In this document: positions 1-41,731 of the stretch, piece after piece
Layout: every line of letters starts with the position of its first letter
Numbering within the stretch: position 1 is the stretch's first letter
Source: Prevotella sp.
Lineage (GTDB): Bacteria; Bacteroidota; Bacteroidia; Bacteroidales; Bacteroidaceae
Direction of reading: 5' to 3'
DNA length: 41,731 nucleotides
NCBI GenBank assembly: GCA_017619445.1
Contig: JAFZSI010000054.1
Span: 1 to 41,731, forward strand
Made by a program: the position numbers and the translations under genes
The notes under the pieces: model-generated
Told to the model about the DNA's origin: nothing
The model's input: only the letters and a program-made list of their open reading frames with translations
Databases searched by the model: none

Positions 1-269
1 CCCTTGGTGATGTTGTAGTGGGGCTGTACGGGTGACGGGTTGCTGATGTTGCTGATGAGCTGCAGGATGTGCTGTGAGCATTTTGTGGCGCAGACGCGGA
101 AGAGCATGAGTTGCACACGGCTGGTGAAGTCGCTGTTGTTGAGTTGCTGCAGGTAGGCAGTGATGTCGTTCAGGAGACTTTCGCAGGTGAAAGTCTCCTG
201 GCGTGCGGTTTGCTGCAACGGGTTGTTGGCATGCTCGCCCTCGTGAATATTTAGCGGTACTTCTCCCAT
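1..269 (-). CDS. Hypothetical protein, N-terminal part (runs off left edge)
   Basis: An open frame begins with ATG at 269 and continues without a stop to the left edge, giving 89 codons. The visible protein starts MGEVPLNIHEGEHANNPLQQ and is rich in Gln, Asn, Leu and Ser. It has no signal peptide or membrane segment in this part. I do not recognise a family. It is divergent from the DUF5675 gene at 599 with a 329-base gap. DUF5675 genes are often found in phage-derived or integrated-element contexts of Bacteroidales, so this gene may belong to such a module, but nothing in the visible residues proves that. Confidence 0.5.
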   Translation of the reverse strand, partial: MGEVPLNIHEGEHANNPLQQTARQETFTCESLLNDITAYLQQLNNSDFTSRVQLMLFRVCATKCSQHILQLISNISNPSPVQPHYNITK

Positions 270-394
270 AATTACAAACAACGGCCTTTTTCGGCAAGTT
301 AACTGCAAAGTAAGCGTATTAAAGAAAGATATGCAAGAAATTTTTGCAGAATTTGTTTATTTTGGCCATTTTCTTGATTTAAATCATTTTTAGG

Positions 395-430
395 GGAGAA
401 AAGGAGAAAAGGAGTAAAGGAGTAAAGGAG
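395..430 (+). repeat. Short tandem repeat, GGAGAAAA/GGAGTAAA units
   Basis: Four 8-base units (two GGAGAAAA, then two GGAGTAAA) are followed by a further GGAG. The repeat is purine-only apart from single T residues and is untranslated. It lies about 50 bases upstream of the -7 box for the DUF5675 gene. Confidence 0.7.
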
Positions 431-481
431 GGAGGGTGGTTTAGCAAACTTTGGTAAACCGCAGGTGCGGGAAGGGCGTGC

Positions 482-489
482 TATCTTTG
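482..489 (+). promoter_or_regulatory. Putative -7 promoter box for the DUF5675 gene
   Basis: TATCTTTG matches the Bacteroidetes -7 consensus TAnnTTTG and is followed by CACC. Transcription would start near 497, leaving a leader of about 100 bases before the ATG at 599. Confidence 0.6.
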
Positions 490-598
490 CACCCGAAAGA
501 CTTGTTTGCCGACTTACAGCGGCGGGTCTTTGGGTGCACCGCTTATTCTGTATGAACAGCATCGTAGAAACAAAAAAAGAAGAAAGGAACAAAGGATT

Positions 599-1006
599 AT
601 GAAACTGAAACTGATTCGCACGGCCAAAAAGGCCGACTACACCATCGGGCATCTGTATGCCGACGAGCAGTATGTGTGCGACACGATGGAGCCGACATGG
701 CGCGACCTGCGCCGCGAGGGGAAGATTTGGGGACGGACGGCCATTCCCGAGGGCAAGTACCGCGTGTTTATCACGAAGTCGAAGAAGATGGGCCGCTGGC
801 TGCCGCTGCTGTGGCAGGTGCCGGGCTTCGAGGGCATCCGCATTCACGCGGGCAACTACCCGAAGGAAACGCAGGGTTGCATCCTGGTGGGCTGGAACCG
901 CCACAAGGGTACGCTGAGCAACTCGCGCACGGCCCTGCACATGCTGATGCAACGGATGACGGCGGCACTGGACCGCGGAGAACTGATTGACATCGAGATT
1001 TGCTGA
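599..1006 (+). CDS. DUF5675 family protein
   Basis: The product is 135 residues with no signal peptide. The family pattern is visible: an early aromatic/Gly strand (TIGHLYADEQYVCDTMEP), then GRTAIPEGKYRV, then VPGFEGIRIHAGNYP and GCILVGWN, then a late LSNSRTAL segment. These match DUF5675, a family of unknown function common in Bacteroidetes phages and integrated elements, often where lysis or cell-wall amidase genes would sit. A longer frame opens at 506, but ATG 599 is chosen because it has purine-rich AAAGGA upstream and starts at the conserved first strand. No other recognisable phage gene lies beside it, so it is an orphan here. A catalytic role in cell-wall cleavage is possible but not shown. 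Confidence 0.8.
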   Translation: MKLKLIRTAKKADYTIGHLYADEQYVCDTMEPTWRDLRREGKIWGRTAIPEGKYRVFITKSKKMGRWLPLLWQVPGFEGIRIHAGNYPKETQGCILVGWNRHKGTLSNSRTALHMLMQRMTAALDRGELIDIEIC

Positions 1007-1053
1007 TTTAATTTTTCACGGGAGTTAGCGGAAGTTATATGAATTCAGAATTC

Positions 1054-1150
1054 ATAGGGAGTTAGCGGGAGTTAACGGACAACGGCACTGCTAATGTCCA
1101 TTAACTCCTGAAGCGGTCGCAGACCGCGATAACTTCCGTTAACTCCCTAT
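1054..1150. repeat. Inverted repeat built on GGAGTTARCGGRAGTTA
   Basis: The arm at 1054-1075 is nearly complementary to 1129-1150. The loop contains a smaller hairpin, GCGGTC GCA GACCGC. A further copy of GGAGTTAGCGGAAGTTA begins at 1021, and an identical 17-mer occurs at 35330-35346 in front of cdaA. This therefore looks like a dispersed intergenic repeat family. Confidence 0.7.
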
Positions 1151-1184
1151 AACTTCATGAATAATTCATGCTTAGATTCATTCT

Positions 1185-1252
1185 TAACCACAGATTGCAC
1201 GGATTTCGCAGAATCATTCTCTAATCTGCTTAATCCGTGCAATCTGTGGTTA
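1185..1252. repeat. Perfect 21-bp inverted repeat (CCACAGATTGCACGGATT type)
   Basis: Bases 1185-1205 are the exact reverse complement of 1232-1252. Inside them, GCAGA at 1208-1212 pairs with TCTGC at 1225-1229, extending the stem. Repeats reading roughly CCACAGATTnCACGGATT are recalled as widespread between genes in Bacteroidetes. Confidence 0.8.
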
Positions 1253-1257
1253 CCCAG

Positions 1258-1323
1258 TAGGAGCGCGGGCTTCCCAGCCCGCGAAAGAACTCCTGGATGC
1301 GGGCTGGGAAGCCCGCACTCCTA
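1258..1323. repeat. GC-rich inverted repeat, possible terminator of kbl
   Basis: GCGGGCTTCCCAGCCCGC (1265-1282) is the exact reverse complement of 1299-1316. The stem is extended by TAGGAG/CTCCTA at 1258-1263 and 1318-1323. It sits just beyond the kbl stop and could end transcription in either direction, though there is no T-run. Confidence 0.7.
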
Positions 1324-1330
1324 AGGGTTG

Positions 1331-2521
1331 TTATGCCTTCAGCACTCCCAGTTCCTTGCCCACCTTGATGAAGGCGGCGATACAGCGGTCGAGTTGCTCG
1401 CGGTTGTGGCCGGCACTAATCTGCACACGTATGCGGGCCTGCTCCTTGGGCACCACGGGATAGTAGAAGCCCGTGACATAGATGCCCTCTTCCTGCATCT
1501 TGGCGGCATAGACTTGCGAGAGCTTGGCATCGTAGAGCATCACGGCGCAGATGGCGCTCTGGGTGGGTTTGATGTCGAAACCTGCGGCCATCATCTTGTC
1601 GCGGAAGTAGTTGACATTCTCCACGAGGCGGTCGTGGATGTCGTTGTTCTCCTTCAGCATCTTGAACACTTCGAGTGAGGCACCGATGATGCACGGAGCC
1701 AACGAGTTGCTGAACAGGTAGGGACGCGAACGCTGGCGCAGCAGGTCGATAATCTCCTTGCGACCTGTGGTGAAACCACCGAGTGCGCCGCCGAACGACT
1801 TGCCAAGCGTGCCAGTATAGATGTCGATACGCCCGTAGGTGTTGAAGAACTCGCTCACGCCGTGACCCGTCGCGCCGACAACACCGGCCGAATGACTCTC
1901 ATCGACCATCACCAGGGCGTCGTACTTCTCGGCCAAGTCACAAATCTTGTCCATCGGAGCCACGTTGCCGTCCATCGAGAATACGCCATCGGTGACGATA
2001 ATGCGGAACCGCTGGGCCTGAGCCTCTTGCAGACACCGCTCAAGATCGGCCATGTCGGCGTTGGCATAGCGATAGCGCTTGGCCTTGCACAGACGCACGC
2101 CGTCGATAATGGAGGCGTGGTTGAGGGCATCGCTGATGATGGCGTCCTCATCGGTGAACAGGGGTTCGAACACACCGCCGTTGGCATCGAAACAGGCAGC
2201 GTAGAGAATGGTGTCCTCGGTTTTGAAATAGTCGCTGATGGCAGCCTCCAGCTCTTTATGGATGTCTTGTGTGCCACAGATGAAACGCACCGACGACATG
2301 CCAAAGCCCCGGCGATCCATCATCTGCTTAGCCCCCTCAATGAGGCGCGGATGGTCCGACAGGCCCAGATAGTTGTTGGCGCAGAAGTTGAGCACTTCCT
2401 TTCCTTTCACAGTAATGGCTGCCTTTTGCGGGCTTTCGATGAGACGTTCTTCCTTGTAAAGCCCTGCTTCGCGAATCTCGGCCAGCGTCTGGCTGAGATG
2501 TTCTTTCATTTTTCCGTACAT
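1331..2521 (-). CDS. kbl: Glycine C-acetyltransferase (2-amino-3-ketobutyrate CoA ligase)
   Basis: This PLP enzyme cleaves 2-amino-3-ketobutyrate with CoA to glycine and acetyl-CoA, the second step of threonine breakdown in the cytosol. The 396-residue length fits the family (about 398). Visible motifs are NFCANNYLGL, ASIIDGVRLCKAKRYRY, TDGVFSMDGN, DESHSAG and TGTLGKSFGG, whose Lys (near residue 241) should hold PLP. The first 26 residues align with the E. coli enzyme without gaps, which supports the ATG at 2521. The gene is divergent from the tdh-like gene at 2741, the enzyme for the preceding step, so the two form a complete threonine-to-glycine route. A possible -7 box lies at 2571-2578. 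Confidence 0.95.
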   Translation of the reverse strand: MYGKMKEHLSQTLAEIREAGLYKEERLIESPQKAAITVKGKEVLNFCANNYLGLSDHPRLIEGAKQMMDRRGFGMSSVRFICGTQDIHKELEAAISDYFKTEDTILYAACFDANGGVFEPLFTDEDAIISDALNHASIIDGVRLCKAKRYRYANADMADLERCLQEAQAQRFRIIVTDGVFSMDGNVAPMDKICDLAEKYDALVMVDESHSAGVVGATGHGVSEFFNTYGRIDIYTGTLGKSFGGALGGFTTGRKEIIDLLRQRSRPYLFSNSLAPCIIGASLEVFKMLKENNDIHDRLVENVNYFRDKMMAAGFDIKPTQSAICAVMLYDAKLSQVYAAKMQEEGIYVTGFYYPVVPKEQARIRVQISAGHNREQLDRCIAAFIKVGKELGVLKA

Positions 2522-2570
2522 ATCGATTCAAAGGTTAAAGGTTGGTATGATGTTTTTCATTCAGATAGTG

Positions 2571-2578
2571 CAAAGTAA
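2571..2578 (-). promoter_or_regulatory. Possible -7 box for kbl
   Basis: On the minus strand this reads TTACTTTG followed by CAC, one base off TAnnTTTG. It lies about 50 bases upstream of the kbl start. A similarly imperfect TTAATTTG at 2685-2692 faces the divergent tdh gene. Confidence 0.4.
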
Positions 2579-2740
2579 GTCAATATTTCTGACATAAAGA
2601 CAAACATTCAGTTAATATTTTCTAAATTCGGGCACTGCGAAAAACATTTTGTCAGCAAACGACGCGATTTAGAGAAAAAATACCTTAATTTGCAGGCTGT
2701 AAGAATATACACATAATATACTTGTTAACCACTATCTGGT

Positions 2741-3703
2741 ATGAAAAACATTTTGGTGATCGGCTCAACGGGGCAGATTGGCTCCGAGCTGACGCGCGAA
2801 CTCAGAAAACGTTATGGCAACGAACATGTTGTGGCTGGCTACATCACAGGGGCTGAGCCCAAGGGCGAACTCAAGGAAAGCGGTCCTGCGGAGATTGCCG
2901 ATGTCACCGACGGTGAGGGCATTGCCGCCGTGGTGAGAAAACACGACATCGACACCATCTACAACCTGGCTGCATTGCTCTCAGTAGTGGCCGAGGCCAA
3001 GCCCCGACTGGCATGGCGCATTGGCATCGACGGCCTGTGGAATGTGCTCGAGGTGGCGCGCGAGCATCATTGCAGCGTGTTCACCCCAAGCAGCATCGGC
3101 TCGTTCGGCACCAACACGCCTCACTACATGACACCACAAGACACCATTCAGCGGCCGCGCACCATCTACGGCGTGTCGAAGGTGACCACCGAGCTGCTGA
3201 GCGACTACTACCAGGTGAAATACCGGGTTGACACGCGGTCAGTACGGTTCCCGGGCATCATCTCATACCTCACACCGCCAGGCGGCGGCACCACCGACTA
3301 TGCCGTGGACATTTTCTACTATGCCGTGCGGGGCGAGCGGTTCCCCTGCCCCATCGCCAAGGGTACGCTGATGGACATGATGTATATGCCCGACGCATTG
3401 AAGGCTGCCATCAGCATCATGGAGGCAGACCCTCAGAAGTTTGTGCATCACAACGGGTTTAACGTGGCGTCGATGAGCTTTGACCCCGACATCATTTACC
3501 GGGAAATAAGGAAACACAAACCCGACTTCGAAATGTACTACGACATCGACCCGCTGAAGCAGAGCATTGCCGACAGCTGGCCCAACCGCATGGACGACTC
3601 CTGCGCCCGAAAGGAATGGGGATGGAAACCCGACTACGACCTGGAGCGCATGACCATTGACATGCTGAAAAACCTGGAAAAGAAACTGTTGCCGAAACCG
3701 TAA
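2741..3703 (+). CDS. tdh: L-threonine 3-dehydrogenase, short-chain (SDR/epimerase) type
   Basis: The 320-residue protein has the extended SDR layout. The N-terminal NAD-binding signature is GSTGQIGSEL, an aspartate region lies near residue 55, and the catalytic YGVSK Tyr/Lys pair is near residues 142-146. This is the epimerase-like threonine dehydrogenase of Bacteroidetes, unrelated to the zinc-dependent E. coli Tdh. It oxidises threonine to 2-amino-3-ketobutyrate with NAD+. The call rests on the fold and on the divergent kbl gene, which takes the product. A generic NAD-dependent epimerase would look similar, but the kbl neighbour makes the specific role likely. Its transcript converges on the NigD-like gene with a shared terminator. 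Confidence 0.88.
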   Translation: MKNILVIGSTGQIGSELTRELRKRYGNEHVVAGYITGAEPKGELKESGPAEIADVTDGEGIAAVVRKHDIDTIYNLAALLSVVAEAKPRLAWRIGIDGLWNVLEVAREHHCSVFTPSSIGSFGTNTPHYMTPQDTIQRPRTIYGVSKVTTELLSDYYQVKYRVDTRSVRFPGIISYLTPPGGGTTDYAVDIFYYAVRGERFPCPIAKGTLMDMMYMPDALKAAISIMEADPQKFVHHNGFNVASMSFDPDIIYREIRKHKPDFEMYYDIDPLKQSIADSWPNRMDDSCARKEWGWKPDYDLERMTIDMLKNLEKKLLPKP

Positions 3704-3714
3704 CACAACAAAAA

Positions 3715-3756
3715 GGTTGCCGTAAAAGCTATGAATCCATAGCCGCTACGGCAACC
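3715..3756. terminator. Bidirectional hairpin between tdh and the NigD-like gene
   Basis: GGTTGCCGTA (3715-3724) pairs with TACGGCAACC (3747-3756). An inner GCTATG/CATAGC stem lies at 3728-3733 and 3738-3743. It sits between two convergent genes. Confidence 0.75.
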
Positions 3757-3771
3757 CACAATTCGGGGAAT

Positions 3772-4464
3772 CTAATAGACGAACGTCTTCAACACCTTGC
3801 CTTCGTAAGTGTTGACAGAAACCGACACCGTATCGCCTGACCGAAGGTGATACGGATTGTTTTTGAGTGGAATGCTCAGAAAAACACGGGTGGTATAGTA
3901 TTCAGGAATGTTGTTCTGGGAGTGATACATGGTCAGGTGCAGATGTTGCCTGCCCTCTGCTCCCGTCACAAGCGTGTCGCAAATCATTCCCAATGTCTGG
4001 CGGGCATCTTTGTCATCAACAGTTCCCGTCAGCACATTCAGTCCAAAATTCAAATAGCGATTGTTGCGGCTTTTCCAAGTGCTTTCAATTGAAAGCGGGT
4101 CGGTTTTCATTTCCTTTACTTTGTAATGAGGGCGAATTGTGGGCACTAACACCTGCTGCACACCGATTATCTCGGCCTGTCCGCCTTCCACCTTATTATA
4201 AAACACGAGCGCGCGAAACACCGAGTCGGGTGTTGTGGCCCAGTCGCACGTCTCCGGTGCTTTGAAAACCAAGGAATCTCCATCGTCGGTCATCATGTTG
4301 ACAAGCGTCTTGGCGTTGCTGGTATGCGCATCGGCAAAGTCGGCCCGCATGTTTGAATACTCGCCGTTGCCCGACTCATAATTGTCGGCCTCACAACCTG
4401 CCAACAGCACTATTGCAGTCAGCATGGCTACCCATGAACATAGTATGGAAAAACGCTTTTTCAA
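3772..4464 (-). CDS. NigD-like lipoprotein
   Basis: The 230-residue protein has a lipoprotein signal peptide (MKKRFSILCSW...LLAGC), with the acylated Cys near residue 24. The mature part is a mostly beta protein ending in a strand pattern (YEGKVLKTFVY). The general plan, a short acidic linker after the Cys followed by two small beta domains, resembles the NigD family of Bacteroidetes outer-membrane lipoproteins, whose role is unknown. The start codon is TTG at 4462-4464; the next internal Met falls inside the signal peptide and would destroy it. The gene is last in the PASTA/rluD/ddl/acyltransferase string, 83 bases after the acyltransferase. NigD membership is moderately sure; the lipoprotein nature is clear. 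Confidence 0.65.
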   Translation of the reverse strand: MKKRFSILCSWVAMLTAIVLLAGCEADNYESGNGEYSNMRADFADAHTSNAKTLVNMMTDDGDSLVFKAPETCDWATTPDSVFRALVFYNKVEGGQAEIIGVQQVLVPTIRPHYKVKEMKTDPLSIESTWKSRNNRYLNFGLNVLTGTVDDKDARQTLGMICDTLVTGAEGRQHLHLTMYHSQNNIPEYYTTRVFLSIPLKNNPYHLRSGDTVSVSVNTYEGKVLKTFVY

Positions 4465-4547
4465 TTATATTGTTTTACTTTGACCTTAATGCTTTTCTGA
4501 TTTTTGCTATTTTATGCAGCAAAGAATCATCTTGTTTTTACTGACTT

Positions 4548-5750
4548 TCATCCGTTTGCGCTTGCTGCGTCCTGTTTTTTGATGCTCTCATGGTTTCTTG
4601 CAGGATTGGCATACATCGTCAGCATCCGTTCGCGTAGGAACGGCTCATCTTTGCCCGGAATGTCAATCTTTGCCAACTGGCCGTCGATATACTGGATAAA
4701 GGCAGTTTTTTCGTCAGGAGTGTACATCGCGGTATGGGCATTATTGCCTTCAAGCAGGTCGAGCGCCACATAATTTGAGGCAAACAGGCGGTAGTTGCGG
4801 TGAATCTCCTCGTCAATATGCCGGGCAATAACATCAAACACCTCTGTCTTGCTGATGTCGGCGGGCAATGACCCGAGATATTCGTCAATACATGCAGCGC
4901 ACTGGTAGTGAATCTGCCCTTTGTAGCCCATGATGCCCGTGCGCATGCTGACAATATCATCTTGGGCTGACTTTTTCCAGCCCTCTATGTCGCGCTTCAG
5001 TTGAAACTCCGCCGCTTTCAAAAAGTCGCAGGGGTCGTATTCGTAACTGATGGCCAGCGGCACGATGTGCAATTGAGCCAACCGTTCCACGGGAGTTGTT
5101 ACTTTGTCGTCACTGCCATGTGCTGCGGCCATGGCCATCATCTTCAGTATGGCAGGCTGCGTGCGGTCGTTGCTGTCCTTGGCACGTCCCTCGCGCTGGG
5201 CAATCCAGATATTCTCGTTCTTTCGGGCGATGGCATAGTGCATGTATTCCGACAGCCGTTTGCTGGCCATAAGCATCTGGCGCGGCTGCAGACTGCGCTC
5301 CACAATGAACGACTTGTTGACTCTCACCAAGTCTTTCACCCACGGCAACGACAGCAGATTGTCGCCAATGGCTATCTCGCAAGTGGTAGTGAATCCCGCG
5401 TCAAACAGCAGTTTGTCGAGCAGCGCCGAGTCGAGCACAATGTCGCGGTGGTTGCTCACGAAAGTGTATCGGCGTTGCGTGTCTATGGCCGACGCGTCAA
5501 GGTTACAGCCCGTGCTGGCCTTTGCCAGCAACTCCTCCAGGAAAGTGTAACAGAACGTGCGCTGGAACTCCAGATTAGTCTTGCAGCCACGCATCTTCAT
5601 GACAATGGCTTCGAACGGCACTTGTGGATAGAGATAGGCTATCACAGCCCTGAACTGCTTGTCGGCAGCAAGGCGTTCATAGACTTCGGGCAGCTCCTCG
5701 GGCTCAAATGGCCGTATGCTGTCAAATTGTCTTAGTTCGTCGTTCATCAT
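4548..5750 (-). CDS. Glycerol acyltransferase-like protein (PlsC/PlsB superfamily)
   Basis: This is a roughly 400-residue protein with the acyltransferase block SNHRDIVLDSALL near residues 100-112, an HX5D variant of the HX4D catalytic motif. Later blocks AIARKNENIWIAQREGRAKD and VPLAISYEYDPCDFLK fit the substrate-binding and structural motifs of the superfamily. It should transfer an acyl chain to a glycerol-phosphate-type acceptor at the inner membrane; the exact substrate is not fixed by the sequence. The frame is open to a GTG at 5756, but the tandem ATGs at 5750 and 5747 are better starts, with AAAGAAG upstream. It follows ddl by 91 bases on the same strand, an arrangement recalled as common in Bacteroidales. 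Confidence 0.75.
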   Translation of the reverse strand: MMNDELRQFDSIRPFEPEELPEVYERLAADKQFRAVIAYLYPQVPFEAIVMKMRGCKTNLEFQRTFCYTFLEELLAKASTGCNLDASAIDTQRRYTFVSNHRDIVLDSALLDKLLFDAGFTTTCEIAIGDNLLSLPWVKDLVRVNKSFIVERSLQPRQMLMASKRLSEYMHYAIARKNENIWIAQREGRAKDSNDRTQPAILKMMAMAAAHGSDDKVTTPVERLAQLHIVPLAISYEYDPCDFLKAAEFQLKRDIEGWKKSAQDDIVSMRTGIMGYKGQIHYQCAACIDEYLGSLPADISKTEVFDVIARHIDEEIHRNYRLFASNYVALDLLEGNNAHTAMYTPDEKTAFIQYIDGQLAKIDIPGKDEPFLRERMLTMYANPARNHESIKKQDAASANG

Positions 5751-5841
5751 AAACACTTCTTTATTTCCCTTTTACACTCATGTCAAACACTTTCGCCCGG
5801 AAACAGTCTTGCGGAAGAACAGAAAACGGCTTGCAGAAATG

Positions 5842-6834
5842 CTACGTAAACTGGTTTTCCACAATGTCGGTCAGCACATCCTTGATGTCCAGTCCAGCTG
5901 CGCGCACCTGCTGCGGAATGAAGCTGGTAGCGGTCATGCCCGGTGTGGTATTTACTTCGAGCATACTGATTTTACCTTCCTTGCTGACGATGTAGTCAAT
6001 GCGAATGATGCCGTTGCAATGCAGAATGTCGTAGATATGGCTGGTAATTTTGTTGGCGCGCTCGGCAATATCGGCAGAAATCCGCGCCGGTGTAATCTCC
6101 TGCACCTGTCCGTTGTATTTGGCATCATAGTCGAAGAACTCGTTGCGCGTCACCACCTCGGTGGCTGGGAAAAGCACCGATTTTTGCTTCGTCTTGTAAC
6201 AGCCTATGGTGATTTCTGTGCCTTCGAGATAGCGTTCCACCATCACGTCGTCGCTTTCCATCATCGCCTTGCGGATGGCCGGGGCCAACTGGTCTTTGTT
6301 TTTCACCTTCGACACGCCAAAGCTGCTGCCGTCGGCGGCGGGCTTCACGAAACAAGGCATACCGATGCGCTCCTCAATCTCGTCGTCGCTGACAAGCTGC
6401 TCGTAACCTTTGCGTATGAGCAGGCTGTCGGCCACGCTCACACCATAGCCGCGCAGATACTGGTTGAGCACAAACTTATCGAACGTCATGGCCTCAACGA
6501 GCACGCCGCTCGTGGAATAAGGCAGATGAATCAGCTCGAAGTAGCCTTGCAGTATGCCGTTTTCTCCGGGTGTGCCGTGAATGGTGATATAGGCGTAGTC
6601 AAACATCACGAGCTTTCCGTTTTCCTTGAACGAGAAGTCGTTGCGGTCGATGGGAGCCGTGGTGCCGTCGTTCAGCTGTACGCGCCAGTTGAGTCCTTTC
6701 ACAATCACGATGTAAACATTGTAGCGTTCTTTGTCGAAAAACGAGAACAAACCTTGGGCCGAGCGCAGCGACACCTCGTATTCCGACGAGTCGCCGCCGC
6801 AGACAATGGCAATGGTTCTTTTTAGATTTTTCAT
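5842..6834 (-). CDS. ddl: D-alanine--D-alanine ligase
   Basis: This cytosolic ATP-grasp enzyme joins two D-alanines for peptidoglycan precursors. The 330-residue product shows GGDSSEYEVSLRSA near the N-terminus (D-Ala site), VKPAADGSSFGVSKV (ATP-grasp loop), then IRIDYIV and LEVNTTPGMT near the C-terminus (Mg and substrate ligands). The frame is open upstream to about 7068, but ATG 6834 (MKNLKRTIAIVCGG) is the start, placing the first beta strand at the N-terminus. The gene lies 74 bases after rluD on the same strand, and together with murF elsewhere in the window would supply the D-Ala-D-Ala branch of wall synthesis. Confidence 0.95.
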   Translation of the reverse strand: MKNLKRTIAIVCGGDSSEYEVSLRSAQGLFSFFDKERYNVYIVIVKGLNWRVQLNDGTTAPIDRNDFSFKENGKLVMFDYAYITIHGTPGENGILQGYFELIHLPYSTSGVLVEAMTFDKFVLNQYLRGYGVSVADSLLIRKGYEQLVSDDEIEERIGMPCFVKPAADGSSFGVSKVKNKDQLAPAIRKAMMESDDVMVERYLEGTEITIGCYKTKQKSVLFPATEVVTRNEFFDYDAKYNGQVQEITPARISADIAERANKITSHIYDILHCNGIIRIDYIVSKEGKISMLEVNTTPGMTATSFIPQQVRAAGLDIKDVLTDIVENQFT

Positions 6835-6908
6835 GTTTTTATCTTTTATTTTTGTTCTTCTCTGGTTGGTGTTTTCTTGCAGGCTTCCGTCTGTCGGTTT
6901 TGTCTGCC

Positions 6909-7967
6909 CTACTCTTTTATCTCGCCCCTGAAGCCGTTTATATAGCCGCGCCATTTGTCGATGAGTGCCTCCATGTCGGGCGGCAGTGGCGAGCAGAAGT
7001 CCATGGGCTTGCCCGTCTTGGGATGCTCGAAGCCCAGCGTCTGTGCATGCAGGGCCTGTCGCGGGCACAATTTCAGGCAGTTGTTGACAAAAGCCTTGTA
7101 AGTACTGCTGCGCTCACCGCGCAGAATCTCGGTGCCGCCATAACGCTCATCGCCAAAGAGCGGATGGCCTATGTGGCGCATGTGGGCACGTATCTGGTGG
7201 GTGCGCCCTGTTTCGAGCCTGCACTCCACAAGTGTGGTGTATCCATAGCGTTCCACCACGCGGTAGTGGGTCACAGCAGGCTTGCCTATGTCCGAGTCGG
7301 GCGGGAAGACGGCCATGCGCAGGCGGTCTTTGGGGTCGCGGGCAATGTTGCCCTCTATGCGGCCCTCATTGTCGGTGAAGTTTCCCCACACCAGCGCCAG
7401 ATAGGTGCGGCGGCTGGTTTTGTTGAAAAACTGTATGCCGAGACGCGACTTTGCCTCGGGAGTCTTGGCAACGACAATCAGTCCACTGGTGTCCTTGTCT
7501 ATGCGGTGCACCAGTCCCACCTCGGGGTCGTTGGGGTCGTAGCTCGGCAGGTTGCGAAGGTGCCAGGCAACGGCGTTGACCAGCGTGCCGCTGAAGTTGC
7601 CACATCCCGGATGCACCACCATGCCCGCCTCCTTGTCGATGACCATCAGCTCGCTGTCCTCATACACCACCTTTAAGGCAATCTCCTCGGGCTGTATGGT
7701 GGTGTCGTAGTGGGGGCGGTCGAGCATGAGCGTGACCACGTCGCCCGCGCGTACCTTATAATTACTTTTAACGGGGCGGTCGTTCACATGCACAAACCCC
7801 GCGTCGGCAGCTTTCTGTATGCGGTTGCGGCTGGAGTGCTGCATGTGCTCAAACAGGAACTTGTCTATGCGCAGTGGCTCCTGCCCTTTGTCAACTTCTA
7901 TGCGGAAGTGCTCGTAGAGCTGTTGCTCATCGTCCTCGAGCATGGCTTCCATCTGTTCTGTGGTCAT
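6909..7967 (-). CDS. rluD: 23S rRNA pseudouridine synthase, RluD family
   Basis: The 352-residue protein has an N-terminal S4 RNA-binding domain (about residues 30-90, LRIDKFLFEHMQHSSRNRIQ). The catalytic domain follows, with the RluA-family motif GLVHRIDKDTSGLIVVAKT holding the catalytic Asp, and the later EGRTHQIRAHM-like block (LETGRTHQIRAHMRHIGHP). The acidic first 20 residues are an ordinary extension for the group. By family it isomerises uridines in helix 69 of 23S rRNA, though RluC-type specificity cannot be excluded from sequence alone. It begins 20 bases after the PASTA gene stop and lies in the same operon. Confidence 0.9.
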   Translation of the reverse strand: MTTEQMEAMLEDDEQQLYEHFRIEVDKGQEPLRIDKFLFEHMQHSSRNRIQKAADAGFVHVNDRPVKSNYKVRAGDVVTLMLDRPHYDTTIQPEEIALKVVYEDSELMVIDKEAGMVVHPGCGNFSGTLVNAVAWHLRNLPSYDPNDPEVGLVHRIDKDTSGLIVVAKTPEAKSRLGIQFFNKTSRRTYLALVWGNFTDNEGRIEGNIARDPKDRLRMAVFPPDSDIGKPAVTHYRVVERYGYTTLVECRLETGRTHQIRAHMRHIGHPLFGDERYGGTEILRGERSSTYKAFVNNCLKLCPRQALHAQTLGFEHPKTGKPMDFCSPLPPDMEALIDKWRGYINGFRGEIKE

Positions 7968-7987
7968 TCCAGGTGCTGTTATTCCGT

Positions 7988-8764
7988 TCAGGGTGTTGAT
8001 GGTGCGGGCTGGGCAGGTTGTGCCGGAGCGGCGGGAGCCTGTTGTGCAGGCTGCTCAGGCTGTTCGGGCTGCTGTGTCTGTGCGGGTTGCTCCTGCGATG
8101 AGGGGCCGTCGGCGTTGGTTTCCAGCTCGAGCACTTCCTCGAACTCGTCCTCCTCTTTCTCAAACTCAGGATAGACGGGGTCAATATAGCTCACCGAGTC
8201 CATCAGGTCGCGCTTGCCGTCGCCCACCTGCAGGATGAGCGGGTCTTCAATGGACACACGGTCGCCCGTCACCACATTGCGCCCGCGCACCTTGATGCCA
8301 TACACCCAGTCGCGCTCACCAGGCACATATTCGGGGTCAATCACCTTGAATCCCATGGCAATGAGCTTGGCACGGGCCTCGCGCAGCGAGCTGTTGTCGA
8401 TGACGTCGGGAATGGTGAGCTTCGGCGTGCTGGGCGAGTTGATGATGACGTAGATGATGCGCCCCGACTTGACCACCGCACCCGGTTCGGGCGACTGTTC
8501 AAGTACGCAGTCGGGCGGCAGCGTTTTCACATAGCCAGTGTCGCTGACCTGTATCTCTAAGTCGAGATCGTCGAGAATGTGCTCGGCATCGCGAAACGAC
8601 TTGTGCTTCACGTCGGGAACAATGATTTTCTCACCGTGGTGGGTGTAGAAGTCAATGCCATACTTCACTCCGAAGCACAACAGCACCACCACTAACGCCA
8701 TGGCCAGCAGGTTGGCCCACAAGTGAAGGCTGAATATCTTCCTAAAGAACTCTCCTGATTTCAT
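7988..8764 (-). CDS. Membrane-anchored PASTA-domain protein
   Basis: The 258-residue protein has a short cytoplasmic N-terminus, one transmembrane helix (about residues 14-35, WANLLAMALVVVLLCFGVKY) and two PASTA-like repeats (about 45-113 and 114-190, each opening with a VPDV or IPDV strand). The tail from about residue 205 is acidic, then very rich in Pro, Ala and Gln. PASTA domains bind peptidoglycan fragments in other proteins. Here there is no kinase or transpeptidase domain, so it is probably a wall-sensing or structural protein in the periplasm. It is the first gene of the rluD/ddl operon, with a -7 box at 8815-8822. The low-complexity tail is likely a flexible periplasmic linker. Confidence 0.8.
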   Translation of the reverse strand: MKSGEFFRKIFSLHLWANLLAMALVVVLLCFGVKYGIDFYTHHGEKIIVPDVKHKSFRDAEHILDDLDLEIQVSDTGYVKTLPPDCVLEQSPEPGAVVKSGRIIYVIINSPSTPKLTIPDVIDNSSLREARAKLIAMGFKVIDPEYVPGERDWVYGIKVRGRNVVTGDRVSIEDPLILQVGDGKRDLMDSVSYIDPVYPEFEKEEDEFEEVLELETNADGPSSQEQPAQTQQPEQPEQPAQQAPAAPAQPAQPAPSTP

Positions 8765-8814
8765 TTGCAGTCGATTTTTAAGGGGTTGAGCAGTCCATGC
8801 GGCCTGCCACCGTG

Positions 8815-8822
8815 CAAAGATA
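8815..8822 (-). promoter_or_regulatory. -7 promoter box for the PASTA/rluD/ddl operon
   Basis: The minus strand reads TATCTTTG followed by CACGG, a perfect TAnnTTTG match 51 bases before the PASTA gene start. Confidence 0.7.
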
Positions 8823-8823
8823 A

Positions 8824-8870
8824 TAAAAAAACAGAAAGAAGCAAAGATTACGCTTTACTTCTTTCTGTTT
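8824..8870 (-). terminator. Rho-independent terminator of rpmH
   Basis: On the minus strand AACAGAAAGAAG and its complement CTTCTTTCTGTT (8858-8869 and 8830-8841) form a stem followed directly by a run of T. It ends the rpmH transcript just before the promoter of the PASTA operon. Confidence 0.8.
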
Positions 8871-8898
8871 TCCTTCATTTTTCATGCCGAGCCACGGA

Positions 8899-9054
8899 CT
8901 ACTTGCCGTGATTCTCGTCAGAAACTGACAGTTTCTTGCGGCCTTTGGCGCGGCGGGATGCCAGAACGCGACGGCCATTCTTCGTTGCCATTCTCTCGCG
9001 GAAACCATGCTTGTTCACGCGGCGGCGATTGTGGGGCTGAAATGTTCTTTTCAT
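8899..9054 (-). CDS. rpmH: 50S ribosomal protein L34
   Basis: A 51-codon gene encodes [20 protein letters not shown] and continues with [25 protein letters not shown]. This is the unmistakable L34 sequence, except for a short DENHGK tail. L34 is a basic protein of the large ribosomal subunit. It has its own promoter (9100-9107) and a T-tailed terminator. It is divergent from efp and not beside dnaA or rnpA, the usual partners in many other phyla. Confidence 0.97.
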
Positions 9055-9099
9055 TGCTTTATTATTGTTTTATGTTATTGTTTTTACACTTTTGGGCTG

Positions 9100-9107
9100 C
9101 AAAATTA
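9100..9107 (-). promoter_or_regulatory. -7 promoter box for rpmH
   Basis: The minus strand reads TAATTTTG followed by CAGCC, matching TAnnTTTG, 45 bases upstream of the rpmH ATG. Confidence 0.7.
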
Positions 9108-9181
9108 GTTATAATTTTCGAAATAACAAAGAAATATGCAATTTTTACCCAATCTTTTTATGATTTTTTCCATAATTTCGC

Positions 9182-9189
9182 TACCTTTG
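9182..9189 (+). promoter_or_regulatory. -7 promoter box for efp
   Basis: TACCTTTG followed by CAGCC matches TAnnTTTG, 52 bases before the efp ATG. The rpmH and efp promoters are back to back. Confidence 0.7.
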
Positions 9190-9241
9190 CAGCCGAAAAG
9201 GCAAAAGAAACAACGAATTACACAAATAAATACGAAAAAAG

Positions 9242-9808
9242 ATGATCAATTCACAAGACATTAAGAAAGGCACTGCCATCCGTATGGACGGCGGCATCTG
9301 GGTGTGCATCGATTTCCAGCACCGCAAGCCCGGAAAAGGCAACACCATCATGAACATCAAGCTCAAAAACGTCAGCGACGGACGCGTGCTTGAAAGAAGA
9401 TACAACATCGGCGAGAAACTCGAGGACGTCATCATCGAGCACCGTCCCTACCAGTACCTCTACGAGGATGCCACTGGCCGCATCTTCATGAACCAGGAGA
9501 CTTTCGAGCAGATTCCCATCGCCAACGACCTCGTCATCGGACATGAATACATGAAAGAGGGCGACGTGGTGCAGGTCATCAGCGACACCACCGACGGCAC
9601 CATCCTCTACGCCGAAATGCCCGTCAAGACAAACCTCCGCGTCGTGCACTCTGAGCCCGGCGTCAAGGGCGACACCGCCACCAACACCCTTAAGCCCGCA
9701 ACCGTGGAGACCGGCGTTGAGGTGCGCGTACCCCTGTTCATCAACGAAGGCGACCTCATCCAGGTCGATACTCGCGACGGTTCCTACCTCAACCGCGTGA
9801 AAGAATAA
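9242..9808 (+). CDS. efp: Translation elongation factor P
   Basis: EF-P relieves ribosome stalling at polyproline stretches. The 188-residue product has the three-domain length of the family. Domain I carries the loop RKPGKGN, whose Lys (near residue 34) is the tip residue that is modified in some bacteria. The C-terminal OB domain ends with the conserved IQVDTRDGSYLNRVKE. No genes for a known EF-P modification pathway are seen in this window. The start at 9242 follows a purine-rich AAAAAAG. The gene is monocistronic between its own promoter and the hairpin at 9851. Confidence 0.97.
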   Translation: MINSQDIKKGTAIRMDGGIWVCIDFQHRKPGKGNTIMNIKLKNVSDGRVLERRYNIGEKLEDVIIEHRPYQYLYEDATGRIFMNQETFEQIPIANDLVIGHEYMKEGDVVQVISDTTDGTILYAEMPVKTNLRVVHSEPGVKGDTATNTLKPATVETGVEVRVPLFINEGDLIQVDTRDGSYLNRVKE

Positions 9809-9850
9809 ACAGAAATCCCGTCAATGCTTCAACATAACGGAACATCCCTC

Positions 9851-9890
9851 AACGGGCGGCCCACAAAAAGGCTGCCCGTTGTTGATTTTA
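9851..9890 (+). terminator. Probable terminator of efp
   Basis: AACGGGCGGCC pairs with GGCTGCCCGTT (one G-T pair), followed by a modest T-rich stretch. Confidence 0.55.
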
Positions 9891-9978
9891 TGCCCTCAAC
9901 CCAACTCACACACTCCTAAACTGCAACAATCGAAGAATAACGCAACGAGTTATTTCCGCCAAACCATGCTTGGCAGAT

Positions 9979-10102
9979 ACAAAGCGATGCTTTACACACA
10001 AATTTTCTAGAAAATTCAACTGTAAAGTGCGGCTTTGTAATTGTGGGGCATAAAGTGGTGATAACAAAGCGATGCTTTACGCGCAAATTTTCTAGAGAAT
10101 TT
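9979..10102. repeat. Two copies of the ATGCTTTACGCG/AAATTTTCTAGA repeat
   Basis: Copies at 9979-10016 and 10074-10102 share ACAAAGCGATGCTTTAC, four variable bases, then AAATTTTCTAGAnAATT. The same signature recurs at 18290-18319 upstream of the flavodoxin gene, so it is a dispersed family. The AAATTTTCTAGAAAATT part is itself nearly palindromic. Confidence 0.75.
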
Positions 10103-10221
10103 ATTCGTAAACCTACACTTTGGAAAACGCAAGGCATCAATGGCAATCGTGGAGCACAGCGTTGTTTCCGCCAAACCATGCTTGGCGGTAAGAAAGGCGT
10201 GTAAAAGAGAATGACTGGCCG

Positions 10222-11604
10222 CTACTCTATTTCCAAGGCTATGGGCTGGACGGGCAACGGCTGAGGAAGGGACACGCTGACGCGATTGCCTTGAACGCCG
10301 TACTTAAGTTGGTGCCCGTTGCTGAGCAGGCGGATGCGCTTGCTCGGGAGGTTTTCTGTCCAGGACAGTTTTTCAGGGAGCGTCTGGCCTTCGTCCGGTA
10401 TGCAGATGGCATAGCGGCGTGTGCCGTCCTTCGACTGTGTGAACCAGATGTTGCCCTCGTGGTAGTGGGGCGTGATGGTTGTGTTGTAGATGGCTTTTCC
10501 GTTGGCACGGAGCCACTGTCCAATCTCGCTGAGGCGGCTGATGTCCTCGGGCGAGAGCAATCCTTCGGGTGTGGGACCTACGCCGAGCACCATGTTACCT
10601 CCCTTGGCCACCACTTCGGCGAGCGTTGCGATGACCTTTGCGGCGGATTTGTAGCGCGCGTTGCGCGTGTAGCCCCAGTCGTCGGTAAGCGGGATGCAGC
10701 TTTCCCAAGGGTAATTGAGCTGACGCTCAGGTATGGTGCGCTCGGGTGTCTGATAGTTCTCGTAGGGACCGCGAATGGTGCGGTCAACGATGATGATGCC
10801 GGGCTGGCGGCTGCGTGCCATGGCGGCAATGGCCGGCATATTGATGTCCTGCTGGCGGTTCTCGGGGCACACCCATCCCCCGTCGAGCCAGAGGATGTCC
10901 ACGCGCCCGTAGCGCGAGAGAATTTCATCGATTTGCCTATGTGTGAACTGGCAGAACTGTTGCCAGCGCCAGGGATGCTGGTCAATGGGATAATTGACGT
11001 TGCGACCCTTTTTGGCATACACGTCCCACCAGTAGTATTGTGAGTGCCAGTCGGGCTTGGAGTAATAGGCACCGATGACGAACTGCTGTTCGCGGAAAGC
11101 ATCGAACACATGGCGAAGCACGTCGCGGCGCGGGTCGTCCTTGAATGCTTGGCGGGCAATGGTGAAGTCGGTCTCGTGAGAGTCAAACATACAGAATCCG
11201 TCGTGGTGCTTGGTGGTGAAAATCATGTATTTCATGCCTGCGTCATGGCAAGCGGCGGCCCATTGCGCCGGGTTGAACCTTGTGGGGCGGAACTCGCGGC
11301 ACAAACCCCAGTACCAGTCGAGATACTGCTGGTAGGTGCGCGTTGTGTCGCGCTTAATCCACGGCTCGTCGCAGATGGACCACGACTCCACGATGCCCGG
11401 CACAGCATACAGCCCCCAGTGAAGCAGCACGCCGAACTTCATGTCTTGCCATTGGCCGAGCTTTTTCAGAACCTGCTGGTCCTGCGGCCACTCATACTGG
11501 TCTGACTGCTCATGAATGTTGTTCTCCTGGGCGCTTGTTGGCTGGGCAAACAGGAACATGGCTGACAGGAGCATTGAAACAAGAAAAAGGGTAAGGTTTT
11601 TCAT
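10222..11604 (-). CDS. GH29 alpha-L-fucosidase, exported
   Basis: The 460-residue protein begins with a Sec signal peptide (MKNLTLFLVSMLLSAMFLFA, cleavage near QPTSAQE). The catalytic TIM barrel follows: KFGVLLHWGLYAVPG, MKYMIFTTKHHDGFCMFDS and GRVDILWLDGGW, whose Asp is the expected nucleophile. Later blocks include NYPWESCIPLTDDWGY and a short beta-rich C-terminal domain. By family it releases terminal fucose from host glycans or plant oligosaccharides in the periplasm. The frame opens upstream at 11736, but ATG 11604 gives the proper signal peptide. It lies 44 bases after radC on the same strand and has no susCD partner beside it. Confidence 0.92.
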   Translation of the reverse strand: MKNLTLFLVSMLLSAMFLFAQPTSAQENNIHEQSDQYEWPQDQQVLKKLGQWQDMKFGVLLHWGLYAVPGIVESWSICDEPWIKRDTTRTYQQYLDWYWGLCREFRPTRFNPAQWAAACHDAGMKYMIFTTKHHDGFCMFDSHETDFTIARQAFKDDPRRDVLRHVFDAFREQQFVIGAYYSKPDWHSQYYWWDVYAKKGRNVNYPIDQHPWRWQQFCQFTHRQIDEILSRYGRVDILWLDGGWVCPENRQQDINMPAIAAMARSRQPGIIIVDRTIRGPYENYQTPERTIPERQLNYPWESCIPLTDDWGYTRNARYKSAAKVIATLAEVVAKGGNMVLGVGPTPEGLLSPEDISRLSEIGQWLRANGKAIYNTTITPHYHEGNIWFTQSKDGTRRYAICIPDEGQTLPEKLSWTENLPSKRIRLLSNGHQLKYGVQGNRVSVSLPQPLPVQPIALEIE

Positions 11605-11648
11605 GGTTTTGTTTTTGGGTGAGTGTTCTGCCTGAGTGCCGCGTCGTT

Positions 11649-12383
11649 TCACAGACGGCCCTGTTCGTAGTAGGAATAATACTTGCCGTCGGTGACAATG
11701 ACATGGTCCATGAAGAAGATGCGCATCACTTCGCATGCTTTTTTCACGCGTTGGGTCAGCTGGTCATCAAATTTACTGGGAACAGGGTTGTTGCTGGGAT
11801 GGTTATGGCAGAGCGCAAGAACGGTGGCGTTGGCCAGCAAGGCCTCTTTCATGATGATGCGCAAATCGACAGACGTCTCGCTGATGCCTCCGTGAGATAT
11901 GCGCACCAGTTTGATGAGTTTATAGTTCTGGTTCAACAGCAGCACCCACGCTTCCTCCACGTCGAGGTCCTGCATCTTGGGGTGCATGAGGTTATACACG
12001 GCTGTGGCGGTGCCGATGTCCTTGCGCTCCTCGGCTTTTTCGGCCTGGCGGCGCTTGCCCAGCTCACAGGCAGCAAGAATGGTGATGGCCTTGGCCTCGC
12101 CCACGCCGTTGTACTCCATCAATTCGCGAATGGTGCGCTTGCCCAGCGTTTTCAGATTGTTGTTGCAGTCTTTCAGCACGTGTTGCATCAGCGCCACGGC
12201 ACTCTCCTTGGTCGAGCCGGAACCGATGAGAATGGCCAGCAGCTCTGCGTTGCTCAGAGCCTCGGCTCCGAGCCTCATCAGTTTCTCGCGCGGGCGGTCT
12301 TCTTCGGCCCACTGATTGATATTTAGTTTAAGTTCAGAACTACCAGTTCTAAGTTCAGAGTTATGATTACCTTTTGTTTTCAT
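11649..12383 (-). CDS. radC: DNA repair protein RadC (JAMM domain)
   Basis: The 244-residue protein has an N-terminal helix-hairpin-helix-like part (GAEALSNAELLAILIGSGS). The C-terminal MPN/JAMM metalloprotease-like domain carries the zinc motif CHNHPSNNPVPSKFDDQ. Its biochemical role is unsettled despite the name. The family usually begins just before the block INQWAEEDRPREKL. Here about 18 extra residues, MKTKGNHNSELRTGSSEL, precede it. Residues 5-15 are encoded by one arm of the inverted repeat around the neighbouring four-helix-bundle gene. The ATG overlaps that gene's stop codon as TAATG, suggesting coupled translation. No internal Met offers a better start. Confidence 0.9.
   Translation of the reverse strand: MKTKGNHNSELRTGSSELKLNINQWAEEDRPREKLMRLGAEALSNAELLAILIGSGSTKESAVALMQHVLKDCNNNLKTLGKRTIRELMEYNGVGEAKAITILAACELGKRRQAEKAEERKDIGTATAVYNLMHPKMQDLDVEEAWVLLLNQNYKLIKLVRISHGGISETSVDLRIIMKEALLANATVLALCHNHPSNNPVPSKFDDQLTQRVKKACEVMRIFFMDHVIVTDGKYYSYYEQGRL
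12340..12370. repeat. Left inverted-repeat arm (inside the radC 5' end)
   Basis: This arm matches 12769-12799 in reverse complement with three mismatches. On the minus strand it encodes RadC residues 5-15. A smaller palindrome built on AGTTCAGAACT touches its outer edge. Confidence 0.85.
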
Positions 12384-12754
12384 TAGTCCAGGCCATTTTT
12401 ATGTTTCAAGGTATTAATTGACGCTACAAGTATCTTTATTATTTCTTCATTGTCTTTAAGCATTGACAGGAATCCTCTTTTTTCAATGTAACTTCCGGCA
12501 TACAGTTTCTCTAACCAATATTTTGTCTCATCCGCTTCCTTTAATGCAATTTTCAGTTTATGAACAAAATCTTTGGAACTTTCGGCATTGCGACTCTCTG
12601 CGATATTTGCCCCAATGCTTGTTCCACTTCTCATGATTTGAGCAGAAAGGATTTGCTCTTTCTTCTCTTCTCTGAGATACTGATAGAGTTTTACTATTCT
12701 ATCGGTATAATTGTCCACTTTTATACGCAGGATACTCTCTTTTCGTTGTAACAT
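12383..12754 (-). CDS. Four-helix-bundle protein (23S rRNA intervening-sequence protein family)
   Basis: The 123-residue basic, all-helical protein carries the family core SAQIMRSGTSIGANIAES near residues 37-54, followed by a long amphipathic helix (FVHKLKIALKEADETKYWLEKL). The family was first noted inside 23S rRNA intervening sequences of Leptospira. It also includes the Avd subunit of diversity-generating retroelements. The function of stand-alone members is unknown; binding RNA or DNA is plausible from the Avd precedent. No reverse transcriptase or template repeat is seen nearby. The gene is more AT-rich than radC and the glycosyltransferase. It sits inside inverted repeats and its stop overlaps the radC start. 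Confidence 0.9.
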   Translation of the reverse strand: MLQRKESILRIKVDNYTDRIVKLYQYLREEKKEQILSAQIMRSGTSIGANIAESRNAESSKDFVHKLKIALKEADETKYWLEKLYAGSYIEKRGFLSMLKDNEEIIKILVASINTLKHKNGLD

Positions 12755-12768
12755 GGCATTAAGGAAAT

Positions 12769-12799
12769 GTAATCATAACTCTGAACTCTGAACTCGTAG
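12769..12799. repeat. Right inverted-repeat arm
   Basis: This arm is the partner of 12340-12370. It holds two tandem CTCTGAA units and begins 15 bases upstream of the four-helix-bundle start. Confidence 0.85.
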
Positions 12800-12802
12800 T
12801 TA

Positions 12803-13846
12803 TTAACTATAGAAGTTCTTTTCAAAGGCAGTAAATTCGTCTTGTTTAAGCACACAGCGTTTCCACCACGACTCAATGAAGCCGAAACCATAGCCCATGA
12901 GCTGGACGAATGCTGCGGGAACAGAGAGCAGACCCACGCGCAGGCTCTTGTTGCGGATGGAGGAGTCGATGAAGATGATGAGACTGTAGAGCAGGATGGG
13001 GAGCCACGGCAACAGTGCCACCCAGTACCACGACCGCCAGTTCGATGCGTCGTAGTACATCATGGCGCGCCCGAAAGCGGAGACGAGTATCAGAATGATG
13101 ACGCCCACAGTGAACACGGTGGGCAAAAGGTGTACCAGTTTCAGGGTGCCGGGATGGCGTTTCTCAAGGTTGATGCGCGCGATGCCGCTGTTATACACCT
13201 GGCGGAAGAACTTGCGGAAGTCGGTGCGGCGCTTGTGCCACACCCATGCATCGGGAAAAAGGCGCGGACGGTAGCCTGCCTCCACAATGCGGTAGCTGAA
13301 ATCGATGTCCTCGCCAAAGCGCATCTTCGAAAAGCCGCCCAACTGGCTGTAGATGTCGCGGCGGATGCCCATGTTGAACGAGCGCGGATAGAATTTGTCG
13401 AGCTTGTGTTTGCCGCCCCGTATGCCGCCGGTGGTGAAGAACGATGTCATGGAGTAACTGATGGCCTTCTGCACGTCGGTGAACGAGGGGTGCGAGGCAT
13501 CGGGGCCGCCAAAGGCTTCGGCAGGCTCTTGCTTCATCTCGCTGTCAACAGCCTGCATGTAACCGTCGGGCAAAACCACGTCGGAATCGAGCACAATGAG
13601 CATATCGCCCGTTGCACGCTCGGCACCATAGTTGCGGCTCTGACCAGGGCCAGAATTGGGTTTTGCGAAGTATTTCACATCCATCTGGCCCGAGTATTTC
13701 TCCACCACGGAGCGGCAGTCGCGCGTGGAGCCGTCTTCAACAATAATCACCTCAAAATCTTTGTAAGTCTGGCGGCCAAGACTCTGCAACAGCTCGTCCA
13801 CCTCGTCGGGACGATTATAGACAGGAACAATTATGGAGTATTTCAT
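12803..13846 (-). CDS. Family 2 glycosyltransferase, membrane-associated
   Basis: The 347-residue protein starts with the GT-A fold strand MKYSIIVPVYNRPDEVDELL. It then shows VEDGS, the metal-binding VLDSDV and the acceptor-site motif GEDIDFSYRI. About three hydrophobic segments follow near residues 245-320 (FTVGVIILILVSAFG, WVALLPWLPILLYSLIIF, VGLLSVPAAFVQLMGYG), so the enzyme acts at the inner membrane. It should move a sugar from a nucleotide donor to a lipid or polysaccharide acceptor; the substrate is unknown. ATG 13846 is chosen because the beta strand begins there. The only good -7 box ends six bases upstream, which would make the message almost leaderless. Confidence 0.88.
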   Translation of the reverse strand: MKYSIIVPVYNRPDEVDELLQSLGRQTYKDFEVIIVEDGSTRDCRSVVEKYSGQMDVKYFAKPNSGPGQSRNYGAERATGDMLIVLDSDVVLPDGYMQAVDSEMKQEPAEAFGGPDASHPSFTDVQKAISYSMTSFFTTGGIRGGKHKLDKFYPRSFNMGIRRDIYSQLGGFSKMRFGEDIDFSYRIVEAGYRPRLFPDAWVWHKRRTDFRKFFRQVYNSGIARINLEKRHPGTLKLVHLLPTVFTVGVIILILVSAFGRAMMYYDASNWRSWYWVALLPWLPILLYSLIIFIDSSIRNKSLRVGLLSVPAAFVQLMGYGFGFIESWWKRCVLKQDEFTAFEKNFYS

Positions 13847-13851
13847 GCGGA

Positions 13852-13859
13852 CAAAGATA
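13852..13859 (-). promoter_or_regulatory. -7 promoter box almost touching the glycosyltransferase start
   Basis: The minus strand reads TATCTTTG, then TCCGC, then the ATG. With a start of transcription about seven bases beyond the box, the RNA would begin at or next to the ATG. Confidence 0.55.
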
Positions 13860-13973
13860 CGAAAAATATGAGTAAGAGAGCGCAAAGAAACCTCGTTTTT
13901 TTGCCGAGCACGAAGATTTTATCTAAAGTTAAACATTTATCCCGTTTTGGAGTCCTATTTCATAAATTATTTG

Positions 13974-13981
13974 TATTTTTG
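13974..13981 (+). promoter_or_regulatory. -7 promoter box for the DUF59 gene
   Basis: TATTTTTG followed by CGACC matches TAnnTTTG, 21 bases before the ATG at 14003. Confidence 0.65.
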
Positions 13982-14002
13982 CGACCAAAAAGTGACACCA
14001 TT

Positions 14003-14323
14003 ATGACTCAGCAAGAAAAAACAATGACGGAAGAACGCATCGTCGATGTCCTGAAGACCGTCTATGACCCCGAAATTCCCGTTGACATCTGGAACCTCGG
14101 CATGATATACAGAATAGATGTCAAGGACGATGGCAATGTGGAGGTTGACATGACCTTCACCGCGCCCAACTGTCCTGCAGCCGACTTCATCCTCGAGGAT
14201 GTGCGCACCAAGATTGAGAGCGTGGAGGGCGTTGGCAGCGTCAACGTCAACCTGGTGTTCGAACCCGCATGGGACCAAAGCATGATGAGCGAGGAAGCCC
14301 GCGTGGAACTGGGATTTGACTGA
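14003..14323 (+). CDS. DUF59 / MIP18-family protein, SufT-like iron-sulfur assembly factor
   Basis: The 106-residue protein is one MIP18 domain. The visible pattern is VLKTVYDPEIPVDIWNLGMIYRI, then MTFTAPNCPAADFI with the conserved Cys, then VEGVGSVNVNLVFEPAWDQSMMS. Members help load iron-sulfur clusters onto target proteins. The Bacteroidales homologues are usually annotated as metal-sulfur cluster assembly factors. The frame is open far upstream across the opposite-strand glycosyltransferase gene, but ATG 14003 (or 14024) is the start, just after a -7 box. lpxH follows 34 bases downstream, probably in the same transcript. No other suf genes are in the window. Confidence 0.85.
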   Translation: MTQQEKTMTEERIVDVLKTVYDPEIPVDIWNLGMIYRIDVKDDGNVEVDMTFTAPNCPAADFILEDVRTKIESVEGVGSVNVNLVFEPAWDQSMMSEEARVELGFD

Positions 14324-14357
14324 ACGGTTATTGTTTGTTGTAAATGATTATTGAAAT

Positions 14358-15122
14358 ATGAAAAACGTATATATTCTTTCTGACGCCCACCTGGGCTCAT
14401 GGGCCATTGAGCACGGACGCATGCAGGAGCGGCGCCTCGTGCGGTTCCTTGATGCCATCAAGCACAAGGCAGCTGCCGTCTATCTCTTGGGCGACATGTT
14501 TGACTTCTGGTACGAATGGAAATACACCGTGCCGAAAGGCTACACGCGTTTCCTCGGCAAATTGTCGGAGCTTACCGACTTGGGGGTGGAAGTGCACTAC
14601 TTCACGGGCAACCACGACATCTGGACATACGGATACTTGGAGAAGGAGTGCGGCGTAATCCTGCACAAGAAACCAACCACCGTGGAGATTTACGACAAAG
14701 TGTTCTATCTGGCACATGGTGACGGACTGGGCGACCCCGATAAGAAGTTCAAATTCATCAGAACCATGTTCCACAACCGCTTCTGCCAGAAAATGTTCTC
14801 GTCACTTCATCCGCGCTGGAGCATGTGGTTCGGACAGACATGGGCAAAACACTCGCGGCTGAAACGCGCCGACGGAAAAGAGCCGCCCTACATGGGCGAA
14901 GACAAAGAGCAACTGGTGCTCTACTCGAAAGAATACATCAAGAACCATCCCGACATTGACTACCTGATTTACGGTCACCGACATATTGAGCTCGACCTCA
15001 TGCTCAGCCACAAAAGCCGCATGATTATACTCGGCGACTGGATTTGGCAGTTCTCCTACGTGGTCTTCGACGGCGAGCACCTTTTCCTCTCGGAGTATGC
15101 CGAGGGCGAAAGCCAGATGTAA
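14358..15122 (+). CDS. lpxH: UDP-2,3-diacylglucosamine diphosphatase (LpxH type)
   Basis: This calcineurin-like metallophosphoesterase should cleave UDP-2,3-diacylglucosamine to lipid X in lipid A synthesis, at the inner face of the inner membrane. In the 254 residues the metal motifs appear in order: SDAHLGSW, LGDMFDFWYEWKY, TGNHDIW, AHGDGLG and IYGHRHIE. The ATG at 14358 starts directly before the first strand. It follows the DUF59 gene and is ended by the strong hairpin at 15151. Confidence 0.9.
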   Translation: MKNVYILSDAHLGSWAIEHGRMQERRLVRFLDAIKHKAAAVYLLGDMFDFWYEWKYTVPKGYTRFLGKLSELTDLGVEVHYFTGNHDIWTYGYLEKECGVILHKKPTTVEIYDKVFYLAHGDGLGDPDKKFKFIRTMFHNRFCQKMFSSLHPRWSMWFGQTWAKHSRLKRADGKEPPYMGEDKEQLVLYSKEYIKNHPDIDYLIYGHRHIELDLMLSHKSRMIILGDWIWQFSYVVFDGEHLFLSEYAEGESQM

Positions 15123-15150
15123 CTCGCCCAACCAAACATACGAAAACGAA

Positions 15151-15199
15151 ATTCCCTCCCCCCATCCTTTATGGTTGCGGGGGAGGGAATGTTTTTTTT
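15151..15199 (+). terminator. Strong hairpin between lpxH and ackA
   Basis: ATTCCCTCCCCC (15151-15162) pairs with GGGGGAGGGAAT (15179-15190), followed by a run of eight T. It is a Rho-independent terminator for lpxH lying between convergent genes. Confidence 0.9.
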
Positions 15200-15244
15200 C
15201 CTTTTTAGAAGCAAGGCAGCCATATACTGCCCTAAGCCGCAAGG

Positions 15245-16438
15245 CTACTTCAGCAGGTTCATGGTGTCGGTGGCAATCATCAGCTCCTCGTCGGTGGGGA
15301 TGACCACGACCTTCACGCGCGAGTCGTCGGCAGAGATGATGGCCTCCTCGCCGCGCACGCGGTTTTTCACCTCGTCGAACTTCACGCCGAGGAACTCCAT
15401 GTCCTTGCAGACCTCCGAGCGCATGCTCAGCTGGTTCTCACCAACTCCGGCGGTGAACACGATAACATCGAGTCCGCCCATGGCAGCAGCGTAGGCACCG
15501 ATGTACTTCTTGATGCGATAGAAATACATGTCCTGTGCCAAACGGGCGCGGTCGTCGCCCTCAATGGCAGCCTGCTCCACGTCGCGCATGTCGCTCTTGC
15601 CACCGGTGAGTCCAGCCACACCACTCTGCTTGTTCAGAAGGTTAGACATACCATCGGCATCCAATCCGAGTTTCTTCTCAATGAACGTCACAGCACCGCC
15701 GTCGATGTCACCGGCACGAGTGCCCATCATCAGGCCCTCAAGCGGCGTGAGGCCCATCGAAGTGTCAATGCACTTGCCATCCTTCACGGCTGCAATAGAG
15801 CCTCCGTTGCCCACATGACAGGTGACCATCTTGGTGCCTTCAGCGGGAATACCAAGGAACTCGCAAGCGCGGGCAGACACGTAGCGATGGCTGGTGCCAT
15901 GGAAGCCGTAGCGACGAATGCCATACTTCTCATACAGTTCGTAGGGAATAGCATACATGTAAGCCTTCGGCGGCATGGTCTGGTGGAAAGCGGTGTCAAA
16001 CACACCCACCTGCGGCAGACCAGGCATGAGTTCCTTCACAGCATTCACACCCTTCAGGTTGGCGGGGTTGTGAAGCGGAGCCAGGTCGGAGCACTCCTCG
16101 AACACCTTGAGCACCTCGTCGGTGAGAATCACCGACTTGTTGAACTTCTCGCCGCCATGCACCATGCGATGGCCAACAGCATTAATCTCGCTCAGGTCTT
16201 TAATGACGCCTATCTCGGGGTCGGTAAGCAGGGAGAAAATGAACTTCACTCCTTCGGTGTGCTCAGGAATGTCGTGCATAATCTGCCGTTTCTCGCCGTT
16301 GGCGAGTTTCACTTTCACAAATGCGCCGTCGAGTCCCACGCGCTCTGCGCCGCCCGATGTCATCACACTCTTGTCGTCCATGTTGTACAATGCGTACTTG
16401 ATGGAACTGCTTCCGCAGTTAAGAACTAATATTTTCAT
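15245..16438 (-). CDS. ackA: Acetate kinase
   Basis: The enzyme makes ATP and acetate from acetyl phosphate in the cytosol, the energy-yielding end of mixed-acid fermentation. The 397-residue length is typical. Motifs are VLNCGSSSIKYALY at the N-terminus, GHRMVHGGEKF, RRYGFHGTSHRYVS, and FTAGVGENQ towards the C-terminus. pta, for the preceding step, lies upstream on the same strand. In this window the two are separated by the GxxExxY element at 16459-17004, which ends only 20 bases before the ackA ATG, so ackA may be read through that element or from a promoter within it. Confidence 0.97.
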   Translation of the reverse strand: MKILVLNCGSSSIKYALYNMDDKSVMTSGGAERVGLDGAFVKVKLANGEKRQIMHDIPEHTEGVKFIFSLLTDPEIGVIKDLSEINAVGHRMVHGGEKFNKSVILTDEVLKVFEECSDLAPLHNPANLKGVNAVKELMPGLPQVGVFDTAFHQTMPPKAYMYAIPYELYEKYGIRRYGFHGTSHRYVSARACEFLGIPAEGTKMVTCHVGNGGSIAAVKDGKCIDTSMGLTPLEGLMMGTRAGDIDGGAVTFIEKKLGLDADGMSNLLNKQSGVAGLTGGKSDMRDVEQAAIEGDDRARLAQDMYFYRIKKYIGAYAAAMGGLDVIVFTAGVGENQLSMRSEVCKDMEFLGVKFDEVKNRVRGEEAIISADDSRVKVVVIPTDEELMIATDTMNLLK

Positions 16439-16458
16439 AATTTGTTGTTTTTTTGAGG

Positions 16459-16505
16459 GAAACGAATTTGAATAATTAGAATAATTTATTCACGAATGAG
16501 AATAA
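16459..16505. repeat. Left 47-bp inverted-repeat arm (ackA side)
   Basis: This arm is the partner of 16958-17004 with three mismatches. It contains TTATTCACGAAT and AATAATTAGAATAATT. Confidence 0.9.
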
Positions 16506-16518
16506 AAAATATAAAAGA

Positions 16519-16950
16519 TTATTCTATAATATAGAATTTATAATTGTCCTGATTCAGAAGAACGAAGTCGTCCTCTTCAGGGAGATAAAGGTAACGCTCA
16601 GTATAGAGTTGTCTTTCTCCAAAGTTGAAAAGCAACCCTCTCTCGGCCTTGGACATACGCATATAATTCATGAGTTGAGCACGATGATCGGAGATTATAC
16701 TCTCTACTGACTTAAACTCAATAACAATGCCATTATAATAGAAGTCTGCATAGTAGGTCTTTTCCATCTGCAAACCTTTATAATGTAGCCGAAGCTCTTT
16801 TTCTCTTTCGAACTTTTTTCCTCTGAGCCCCATTTCCAAAGCAAAAGCCTCTTGATAGATAGGTTCTGCCATACCTCGTCCCAGAGTTTTGTGAACTTCC
16901 ATGGCAACACCTACAACCTCATAAATATCTCGATACTCCTGCCTTGTCAT
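16519..16950 (-). CDS. GxxExxY protein (PD-(D/E)xK nuclease-like)
   Basis: The 143-residue protein has the naming motif G26-x-x-E29-x-x-Y32 within GRGMAEPIYQEAF. Its PD-(D/E)xK-like core is Asp69 in YADFYYNG and Glu78-x-Lys80 in IVIEFKSV. A conserved AQLMNYMRM helix and the LLFNFG strand follow. The fold suggests a metal-dependent nuclease, but no member's role is known to me. It is more AT-rich than pta and ackA and is tightly bracketed by long inverted repeats, so it is probably the cargo or enzyme of a small mobile element. ATG 16950 lies just inside the right arm. Confidence 0.93.
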   Translation of the reverse strand: MTRQEYRDIYEVVGVAMEVHKTLGRGMAEPIYQEAFALEMGLRGKKFEREKELRLHYKGLQMEKTYYADFYYNGIVIEFKSVESIISDHRAQLMNYMRMSKAERGLLFNFGERQLYTERYLYLPEEDDFVLLNQDNYKFYIIE

Positions 16951-16957
16951 GATATTA

Positions 16958-17004
16958 TTATTCTAATTCGTGAATAAATTATTCTAATTATTTTAATTCG
17001 TTTC
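16958..17004. repeat. Right 47-bp inverted-repeat arm (pta side)
   Basis: This arm is the partner of 16459-16505. It lies 7 bases upstream of the GxxExxY start codon and 41 bases downstream of the pta stop. Confidence 0.9.
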
Positions 17005-17045
17005 TTAAATGCTTTATTCGATTATTTGTTTCTATTAAATTTTCA

Positions 17046-18053
17046 CTATTTCGCATCCATGGCCTGGCAGGCGGTGATGGCGACGAGGTAGTAGATGTCG
17101 TCGATGGAGCAGCCACGCGAGAGGTCGTTCACGGGACGGGCGATGCCCTGGAGGATGGGACCTACGGCGATGGCGTCGCCCAGACGCTGCACCAGCTTAT
17201 AGGCGATGTTGCCCACCTCGAGGTTGGGGAACACCAGCACATTGGCATTGCCGGCAATGTCGCTGCCCGGAGCCTTCTTCTTGCCCACGGCGGGCACGAG
17301 GGCTGCGTCGGCCTGCAGTTCGCCGTCAATCTTGATGGCGGGATCGAGTTCCTTGGCCAGGCGTGTGGCCTCGACAACCTTATCCACCACCTCGTGCGAG
17401 GCACTGCCCTTGGTAGAGAAGCTCAGCATGGCTACGCGCGGGTCGTCGAAACCGGCCACCGAACGGGCGGTCTGTGCCGTGCAGACAGCAATCTGCGACA
17501 GCTGTGCGGCGTCGGGCATGGGTGTTACGGCCACGTCGCCTACGACAAGCACGCCGTCCTCGCCAAACTCGGGTTTCTGGGTGATGAGCAGCATGGCACC
17601 GCTGACACAGGTGATGCCCGGGGCGCACTTGATAATCTGCAGAGCCGGGCGCAAAGTCTCGCCCGTAGTGGAGAGTGCGCCGCTGATTTGTCCGTCGGCA
17701 CCCTCGGTCTTGATAATCATGCAACCCAGGTAGAGCGGGTTCTTCACCAGCTCGCGGGCCTGCTCAATGGTCATGCCCTTCTTTTTGCGCAGCTCGCAGA
17801 GCAGCTGGGCATACTCCTCGCTCTTCTCGCAGTTCTCCGGGTCGATGATGGTGGCCTTGCCAATGTTCTCAAGGCCCCACTCGGCTGCCAGACGGTTGAT
17901 TTCGTCGGGGTTGCCGATGAGCACGATGTTGGCAATGTCATCGGCCAGCACCTTGTCGGCAGCTTTGAGTGTACGCTCCTCTGTTGCCTCGGGGAGCACA
18001 ATGCGCTGCTTGTTTGCCTTAGCTCGCGCAACGATTTGATTTAATAAATCCAT
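17046..18053 (-). CDS. pta: Phosphate acetyltransferase
   Basis: The enzyme converts acetyl-CoA and phosphate to acetyl phosphate, feeding acetate kinase. The 335 residues correspond to the short form, with only the catalytic PTA domain and none of the N-terminal regulatory domains of E. coli Pta. Motifs include KQRIVLPEATEERTLKAA, TTGETLRPALQIIKCAPG, a serine/glycine-rich FSTKGSA and DIAGNANVLVFPNLEVGN, and DLSRGCS near the end. It has its own -7 box at 18128-18135. The normal partner ackA is displaced by the GxxExxY element. Confidence 0.97.
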   Translation of the reverse strand: MDLLNQIVARAKANKQRIVLPEATEERTLKAADKVLADDIANIVLIGNPDEINRLAAEWGLENIGKATIIDPENCEKSEEYAQLLCELRKKKGMTIEQARELVKNPLYLGCMIIKTEGADGQISGALSTTGETLRPALQIIKCAPGITCVSGAMLLITQKPEFGEDGVLVVGDVAVTPMPDAAQLSQIAVCTAQTARSVAGFDDPRVAMLSFSTKGSASHEVVDKVVEATRLAKELDPAIKIDGELQADAALVPAVGKKKAPGSDIAGNANVLVFPNLEVGNIAYKLVQRLGDAIAVGPILQGIARPVNDLSRGCSIDDIYYLVAITACQAMDAK

Positions 18054-18127
18054 AGTCTGTGGTTTTTTGTTTGTGTTTTTATAATATGTGTTTTATAATA
18101 TTAATAATGTGTTTATCATCCATTCTG

Positions 18128-18135
18128 CAAAAATA
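18128..18135 (-). promoter_or_regulatory. -7 promoter box for pta
   Basis: The minus strand reads TATTTTTG followed by CAGAATGG, matching TAnnTTTG, 74 bases upstream of the pta ATG. Confidence 0.65.
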
Positions 18136-18244
18136 GGAAAAATAATCCACATATCCTTTCTGTAAAACCCTAAAAATTGTTATGCCTGAGATTTTTTTCT
18201 AATGAAACTTCCATTCCACCCCACCGCATGTTGTTTACGCAACA

Positions 18245-18319
18245 CATAGAGTTGTTTGCGCCATACTACACTCTACGACAACAACTCTATGCTTTACGCG
18301 AAATTTTTCTAGAAAATTT
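18245..18319. repeat. Inverted repeat joined to a copy of the AAATTTTTCTAGAAAATTT repeat
   Basis: CATAGAGTTGTT (18245-18256) pairs with AACAACTCTATG (18280-18291). It runs directly into CTTTACGCG and AAATTTTTCTAGAAAATTT (18301-18319), the same signature as the two copies at 9979-10102. Confidence 0.75.
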
Positions 18320-18477
18320 GCCCATAATGCTTATGTTTGTTTTCTTACCCGAAAACTCCATAACCGCCATGTGCAAGAATAAGCTCATAAATCCACCTGT
18401 AAACGCTCGGAGGCTTTGTCAAGGGTGCTCACAAATAAAAAGCTCTTAAAACTTTTGGCATTTTGCTCACTTAATCG

Positions 18478-18485
18478 TATCTTTG
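18478..18485 (+). promoter_or_regulatory. -7 promoter box for the flavodoxin gene
   Basis: TATCTTTG followed by CACC, 30 bases before the ATG at 18516. Confidence 0.7.
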
Positions 18486-18515
18486 CACCATTGATAACAT
18501 AAAAATTTTACGCAC

Positions 18516-19316
18516 ATGAAAAAACTTTTATTATCACTTATCGTTATGGCATCCATTACAACAGGTTGTGCACAAAAGAGCCTGGTGCTCTACTATTCAG
18601 AGACGGGTACGACGAAGGCCGTGGCCGAAGAACTGCAAAAACAACTCGGCGCCGACATCGAGAGCATCGAGCCGGTGGAGCCCTATACGGGCAATTTCCA
18701 GGAAACCATCCAGCGCTCAGGGCGCGAGAGAGAAAGCGGACAGACACCTGCGCTGAAACCGCTGAAGAAGAAGATTGCCGACTACGACGTTATCTTCCTC
18801 GGCTACCCCATCTGGTTTGGCACCTACGCCATGCCCATTGCCACGCTGGTGAAGGAGAACGACTTTGAGGGCAAGACCATCATTCCGTTCTGCACATTCG
18901 GCAGCGGAGGACTGAACACCTCGACCGACGCTCTGAAGAAGGCACTGCCCAAAGCCAACATTCAGAAAGGCTACGGCGTGCGCACGGCAAGGGTAAAAGC
19001 GGCTGAACGCGAGCTGGACCGTTTCCTGAAAGAAAACGGGTACAAGGAGGGCACCGTAGAGAAACTGCCCGACTACTCGGCACAGCAGCCCGTCACTGAC
19101 GAGGAGCGCGCCATCTTCGATGCCGCCTGCTCAGACTATCAGTTCCCGCTTGGCACACCCAAGACTGTGGGCAAGCGCACCACACCCGACGGCACAGACT
19201 ACCAGTTCACCGTAACCGGCCGGGGCATGGACGGAGCTGAATCGACTTCCACTATCTATGTGACAGTGGGCAAGGAAGAGGGCGCAAAGCCCGAATTCAC
19301 CGAGGTGGTGAGGTAA
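18516..19316 (+). CDS. Flavodoxin-fold lipoprotein
   Basis: The 266-residue protein starts with a lipoprotein-type signal (MKKLLLSLIVMASITTGC, Cys18). A flavodoxin domain follows (about residues 20-170): the phosphate loop YYSETGTTKAVA, then IFLGYPIWFGTYAMP and PFCTFGSGGLNTS, both near the FMN ring. The last 70 residues contain a DEERAIFDAACSDYQFPLG segment and a beta-rich tail, not part of a standard flavodoxin. A periplasmic, membrane-tethered flavoprotein is implied. Electron transfer or quinone/nitro reduction is possible, but the substrate is unknown. The gene is monocistronic between a TATCTTTG promoter and the terminator at 19381. Confidence 0.85.
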   Translation: MKKLLLSLIVMASITTGCAQKSLVLYYSETGTTKAVAEELQKQLGADIESIEPVEPYTGNFQETIQRSGRERESGQTPALKPLKKKIADYDVIFLGYPIWFGTYAMPIATLVKENDFEGKTIIPFCTFGSGGLNTSTDALKKALPKANIQKGYGVRTARVKAAERELDRFLKENGYKEGTVEKLPDYSAQQPVTDEERAIFDAACSDYQFPLGTPKTVGKRTTPDGTDYQFTVTGRGMDGAESTSTIYVTVGKEEGAKPEFTEVVR

Positions 19317-19380
19317 CACCATCGTTACAGTGCCCCTGCCACGGGCATTTGGAAAACGAAGCCACAAGCACTTGGAAAGA

Positions 19381-19425
19381 AAAGCGAGGGCCGACATTCA
19401 CCGTGAATGCCGGCCCTCGCTTTTG
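19381..19425 (+). terminator. Strong terminator after the flavodoxin gene
   Basis: AAAGCGAGGGCCG pairs with CGGCCCTCGCTTT, with an inner CATTCA/TGAATG stem and a T-rich 3' side. An A-rich 5' side makes it potentially bidirectional. Confidence 0.9.
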
Positions 19426-19520
19426 TTGTCACCAACGTTTTTTCAAGGGCGTTGAGCAACAATTTTCAGGTTTTCAGAACATTTTTCGTTAAAAATGAAA
19501 CGATTTTGAAAAAGAAACAT

Positions 19521-19528
19521 TATTTTTG
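19521..19528 (+). promoter_or_regulatory. -7 promoter box for the glsA/glsB pair
   Basis: TATTTTTG followed by CAAC matches TAnnTTTG, 74 bases before the glsA-like ATG. Confidence 0.65.
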
Positions 19529-19602
19529 CAACTTAATAGCGAAAAAACCAAAACTTCCGCACACGCATCCGTGCGACGCAACCACACAACAGACACTAAC
19601 GC

Positions 19603-20418
19603 ATGAAAGCAATCACACAGAAAACAGTTGATGTTGACGAAATCCTGGCCAGCAAAATTGGTAAGAAAGCCCGCTATGTGCCCACATGGTGGCTCAAGCG
19701 AGTGGTGCACCAGAACAAGGTGAACGCGTTCCTGTGGGAAAGTCGCGACAAGACGGGCGTGGAATGGCTGGAGGAATGCGTGAAGTACCTGAAGATGAAC
19801 CTTCAGGTGGAAGGAAAAGAAAATCTGCCCGACAAAAACGACGGAAAACTCTATACTTTTGTGAGCAACCACCCGCTTGGAGGCATCGACGGAGTGGCAT
19901 TGGGCTCAATCATCGGACGGCACTACGACGGAAATTTCCGCTATTTAGTGAACGACCTGCTGATGAACCTGCCCGGACTGGCTCCCGTCTGCATACCCAT
20001 CAACAAGACAGGCAAGCAGAGCCGCGACTTCCCTGCCATGGTGCAGGCAGGATTCAGCAGCCAGAACCACATGCTGATGTTCCCGGCTGGCATCTGCTCG
20101 AGAAGGCAAAACGGCGAGGTGAAAGACCTGCCCTGGACAAAGACCTTCATCACCAAAAGCGTGCAGACCCACCGCGACGTGGTGCCCATACACTTCAGCG
20201 GACAAAACTCAAAATTCTTCTATCGGCTGGCCAATTTCAGCGACAAGCACCTGCCCTTCAATCTTGCCATGCTGTTTCTGGTCGATGAAATGTACAAAAA
20301 CGTGGGAAAGACATTTCGCGTTGCCATCGGGAAACCCATTCCTTGGGAAACCTTTGACAAAGAAAAAACGCCGTTGGAATGGGCAAATTTTGTAAAAGAA
20401 GAAGTTTATAAGCTCTAA
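19603..20418 (+). CDS. glsA: Lysophospholipid-type acyltransferase, GlsA-like
   Basis: The 271-residue protein has the acyltransferase block FVSNHPLGGIDGVALGSI near residues 86-103 (HX5D spacing). VNDLLMNLPGLAPVCIPINK and MFPAGICSRRQNGEVKDLPW follow, where the PlsC-type PEGTRS motif would be. In Bacteroides, GlsA O-acylates the N-acylglycine made by GlsB to form glycine lipids. The gene order here, with the GNAT-type partner directly downstream, supports that role. A plain hemolysin/OlsA-like annotation is the alternative. It probably acts at the inner membrane surface. Confidence 0.8.
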   Translation: MKAITQKTVDVDEILASKIGKKARYVPTWWLKRVVHQNKVNAFLWESRDKTGVEWLEECVKYLKMNLQVEGKENLPDKNDGKLYTFVSNHPLGGIDGVALGSIIGRHYDGNFRYLVNDLLMNLPGLAPVCIPINKTGKQSRDFPAMVQAGFSSQNHMLMFPAGICSRRQNGEVKDLPWTKTFITKSVQTHRDVVPIHFSGQNSKFFYRLANFSDKHLPFNLAMLFLVDEMYKNVGKTFRVAIGKPIPWETFDKEKTPLEWANFVKEEVYKL

Positions 20419-20527
20419 GAGGTAAGACAATGCGAATCGAATGCAGAACAATTGTTCTTAATGCCGAGATGCAGCTTGTCTTATGCAAACTCTGATAAAA
20501 ACGCAAACTAAACCCAAGAAGAGAGAA

Positions 20528-21520
20528 ATGGAACAAGAAATCATCCAGCCAGTAGACAAAGAGCTGATTAAAAGCGAACTGACGCGCGAACGCCAGCTAC
20601 GCATGACCAACAAGAGCCACAATGAGATTTATATCGTCACCGCTCACAATGCCCCCAATGTGATGCGAGAGATTGGCCGACTGCGCGAAATAGCCTTTCG
20701 CGAAGCCGGTGGTGGCACAGGCCTGGAGATGGACATCGACGAGTTCGACACCTGCGACAACTGCTACAAGCAACTCATCGTGTGGAACCCCGATGCAGAA
20801 GAAATCATAGGCGGCTACCGCTACATTCTGGGCTCAGACTGGGAACTGGACAGCAACGGACAGCCTAAACTGGCCACAAGCCACATGTTCCACTTCTCGC
20901 AGAAATTCCTTGACGAGTATATGCCGCAGACCATCGAACTGGGGCGTTCGTTCGTCTCGCTGCCCTATCAGAGTTCAAGAATGGGCGCCAAGAGTCTTTT
21001 TGCACTCGACAATCTTTGGGACGGCCTCGGCGCGCTCACCGTCATCAAGCCCAACGTGAAATATTTCTTCGGAAAAATGACCATGTATCCCTCATACGTG
21101 CGCAAAGGTCGCGACATGATTCTCTTCTTCCTGAAGAAATATTTCGATGACAAGGAAAACTTGATTATCCCGATGAAACCGCTGAAAATTGAAACAGACG
21201 AGAAAGAATTGGAGACTCTTTTCTGCAATTCGGACTTCAGAAGCGACTATCGCATCCTCAACCGCGAAATACGAAAGCTGGGTTACAACATCCCGCCTTT
21301 GGTAAATGCCTATATGAGCCTTTCGCCCACGATGAAACTTTTCGGAACAGCTATTAACTACGGGTTCGGCGACGTGGAGGAAACGGGTATTCTGATTGCC
21401 GTGGACGAGATTTTTGAGGAAAAGCGTATGCGCCATATAGACAGCTATATCAAGCAGCATCCCGACGCAATGCACATCACTTCGGGTGCCAACCAAGTCA
21501 TTTACAAAGAAAAAGAATAA
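20528..21520 (+). CDS. glsB: GNAT-type N-acyltransferase, GlsB/OlsB-like
   Basis: The 330-residue protein belongs to the OlsB/hemolysin group of GNAT-like acyltransferases. The visible core is HNEIYIVTAHNAPNVMREIGRLREIAFR, then EIIGGYRYILG, MPQTIELGRSFVSLPYQ and KYFFGKMTMYPSYVRKGRDM. In Bacteroides the homologue N-acylates glycine as the first step of glycine-lipid synthesis, which the GlsA-like gene completes. The frame also allows ATG 20483, but 20528 has a purine-rich AAGAGAG at good spacing and starts at the family-conserved EIIQPVDKELIK stretch. It ends before a hairpin terminator at 21538. Confidence 0.82.
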   Translation: MEQEIIQPVDKELIKSELTRERQLRMTNKSHNEIYIVTAHNAPNVMREIGRLREIAFREAGGGTGLEMDIDEFDTCDNCYKQLIVWNPDAEEIIGGYRYILGSDWELDSNGQPKLATSHMFHFSQKFLDEYMPQTIELGRSFVSLPYQSSRMGAKSLFALDNLWDGLGALTVIKPNVKYFFGKMTMYPSYVRKGRDMILFFLKKYFDDKENLIIPMKPLKIETDEKELETLFCNSDFRSDYRILNREIRKLGYNIPPLVNAYMSLSPTMKLFGTAINYGFGDVEETGILIAVDEIFEEKRMRHIDSYIKQHPDAMHITSGANQVIYKEKE

Positions 21521-21537
21521 GCTTCTTTAAATCATTT

Positions 21538-21565
21538 AGGCCGCGATTTTGTCGCGGCCTTTTTG
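21538..21565 (+). terminator. Terminator of the glsA/glsB pair
   Basis: AGGCCGCGA and TCGCGGCCT form a 9-base stem with a five-base loop, followed by TTTTTG. Confidence 0.9.
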
Positions 21566-21603
21566 TTGAAGATCGCTACAGTATCGCGGCCTAATTGCGG
21601 ATT

Positions 21604-22944
21604 TTAGACTATGGGGAGTGAAATACCATTGATTTTCTGATAAATGTCAAGGGCATATACATCGGTCATACCGCTTATGTAGTCTATCATTGCCATGATG
21701 CGTGTCTCAAGATTGTCAGAATCAATGTGATATTGGCTGCTCACACGACCAATAAGCTGCTTGGAATGGAATTTCTCTGGACTGACAGCGGCCTGAATGA
21801 GGCTGTCCATAAGCGTCTCGATGATTTTGTAACCCGACAATTCCACATCAAGCACGGGTTTGCTATTGTAAATCTTTTTGACGCTTGTCTTCACACATTC
21901 TTTGTAAGCATGGCGCGCACGCTCACCGATATGGTCGATAAGACTCCCAGTGAAACTACCATTAAGGATGTCCTCCTCGTGGGCGACGAATGCCTTGACA
22001 CACTCGTGCTCAAGCAACCCAATGACACTGGCGCGCATGTAAATCACTTTTTCGTTGTTGTCGGTAATGCCCTCACGGACGATACGCTGGCGAATGCTCT
22101 CCTGCTGATGCTCGTCGAAGAAACTCAACAACATGCTGGATGTTTCGTCAAAAGAAAGAATCTTCAGTTTGTGAGAATCCTCAATGTCCATAATCTCGTA
22201 GCAAATGTCGTCGGCCGCCTCAACTAAATAGACTAACGGATGGCGAACATAACGCAAGGGTTCGCCCTCACTCGACAATCGAAAAATGCCCATTTCATCG
22301 GCAATTTTCTGGTAAATTGATTGTTCTGTTTCAAAGAATCCGAACTTTCCTTTCTTGCTGGCAGCAGAAGAAGAATATGGATATTTCACAATGCTGGCCA
22401 GCGTGGCATACGTCATGACGAAACCACCCTCGCGCCGACCCTTGAAACGGTGGGTCAGTATGCGGAATGCATTGGCATTGCCCTCAAAATGGGTGATATC
22501 GCTCCAAAACTGTTCGCTCACCTTATTCTTCAAGACTGCACCGCCTGCCTCAGTGAAATAGGCTTGAATGGCTTTCTCGCCAGAGTGTCCGAACGGTGGA
22601 TTGCCCATATCATGAGCCAAGCAGGCGGCTGAGACAACATTTCCGATTTCCTCGAAAAATGTGCCGCGCAACTCTGGATGACGCACCAACAGCAGGCGAG
22701 CCACATCGTCGCCCAACGAGCGGCCTACGCTGGCCACCTCAAGCGAATGAGTGAGCCGATTGTGAACGAAAATGCTTCCTGGCAACGGAAACACCTGGGT
22801 CTTGTTTTGCATGCGCCGAAACGGTGCTGAGAATATCAGACGATCGTAGTCGCGTTTGAACTCACTACGGTCATCGTGCCGCTCAGCATGGCTGTCTTCC
22901 TGGCCGAGCCGCTTGTTGCTAATCAATTGTTTCCAGTTCATCAT
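21604..22944 (-). CDS. dgt: dGTPase / HD-domain deoxynucleotide triphosphohydrolase
   Basis: This HD-domain enzyme cleaves dGTP to deoxyguanosine and triphosphate. The product of about 446 residues shows KRDYDRLIFSAPFRRMQNKTQVF near the N-terminus. The metal ligands follow: NRLTHSLEVASVGR, AACLAHDMGNPPFGHSGE (the HD pair) and YLVEAADDICYEIMDIED. The frame is open to 23112, but those codons make an unrelated hydrophobic stretch. The tandem ATGs at 22944 and 22941 begin the conserved MNWKQLISNKRLG. The only promoter box ends six bases before the first ATG, so the message is leaderless or nearly so. It is convergent with glsB. Confidence 0.9.
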   Translation of the reverse strand: MMNWKQLISNKRLGQEDSHAERHDDRSEFKRDYDRLIFSAPFRRMQNKTQVFPLPGSIFVHNRLTHSLEVASVGRSLGDDVARLLLVRHPELRGTFFEEIGNVVSAACLAHDMGNPPFGHSGEKAIQAYFTEAGGAVLKNKVSEQFWSDITHFEGNANAFRILTHRFKGRREGGFVMTYATLASIVKYPYSSSAASKKGKFGFFETEQSIYQKIADEMGIFRLSSEGEPLRYVRHPLVYLVEAADDICYEIMDIEDSHKLKILSFDETSSMLLSFFDEHQQESIRQRIVREGITDNNEKVIYMRASVIGLLEHECVKAFVAHEEDILNGSFTGSLIDHIGERARHAYKECVKTSVKKIYNSKPVLDVELSGYKIIETLMDSLIQAAVSPEKFHSKQLIGRVSSQYHIDSDNLETRIMAMIDYISGMTDVYALDIYQKINGISLPIV

Positions 22945-22950
22945 CGGCCA

Positions 22951-22958
22951 CAAAGTTA
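22951..22958 (-). promoter_or_regulatory. -7 promoter box almost touching the dgt start
   Basis: The minus strand reads TAACTTTG, then TGGCCG, then ATGATG. The upstream context TTTTTTCGTA is shared with the glycosyltransferase promoter at 13852. Confidence 0.55.
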
Positions 22959-23161
22959 CGAAAAAATGAGAGCAGAACAAAAAGAATCCTTTCTTTTTTG
23001 TGCCGAGATGGAGTTCTTTCCGAATTGAAGTAACTTCATCAAAGCTAAAGAGCATCAAATAAACGAACAAAAAAGAGAAGAAAGATGAGTGAAGTATGAT
23101 GAAAATAACCACCGAGGAGTCTTTTTTTCTATTTTCAAGCCGATATTTCGAAAAAAAAGTT

Positions 23162-23169
23162 TAAGTTTG
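23162..23169 (+). promoter_or_regulatory. -7 promoter box for susC/susD
   Basis: TAAGTTTG followed by TAACC matches TAnnTTTG, with a leader of about 85 bases before the GTG start. Confidence 0.55.
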
Positions 23170-23260
23170 TAACCGAAAACTCACACAGCTACAAATACCA
23201 CATGAACCGTATATAAAGAACCTATTACATTAGCAAACCAAAAACTATTATCAAATAACC

Positions 23261-25933
23261 GTGAACAAAAGAATTGGAATCATAGCCCTGGCGCTGGTGC
23301 TGACCACAGCAGCAAACGCGCAAAAACTTCTTCCCGACAGCATGACGAACGTGCGTGTCGGCTATTTCAGCGGCAACCAGAACACCCTGACGGGTGCTGT
23401 TGACAAGGTAACGGAACAACGTATGAACAAAGGTCTCATCACCTCGTCGCTTGACGCATTGAGCGGTCAGGCAGCAGGCGTGCAAGTCACCAGCACTGGC
23501 AACCAGGAGGCTATGGTGTCGGCCGTACGCGTCAGGGGAACCACCTCTCTGACGGGCGGAAACGACCCGCTGGTGATTATCGACGGTGTGACCTCCGACC
23601 TTGCCACACTCTCAACCATCTATCCTGCCGACATCGAGAGTTTCACCATTCTGAAAGACGCATCGGAAACGGCGCAGTATGGCAGCCGCGGTGCAGCGGG
23701 TGTCATTGAGGTGGCCACTAAGAAAGGCCGTAGTCAGCAGTTCCACATCTCCTACGACGGTGCAGTAGGTTTTGAGAGCATCTACAAACGTCTGCAAATG
23801 CTCAATGCCACACAATTCCGTCAGACGCTGACAGACCGCCATCAAGAGTTCATCGACTTGGGCGCTGATACTGATTTTGGCAAAAGTATTGAACGAACGG
23901 GATTCGTGCAGAACCACCACATCGCATTCGGAGGCGGCTCGGAAACGGCCAATTACCGTGCGTCAGTTGGTGTCATGGAACACAAAACCATCATCAAGAC
24001 CAACAACTACCGCAGCTACATAGGCAAGCTCGACATCTCGCAGAAAGCCTTGGATAACCGTCTGAGTGTTGATCTCGGCATGTTCGGCTCGCTGAAGCAA
24101 AACAACCTTCTTCCATTCCAGCAAAAACTGCTTTATTCTTCACACACCTTCAACCCCACATTTCCCGACGGGGCCAACGACGACGGAAGTTTCTTCCAAG
24201 TGACCGAAGCCATCTGGATAAACAATCCCAACTCGTTGCTCGCCATGAAACAAGACGAAGACAACGCCCATTTCAACATTCACCTGCTTGCTACAGCAGA
24301 CCTCGCCAAGAACCTGAAACTGAGGACGTTCTTCTCCTATTCCTACAACACCATTAACAATGCCCATTACTACCCCACTTTTGTGTGGAGCCATGGCGAA
24401 GCCTACCGGGGCAATGACAAGAATGAGGAACTCTTCGGCAACATCTCGCTCGACTATACCTTAAAATTCAAGCAGGCAGAGCTCAACTTCATGCTGCTCG
24501 GAGAATCGCACAACCAGAAACGCAGAGGTTTCTACACCACCGTCTCCAATTTCTCTACCGATGCTTTCGGATACGAAGAATTGTCGGCAGGTGCTGCCCG
24601 CCACTGGGACGGCACCGACTCCTACTTCACCGAATCGCACATGGAGTCGTTCCTGCTGCACGCTCAGTCCACATTCTATGACAAATACACACTTACGGCC
24701 AACATACGTGCCGACGCCTCCTCGAAAGTGGGAGTCAACAACCGTTGGGGCTATTTCCCGTCGGTCAGTGGCGCGTGGGTCATCAGCAAGGAGCCATGGA
24801 TGCAAAACCTCAGCTTCGTCACGAACGCAAAACTGCGTGTTGGTTTCGGATTCAGCGGAAACTTAGGCGGCATAGACTCCTACAACTCCATGCAGCTGAT
24901 TCAGCCCAACGGCGTTGTAGTAATGGGAGGCACACCAGTCACAACGCTCGGCATCATCCGCAATGCCAACCCCGACCTAAAATGGGAAGTTAAACGCACT
25001 TACAACATCGGACTCGACCTATCGTTCTGGAATGGACGCATAGCACTCACCATCGACCACTACCAATCGAAAACCACCGACATGCTCTACGTCTATGACG
25101 TGCCCGTGCCGCCATACACCTACAACAAACTGTTGGCCAACCTCGGTTCCATGAAAAACAGCGGACTCGAAATAGGTTTCGGCATCACCCCCCTGCGCAC
25201 CAAAGACGCCGAGCTGACCGTCAATACCAACTGGACCTTTGAGCGCAACAAGCTGGTTTCGCTCAACGGATACTACCAAGGCCACTACCTCACGGTTCCC
25301 GAGATGAGCGGTATTTCGGCACTCTGGGGAGCAGGCTTCCATGGTGCCAGCGACGTGGTCATGCAGATTGTTGGCCAGCCACTTGGTGTGTTTTACCTGC
25401 CCCATTGCAACGGACTCGTCACAAACGCCGACGGAACCACCTCATACGATGTGAGCGGCGACAAACAAATCTGCGGACAAGCCACGCCCAAAGCACTCGT
25501 GGGCTCTAACATTGCCTTCCGCTACAAGCACTGGGACATTACCATGCAAATAAACGGAGCATTCGGCCACAAAATCTACAACGGCACCGCACTCACCTAC
25601 ATGAATATGCTATCGCTGCCAAATTACAACGTGTTAGCAGACGCACCCGAAATGAACATCCACGACCAGACCATCAGCGATTACTGGCTGGAACGAGGCG
25701 ACTACGTCAACATCGACTACCTGACCATAGGATGGACGGTGCCTTTGCGAGTTAGACTCATTCAGGGCCTGCGCCTCTCTGCTTCTGTCAATAACCTCGC
25801 CACCATCACTGGCTACAGCGGACTCACACCAATCATCAACTCGAGCGTGGTAAACAACTCACTGGGTCTTGATGACAAACGCACACTACCCGTCTATCGC
25901 AGCTACACCATTGGAGTGCGAATACAATTCTAA
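23261..25933 (+). CDS. SusC-like TonB-dependent outer-membrane transporter, short N-terminus
   Basis: The 890-residue protein has a Sec signal peptide (NKRIGIIALALVLTTAANAQ). A TonB plug follows (about residues 50-150): LDALSGQAAGVQVTSTGNQ, VRVRGTTSLTGGNDPLVIIDG, then IESFTILKDASETAQYGSRGAAGVIEVATKKG. The rest is a large beta barrel ending in the outer-membrane signature YTIGVRIQF. It should import a glycan or peptide through the outer membrane with the SusD-like partner. It begins with GTG at 23261. The roughly 90-residue carboxypeptidase-regulatory-like domain usual in SusC proteins is absent: only about 30 residues separate the signal peptide from the plug. No polysaccharide-degrading enzymes or regulators lie beside it, so the substrate is unknown. 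Confidence 0.93.
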   Translation: MNKRIGIIALALVLTTAANAQKLLPDSMTNVRVGYFSGNQNTLTGAVDKVTEQRMNKGLITSSLDALSGQAAGVQVTSTGNQEAMVSAVRVRGTTSLTGGNDPLVIIDGVTSDLATLSTIYPADIESFTILKDASETAQYGSRGAAGVIEVATKKGRSQQFHISYDGAVGFESIYKRLQMLNATQFRQTLTDRHQEFIDLGADTDFGKSIERTGFVQNHHIAFGGGSETANYRASVGVMEHKTIIKTNNYRSYIGKLDISQKALDNRLSVDLGMFGSLKQNNLLPFQQKLLYSSHTFNPTFPDGANDDGSFFQVTEAIWINNPNSLLAMKQDEDNAHFNIHLLATADLAKNLKLRTFFSYSYNTINNAHYYPTFVWSHGEAYRGNDKNEELFGNISLDYTLKFKQAELNFMLLGESHNQKRRGFYTTVSNFSTDAFGYEELSAGAARHWDGTDSYFTESHMESFLLHAQSTFYDKYTLTANIRADASSKVGVNNRWGYFPSVSGAWVISKEPWMQNLSFVTNAKLRVGFGFSGNLGGIDSYNSMQLIQPNGVVVMGGTPVTTLGIIRNANPDLKWEVKRTYNIGLDLSFWNGRIALTIDHYQSKTTDMLYVYDVPVPPYTYNKLLANLGSMKNSGLEIGFGITPLRTKDAELTVNTNWTFERNKLVSLNGYYQGHYLTVPEMSGISALWGAGFHGASDVVMQIVGQPLGVFYLPHCNGLVTNADGTTSYDVSGDKQICGQATPKALVGSNIAFRYKHWDITMQINGAFGHKIYNGTALTYMNMLSLPNYNVLADAPEMNIHDQTISDYWLERGDYVNIDYLTIGWTVPLRVRLIQGLRLSASVNNLATITGYSGLTPIINSSVVNNSLGLDDKRTLPVYRSYTIGVRIQF

Positions 25934-25958
25934 ATGAAAAATGAAAACTTAACAAAGA

Positions 25959-27545
25959 ATGAAACATATGAAACGTATGAAACGAATGAAATATTATGCA
26001 TTATGCATTATCAATTATGCATTATCAAGCTGTCTGCTATTCACCGCTTGCACTCTTGACGAGGAACCACGCGACCAGATTCCTGAGGAAGAAGCCTATA
26101 CCAACCCGACAACTCTCTATCAAAACACCGTGGCCATGCTCTACACCTACATCGGTGGCAACGCCGACGGTCAAGGGCTACAAGGCACATGCCGAGGCAT
26201 CTACGACCTGCAGACATTCGGCTCCGACGAGGCCATGGTACCTACACGTGGCGGCGACTGGTATGACGGAGGCATTTGGCAGGACCTTTACCGCCACTCA
26301 TGGGGCGCCGGCCATGAAATGCTGAAAAACTCATGGCTCTATCTCTACAAGGTCATTACGCTTTGCAACCGTTCGCTCAAGCTGCTGGAAAACTACAAAA
26401 TCATGCTCTCCGACTACCAGTATGACTCCTATCAGGCCGAGGTGCGCGCGCTACGTGCCATCTATTACTGGTATCTCATCGACCTCTTCGGTAATGTGCC
26501 CATCATCACCTCCACTGACGTATCGATGAACGAAGTGCAGCAGTCACAGCGAAGCCAGGTATTTGCGTTTACGGTCAGCGAGCTTCAGAAGGCCTTGCCG
26601 CTGCTTGCCGACTACAACAGTGTGCACCAAGGCGACTACTACGGGCGCGTCACACGCCCCGTAGCCCTCTTCGTGCTGGCTAAACTCATGCTCAACGCAG
26701 AAGTCTATACCGGAACACCCCAGTGGCAGGCCTGCATCGACTATTGCGACCTCATTGAGGCGCAAGGTTTCTGGCTTGAATTGAACTATGAAAGAAATTT
26801 CTACGTCCACAACGACGACTCTAATGAGAACATCTGGACCATCGTCATGGACAAAGACCTCTACAGCAACGAAATGCAATATATGTTCCGCTCGTGGCAC
26901 TACCGCCATGCTGCCGCCTACGGATTTGGAGGTGAAAACGGGGCCTGCGCCACAAAGAAAGTGCTCGAGGTGTCAAAGTTTGAAACGCCAGAGCAAGACC
27001 GACGACTGGAAAAGAACTACTGGACAGGCGTGGTTACCGACCGCAACAACAACATCGTCACCGACCGCTCAGGCAATCCCCTGGAATACCATCCTGTCAT
27101 GGTTAAAATTGACCTCAGCGGTAGCAAGTACGTTGAAACCGCCGGCGCCAGGATGAAAAAATACGACATAGACAAAAACGCACTCAAAGACGGAAAACTC
27201 ATGGATAATGACATCGTGCTATTCCGCTTCGCCGACGTACTGCTCATGCGCGCAGAGGCAAAACTGCGCGCCGGACAGGACGGACAGGATGACTACGACT
27301 GTGTGCGCTTGCGCGCAGGAATGCCCGAGCGCCCCATCACACTCGAAAACCTGCTCGACGAACGTCTCATGGAACTCTGCTGGGAAGGATGGCGGCGCCA
27401 GGACATGATTCGTTTCCACTGCTACAAGAGCCTTTACGAAGGCATCAACCCCGTGGATGAGTCCGACGGACACACCTGCCTCTTCCCAATTCCCGGTGAC
27501 ATCATCACGCTCAACCCGAACATCAAACAAAACAAAGGTTATTAA
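25959..27545 (+). CDS. SusD/RagB-family surface lipoprotein
   Basis: The 528-residue protein has a lipoprotein signal ending SSCLLFTAC, so the mature protein starts with CTLDEEPRDQ and sits on the outer membrane. Family features are the TPR-like helical core (YQAEVRALRAIYYWYLIDLFGNVPIIT), VLFRFADVLLMRAEAKLRAG, the LLDERLMELCWEGWRRQDMIRF block and the terminal LFPIPGDIITLNPNIKQNKGY. It caps the SusC-like channel 25 bases upstream. Four in-frame Met codons (25959, 25968, 25977, 25986) make the start uncertain. The signal peptide is encoded by repeated ATGAAACRT and ATGCATTATGCATTATCAAT units resembling intergenic repeats. Confidence 0.93.
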   Translation: MKHMKRMKRMKYYALCIINYALSSCLLFTACTLDEEPRDQIPEEEAYTNPTTLYQNTVAMLYTYIGGNADGQGLQGTCRGIYDLQTFGSDEAMVPTRGGDWYDGGIWQDLYRHSWGAGHEMLKNSWLYLYKVITLCNRSLKLLENYKIMLSDYQYDSYQAEVRALRAIYYWYLIDLFGNVPIITSTDVSMNEVQQSQRSQVFAFTVSELQKALPLLADYNSVHQGDYYGRVTRPVALFVLAKLMLNAEVYTGTPQWQACIDYCDLIEAQGFWLELNYERNFYVHNDDSNENIWTIVMDKDLYSNEMQYMFRSWHYRHAAAYGFGGENGACATKKVLEVSKFETPEQDRRLEKNYWTGVVTDRNNNIVTDRSGNPLEYHPVMVKIDLSGSKYVETAGARMKKYDIDKNALKDGKLMDNDIVLFRFADVLLMRAEAKLRAGQDGQDDYDCVRLRAGMPERPITLENLLDERLMELCWEGWRRQDMIRFHCYKSLYEGINPVDESDGHTCLFPIPGDIITLNPNIKQNKGY

Positions 27546-27633
27546 AACTGAAGTCAACTATCGGAGATCTGCGAAACGCATATCAGATTTATATAAAAAA
27601 GGTAAAAATGATGGCAAATTGAAGATGAATCAT

Positions 27634-27641
27634 TAATTTTG
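27634..27641 (+). promoter_or_regulatory. -7 promoter box for the dut operon
   Basis: TAATTTTG followed by CAGC matches TAnnTTTG, 67 bases before dut. An AAGGAG ribosome site follows at 27691-27696. Confidence 0.65.
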
Positions 27642-27707
27642 CAGCTTGTTAGAAGGAAAAAAGAGAAAAAAGGGAGAATAAAAGTAATACAAGGAGTAAG
27701 TAAAAAA

Positions 27708-28145
27708 ATGATAGAAATAAAAGTTGTAAACAAAGGACACCAGCAGTTGCCTGCGTATGCCACACCTCTGAGTGCAGGCATGGATTTGCGTGCCAACCTC
27801 GATGAACCCGTGACTCTCCGCCCTATGGAACGGCGGCTGTTCAAAACGGGACTGTTCATTTCTTTACCCGCGGGCTTTGAGGCCCAGGTGCGTCCTCGTA
27901 GTGGGCTGGCACTGAAACACGGCATCACGGTGCTCAACACACCTGGTACGGTGGATGCAGACTACCGCGGTGAGATTGGCGTATGTCTAATCAACCTCTC
28001 GCAGGAAGATTTCACTGTGAACGATGGCGAGCGCATCGCCCAGTTGGTAATAGCCCGTCACGAGCAGGGCGAGTTTGTGGTTGTGGACGAACTCGACGAG
28101 ACCGAACGCGGCGCCGGAGGATACGGTCATACGGGGGTGAAGTGA
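27708..28145 (+). CDS. dut: dUTP diphosphatase
   Basis: This trimeric dUTPase hydrolyses dUTP to dUMP, keeping uracil out of DNA and supplying the thymidylate pathway. All five family motifs appear in 145 residues: [45 protein letters not shown] and [11 protein letters not shown]. The frame opens earlier at 27639, but ATG 27708 has AAGGAG upstream and starts at the first strand (MIEIKVV). It opens a plus-strand series with the TPR, DUF4292 and EnvC-like genes, an arrangement recalled as common in Bacteroidales. Confidence 0.97.
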
Positions 28146-28204
28146 GGAAAGCCCCTCTCAGCCTCCCCAAGGGGAGAGAAATGAGGAATGAGATTTGAGA
28201 TTTT

Positions 28205-30010
28205 ATGTTGACGTTTCAGAAAAAGATTCAATCGCTGCTTTACTGTTGTATTGCCATGCTCATAGCTTTGGCATTGACGGGTTGTGGCTATCATGGAACG
28301 GCAACCCAGAGGAATTTACAATTTGACAATTTACAATTTACAATTTCAAATCTCAAACCTCAAAACCTTTCACACAACGACAGCCTGCGGTTTACCTATT
28401 TCTTCGAGGAAGCTGTGAGACTTCAACTAAGTGAGAAATACGACGAGGCTTTCGACCTATTGAAACACTGCGAGGCCATCAATCCCGGAGCAGGAGAAGT
28501 TTATTACCTGCTGGCCGCATACTACGGCGAAATGCAGCAGGACTCAATGGCCATTCTGTGCTACAAACGTGCGGCCGACTGCAGTCCCGAAAACCACGAC
28601 TACCTAGAACGGTTGGCACAAGTGTATATCAACGAGGGAAAACTGAGTGAGGCCACCACGGTGTATGAGAAACTTTACGAAGGAAACAAAAGCCGCAGCG
28701 ATGTGCTAAGCATGCTGCTCAGACTGTACAACAACGAAAAGAACTACGACAAAATGTTGCTCACCGTGAACCGTCTCGAAGATACCGACGGCCCAAGCGA
28801 ACAGCTTTCATTTACCCGTGTAAGCATCTATGAGCAGCAAAACAAGAAAAAAGAGGCTCTCAACGAACTGAAAACACTGGCCCAGCGCCATCCCAACGAC
28901 TTAAACTACCGCGTGATGATTGGCAACTGGCTGCTGCGCAATGAACACAAAGACCAAGCGCTGGCTGAATACGAAAAGGTGCTCAGCGAGGAACCCGACA
29001 ACGTGATGGCACAGACATCGCTGATTGACTACTATCTGGCCGACGGACAGGACTCTGTGGCCCGGCAGATGCAGGAAAGGATGTTGTTCAGTGCCAAAAC
29101 TCCCTCGGACACCAAGATAATCATTTTAAGACAAGTCATCGAGGAAAACGAAACCAATGGTGGCGACAGCACGAAGGTGCTACGTCTTTTCGACCGTATC
29201 ATGGAAGCCAACCCGTCGGACAGCAGCATTCCGTCGATATGGGCAGCCTACATGAGTCTCAAACAAATGCCCGACGACTCTGTGAACGTGGCACTCAACC
29301 GTATCCTTTCAATCACCCCCGACGATGCGGCTGCCCGCATAGAACTTCTACAGAACCTATGGCGCAACAAGGACTTCGACCAGGTGATTGACCTGTCTTT
29401 GCAAGGACAAGAATACAACCCCGAAGAAATGGCCTTCTACTATTTTGAAGGACTCAGCCACTACCAGAAAGAGCAAAAAGACAAGGCGCTCGACGCCTTC
29501 CGTCGTGGTGTGGGGCAAATCAATGAGCAGAGCAACAAGAACATTGTTTCGGATTTCTATGCCATCATGGGCGACATTCTGCACGATAAAGGCCAATCAC
29601 AGGAAGCATACGCAGCATACGACAGCTGCCTGCAATGGAAAGATGACAACTATGGGTGTCTGAACAACTACGCCTACTACCTGAGCGAAGAGGGCAAGCA
29701 GCTGCAAAAGGCCGAGCAAATGAGCTTCCGAACCATCAAGGCTGAACCCAACAACAGCACCTATCTTGACACCTACGCCTGGATTCTGTTCATGCAGGAA
29801 CGCTACGCCGAGGCGCAGATTTATATCGACCAAGCCATTCAGAACGACACCACCGCCAGCGTCGTGCTCTTGGAGCATGGCGGCGACATACACGCAATGA
29901 ACAACGACCTGCTGCAAGCACTTGACCTATGGCAGAAAGCATTGGACGGTGGCAGCGACAGCAAGGTACTCATCAGAAAAATAAAAATCAGAAAATATAT
30001 CAAAGAATGA
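28205..30010 (+). CDS. TPR-repeat lipoprotein
   Basis: The 601-residue protein has a lipoprotein signal peptide (MLIALALTGC, Cys near residue 27) and then a nearly continuous array of tetratricopeptide-like helix pairs. Examples are YYLLAAYYGEMQQDSMAILC, YLERLAQVYINEGKLSEATT and TYAWILFMQERYAEAQIYID. It is probably an outer-membrane-anchored periplasmic scaffold. It overlaps the DUF4292 gene as ATGA, so the two are translationally coupled, and the EnvC-like gene follows, suggesting a shared envelope role. Residues of about 36-52 (NLQFDNLQFTISNL) are encoded by CAATTTACAATTTA repeats identical in type to intergenic repeats here, so this linker may have arisen from such a repeat. Confidence 0.85.
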   Translation: MLTFQKKIQSLLYCCIAMLIALALTGCGYHGTATQRNLQFDNLQFTISNLKPQNLSHNDSLRFTYFFEEAVRLQLSEKYDEAFDLLKHCEAINPGAGEVYYLLAAYYGEMQQDSMAILCYKRAADCSPENHDYLERLAQVYINEGKLSEATTVYEKLYEGNKSRSDVLSMLLRLYNNEKNYDKMLLTVNRLEDTDGPSEQLSFTRVSIYEQQNKKKEALNELKTLAQRHPNDLNYRVMIGNWLLRNEHKDQALAEYEKVLSEEPDNVMAQTSLIDYYLADGQDSVARQMQERMLFSAKTPSDTKIIILRQVIEENETNGGDSTKVLRLFDRIMEANPSDSSIPSIWAAYMSLKQMPDDSVNVALNRILSITPDDAAARIELLQNLWRNKDFDQVIDLSLQGQEYNPEEMAFYYFEGLSHYQKEQKDKALDAFRRGVGQINEQSNKNIVSDFYAIMGDILHDKGQSQEAYAAYDSCLQWKDDNYGCLNNYAYYLSEEGKQLQKAEQMSFRTIKAEPNNSTYLDTYAWILFMQERYAEAQIYIDQAIQNDTTASVVLLEHGGDIHAMNNDLLQALDLWQKALDGGSDSKVLIRKIKIRKYIKE

Positions 30011-30912
30011 AACAAAAAACACTCATACAACAACTGGCACTTGCGGCCATCTTGGCAACAATGTGCGCTTGTGGCTCGAAAAAAGCACTGGTTGATAATA
30101 CCAAAAAGCCAACCACCCAACAGACAAACAACCAAGCAACTGAACAAAGTGAGGCATTCAGGAAATCCCAGTATCTGCAGCGGGTGGCCGACAACGCCGT
30201 CTATACCGACTTCATCAACGCCAAGATGAAAATGAAAGTGAACACAGGCAGCAAGGAAATCACACTGCCTGCCGTACTGCGTATGCACAAAGACGACGTC
30301 ATTCGTATTCAGGTGCAGGTGCCGATTATTGGTACCGAGGCCGCGCGATTGGAGTTCACCAAAGACTATGTGCTCATCGTTGACCGCATTCACAAGGAGT
30401 ATTGCAAAGGCGACTACAACCAGCTGGACTTCCTCAAGCGCAACGGACTGACATTCAGCTCGCTGCAGGCCTTGTTCTGGAATCAGTTGTTCGTGCCCGG
30501 TGCCGACCAAATTAACGAAGCCGCACTCAAACAGCTTGACGTGCAACTGGACAAAGGAGCCACCACACCCATTACTCTGAAAAAAGGAAACATGACCTAT
30601 CAATGGCAGACCAACAGCAAAACAGCACTCATCGAAAAGGCCACCATCAACTACAACAGCAAACAGAGCGGTAACACAAAAGTGGATGTCACTTACAATG
30701 AGTTTCGTCAGATTGGTGTTAAACAGTTCCCCTCGTTCATTGGCATCAACGCCAACACCACAGCCCTTAAGGGTGGAGCAAAGAAGCTGAATGTAGATTT
30801 CGATATGAGCAGCGTTAACACAGAAAACGACTGGGAACTGCGAACCAACCTGAGCAAGAAATACGAGGAAAAGAAGGTTGAGGACGTGCTCAAACGAGTA
30901 ATAAGCCTGTAA
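30007..30912 (+). CDS. DUF4292 lipoprotein
   Basis: The 301-residue protein has a lipoprotein signal ending ATMCACGSKK. A Gln/Thr-rich linker follows, then a mostly beta domain (KMKMKVNTGSKEITLPAVLRM, VIRIQVQVPIIGTEAARLEF, VLIVDRIHKEYCKGDYNQLD) typical of DUF4292. The family is thought to resemble LolA/LolB-like folds, which would suit lipoprotein or lipid handling at the outer membrane, but no function is proven. ATG 30007 overlaps the TPR gene stop. The EnvC-like gene starts 64 bases downstream. Confidence 0.85.
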   Translation: MKQKTLIQQLALAAILATMCACGSKKALVDNTKKPTTQQTNNQATEQSEAFRKSQYLQRVADNAVYTDFINAKMKMKVNTGSKEITLPAVLRMHKDDVIRIQVQVPIIGTEAARLEFTKDYVLIVDRIHKEYCKGDYNQLDFLKRNGLTFSSLQALFWNQLFVPGADQINEAALKQLDVQLDKGATTPITLKKGNMTYQWQTNSKTALIEKATINYNSKQSGNTKVDVTYNEFRQIGVKQFPSFIGINANTTALKGGAKKLNVDFDMSSVNTENDWELRTNLSKKYEEKKVEDVLKRVISL

Positions 30913-30976
30913 TAATTCACTATTTGACAATTTACCATTTGAAAATTTTATCGAGCAGAGCTCTTTAGGAACTCCT

Positions 30977-32662
30977 ATGAAAAAACTCATAATACTGATA
31001 CTCCTGTCAGGCATGATGCTTACGACTACTGCGCAACAGAAGAAAAGCGCGCAGAAGCCGAAAGCACAGGCAACTCGTGTGACCAAGCCGGCCGCAAAAA
31101 AACAGGCTGTAAAAACTTCAACCAAGCCCCAACAGAAAGCAACAAAAGCAAAAACACAGCCACAGAAGGGCAAAACACAGAAGGCAAAAGGTAAAACACA
31201 AACAACCAAAGGCAAGGCTCCCGAATATACCAATGAAAACATCAAAGGACTGCAAAACCAGCGAGCCGCCATCCAGAAAAAAATCAAGGAACAGCAGCAA
31301 CTGCTCAATGCCAACCGGGCTGACGTGAAAAAGCGACTGCAGGACCTGGAACTCATCAACACTCAGATAGGCGACCGCCAGCGAACCATCGATACCATAC
31401 AGAACGACCTCAAGCATATTGAGGGAAACATCAGCCTGCTACAGACACAGCTCAAAACGCTTGAGGAACAACTCAAGGAACGTAAGGCTAAATACGTGAA
31501 AAGCATGCGCTACATGGCTCGGTTCCGCAACATTCAGGACCAACTCATGTTCATCTTCAGTGCGAAAAACCTCACACAGATGCACCGACGCCTGCGTTTT
31601 GTGCGCGACTATGCATCCTACCAGAAAGCACAAGGAGAAATGGTGAAAGCCAAGCAACAGCAGATTGACGAAAAACAGAAGCAACTGCAGACCGTGAAAG
31701 GACAAAAGCACTCGCTATTGGACAAAGGACGCAAAGAACAGGCAAAACTCACCACACAACATGAAGAACAGCAAAAAGTTGTCACTTCGCTACAAAAACA
31801 ACAGAAAACCATTCAGGCCGTCATTGACGAGCAACAGAAAAAAGATGCCGCCCTCAATGCCGAAATCGACCGCCTTATAGCCGAGGAAGTGGCCAAGGCC
31901 CGTGCACGAGCCGAAGCTGAAGCACGCAAGAAAGCCGCTGAAGAGGCCGCAGCCGCAAAAAAACGCGCCGAGGAACTGGCCCGCAAGAAAGCAGAGGCCG
32001 AAGCTGCCGCCAAGGAGAATGCAAGACGCATTGAAGAGGCACGAAAGGCGGAGGCAAAAGCCAAGGAGGAAGCACGCAAAGCCGCCAAGCGCGATGCAGC
32101 AGCCAAGGCAAAAGCCGAACAGAAAGCCCGTGAGGCCGAGGCTGCACGTCTTGCAGCCGAGCGCAAAGCCACCGTTGAACGTCAGCGGCATGAGCGCGAA
32201 ATGGCATCGGCCAAGGCAGAGCGCGACGAGTCCATGCGTTTCTCCTCAGAAGACCGCCGACTGAGCGGCAACTTCGAAAGCAACCGCGGACGACTGCCTA
32301 TGCCGCTTACAGGACCTGCCCGCATCGTAAGCCATTTCGGACAATATAACGTAGAGGGACTCAACAACGTGCGGCTCGACAACAAAGGCATCAACATTCT
32401 CGGACAGGCTGGCGCACAGGCAAGAGCCGTGTTCGACGGTGAGGTTAGTGCCGTGTTCGGATTCGCCGGCACGTGGGTTGTCATGGTGCGCCACGGCAGC
32501 TATATCTCCGTCTATTGCAACCTGCGCAGCGTAAGCGTGAGCAAAGGACAAAAAGTGAGCACACGGCAAGTGCTTGGCCCTCTCGCAGCCGACAATATGC
32601 TCCAGTTCCAGCTCAGACGCGAAACGGCCAAGCTCAACCCCGAACAGTGGCTCGGCAGATAA
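30977..32662 (+). CDS. EnvC-like murein hydrolase activator (degenerate M23 domain)
   Basis: The 561-residue protein has a signal peptide (MKKLIILILLSGMMLTTTAQ), a Lys/Gln/Thr-rich basic linker (about 20-85) and a long coiled coil (about 90-290). A second Ala/Glu/Lys/Arg-rich helix runs to about 410, and a C-terminal LytM/M23 domain covers about 435-561. In the last domain the scaffold is clear (HFGQYN, DNKGINI, VMVRHGSYISVYCNL, FQLRRETAKLNPEQWL). However, the His/Asp zinc ligands of active M23 enzymes appear replaced: Arg/Asn-rich LNNVRLDNKGI, and FQL where HFQ is usual. It should therefore activate amidases rather than cut peptidoglycan itself, in the periplasm at division. Confidence 0.87.
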   Translation: MKKLIILILLSGMMLTTTAQQKKSAQKPKAQATRVTKPAAKKQAVKTSTKPQQKATKAKTQPQKGKTQKAKGKTQTTKGKAPEYTNENIKGLQNQRAAIQKKIKEQQQLLNANRADVKKRLQDLELINTQIGDRQRTIDTIQNDLKHIEGNISLLQTQLKTLEEQLKERKAKYVKSMRYMARFRNIQDQLMFIFSAKNLTQMHRRLRFVRDYASYQKAQGEMVKAKQQQIDEKQKQLQTVKGQKHSLLDKGRKEQAKLTTQHEEQQKVVTSLQKQQKTIQAVIDEQQKKDAALNAEIDRLIAEEVAKARARAEAEARKKAAEEAAAAKKRAEELARKKAEAEAAAKENARRIEEARKAEAKAKEEARKAAKRDAAAKAKAEQKAREAEAARLAAERKATVERQRHEREMASAKAERDESMRFSSEDRRLSGNFESNRGRLPMPLTGPARIVSHFGQYNVEGLNNVRLDNKGINILGQAGAQARAVFDGEVSAVFGFAGTWVVMVRHGSYISVYCNLRSVSVSKGQKVSTRQVLGPLAADNMLQFQLRRETAKLNPEQWLGR

Positions 32663-32697
32663 ACACAAAGCACGCTTAAACACTCCCAACCCCCAAA

Positions 32698-32738
32698 GAA
32701 AGAGCGGCAAGTGAAAAGTCTCACTTGCCGCTCTTTGT
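32698..32738 (+). terminator. Terminator after the EnvC-like gene
   Basis: AGAGCGGCAAGTGA pairs with TCACTTGCCGCTCT, with a six-base loop and TTTG after it. Confidence 0.8.
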
Positions 32739-32752
32739 CGGGATGAGGCGAC
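32734..32752 (-). repeat. Second copy of the tRNA-Pro 3' end (19-bp direct repeat)
   Basis: The 19 bases TTTGTCGGGATGAGGCGAC at 32734-32752 recur exactly at 32816-32834, where they form the 3' acceptor strand and part of the T arm of tRNA-Pro. The match stops abruptly at 32752. It could be a remnant of a second tRNA gene or an attachment-site scar. Confidence 0.75.
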
Positions 32753-32777
32753 CTTTGGCTCAGGACACTACGTACCA

Positions 32778-32814
32778 GAAAAAATAGAGACAGAACCATT
32801 CGATTCTGTCTCTT
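32778..32814 (-). terminator. Terminator of tRNA-Pro
   Basis: On the minus strand AGAGACAGAA and TTCTGTCTCT form a stem followed by ATTTTTT, directly downstream of the tRNA. Confidence 0.85.
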
Positions 32815-32819
32815 GTTTG

Positions 32820-32892
32820 TCGGGATGAGGCGACTCGAACGCCCGACCCCTACGTCCCGAACGTAGTGCGCTACCAACTGCGCTACATCCCG
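32820..32892 (-). tRNA. tRNA-Pro (anticodon CGG)
   Basis: The 73-base cloverleaf fits throughout. The acceptor pairs CGGGATG (5' at 32892) with CATCCCG, the D arm is GTAGCGCAGTTGGTAGCGC, and the T arm is GGGCG TTCGAGT CGCC(T). The anticodon arm is CTACG TTCGGGA CGTAG, giving anticodon CGG for CCG proline codons. The discriminator is A, and CCA is not encoded. It has its own TATCTTTG promoter at 32922 and a T-tailed terminator. Confidence 0.95.
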
Positions 32893-32921
32893 ATTGCTTC
32901 TCACTTATTGGAAAAGCGGTG

Positions 32922-32929
32922 CAAAGATA
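32922..32929 (-). promoter_or_regulatory. -7 promoter box for tRNA-Pro
   Basis: The minus strand reads TATCTTTG followed by CACCGC, 29 bases before the tRNA 5' end. Confidence 0.7.
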
Positions 32930-33030
32930 GTGCATTTTTTGCAAATACGAGCAAGTTTAGCGGGAAATTTGCAAAAAACACATGAAAACGCATTCTAAAA
33001 CTCTTCTCTAAAGCATTTCCAGGGACTTCT

Positions 33031-34377
33031 TTAAAGCACTTCAGGCAACAAGAAGAGTTTTGTTCCGTTGCTCCCCTTGATGAGGATGCTGTGGCCTTGG
33101 GGCTGACAGGCTTCAATGGCTTCGCGCACCTCATCCACATCTTTGAACTTCCTGAAATCTGATTTAGTCTTCGCGAACTCCTCGCCCACAAGCCACGTGT
33201 TGACAAGGCCAAACTCTTTGAGCATATCCACAATGCGCTGGTGCTCTTCTTCCGAAGCATCGCCCAGTTCGCGCATGTCACCAAGAATCGCCATTTTGTT
33301 TCCGACTTGCATGTCGCGGAAATTCCTCAGCGCAGCGGCCATGCTGGTGGGATTGGCGTTGTAGGCATCAACGATGAGCGTATTGTTCGCCGTGCGCATC
33401 AGCTGTGAGCGATTGTTGCTGGGGGTGTAGTTTTCCAAAGCGTGGTTGATATTCTCCGGGTCAATGTCGAAATGCAAGCCCACGGCAATGGCTGCCAACA
33501 TGTTATATACGTTGTAGGCCCCGATTAGTCTGGTCTGCACTTCCTCCTTTTGCGGAGTTTCTTCCTCTTCATCCTCTATCCACCAGCGGAACCTCACAAA
33601 CGGGTCGCAGCCCGTAACTTCACCTTTGACCACAATCTCGTCGGAGTTGCCCATGCCATAACCTATTTGGAAAATCAGCCCTCGCTGGTTGGCCATCTGT
33701 GTGAGGTCGGGGTCGTCGGCATTGATGAAGATGAACCCCTGGTCGGGGTCGCCCTCCTCGGCCCGACTGCGCAGGAAGTCGTAGAGCTCGCCCTTGGTTC
33801 GTTTCACGCCTTCGAACGAGCCGAAGCCCTGCAGGTGTGCACGTCCCACGTTGGTGATAAGCCCGCAGGTAGGCTCTGCCGTCTCCACCAGAGTTTTTAT
33901 GTCGCCGGGATGACTTGCCCCCATCTCCACCACGGCAATGTCGTGCTCGTCAGTAAGGCGGAAAAGCGTCTTCGGCACGCCCACGTCGTTGTTAAAATTG
34001 CCTTGTGTGGCCATCACGTTATATTCTTCGGACAGTACGGCTGCAACAAGCTCCTTGGTGGTTGTCTTGCCGTTGGTGCCAGTGATGCCTATGACGGGGA
34101 TGTGGAACTGACGGCGGTGCTCACGGGCCAGGTCCTTGAATGTTTGCAGACAATCGTCCACCAGGATGTATCTGTCCTTTAGGTCTTCGTCAACAACCTG
34201 CGGCTCATCAACTACAGCATAGGCGCACCCTTGTTCCAAAGCCTTTCCGGCAAAGGCATTGCCATTGAACGACTCGCCTTTCAGGGCAATGAAAATGCTT
34301 CCCTGCGGACAGTCGCGGCTGTCGGTGGTAATGACAGGATGCTGTTGATAGATTTTGTAGAGTTCTTTAATATCCAT
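33031..34377 (-). CDS. murF: UDP-N-acetylmuramoyl-tripeptide--D-alanyl-D-alanine ligase
   Basis: MurF adds D-Ala-D-Ala to the UDP-MurNAc-tripeptide, the last cytosolic step of the peptidoglycan precursor, using the dipeptide made by Ddl. The 448-residue protein has the MurF N-terminal domain (TTDSRDCPQGSIFIALKG) and the ATP loop GITGTNGKTTTKEL. The central residues are TQGNFNNDVGVP and VVEMGASHPGDI, and NVGRAHLQGFGS follows. The C-terminal domain carries YNANPTSM and LGDMRELGD. ATG 34377 begins at the first helix. Its promoter at 34403 is divergent from that of folP. Confidence 0.96.
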   Translation of the reverse strand: MDIKELYKIYQQHPVITTDSRDCPQGSIFIALKGESFNGNAFAGKALEQGCAYAVVDEPQVVDEDLKDRYILVDDCLQTFKDLAREHRRQFHIPVIGITGTNGKTTTKELVAAVLSEEYNVMATQGNFNNDVGVPKTLFRLTDEHDIAVVEMGASHPGDIKTLVETAEPTCGLITNVGRAHLQGFGSFEGVKRTKGELYDFLRSRAEEGDPDQGFIFINADDPDLTQMANQRGLIFQIGYGMGNSDEIVVKGEVTGCDPFVRFRWWIEDEEEETPQKEEVQTRLIGAYNVYNMLAAIAVGLHFDIDPENINHALENYTPSNNRSQLMRTANNTLIVDAYNANPTSMAAALRNFRDMQVGNKMAILGDMRELGDASEEEHQRIVDMLKEFGLVNTWLVGEEFAKTKSDFRKFKDVDEVREAIEACQPQGHSILIKGSNGTKLFLLPEVL

Positions 34378-34402
34378 GCTTGCATTAATTTGTTATCTTA
34401 TG

Positions 34403-34410
34403 CAAAGATA
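34403..34410 (-). promoter_or_regulatory. -7 promoter box for murF
   Basis: The minus strand reads TATCTTTG followed by CATAAG, 25 bases before the murF ATG. Confidence 0.7.
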
Positions 34411-34476
34411 TTTATTATTTTCCGATATAGAAAGATTTTTGTAGGTTTTTTATTTTGTAATTAGCCGAATTTATCC

Positions 34477-34484
34477 TATCTTTG
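34477..34484 (+). promoter_or_regulatory. -7 promoter box for folP/cdaA
   Basis: TATCTTTG followed by CGCG, 57 bases before the folP ATG. Confidence 0.7.
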
Positions 34485-34541
34485 CGCGATAATGTGGGTT
34501 TCTATCACCAAAACTCCTGAACATCTGAACACCAAATACTG

Positions 34542-35318
34542 ATGAACTATCAAATCAACATACGAGGCCGTTTGCTCAATTTCAACAAGCCCGTGGTAAT
34601 GGGCATTCTCAATGCCACACCCGACTCGTTCTATGCTGCCAGCCGTAAACAAGACGAACAGCAGATTGCCGAGCGAGCCAACGAAATCGTTGCCCAGGGA
34701 GCCACCATCATCGACGTGGGTGCCTGCTCAACACGCCCGGGCTCTGAGCCTGCCGACGAGCAGACAGAAATGGCCCGGCTCCGGCAGGCGCTTGCCATCG
34801 TTCGCCGCGAGCAGCCAGATGCCGTCGTTTCCGTCGATACCTTCCGCCCTAATGTCGCAAAAATGGCGGTCGAGGAGTATGGGGCCGACATCATCAACGA
34901 CGTGTCGGGACTGTTGAACATCAACCTGCGCGTTCCCTATATCCTCATGTCCACTCAAGGCACCCTGCACGACATGCTCATCTTCTTCGCACAGCGCATC
35001 CAGCAGCTGCGCGACATCGGACAGAAAGACATCATCATCGACCCGGGATTCGGATTCGGCAAAACCCTACAGCAGAACTACGACCTCATGGCTCAGATGG
35101 ACCGCCTCAATGTGCTCCAGCTGCCAATTCTTGTAGGCATCAGCCGCAAGTCAATGATATACAAACTCCTAGACATCACCCCCAACGAGTCGCTCAACGC
35201 CACCACCGCCCTTCATGCCATCGCACTTGCCAAAGGAGCCTCCATCCTTCGCGTCCACGACGTGAAGGAGGCCGTCGAAGTGGTGGAAATCATGCAGCAA
35301 CTAAGAGGTGATGGGTGA
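34542..35318 (+). CDS. folP: Dihydropteroate synthase
   Basis: The TIM-barrel enzyme joins pABA to the pterin pyrophosphate in folate synthesis and is the sulfonamide target. In 258 residues the motifs appear in order: VMGILNATPDSFYAASR, TIIDVGACSTRPGSEPA, VVSVDTFRP, IINDVSGL, IIDPGFGFGKTLQQNY, VGISRKSMI and LRVHDVKEA. It lies upstream of cdaA on the same strand, a pairing recalled as common in Bacteroidetes, with a 143-base repeat-bearing gap. Confidence 0.96.
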   Translation: MNYQINIRGRLLNFNKPVVMGILNATPDSFYAASRKQDEQQIAERANEIVAQGATIIDVGACSTRPGSEPADEQTEMARLRQALAIVRREQPDAVVSVDTFRPNVAKMAVEEYGADIINDVSGLLNINLRVPYILMSTQGTLHDMLIFFAQRIQQLRDIGQKDIIIDPGFGFGKTLQQNYDLMAQMDRLNVLQLPILVGISRKSMIYKLLDITPNESLNATTALHAIALAKGASILRVHDVKEAVEVVEIMQQLRGDG

Positions 35319-35461
35319 TGGGTGTATTTGGAGTTAGCGGAAGTTAGTTGGAGTTAATGGGAGTTAGCGGGCATTAGCAAGAGTATTCTCGTACCACCGA
35401 CGTTCGTACCCCCGTACCCTCGAAGAATCAAATTATCAATCGTCAATTATCAATTACCAAA
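35319..35461. repeat. Repeat-rich gap between folP and cdaA
   Basis: The gap starts with GGTGATG tandem units. It then holds GGAGTTAGCGGAAGTTA at 35330-35346 (identical to 1021-1037) with two more relatives, GGAGTTAATGG and GGAGTTAGCGGG. Before the cdaA ATG there is a run of CAATTATCAATT units. It does not contain a gene and has no clear -7 box. Confidence 0.7.
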
Positions 35462-36244
35462 ATGTTCGCATTCGGAATAAAAGACTTCATCGACATATTG
35501 TTGGTAGCGCTTCTGCTCTACTACAGCTACCGGCTGATGAAAGAGTCGCGCTCACTCAACGTGTTCATAGGCATCATGATTTTCATCGTCATCTGGCTGC
35601 TCGTCAGTCAGGTGCTTGAGATGCGGCTGCTGGGAAGCATCCTCGACAAGTTGGTCAGCGTGGGAGTGCTCGCACTCATCATTCTCTTTCAGGACGAGAT
35701 ACGCAAGTTCCTCTATACCCTCGGCGCCCACCAGCGCGTCCGCTCGTTAGTGAAAATCTTCAGCCCCAAGCATGAGAAACAAAAGGGAGATGCCGACAAA
35801 ACCGTCATCATGCCCATCGTCATGGCCTGCATGAGCATGAGCAAAGGCCGCGTCGGAGCACTCATCGTCATAGAGCGCGCCGCACCACTCGACGACATCG
35901 TGGCCACGGGCGACCGCATCGATGCCAACATCAACCAGCGGCTCATTGAAAACATCTTCTTCAAGAACTCGCCCCTGCACGACGGTGCCATGATTATCTC
36001 GCAAAAACGCATCAAGGCCGCAGGATGCATTCTGCCCGTAAGCCACGACATGGACATTCCCAAGGAATTAGGTCTGCGCCACCGTGCCGCCATGGGCATA
36101 TCGCAAGACAGCGATGCCATTGCCATCGTCGTCAGCGAAGAAACCGGCCGCATATCCACCGCCATCAACGGCCACTTCCACCTGCGCCTCTCCGCCGAGC
36201 AACTCGAAATCCTGCTCACCGAACAGATGAAAGACGAAGCATAA
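35462..36244 (+). CDS. cdaA: Diadenylate cyclase, membrane-bound CdaA type
   Basis: The enzyme makes cyclic di-AMP from two ATP at the inner membrane. The 260-residue protein has three N-terminal hydrophobic segments (FIDILLVALLLYYSY, VFIGIMIFIVIWLLVSQVL, LVSVGVLALIILFQ). A DAC domain from about residue 105 carries NSPLHDGAMII and GLRHRAAMGISQDSDA, the DGA and RHR motifs for catalysis and ATP binding. Cyclic di-AMP controls potassium and wall balance elsewhere, which fits proximity to murF. No phosphodiesterase or c-di-AMP receptor gene is seen in this window. Confidence 0.95.
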   Translation: MFAFGIKDFIDILLVALLLYYSYRLMKESRSLNVFIGIMIFIVIWLLVSQVLEMRLLGSILDKLVSVGVLALIILFQDEIRKFLYTLGAHQRVRSLVKIFSPKHEKQKGDADKTVIMPIVMACMSMSKGRVGALIVIERAAPLDDIVATGDRIDANINQRLIENIFFKNSPLHDGAMIISQKRIKAAGCILPVSHDMDIPKELGLRHRAAMGISQDSDAIAIVVSEETGRISTAINGHFHLRLSAEQLEILLTEQMKDEA

Positions 36245-36245
36245 A

Positions 36246-36292
36246 TGAATTTACAATTTAACAATTTACAATTTACAATTTCTCATTTCACA
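36246..36292. repeat. AATTTACAATTT tandem repeat
   Basis: Several ACAATTTA units lie between the convergent cdaA and the immunity-like gene. Like units occur at 28318-28348 (in coding DNA) and in 30914-30946. Confidence 0.7.
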
Positions 36293-36294
36293 TT

Positions 36295-36690
36295 TCACTT
36301 TTTGGTGGAAATCAATAATTCATGACTATCTTTCGGTACAATATCAAATAAAATTGAGGTTTCCTCAATTAAAGGATGATGGTAATTGTTTATATAATCC
36401 TTAGATGCTTCAATACTGCTTTTTAAATAAAGATAATCGCTTTCTGTTTTCAGATAATCGGTACTCCAATTATCGTATGTAAAATCAAGCAATCCACTGT
36501 CTTTTAAATACAAAACATCACCTCCTAAAACAGGAATAGCCAATTCATAATATAAATCCAAAACTTTCAAAGCGTCATGCTTTTTCAGAGCTTTTTTTAT
36601 AACTACGACATTATCTGAAAAACCACATAATTCCTTCAAATCATATCCTTTGTCTTGAAAGAACTCCATTAATATTTCTTTTTTGTCCAT
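36295..36690 (-). CDS. Putative cytosolic immunity protein (Imm40-like)
   Basis: The 131-residue acidic protein has no signal peptide. It shows the pattern IPVLGGDVLYLKDSG, then FTYDNWSTDY, then a SSIEASKDYINNY helix. This resembles my recollection of the Imm40 immunity family, but I cannot verify the match. It lies 23 bases after the membrane-anchored gene and downstream of the Rhs-1 toxin on the same AT-rich strand. An immunity role, perhaps for a toxin tip now lost, is likely by position. It is the last gene of the island before convergent cdaA. Confidence 0.6.
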   Translation of the reverse strand: MDKKEILMEFFQDKGYDLKELCGFSDNVVVIKKALKKHDALKVLDLYYELAIPVLGGDVLYLKDSGLLDFTYDNWSTDYLKTESDYLYLKSSIEASKDYINNYHHPLIEETSILFDIVPKDSHELLISTKK

Positions 36691-36713
36691 GTGAATAATT
36701 ATTTTACATAGGG

Positions 36714-37499
36714 TTAAAATAATCTATGATTAATTGGCTTGCAGATACATTTCACATATCCATTTAATATATTCGGAGGAACATCCTTACAGTGTACATT
36801 GTTTTTAACTAAGAAATCTTCTTTGCTTATCATTGTTGAATGCTCATCATCAAAAATGATTCTATCTATAAAGATATTATAGACATTTAGCACTTCGTTT
36901 ATCTTCTCTTGAATGTCTGTCATGGATATAGCTTTGTTAACATCTTTATAAAATTGGTATACATAATATGATTGAGGAAGTTCACTCGGACGTAATATCA
37001 GATAATTGTTGGTTATTTCTATTGAGCAGTCACTCAAATCGGACAACCAAAATACTATTTCACGAAGAGTCTCAAGTCTATAGCTTTCATTAGCTGTTTT
37101 CAAGCATGCAGAAAACTCATTAATTATTTCATCATAATATCTATTTCTGTAACGTTGATGTATTTTCCCCTGACGGATTTTATTTGTATAGGACATAAGT
37201 TCTTCTTCACTTAAAGAATCGTAGAAAAAACTTTTTTCAGTATTGCTAAATGAAAAAAATATACTTAAACTTCCTGTCTTGTCATTATGGCCATAAACTA
37301 GGAAAGAGCAAGCAGAGGTATCACTGCCTACAGAACAAAAAAACTCTTTGCAAGGAATATACCCTACGCTGTCTGTTAATAGTGTGGAATGTACGATTAT
37401 GCTATCCTTTCTGCAATTGGAATAGTTATAATACCAAGTTGAACTGAACAAGTACGTCAATCCTACAGACATGAACAAAATTAATAAAAACGTTCTCAT
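36714..37499 (-). CDS. Membrane-anchored protein, candidate immunity to the Tae4-like toxin
   Basis: The protein of about 261 residues begins with a hydrophobic helix (MRTFLLILFMSVGLTYLFSS). The remainder is probably exported, with Cys, Tyr and acidic residues common. I do not recognise a family. The start at 37499 overlaps the Rhs-1 stop codon as ATGA, so translation is coupled to the toxin (an ATG at 37511 is also in frame). A Tae4-type amidase attacks peptidoglycan in the periplasm. A membrane-tethered periplasmic neighbour directly after it is therefore the expected form of immunity protein. It is not obviously similar to Tai4, so this would be an unassigned immunity family. Confidence 0.6.
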   Translation of the reverse strand: MRTFLLILFMSVGLTYLFSSTWYYNYSNCRKDSIIVHSTLLTDSVGYIPCKEFFCSVGSDTSACSFLVYGHNDKTGSLSIFFSFSNTEKSFFYDSLSEEELMSYTNKIRQGKIHQRYRNRYYDEIINEFSACLKTANESYRLETLREIVFWLSDLSDCSIEITNNYLILRPSELPQSYYVYQFYKDVNKAISMTDIQEKINEVLNVYNIFIDRIIFDDEHSTMISKEDFLVKNNVHCKDVPPNILNGYVKCICKPINHRLF

Positions 37500-39331
37500 C
37501 TTCTGTTCCATAAATAAGTTTTTATACCATTTAATCTGTAATACTTTACCGCACCAGATCCACTGTCCAAGCCTCTAAAAACGACATCTACATGTCCTGT
37601 AACTGGTGGTGAAAATCCTGTTTGAAAAACGATTGAGGAAGGTAGGACCTTACCAGGTTTATAAGAAATGTATTTAGGTATACCCCACAATTTGTTTTTC
37701 AACCATCGTTTCATGACTGAAGCTTTCATGAAGTAATACTTGTTGTCTGCTCCTTTAAAAGTCTGACCCTTTATAAAAGGTATTTTCATAACTCCACTTT
37801 CATTCAGTGCATGACTTAGACGAGCTGCACATGTGTTTCTATACCATTCTGGATGTTCTGAAGAATCTACCGCAATGTCACCTCCTAAAAAAGTAAAAAA
37901 ACTACAGACATCCGGATATTTCTCTTTTGTGCTGATGTAAGAATCATAAATTGCTTTTATTTCTTCTTCTGTTGGACCACCCAACTCATGAAGTCCGTGA
38001 TTCGTAGCTCCTATCATAAACCCCTGCATGGCTCCTGAAAACATATCACCGCCAGTAATCCAAGCACCAAGACCTCCCATTGCCGTTGTCGTTGCAACCA
38101 TCAGTGATGGATTCATGTTTACGCCCTGTGCTAATGATCCTATTCCAGATGAAAGTGCACCTGATAAGAACCCGCTCCCAAAACTGCCCCCGCTCAAAGC
38201 ACTGATGGTACCGTCTGCCAACCCATGAGCACCCGCTCTTAGCAACTCATTGCCAATACTGCCGGCACTATGGCCAAAGAGTTCCCCTATACCATAAGAG
38301 CCAAACGAAGACAACAGACTCAGAGCACCGGCTTTCCACACGCTGCCTCCGTTATAAGCTGCTTGAACCATGCTGCTGGTCATGTTAATCAGCGCAAATG
38401 CAAGAAATGCATCGTCTATCCCGAACAGCTCTCCGCTCGGGTCGGTATATTTCAGCGGGTTGTTCAGGCAGTAGGAGTAGCGGTTGAAGCTCTGGCTGTT
38501 GAAGGGCAGCTGAACGTAGTTGTCGGGCGAGAGGAACGCAGCCGTGGCGGGGTCGTACAGCCGTCCGTTCATGTTGATCAGCCCGAACTCCGGAATATGC
38601 TCGTGGCCGGTGAAGCCGCGGCGGTAGCCGAGGCTGTCGGTCTGAATGGTCTGATTGCCCCAGGCATCGTAGGTAGCCTTGAACACCACGTTGCCCTGCC
38701 CGTCAACCAGCCGCATGATGCTACCCAGATTGTCCGTGCAGGCATAGAGCACACGGGTCTTGACTGTCTGGGGCTGCTGGGGGAGCGTCGGTTGCGACAG
38801 GTGCTTCCAGTATATCACGCCATGACCGAGGTTGTAGTGTTTGGCGGTGCCCGGATAATCAGTCAGCAGTGAATGGTAGATTTCCTCATAGTCGCCCGCG
38901 TATGTGCTCCTGCATACGTCTGTCCGCCTTTGTCCCAGGAAATAATGAATATTGGTTACGGTGCACTTCCACCGTTCCCCGTCCGGCCCGTATTCAAAAG
39001 TGGCAATGGTGGAGTCCCTGGGCACGCCCTTTTCCATGCGACCTATCTTGCCAAGGGTATTATAGGTGTATGCCACGCCGATGCTGTCGGCGCTGCCCAG
39101 CATGTCGGTCTCTGTCACGGCGTGGGGACGCGGGCCGTCGTAGTCATAGCTGCCCGTGCCTGTCTTGCTCAGGATGTTGCCGCTGGAATCGTAGGTAACT
39201 TCTTTCGCATATACGGTGCTGGCCATACGGGCAAGCGGATTCACGTCATTGCACCATGCTGCCACACGGCCAAACAGGCAGCACAGCACCAAGGCAACAA
39301 AGAACCGTTTCATCCAACTGTCAAACGCCAT
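37496..39331 (-). CDS. Short Rhs protein with signal peptide and Tae4-like amidase tip (Rhs-1)
   Basis: The 611-residue protein is built in four parts. A signal peptide (MKRFFVALVLCCLFGRVAA, from an ATG at 39331 or 39313) comes first. A truncated Rhs core follows (about 40-300), with YD-type repeats and the closing RLYDPATAAFLSPDNYVQ and YTDPSGE. Next is a Gly/Ala/Ser-rich pretoxin region (about 305-450). The tip is the toxin (about 455-611), with NTCAARLSHALN (Cys501) and TGHVDVVF (His580, Asp582), the Tae4 Cys/His/Asp pattern for cutting peptidoglycan cross-link peptides. The core is far too short for a normal Rhs cage. A displaced 'orphan' cassette, perhaps joined to an old signal peptide by deletion, explains it. 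The GC content drops sharply after DPSGE. Confidence 0.85.
   Translation of the reverse strand: MAFDSWMKRFFVALVLCCLFGRVAAWCNDVNPLARMASTVYAKEVTYDSSGNILSKTGTGSYDYDGPRPHAVTETDMLGSADSIGVAYTYNTLGKIGRMEKGVPRDSTIATFEYGPDGERWKCTVTNIHYFLGQRRTDVCRSTYAGDYEEIYHSLLTDYPGTAKHYNLGHGVIYWKHLSQPTLPQQPQTVKTRVLYACTDNLGSIMRLVDGQGNVVFKATYDAWGNQTIQTDSLGYRRGFTGHEHIPEFGLINMNGRLYDPATAAFLSPDNYVQLPFNSQSFNRYSYCLNNPLKYTDPSGELFGIDDAFLAFALINMTSSMVQAAYNGGSVWKAGALSLLSSFGSYGIGELFGHSAGSIGNELLRAGAHGLADGTISALSGGSFGSGFLSGALSSGIGSLAQGVNMNPSLMVATTTAMGGLGAWITGGDMFSGAMQGFMIGATNHGLHELGGPTEEEIKAIYDSYISTKEKYPDVCSFFTFLGGDIAVDSSEHPEWYRNTCAARLSHALNESGVMKIPFIKGQTFKGADNKYYFMKASVMKRWLKNKLWGIPKYISYKPGKVLPSSIVFQTGFSPPVTGHVDVVFRGLDSGSGAVKYYRLNGIKTYLWNRR
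38434..39106 (-). repeat. Rhs core duplication, copy 1
   Basis: This stretch is nearly identical to 41062-41731, with one 3-base length difference and scattered substitutions (about 93% at protein level by eye). Homology ends abruptly at the DPSGE codons, where the toxin tips diverge. It is a template for homologous recombination that could swap tips. Confidence 0.9.
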
Positions 39332-39485
39332 ATAGCTAACAACGGGTTGTTTCCGTTTTTATTTCGTATCATTCCACACACAAAAGTGTTTTCTTTGCGG
39401 TGGACTAATCAATACATAGCTTTATCGAACATCCGGCGGACGGATTCTTTATCGAACACTCCGCCGAATACCCACAGCTACAGTC
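39332..39485. other. Gap upstream of Rhs-1 with a short direct repeat
   Basis: TTTATCGAACA occurs twice within about 30 bases (near 39420-39460), each followed by a CCGGCGGA or CTCCGCCGA sequence that can pair with the other. No clear -7 box is seen for Rhs-1, so it may be read from the upstream immunity gene's transcript. Confidence 0.5.
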
Positions 39486-40154
39486 TCATTCGTAAACATC
39501 TATAAAATAAAGATTAGACAATCCATATTGCATCATTAGTTCTTGTGTCTTGGAACCAACAATAATAATTTGGTTCTTGTTATATAATGATCCATAATAG
39601 TATTCATCTCTACAAATAAAATTATCCAAGTCCTTTTTTTCTATTGGCGATTGAAATCTGGGTTCACCGATTATTTCATCATAATTTCCACAACAGGCTC
39701 TTTTAGTTATAAAAAGTACATCACTCCTTATATGATCAAATTTGAATATTTCATTTGTCATAAAGAAAAAATACCCTTTAGAACTAACAATTGGAACAAA
39801 GATGAGATTAGGAAAACCTTGTTCTTCACAGAATTTTTTAAATCTTGTTGAAACAATATAAAAACCATCATAAGAAACCCAAACATCTCCTGTTCTTTTC
39901 CTAAATACATAATTATCAGGTGGAGTTGGGACTAACGTGTTATGACAAACAGGACAAAAATCGTGACGGAACCGCCATCCTTCGTAAACATAATCTTTCA
40001 AATCCAGTCCTGAGAGAAGTTTTCCTACTATTCTTCCTTTGAACTCGGCAGGATGATAATGATAATTCAACAATTTAGCATGATTATCACTCGGCAATTT
40101 TGTTGTACTAGTCTTAACACAAAATAAACGCTTAATTGAATTACAAATCTTCAT
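39486..40154 (-). CDS. Unknown protein, candidate immunity to the Rhs-2 toxin
   Basis: The 222-residue AT-rich gene product has no signal peptide, so it should be cytosolic, as expected for immunity to a nuclease. It holds FCPVCHNTLVP and KRACCGNYDE, two Cys pairs that could bind one zinc, and aromatic-rich strands (GYFFFMTNEIFKFDHI). I do not recognise the family. It starts 11 bases after the Rhs-2 stop and shares its strand, the usual place for an immunity gene. Its own stop lies about 150 bases before Rhs-1, so the order is toxin, immunity, toxin, immunity. Confidence 0.6.
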   Translation of the reverse strand: MKICNSIKRLFCVKTSTTKLPSDNHAKLLNYHYHPAEFKGRIVGKLLSGLDLKDYVYEGWRFRHDFCPVCHNTLVPTPPDNYVFRKRTGDVWVSYDGFYIVSTRFKKFCEEQGFPNLIFVPIVSSKGYFFFMTNEIFKFDHIRSDVLFITKRACCGNYDEIIGEPRFQSPIEKKDLDNFICRDEYYYGSLYNKNQIIIVGSKTQELMMQYGLSNLYFIDVYE

Positions 40155-40165
40155 TTTTTAAATAT

Positions 40166-41731
40166 CTATTTGTTGTTTTGAGGCCATGGTTTCCATTTCA
40201 GTCCATTATTCATGTAGAAATCACGTCTTATATCAAAATACTTATAAGGGTAAGCATCATAAAAGCTTTTGATGGAGTTGAAGCGCATATCCAAGGGTAC
40301 TTTTTTCTGTATGTCACGTCCTGAATTTCCTCTGGTTGGAAGCATTTTGAATCCGTCTCCACGCTCAATATCTGAATTATGGAGATATTTATTTAAATCT
40401 CGGTGTAAATCTATATGTCTTGATTCATTCATAGGTGACAAAGGTTGGTCAAAATCACCGCCTAAAAACTTTGGAAACGAATGATGTTTCTGTATTTTTT
40501 CCCCTTTCCAAGGGCTTATATTATGCTCTTTCGCGTATTGATAACCAGATAAGCCACCAGATATCGCGCCAGAAACAGCTCCTATCAAAGCACCATACAA
40601 GCCGCTTTCATTTGCTTCTTCAAGACTGCCAGTGGTTATAAAGGTACAAATAAATCCGGTTAAATAGCCTCCAACAGAGCCTCCAACAGAACCAGATAAA
40701 AAACCTTTTAGAACAGGACTCGCAATATTTGTACCATTAATAATCACACTTCCATACCCAGCAGCATATTCTCCAATAATTCCTCCTAACAATGATGATG
40801 ATATTCCTGAAAGAGAACCTGAAACAATCCCTTGAGTATCAGCACCTGCTAAAGCTGCGTTGGTTCCACCAACAATTGCCCCGCCCCAAATAAGTCCGCC
40901 AAACTCAGGATATAATGCACCTATTCCACCAACTGCTCCTGCACCAAATGACAATAATCCTTGATAAATATTTTGGACATTGCCATCAACTAAATTAATA
41001 ATTAAATTTGTTGTTCCTCCCAAAACAGCAGCAAGTATATCATCCAGGAGCGCGTATTCACCACTCGGATCCGTATATTTCAGCGGGTTGTTCAGGCAGT
41101 AGGAGTAGCGGTTGAAGCTCTGGCTGTTGTAAGGAGCCTGTACATAGTTGTCGGGCGAGAGGAAAGTGCCCGTAGCGGGGTCGTAGAGGCGTCCGTTCAT
41201 GTTGATGAGGCCGAACTCCGGAATATGCTCATGGCCGGTGAAGCCGCGGCGGAAGCCTATGCTGTCAGTCTGAATAGTCTGATTGCCCCAGGCATCGTAG
41301 CTGGCCTTGAACACCACATTGCCCTGCCCGTCAACCAGGCGCATGATGCTACCCAGGTTGTCCGTGCAGGCATAAAGCACACGGGTCTTGACTGTCTGGG
41401 GCTGCTGGAGTATCGGTTGCGACAGGTGCTTCCAGTATATTACGCCATGACCGAGGTTGTAGTATTTGGAGGTGCCAGGATAATCGGTCAGCAGTGAATG
41501 GTAGATTTCCTCATAGTCGCCCGCGTATGTACTCCTGCATACGTCTGTCCGCCTTTGTCCGAACAAATGAAGGATATTGGTTACGGTGCACTTCCACCGT
41601 TCCCCGTCAGGCCCGTATTCAAAAGTGGCAATGGTGGAGTCACCGGGCACACCCTTCTCCATGCGCCCTATCTTGCCAAGGGCATTATAGGTGTATGCCA
41701 CGCCGATGCTGTCGGCGCTGCCCAGCATGTC
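40166..41731 (-). CDS. Rhs protein C-terminal part with HNH-like nuclease tip (Rhs-2, runs off right edge)
   Basis: The visible 521 residues are the C-terminal portion; the frame is open at the right edge, and the reading continues beyond it. The Rhs core (first about 225 residues) closes with RLYDPATGTFLSPDNYVQ and YTDPSGE. A long Gly/Ala/Ser-rich hydrophobic pretoxin region follows (about 225-400). The last 120 residues carry KHHSFPKFLGG and SRHIDLHRDLNKYL, spaced like the paired-His and metal-His parts of HNH/AHH-type nucleases. A DNase toxin delivered to rival cells is implied; whether by type VI secretion or another route is not shown here. The tip is much more AT-rich than the core. Confidence 0.8.
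   Translation of the reverse strand, partial: DMLGSADSIGVAYTYNALGKIGRMEKGVPGDSTIATFEYGPDGERWKCTVTNILHLFGQRRTDVCRSTYAGDYEEIYHSLLTDYPGTSKYYNLGHGVIYWKHLSQPILQQPQTVKTRVLYACTDNLGSIMRLVDGQGNVVFKASYDAWGNQTIQTDSIGFRRGFTGHEHIPEFGLINMNGRLYDPATGTFLSPDNYVQAPYNSQSFNRYSYCLNNPLKYTDPSGEYALLDDILAAVLGGTTNLIINLVDGNVQNIYQGLLSFGAGAVGGIGALYPEFGGLIWGGAIVGGTNAALAGADTQGIVSGSLSGISSSLLGGIIGEYAAGYGSVIINGTNIASPVLKGFLSGSVGGSVGGYLTGFICTFITTGSLEEANESGLYGALIGAVSGAISGGLSGYQYAKEHNISPWKGEKIQKHHSFPKFLGGDFDQPLSPMNESRHIDLHRDLNKYLHNSDIERGDGFKMLPTRGNSGRDIQKKVPLDMRFNSIKSFYDAYPYKYFDIRRDFYMNNGLKWKPWPQNNK
41062..41731 (-). repeat. Rhs core duplication, copy 2
   Basis: This is the partner of 38434-39106. The duplication may extend beyond the window on the right. 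Confidence 0.9.

What the first reader, a model, noticed from the sequence alone, without database searches (positions are those of the whole stretch)
16459..17004. GxxExxY gene enclosed by 47-bp inverted repeats, inserted between pta and ackA
The sequence shows two 47-base arms, 44/47 complementary, bracketing a single PD-(D/E)xK-like gene in the middle of what is normally a tight pta-ackA pair. The gene reads the same way as its hosts, so the pta transcript would place it in the loop of a long stem. No transposase is present. I infer a small mobile or self-propagating element, with the GxxExxY protein as its possible nuclease.
Basis: partly seen in the sequence, partly recalled or inferred. 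Interest (0 to 1): 0.82.

Follow-up and report, generated by a model that had tools for sequence, protein, structure and literature searches.

The report
Nuclease gene in mobile inverted-repeat element
A small nuclease gene in a Prevotella-like gut bacterium sits between two mirror-image DNA arms that travel with it between genes and also occur as short gene-less hairpins, pointing to a little-noticed kind of mobile element that shares a landing site with another, unrelated gene family.

Summary
A 143-aa GxxExxY (PD-(D/E)XK) gene lies between 50-nt arms, 92% complementary, between pta and ackA. In 81 loci of this protein's clade, 77 have flanking inverted repeats above the 99th percentile of same-spaced control windows. 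Arms and gene form one unit: between loci at different genomic sites, arm similarity follows protein similarity (rho 0.42; maximum of 300 within-site permutations 0.25). The upstream neighbour reads the same way in 79 of 79 callable loci. The arms also occur as gene-less hairpins (9 of 11 such places in the own genome), and arms are commoner in genomes with the gene (27 of 34) than without (19 of 166). Of 99 pta-ackA gaps, 15 hold this gene, 12 an unrelated 23S-rRNA-IVS-type (IVP) gene, 72 no gene. The window holds a second such element, with an IVP gene. Arm mismatches show no RNA-strand bias (72 v 72). Most likely: a transposase-less inverted-repeat mobile element whose nuclease acts on its arms as DNA. 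Cutting and transposition are inferred.

The parts
16459..16508 (.). arm beyond the gene's stop codon (3' arm of the gene), GAAACGAATTnnnATAATTnnnATAATT...CACGAAT
   Evidence: 50 nt, 92%; pattern match with 0 mismatches
16519..16950 (-). GxxExxY / PDDEXK_3 gene, 143 aa, with E29, D69, E78-x-K80
   Evidence: conserved residues
16955..17004 (.). arm next to the gene's start codon (5' arm), 4 nt from the ATG
15245..16438 (-). ackA, downstream host gene
   Evidence: PF00871
17046..18053 (-). pta, upstream host gene
   Evidence: PF01515
12331..12374 (.). arm of a second element of the same architecture (tandem AGTTCAG-like units)
   Evidence: sequence; alignment with IR score 58
12383..12754 (-). 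23S_rRNA_IVP gene, 123 aa, cargo of the second element
   Evidence: PF05635 E 3.6e-24
12765..12808 (.). partner arm of the second element

Best explanation
The feature is one copy of a small, transposase-less inverted-repeat mobile element. Its arms, built from degenerate AATT-ended units of about 9-12 bp, and its lone PD-(D/E)XK nuclease gene evolve and move as one unit. It enters gene junctions a few tens of bases after a stop codon, in the direction of the upstream gene, so the gene is probably read from the host operon. Gene-less hairpins with the same arms are its non-autonomous (MITE-like) copies. Inferred: the nuclease recognises and cuts the arms as DNA (cruciform, or hairpin in single-stranded DNA), and repair or template copying places a copy at a new site or over an element already there, which would explain repeated use and replacement of cargo at the same junction. 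Shown: the unit, its multiple sites, its gene-less copies, its genome-level link to the gene, and the sharing of the pta-ackA site with IVP genes. Not shown: cutting, excision or insertion.
For: 77 of 81 loci exceed the control 99th percentile for inverted flanks, 65 of 81 the control maximum. Sites: pta|ackA, three other recurrent junctions and single sites; the tree needs 14 site changes where 4 is the least possible, and starred branches force at least 4 for pta|ackA. Cross-site arm v protein rho 0.418, 0 of 300 within-site permutations as high. Arms in 46 of 200 genomes, reversed-pattern control 0 in all 200; 27 of 34 ortholog genomes v 19 of 166, p 5e-15; among 70 genomes with ackA at least 90% identical, 19 of 23 v 7 of 47, p 5e-8. 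Nine of 11 gene-less places in the own genome are inward-facing hairpins scoring 36-50. In 30 arm loci, the five arm pairs that bracket an ORF all bracket GxxExxY. Gene-less arms resemble the gene's arms of their own genome (11 genomes, permutation p 4e-4). Upstream neighbour same strand 79 of 79, 12 of 12 distinct neighbour clusters. Median dN/dS 0.063 over 37 pairs. A decayed copy, L106, keeps its arms.
Against: No target-site duplication (13 of 54 with 3 nt or more, 15.5 expected). No exact empty site: no arm of this type was found in 12 of 12 relative loci (7 own-genome places), but only one flank aligns in each. No sign of recent copying of the gene itself: in the six named genomes with two clade copies the two fall in different parts of the tree; within-genome duplicates were not otherwise tested. 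Four of 81 loci are not above the control 99th percentile and 16 score under 40; only 49 of 81 pass the swap 95th percentile and the own partner arm is best of 81 in 24. Two of the nine hairpins (39 and 36) do not exceed the control maximum of 39 in 88 scans. Gene-less arms rank their own genome's gene copy first in 2 of 11 genomes. Nineteen genomes have arms without a detected ortholog, and 19 of 30 arm loci had no partner arm within 4 mismatches. No solved relative and no structure prediction was available.
Confidence: 0.6

Rival explanations
1. IVS-like RNA element: the arms pair in the transcript, RNase III cuts the stem, and the gene is carried in an excised loop as in 23S rRNA intervening sequences.
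For: Gene-in-hairpin anatomy and codirectional placement. The same pta-ackA site holds genes of the 23S rRNA IVS protein family between inverted arms. Coxiella IVS is cut by RNase III at its terminal inverted repeats (PMC4990558, abstract and passages seen).
Against: Mismatches in the arms are not biased towards sense-strand G-U: 72 v 72 for GxxExxY in 65 loci, 24 v 39 for IVP loci. The element is between protein genes, where excision without ligation would split the message (inference).
Confidence: 0.15
2. The arms are ordinary dispersed intergenic hairpins moved by something else, and GxxExxY genes are passengers caught between two of them.
For: Many gene-less hairpins; 19 genomes have arms but no detected ortholog. 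Seven of nine arm-rich genomes searched have a Y1_Tnp match over the cut-off.
Against: In 30 arm loci these arms bracketed no gene other than GxxExxY. Arm type follows the protein across sites. Y1_Tnp has no match in G178 (18 arms) and only a sub-cut-off one in G000 (20 arms), and no arms lie in the eight Y1 loci examined.
Confidence: 0.15
3. Arms are regulatory 3' hairpins (mRNA stabilisers or terminators) and the gene is a host gene that happens to sit in operons.
For: Arms start a median of 18 nt after the upstream stop codon in 63 loci.
Against: Patchy presence (15 of 99 gaps), different cargo at 94% identical flanks, 14 site changes on the tree, no wobble bias.
Confidence: 0.07

Closest known systems
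23S rRNA intervening sequences with IVP/S23 protein genes
   Same: single small ORF inside terminal inverted repeats; IVP genes between such arms occupy the same pta-ackA site in other genomes and a second place in this window
   Different: the described Coxiella example lies in an rRNA gene and is cut out as RNA; here the cargo is an unrelated nuclease, the site is between protein genes, and no RNA-level selection was seen
REPIN/RAYT systems (recalled; papers seen only as a search listing)
   Same: dispersed gene-less hairpins linked at genome level to a gene
   Different: RAYT is a Y1 (HUH) tyrosine transposase; here the gene is PD-(D/E)XK, arms are about 45-50 nt of degenerate units, and eight Y1 loci carried no such arms
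Insertion sequences and MITEs (recalled)
   Same: terminal inverted repeats round one gene, gene-less derivatives
   Different: no transposase domain, no target-site duplication, arms differ widely between copies while staying matched within a copy
Paired opposite-strand 7/8-nt tandem repeat sites of Geobacter metallireducens (PMC2700814)
   Same: pairs of short tandem-repeat arrays on opposite strands at variable distance
   Different: described there as predicted global-regulator binding sites, with no link to GxxExxY or IVP genes in the passages seen
Cas4 / RecB-like nucleases
   Same: weak profile similarity (Cas_Cas4 in 42 of 61 members at E up to 0.5)
   Different: best E 5.9e-4; the window protein has no cysteine for an Fe-S cluster

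Membership tests
GxxExxY / PDDEXK_3 protein family | match to PF13366 and TIGR04256 above curated cut-offs | tested here: met
   112.2 bits v 22 and 115 bits v 35
GxxExxY / PDDEXK_3 protein family | conserved E, D, ExK residues | tested here: met
   E29, E78, K80 invariant and D69 at least 90% in 61 sequences; nuclease activity itself not tested
Classical insertion sequence | known transposase domain between the repeats | tested here: not met
   the ORF between the arms is PDDEXK_3
Classical insertion sequence | target-site duplication | tested here: not met
   13 of 54 with 3 nt or more, 15.5 expected
MITE-like non-autonomous copies | gene-less copies with the same terminal repeats, several per genome | tested here: met
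   9 of 11 gene-less arm places in the own genome are inward-facing hairpins, 7 of them above the maximum of 88 control scans; counts
REPIN/RAYT | Y1_Tnp tyrosine transposase linked to the repeats | tested here: not met
   7 of 9 arm-rich genomes have Y1 over the cut-off, but G178 has none, G000 only sub-cut-off, and none of eight Y1 loci holds an arm
23S rRNA IVS | location inside an rRNA gene | tested here: not met
   between pta and ackA
23S rRNA IVS | IVP protein | tested here: not met
   met for the element at 12331-12808, not for the GxxExxY element
23S rRNA IVS | processing by RNase III | not testable with these tools
   no RNA data; wobble test null
Cas4 | Fe-S cluster cysteines | tested here: not met
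   no cysteine in P0001; 50 of 81 clade members cysteine-free

The most novel reading that the evidence does not exclude
GxxExxY and IVP genes are interchangeable cargo of one previously unrecognised class of mobile element: matched arrays of short degenerate repeats in opposite orientation, each array type cognate to the protein it carries, with gene-less hairpin populations and fixed operon-junction landing sites. The nuclease class would be a new, transposase-free way of moving DNA, and 23S rRNA intervening sequences would be one special case of it.
Probability: 0.4. Interest if true: 0.87.

Novelty: new variant of a known kind. Interest (0 to 1): 0.74.

Why it matters
GxxExxY is a widespread protein family (74 of 148 genomes of the phylum sampled) for which the libraries used here name only a nuclease superfamily. 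Linking it to its own arms and to gene-less hairpins gives it a testable role, offers an origin for some short tandem-repeat arrays between genes, and ties it to rRNA intervening sequences, whose origin and function are called unclear in PMC4990558 (passage).

Tried and rejected
Rejected: RNA stem as the selected feature (wobble test 72 v 72). Target-site duplication. RAYT/Y1 as the mobiliser (nine arm-rich genomes looked at). Known RNA family: one sub-threshold Rfam match in 11500-18600. Defence-system membership: PADLOC gives six weak matches for P0001 (best Cas4, 1.9e-4) and none for the IVP. Exact empty sites: 12 of 12 relative loci of seven own-genome hairpins show no such arm, but only one flank aligns; among the 99 pta-ackA gaps, close pairs were compared by score only and no filled/empty pair close enough to read the ends was found. 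Viral contigs: 5 loci encode a relative, not pursued. PDB profile search: nothing credible.

On the counts. The pta-ackA gaps are 90 fetched loci plus 9 already known to hold the gene (repeat row L040 dropped), so 15 of 99 is not an unbiased frequency. The 80 named loci are the best 80 of 122. 'Ortholog' means a match of at least 51% identity in the listing; dropping the 51% rows gives 18 of 22 v 8 of 48 among close genomes. The arm pattern is anchored on the window's own arms, so divergent arm types are under-counted; one search used 11 genomes for which both kinds of arm were listed. In one search, 47 places were given, three (L090, L093, L094) had no ORF matching the profile, and L077 and L311 are the same place, so 36 of 44 rows is 35 of 43 places; its profile was built from seven of these loci, and L092 is a sub-cut-off match. 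IVP sorts A, B, C are my labels; one member of each (L184, L183, L121) lies at a PF05635 match, the other nine were assigned by sequence likeness. Motif presence in the 80 loci is partly circular, since two motifs were the search patterns. In one search the hairpin reported for L301 joined two neighbouring elements; the inward-facing one was measured (score 39, 95 nt).

Full report
What is there. The window holds a 143-aa ORF (16519-16950, - strand) that matches PDDEXK_3 and GxxExxY, between inverted arms of 50 nt, 92% complementary, in the pta-ackA gap. Residues E29, D69 and E78-x-K80, the pattern expected of a PD-(D/E)XK nuclease, are kept. A second element of the same build lies 3.7 kb away: an IVP gene (PF05635, 12383-12754) between 44-nt arms at 12331-12374 and 12765-12808.

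More than chance. For the window copy plus 80 named loci of the same protein clade, mostly Prevotella and Prevotellaceae MAGs, the flanks of the gene were aligned to each other as inverted repeats. The median score is 55, against 15 for 925 same-spaced windows in the same loci; 77 of 81 exceed the control 99th percentile and 65 of 81 its maximum. When arms are swapped between loci the median falls to 22; 49 of 81 true pairs exceed the swap 95th percentile, the true partner is the best of 81 in 24 cases and in the top five in 59. Swapping is a hard control here because related loci have related arms.

One unit at many places. Neighbouring genes sort the 81 loci into pta|ackA (30, by either neighbour), a second junction (34), two smaller ones (5 and 3) and nine others. 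On the protein tree the sites are clustered, as inheritance would give, yet 14 site changes are needed where 4 is the least possible, and well-supported branches alone force at least 4 for pta|ackA and 3 for the second junction (144 columns, so many forks are unresolved). For 2231 pairs of loci at different sites, where flanks cannot be homologous by place, arm similarity rises with protein similarity (rho 0.418; within-site permutation mean 0.084, maximum 0.249 of 300). So arms go with the gene.

Direction. The upstream neighbour is on the gene's strand in 79 of 79 loci with a callable neighbour (two had none), over 12 of 12 distinct neighbour clusters; the left arm starts a median of 18 nt after its stop codon (63 loci). 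In 33 loci across the phylum it is 28 of 31, two having no callable upstream neighbour. Either insertion is oriented, or only copies read from the host operon survive.

Gene-less copies. The arm pattern (2 mismatches or fewer) occurs in 46 of 200 same-genus genomes and its reversed control in none; counts reach 117 in one genome and are 20 in the window's own. In the own genome 9 of 11 gene-less places are inward-facing hairpins of 84-115 nt scoring 36-50; 88 control scans have median 15, 95th percentile 21 and maximum 39, so seven of the nine exceed every control. Genomes with a protein ortholog have arms in 27 of 34 cases, others in 19 of 166 (p 5e-15); among 70 genomes with ackA at least 90% identical to the window's, 19 of 23 against 7 of 47 (p 5e-8). 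In 30 loci centred on an arm, 5 are short hairpins, 5 bracket a GxxExxY ORF, one pair is 260 nt apart without an ORF, and 19 had no partner within 4 mismatches. Gene-less arms resemble the gene's arms in their own genome more than permuted (p 4e-4), though the own copy ranks first in only 2 of 11 genomes.

Same site, other cargo. Of 99 pta-ackA gaps (9 of them taken because they hold the gene), 15 have GxxExxY (one frameshifted), 12 an IVP gene of three sorts (two look broken), 31 are 63-236 nt without an intact gene, and 41 are under 50 nt. Of the 31, 24 have an inverted-repeat score above all of 100 shuffles and one, L106, is a decayed GxxExxY with its arms. Eleven of the 12 IVP gaps have inverted flanks scoring 37 or more; L137 has 22. 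By eye each IVP sort has its own arm type. Two genomes whose pta ends are 94.4% identical hold different IVP sorts (L173, L176); the window and its nearest relative (AckA 99%) hold GxxExxY proteins only 68.5% identical. The core of one IVP arm type, GTGAAGAATTTGCTACCGC, occurs in 48 of 120 genomes, control 0, again with close inverted pairs. Over all, 35 of 43 distinct IVP places exceed the control maximum of 26 for inverted flanks (one repeat place removed).

Wider. TIGR04256 matches 74 of 148 genomes of the phylum. Of 33 loci (30 of these plus three own-genome paralogs), 22 exceed the control 99th percentile and 16 its maximum; many arms are CACAGAG- or CGCAAAG-like arrays. Eleven of 33 do not pass, so the link is general but not universal at this sensitivity.

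How it works. If the arms were kept for pairing in the transcript, mismatches should favour G-U in the sense strand. They do not: 72 against 72 in 65 loci, 24 against 39 for IVP. The arms thus look like DNA sites in mirror orientation. I infer that the nuclease binds and cuts its arms as DNA and that repair or copying spreads the unit; this is not shown. There is no target-site duplication and no exact empty site. In the six named genomes with two clade copies, the copies are not near neighbours on the tree, so recent copying of the gene itself is not seen; the gene-less hairpins are the better sign of spread. Purifying selection on the protein is clear (median dN/dS 0.063 in 37 pairs, dS high).

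What is known. I saw passages of five papers: Coxiella IVS (PMC4990558: S23p gene in terminal repeats, RNase III excision, a mobility role for the ORF mentioned as a theory), CPR rRNA insertions (PMC11270868: IVP scattered over sites, sometimes where other families predominate), Geobacter metallireducens (PMC2700814: paired opposite-strand tandem repeats called regulator sites), TAACTGA repeats (PMC4679880) and the reverse transcriptase survey PMC8934634. REPIN/RAYT papers were seen as a search listing only. Searches for GxxExxY, PDDEXK_3, TIGR04256 and PF13366 in the held library gave three papers; two were seen as listings with the start of the abstract, and in PMC8934634 the single mention concerns a gene beside a CRISPR-linked reverse transcriptase. 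Further searches on IVS proteins, intergenic heptamers and Bacteroidetes repeats listed nothing that ties GxxExxY to inverted arms; only this library was searched. Names of junction genes other than pta and ackA are recalled, not tested, and so are the general traits of REPIN/RAYT, insertion sequences and Cas4.

Noticed in passing
window 12331-12808: A second gene-in-inverted-repeats element carrying a 23S_rRNA_IVP gene, between a glycosyltransferase gene and a RadC-family gene; the RadC ORF as listed (11649-12383) begins inside the element, over one arm, so its true start is probably further in.
   Followed up: partly
L300-L310 (own genome, 11 places): Gene-less hairpins with the window's arm type; several lie just after genes with near-identical 3' ends and their outer flanks are alike too, so some copies may have spread with the gene end (by eye).
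   Followed up: partly
pta-ackA gaps L097, L117, L124, L127, L148, L154 and others: Even short gaps often look made of 7-9-nt tandem units; L123 and L143 hold a single TTTGCTACCGC core like the arms of IVP sort A, as a solo-arm footprint would (by eye).
   Followed up: no
L101, L131, L138, L141, L165 pta-ackA gaps: A different hairpin family (about AGCCCACCCAAGCCCTCCC) sits at the same junction, with no gene.
   Followed up: no
L001, L002, L003: The three other GxxExxY genes of the genome, 31-33% identical to the window's, each have inverted repeat flanks of a different sequence.
   Followed up: partly
L185-L189: Five viral contigs encode GxxExxY relatives; flanks not examined.
   Followed up: no
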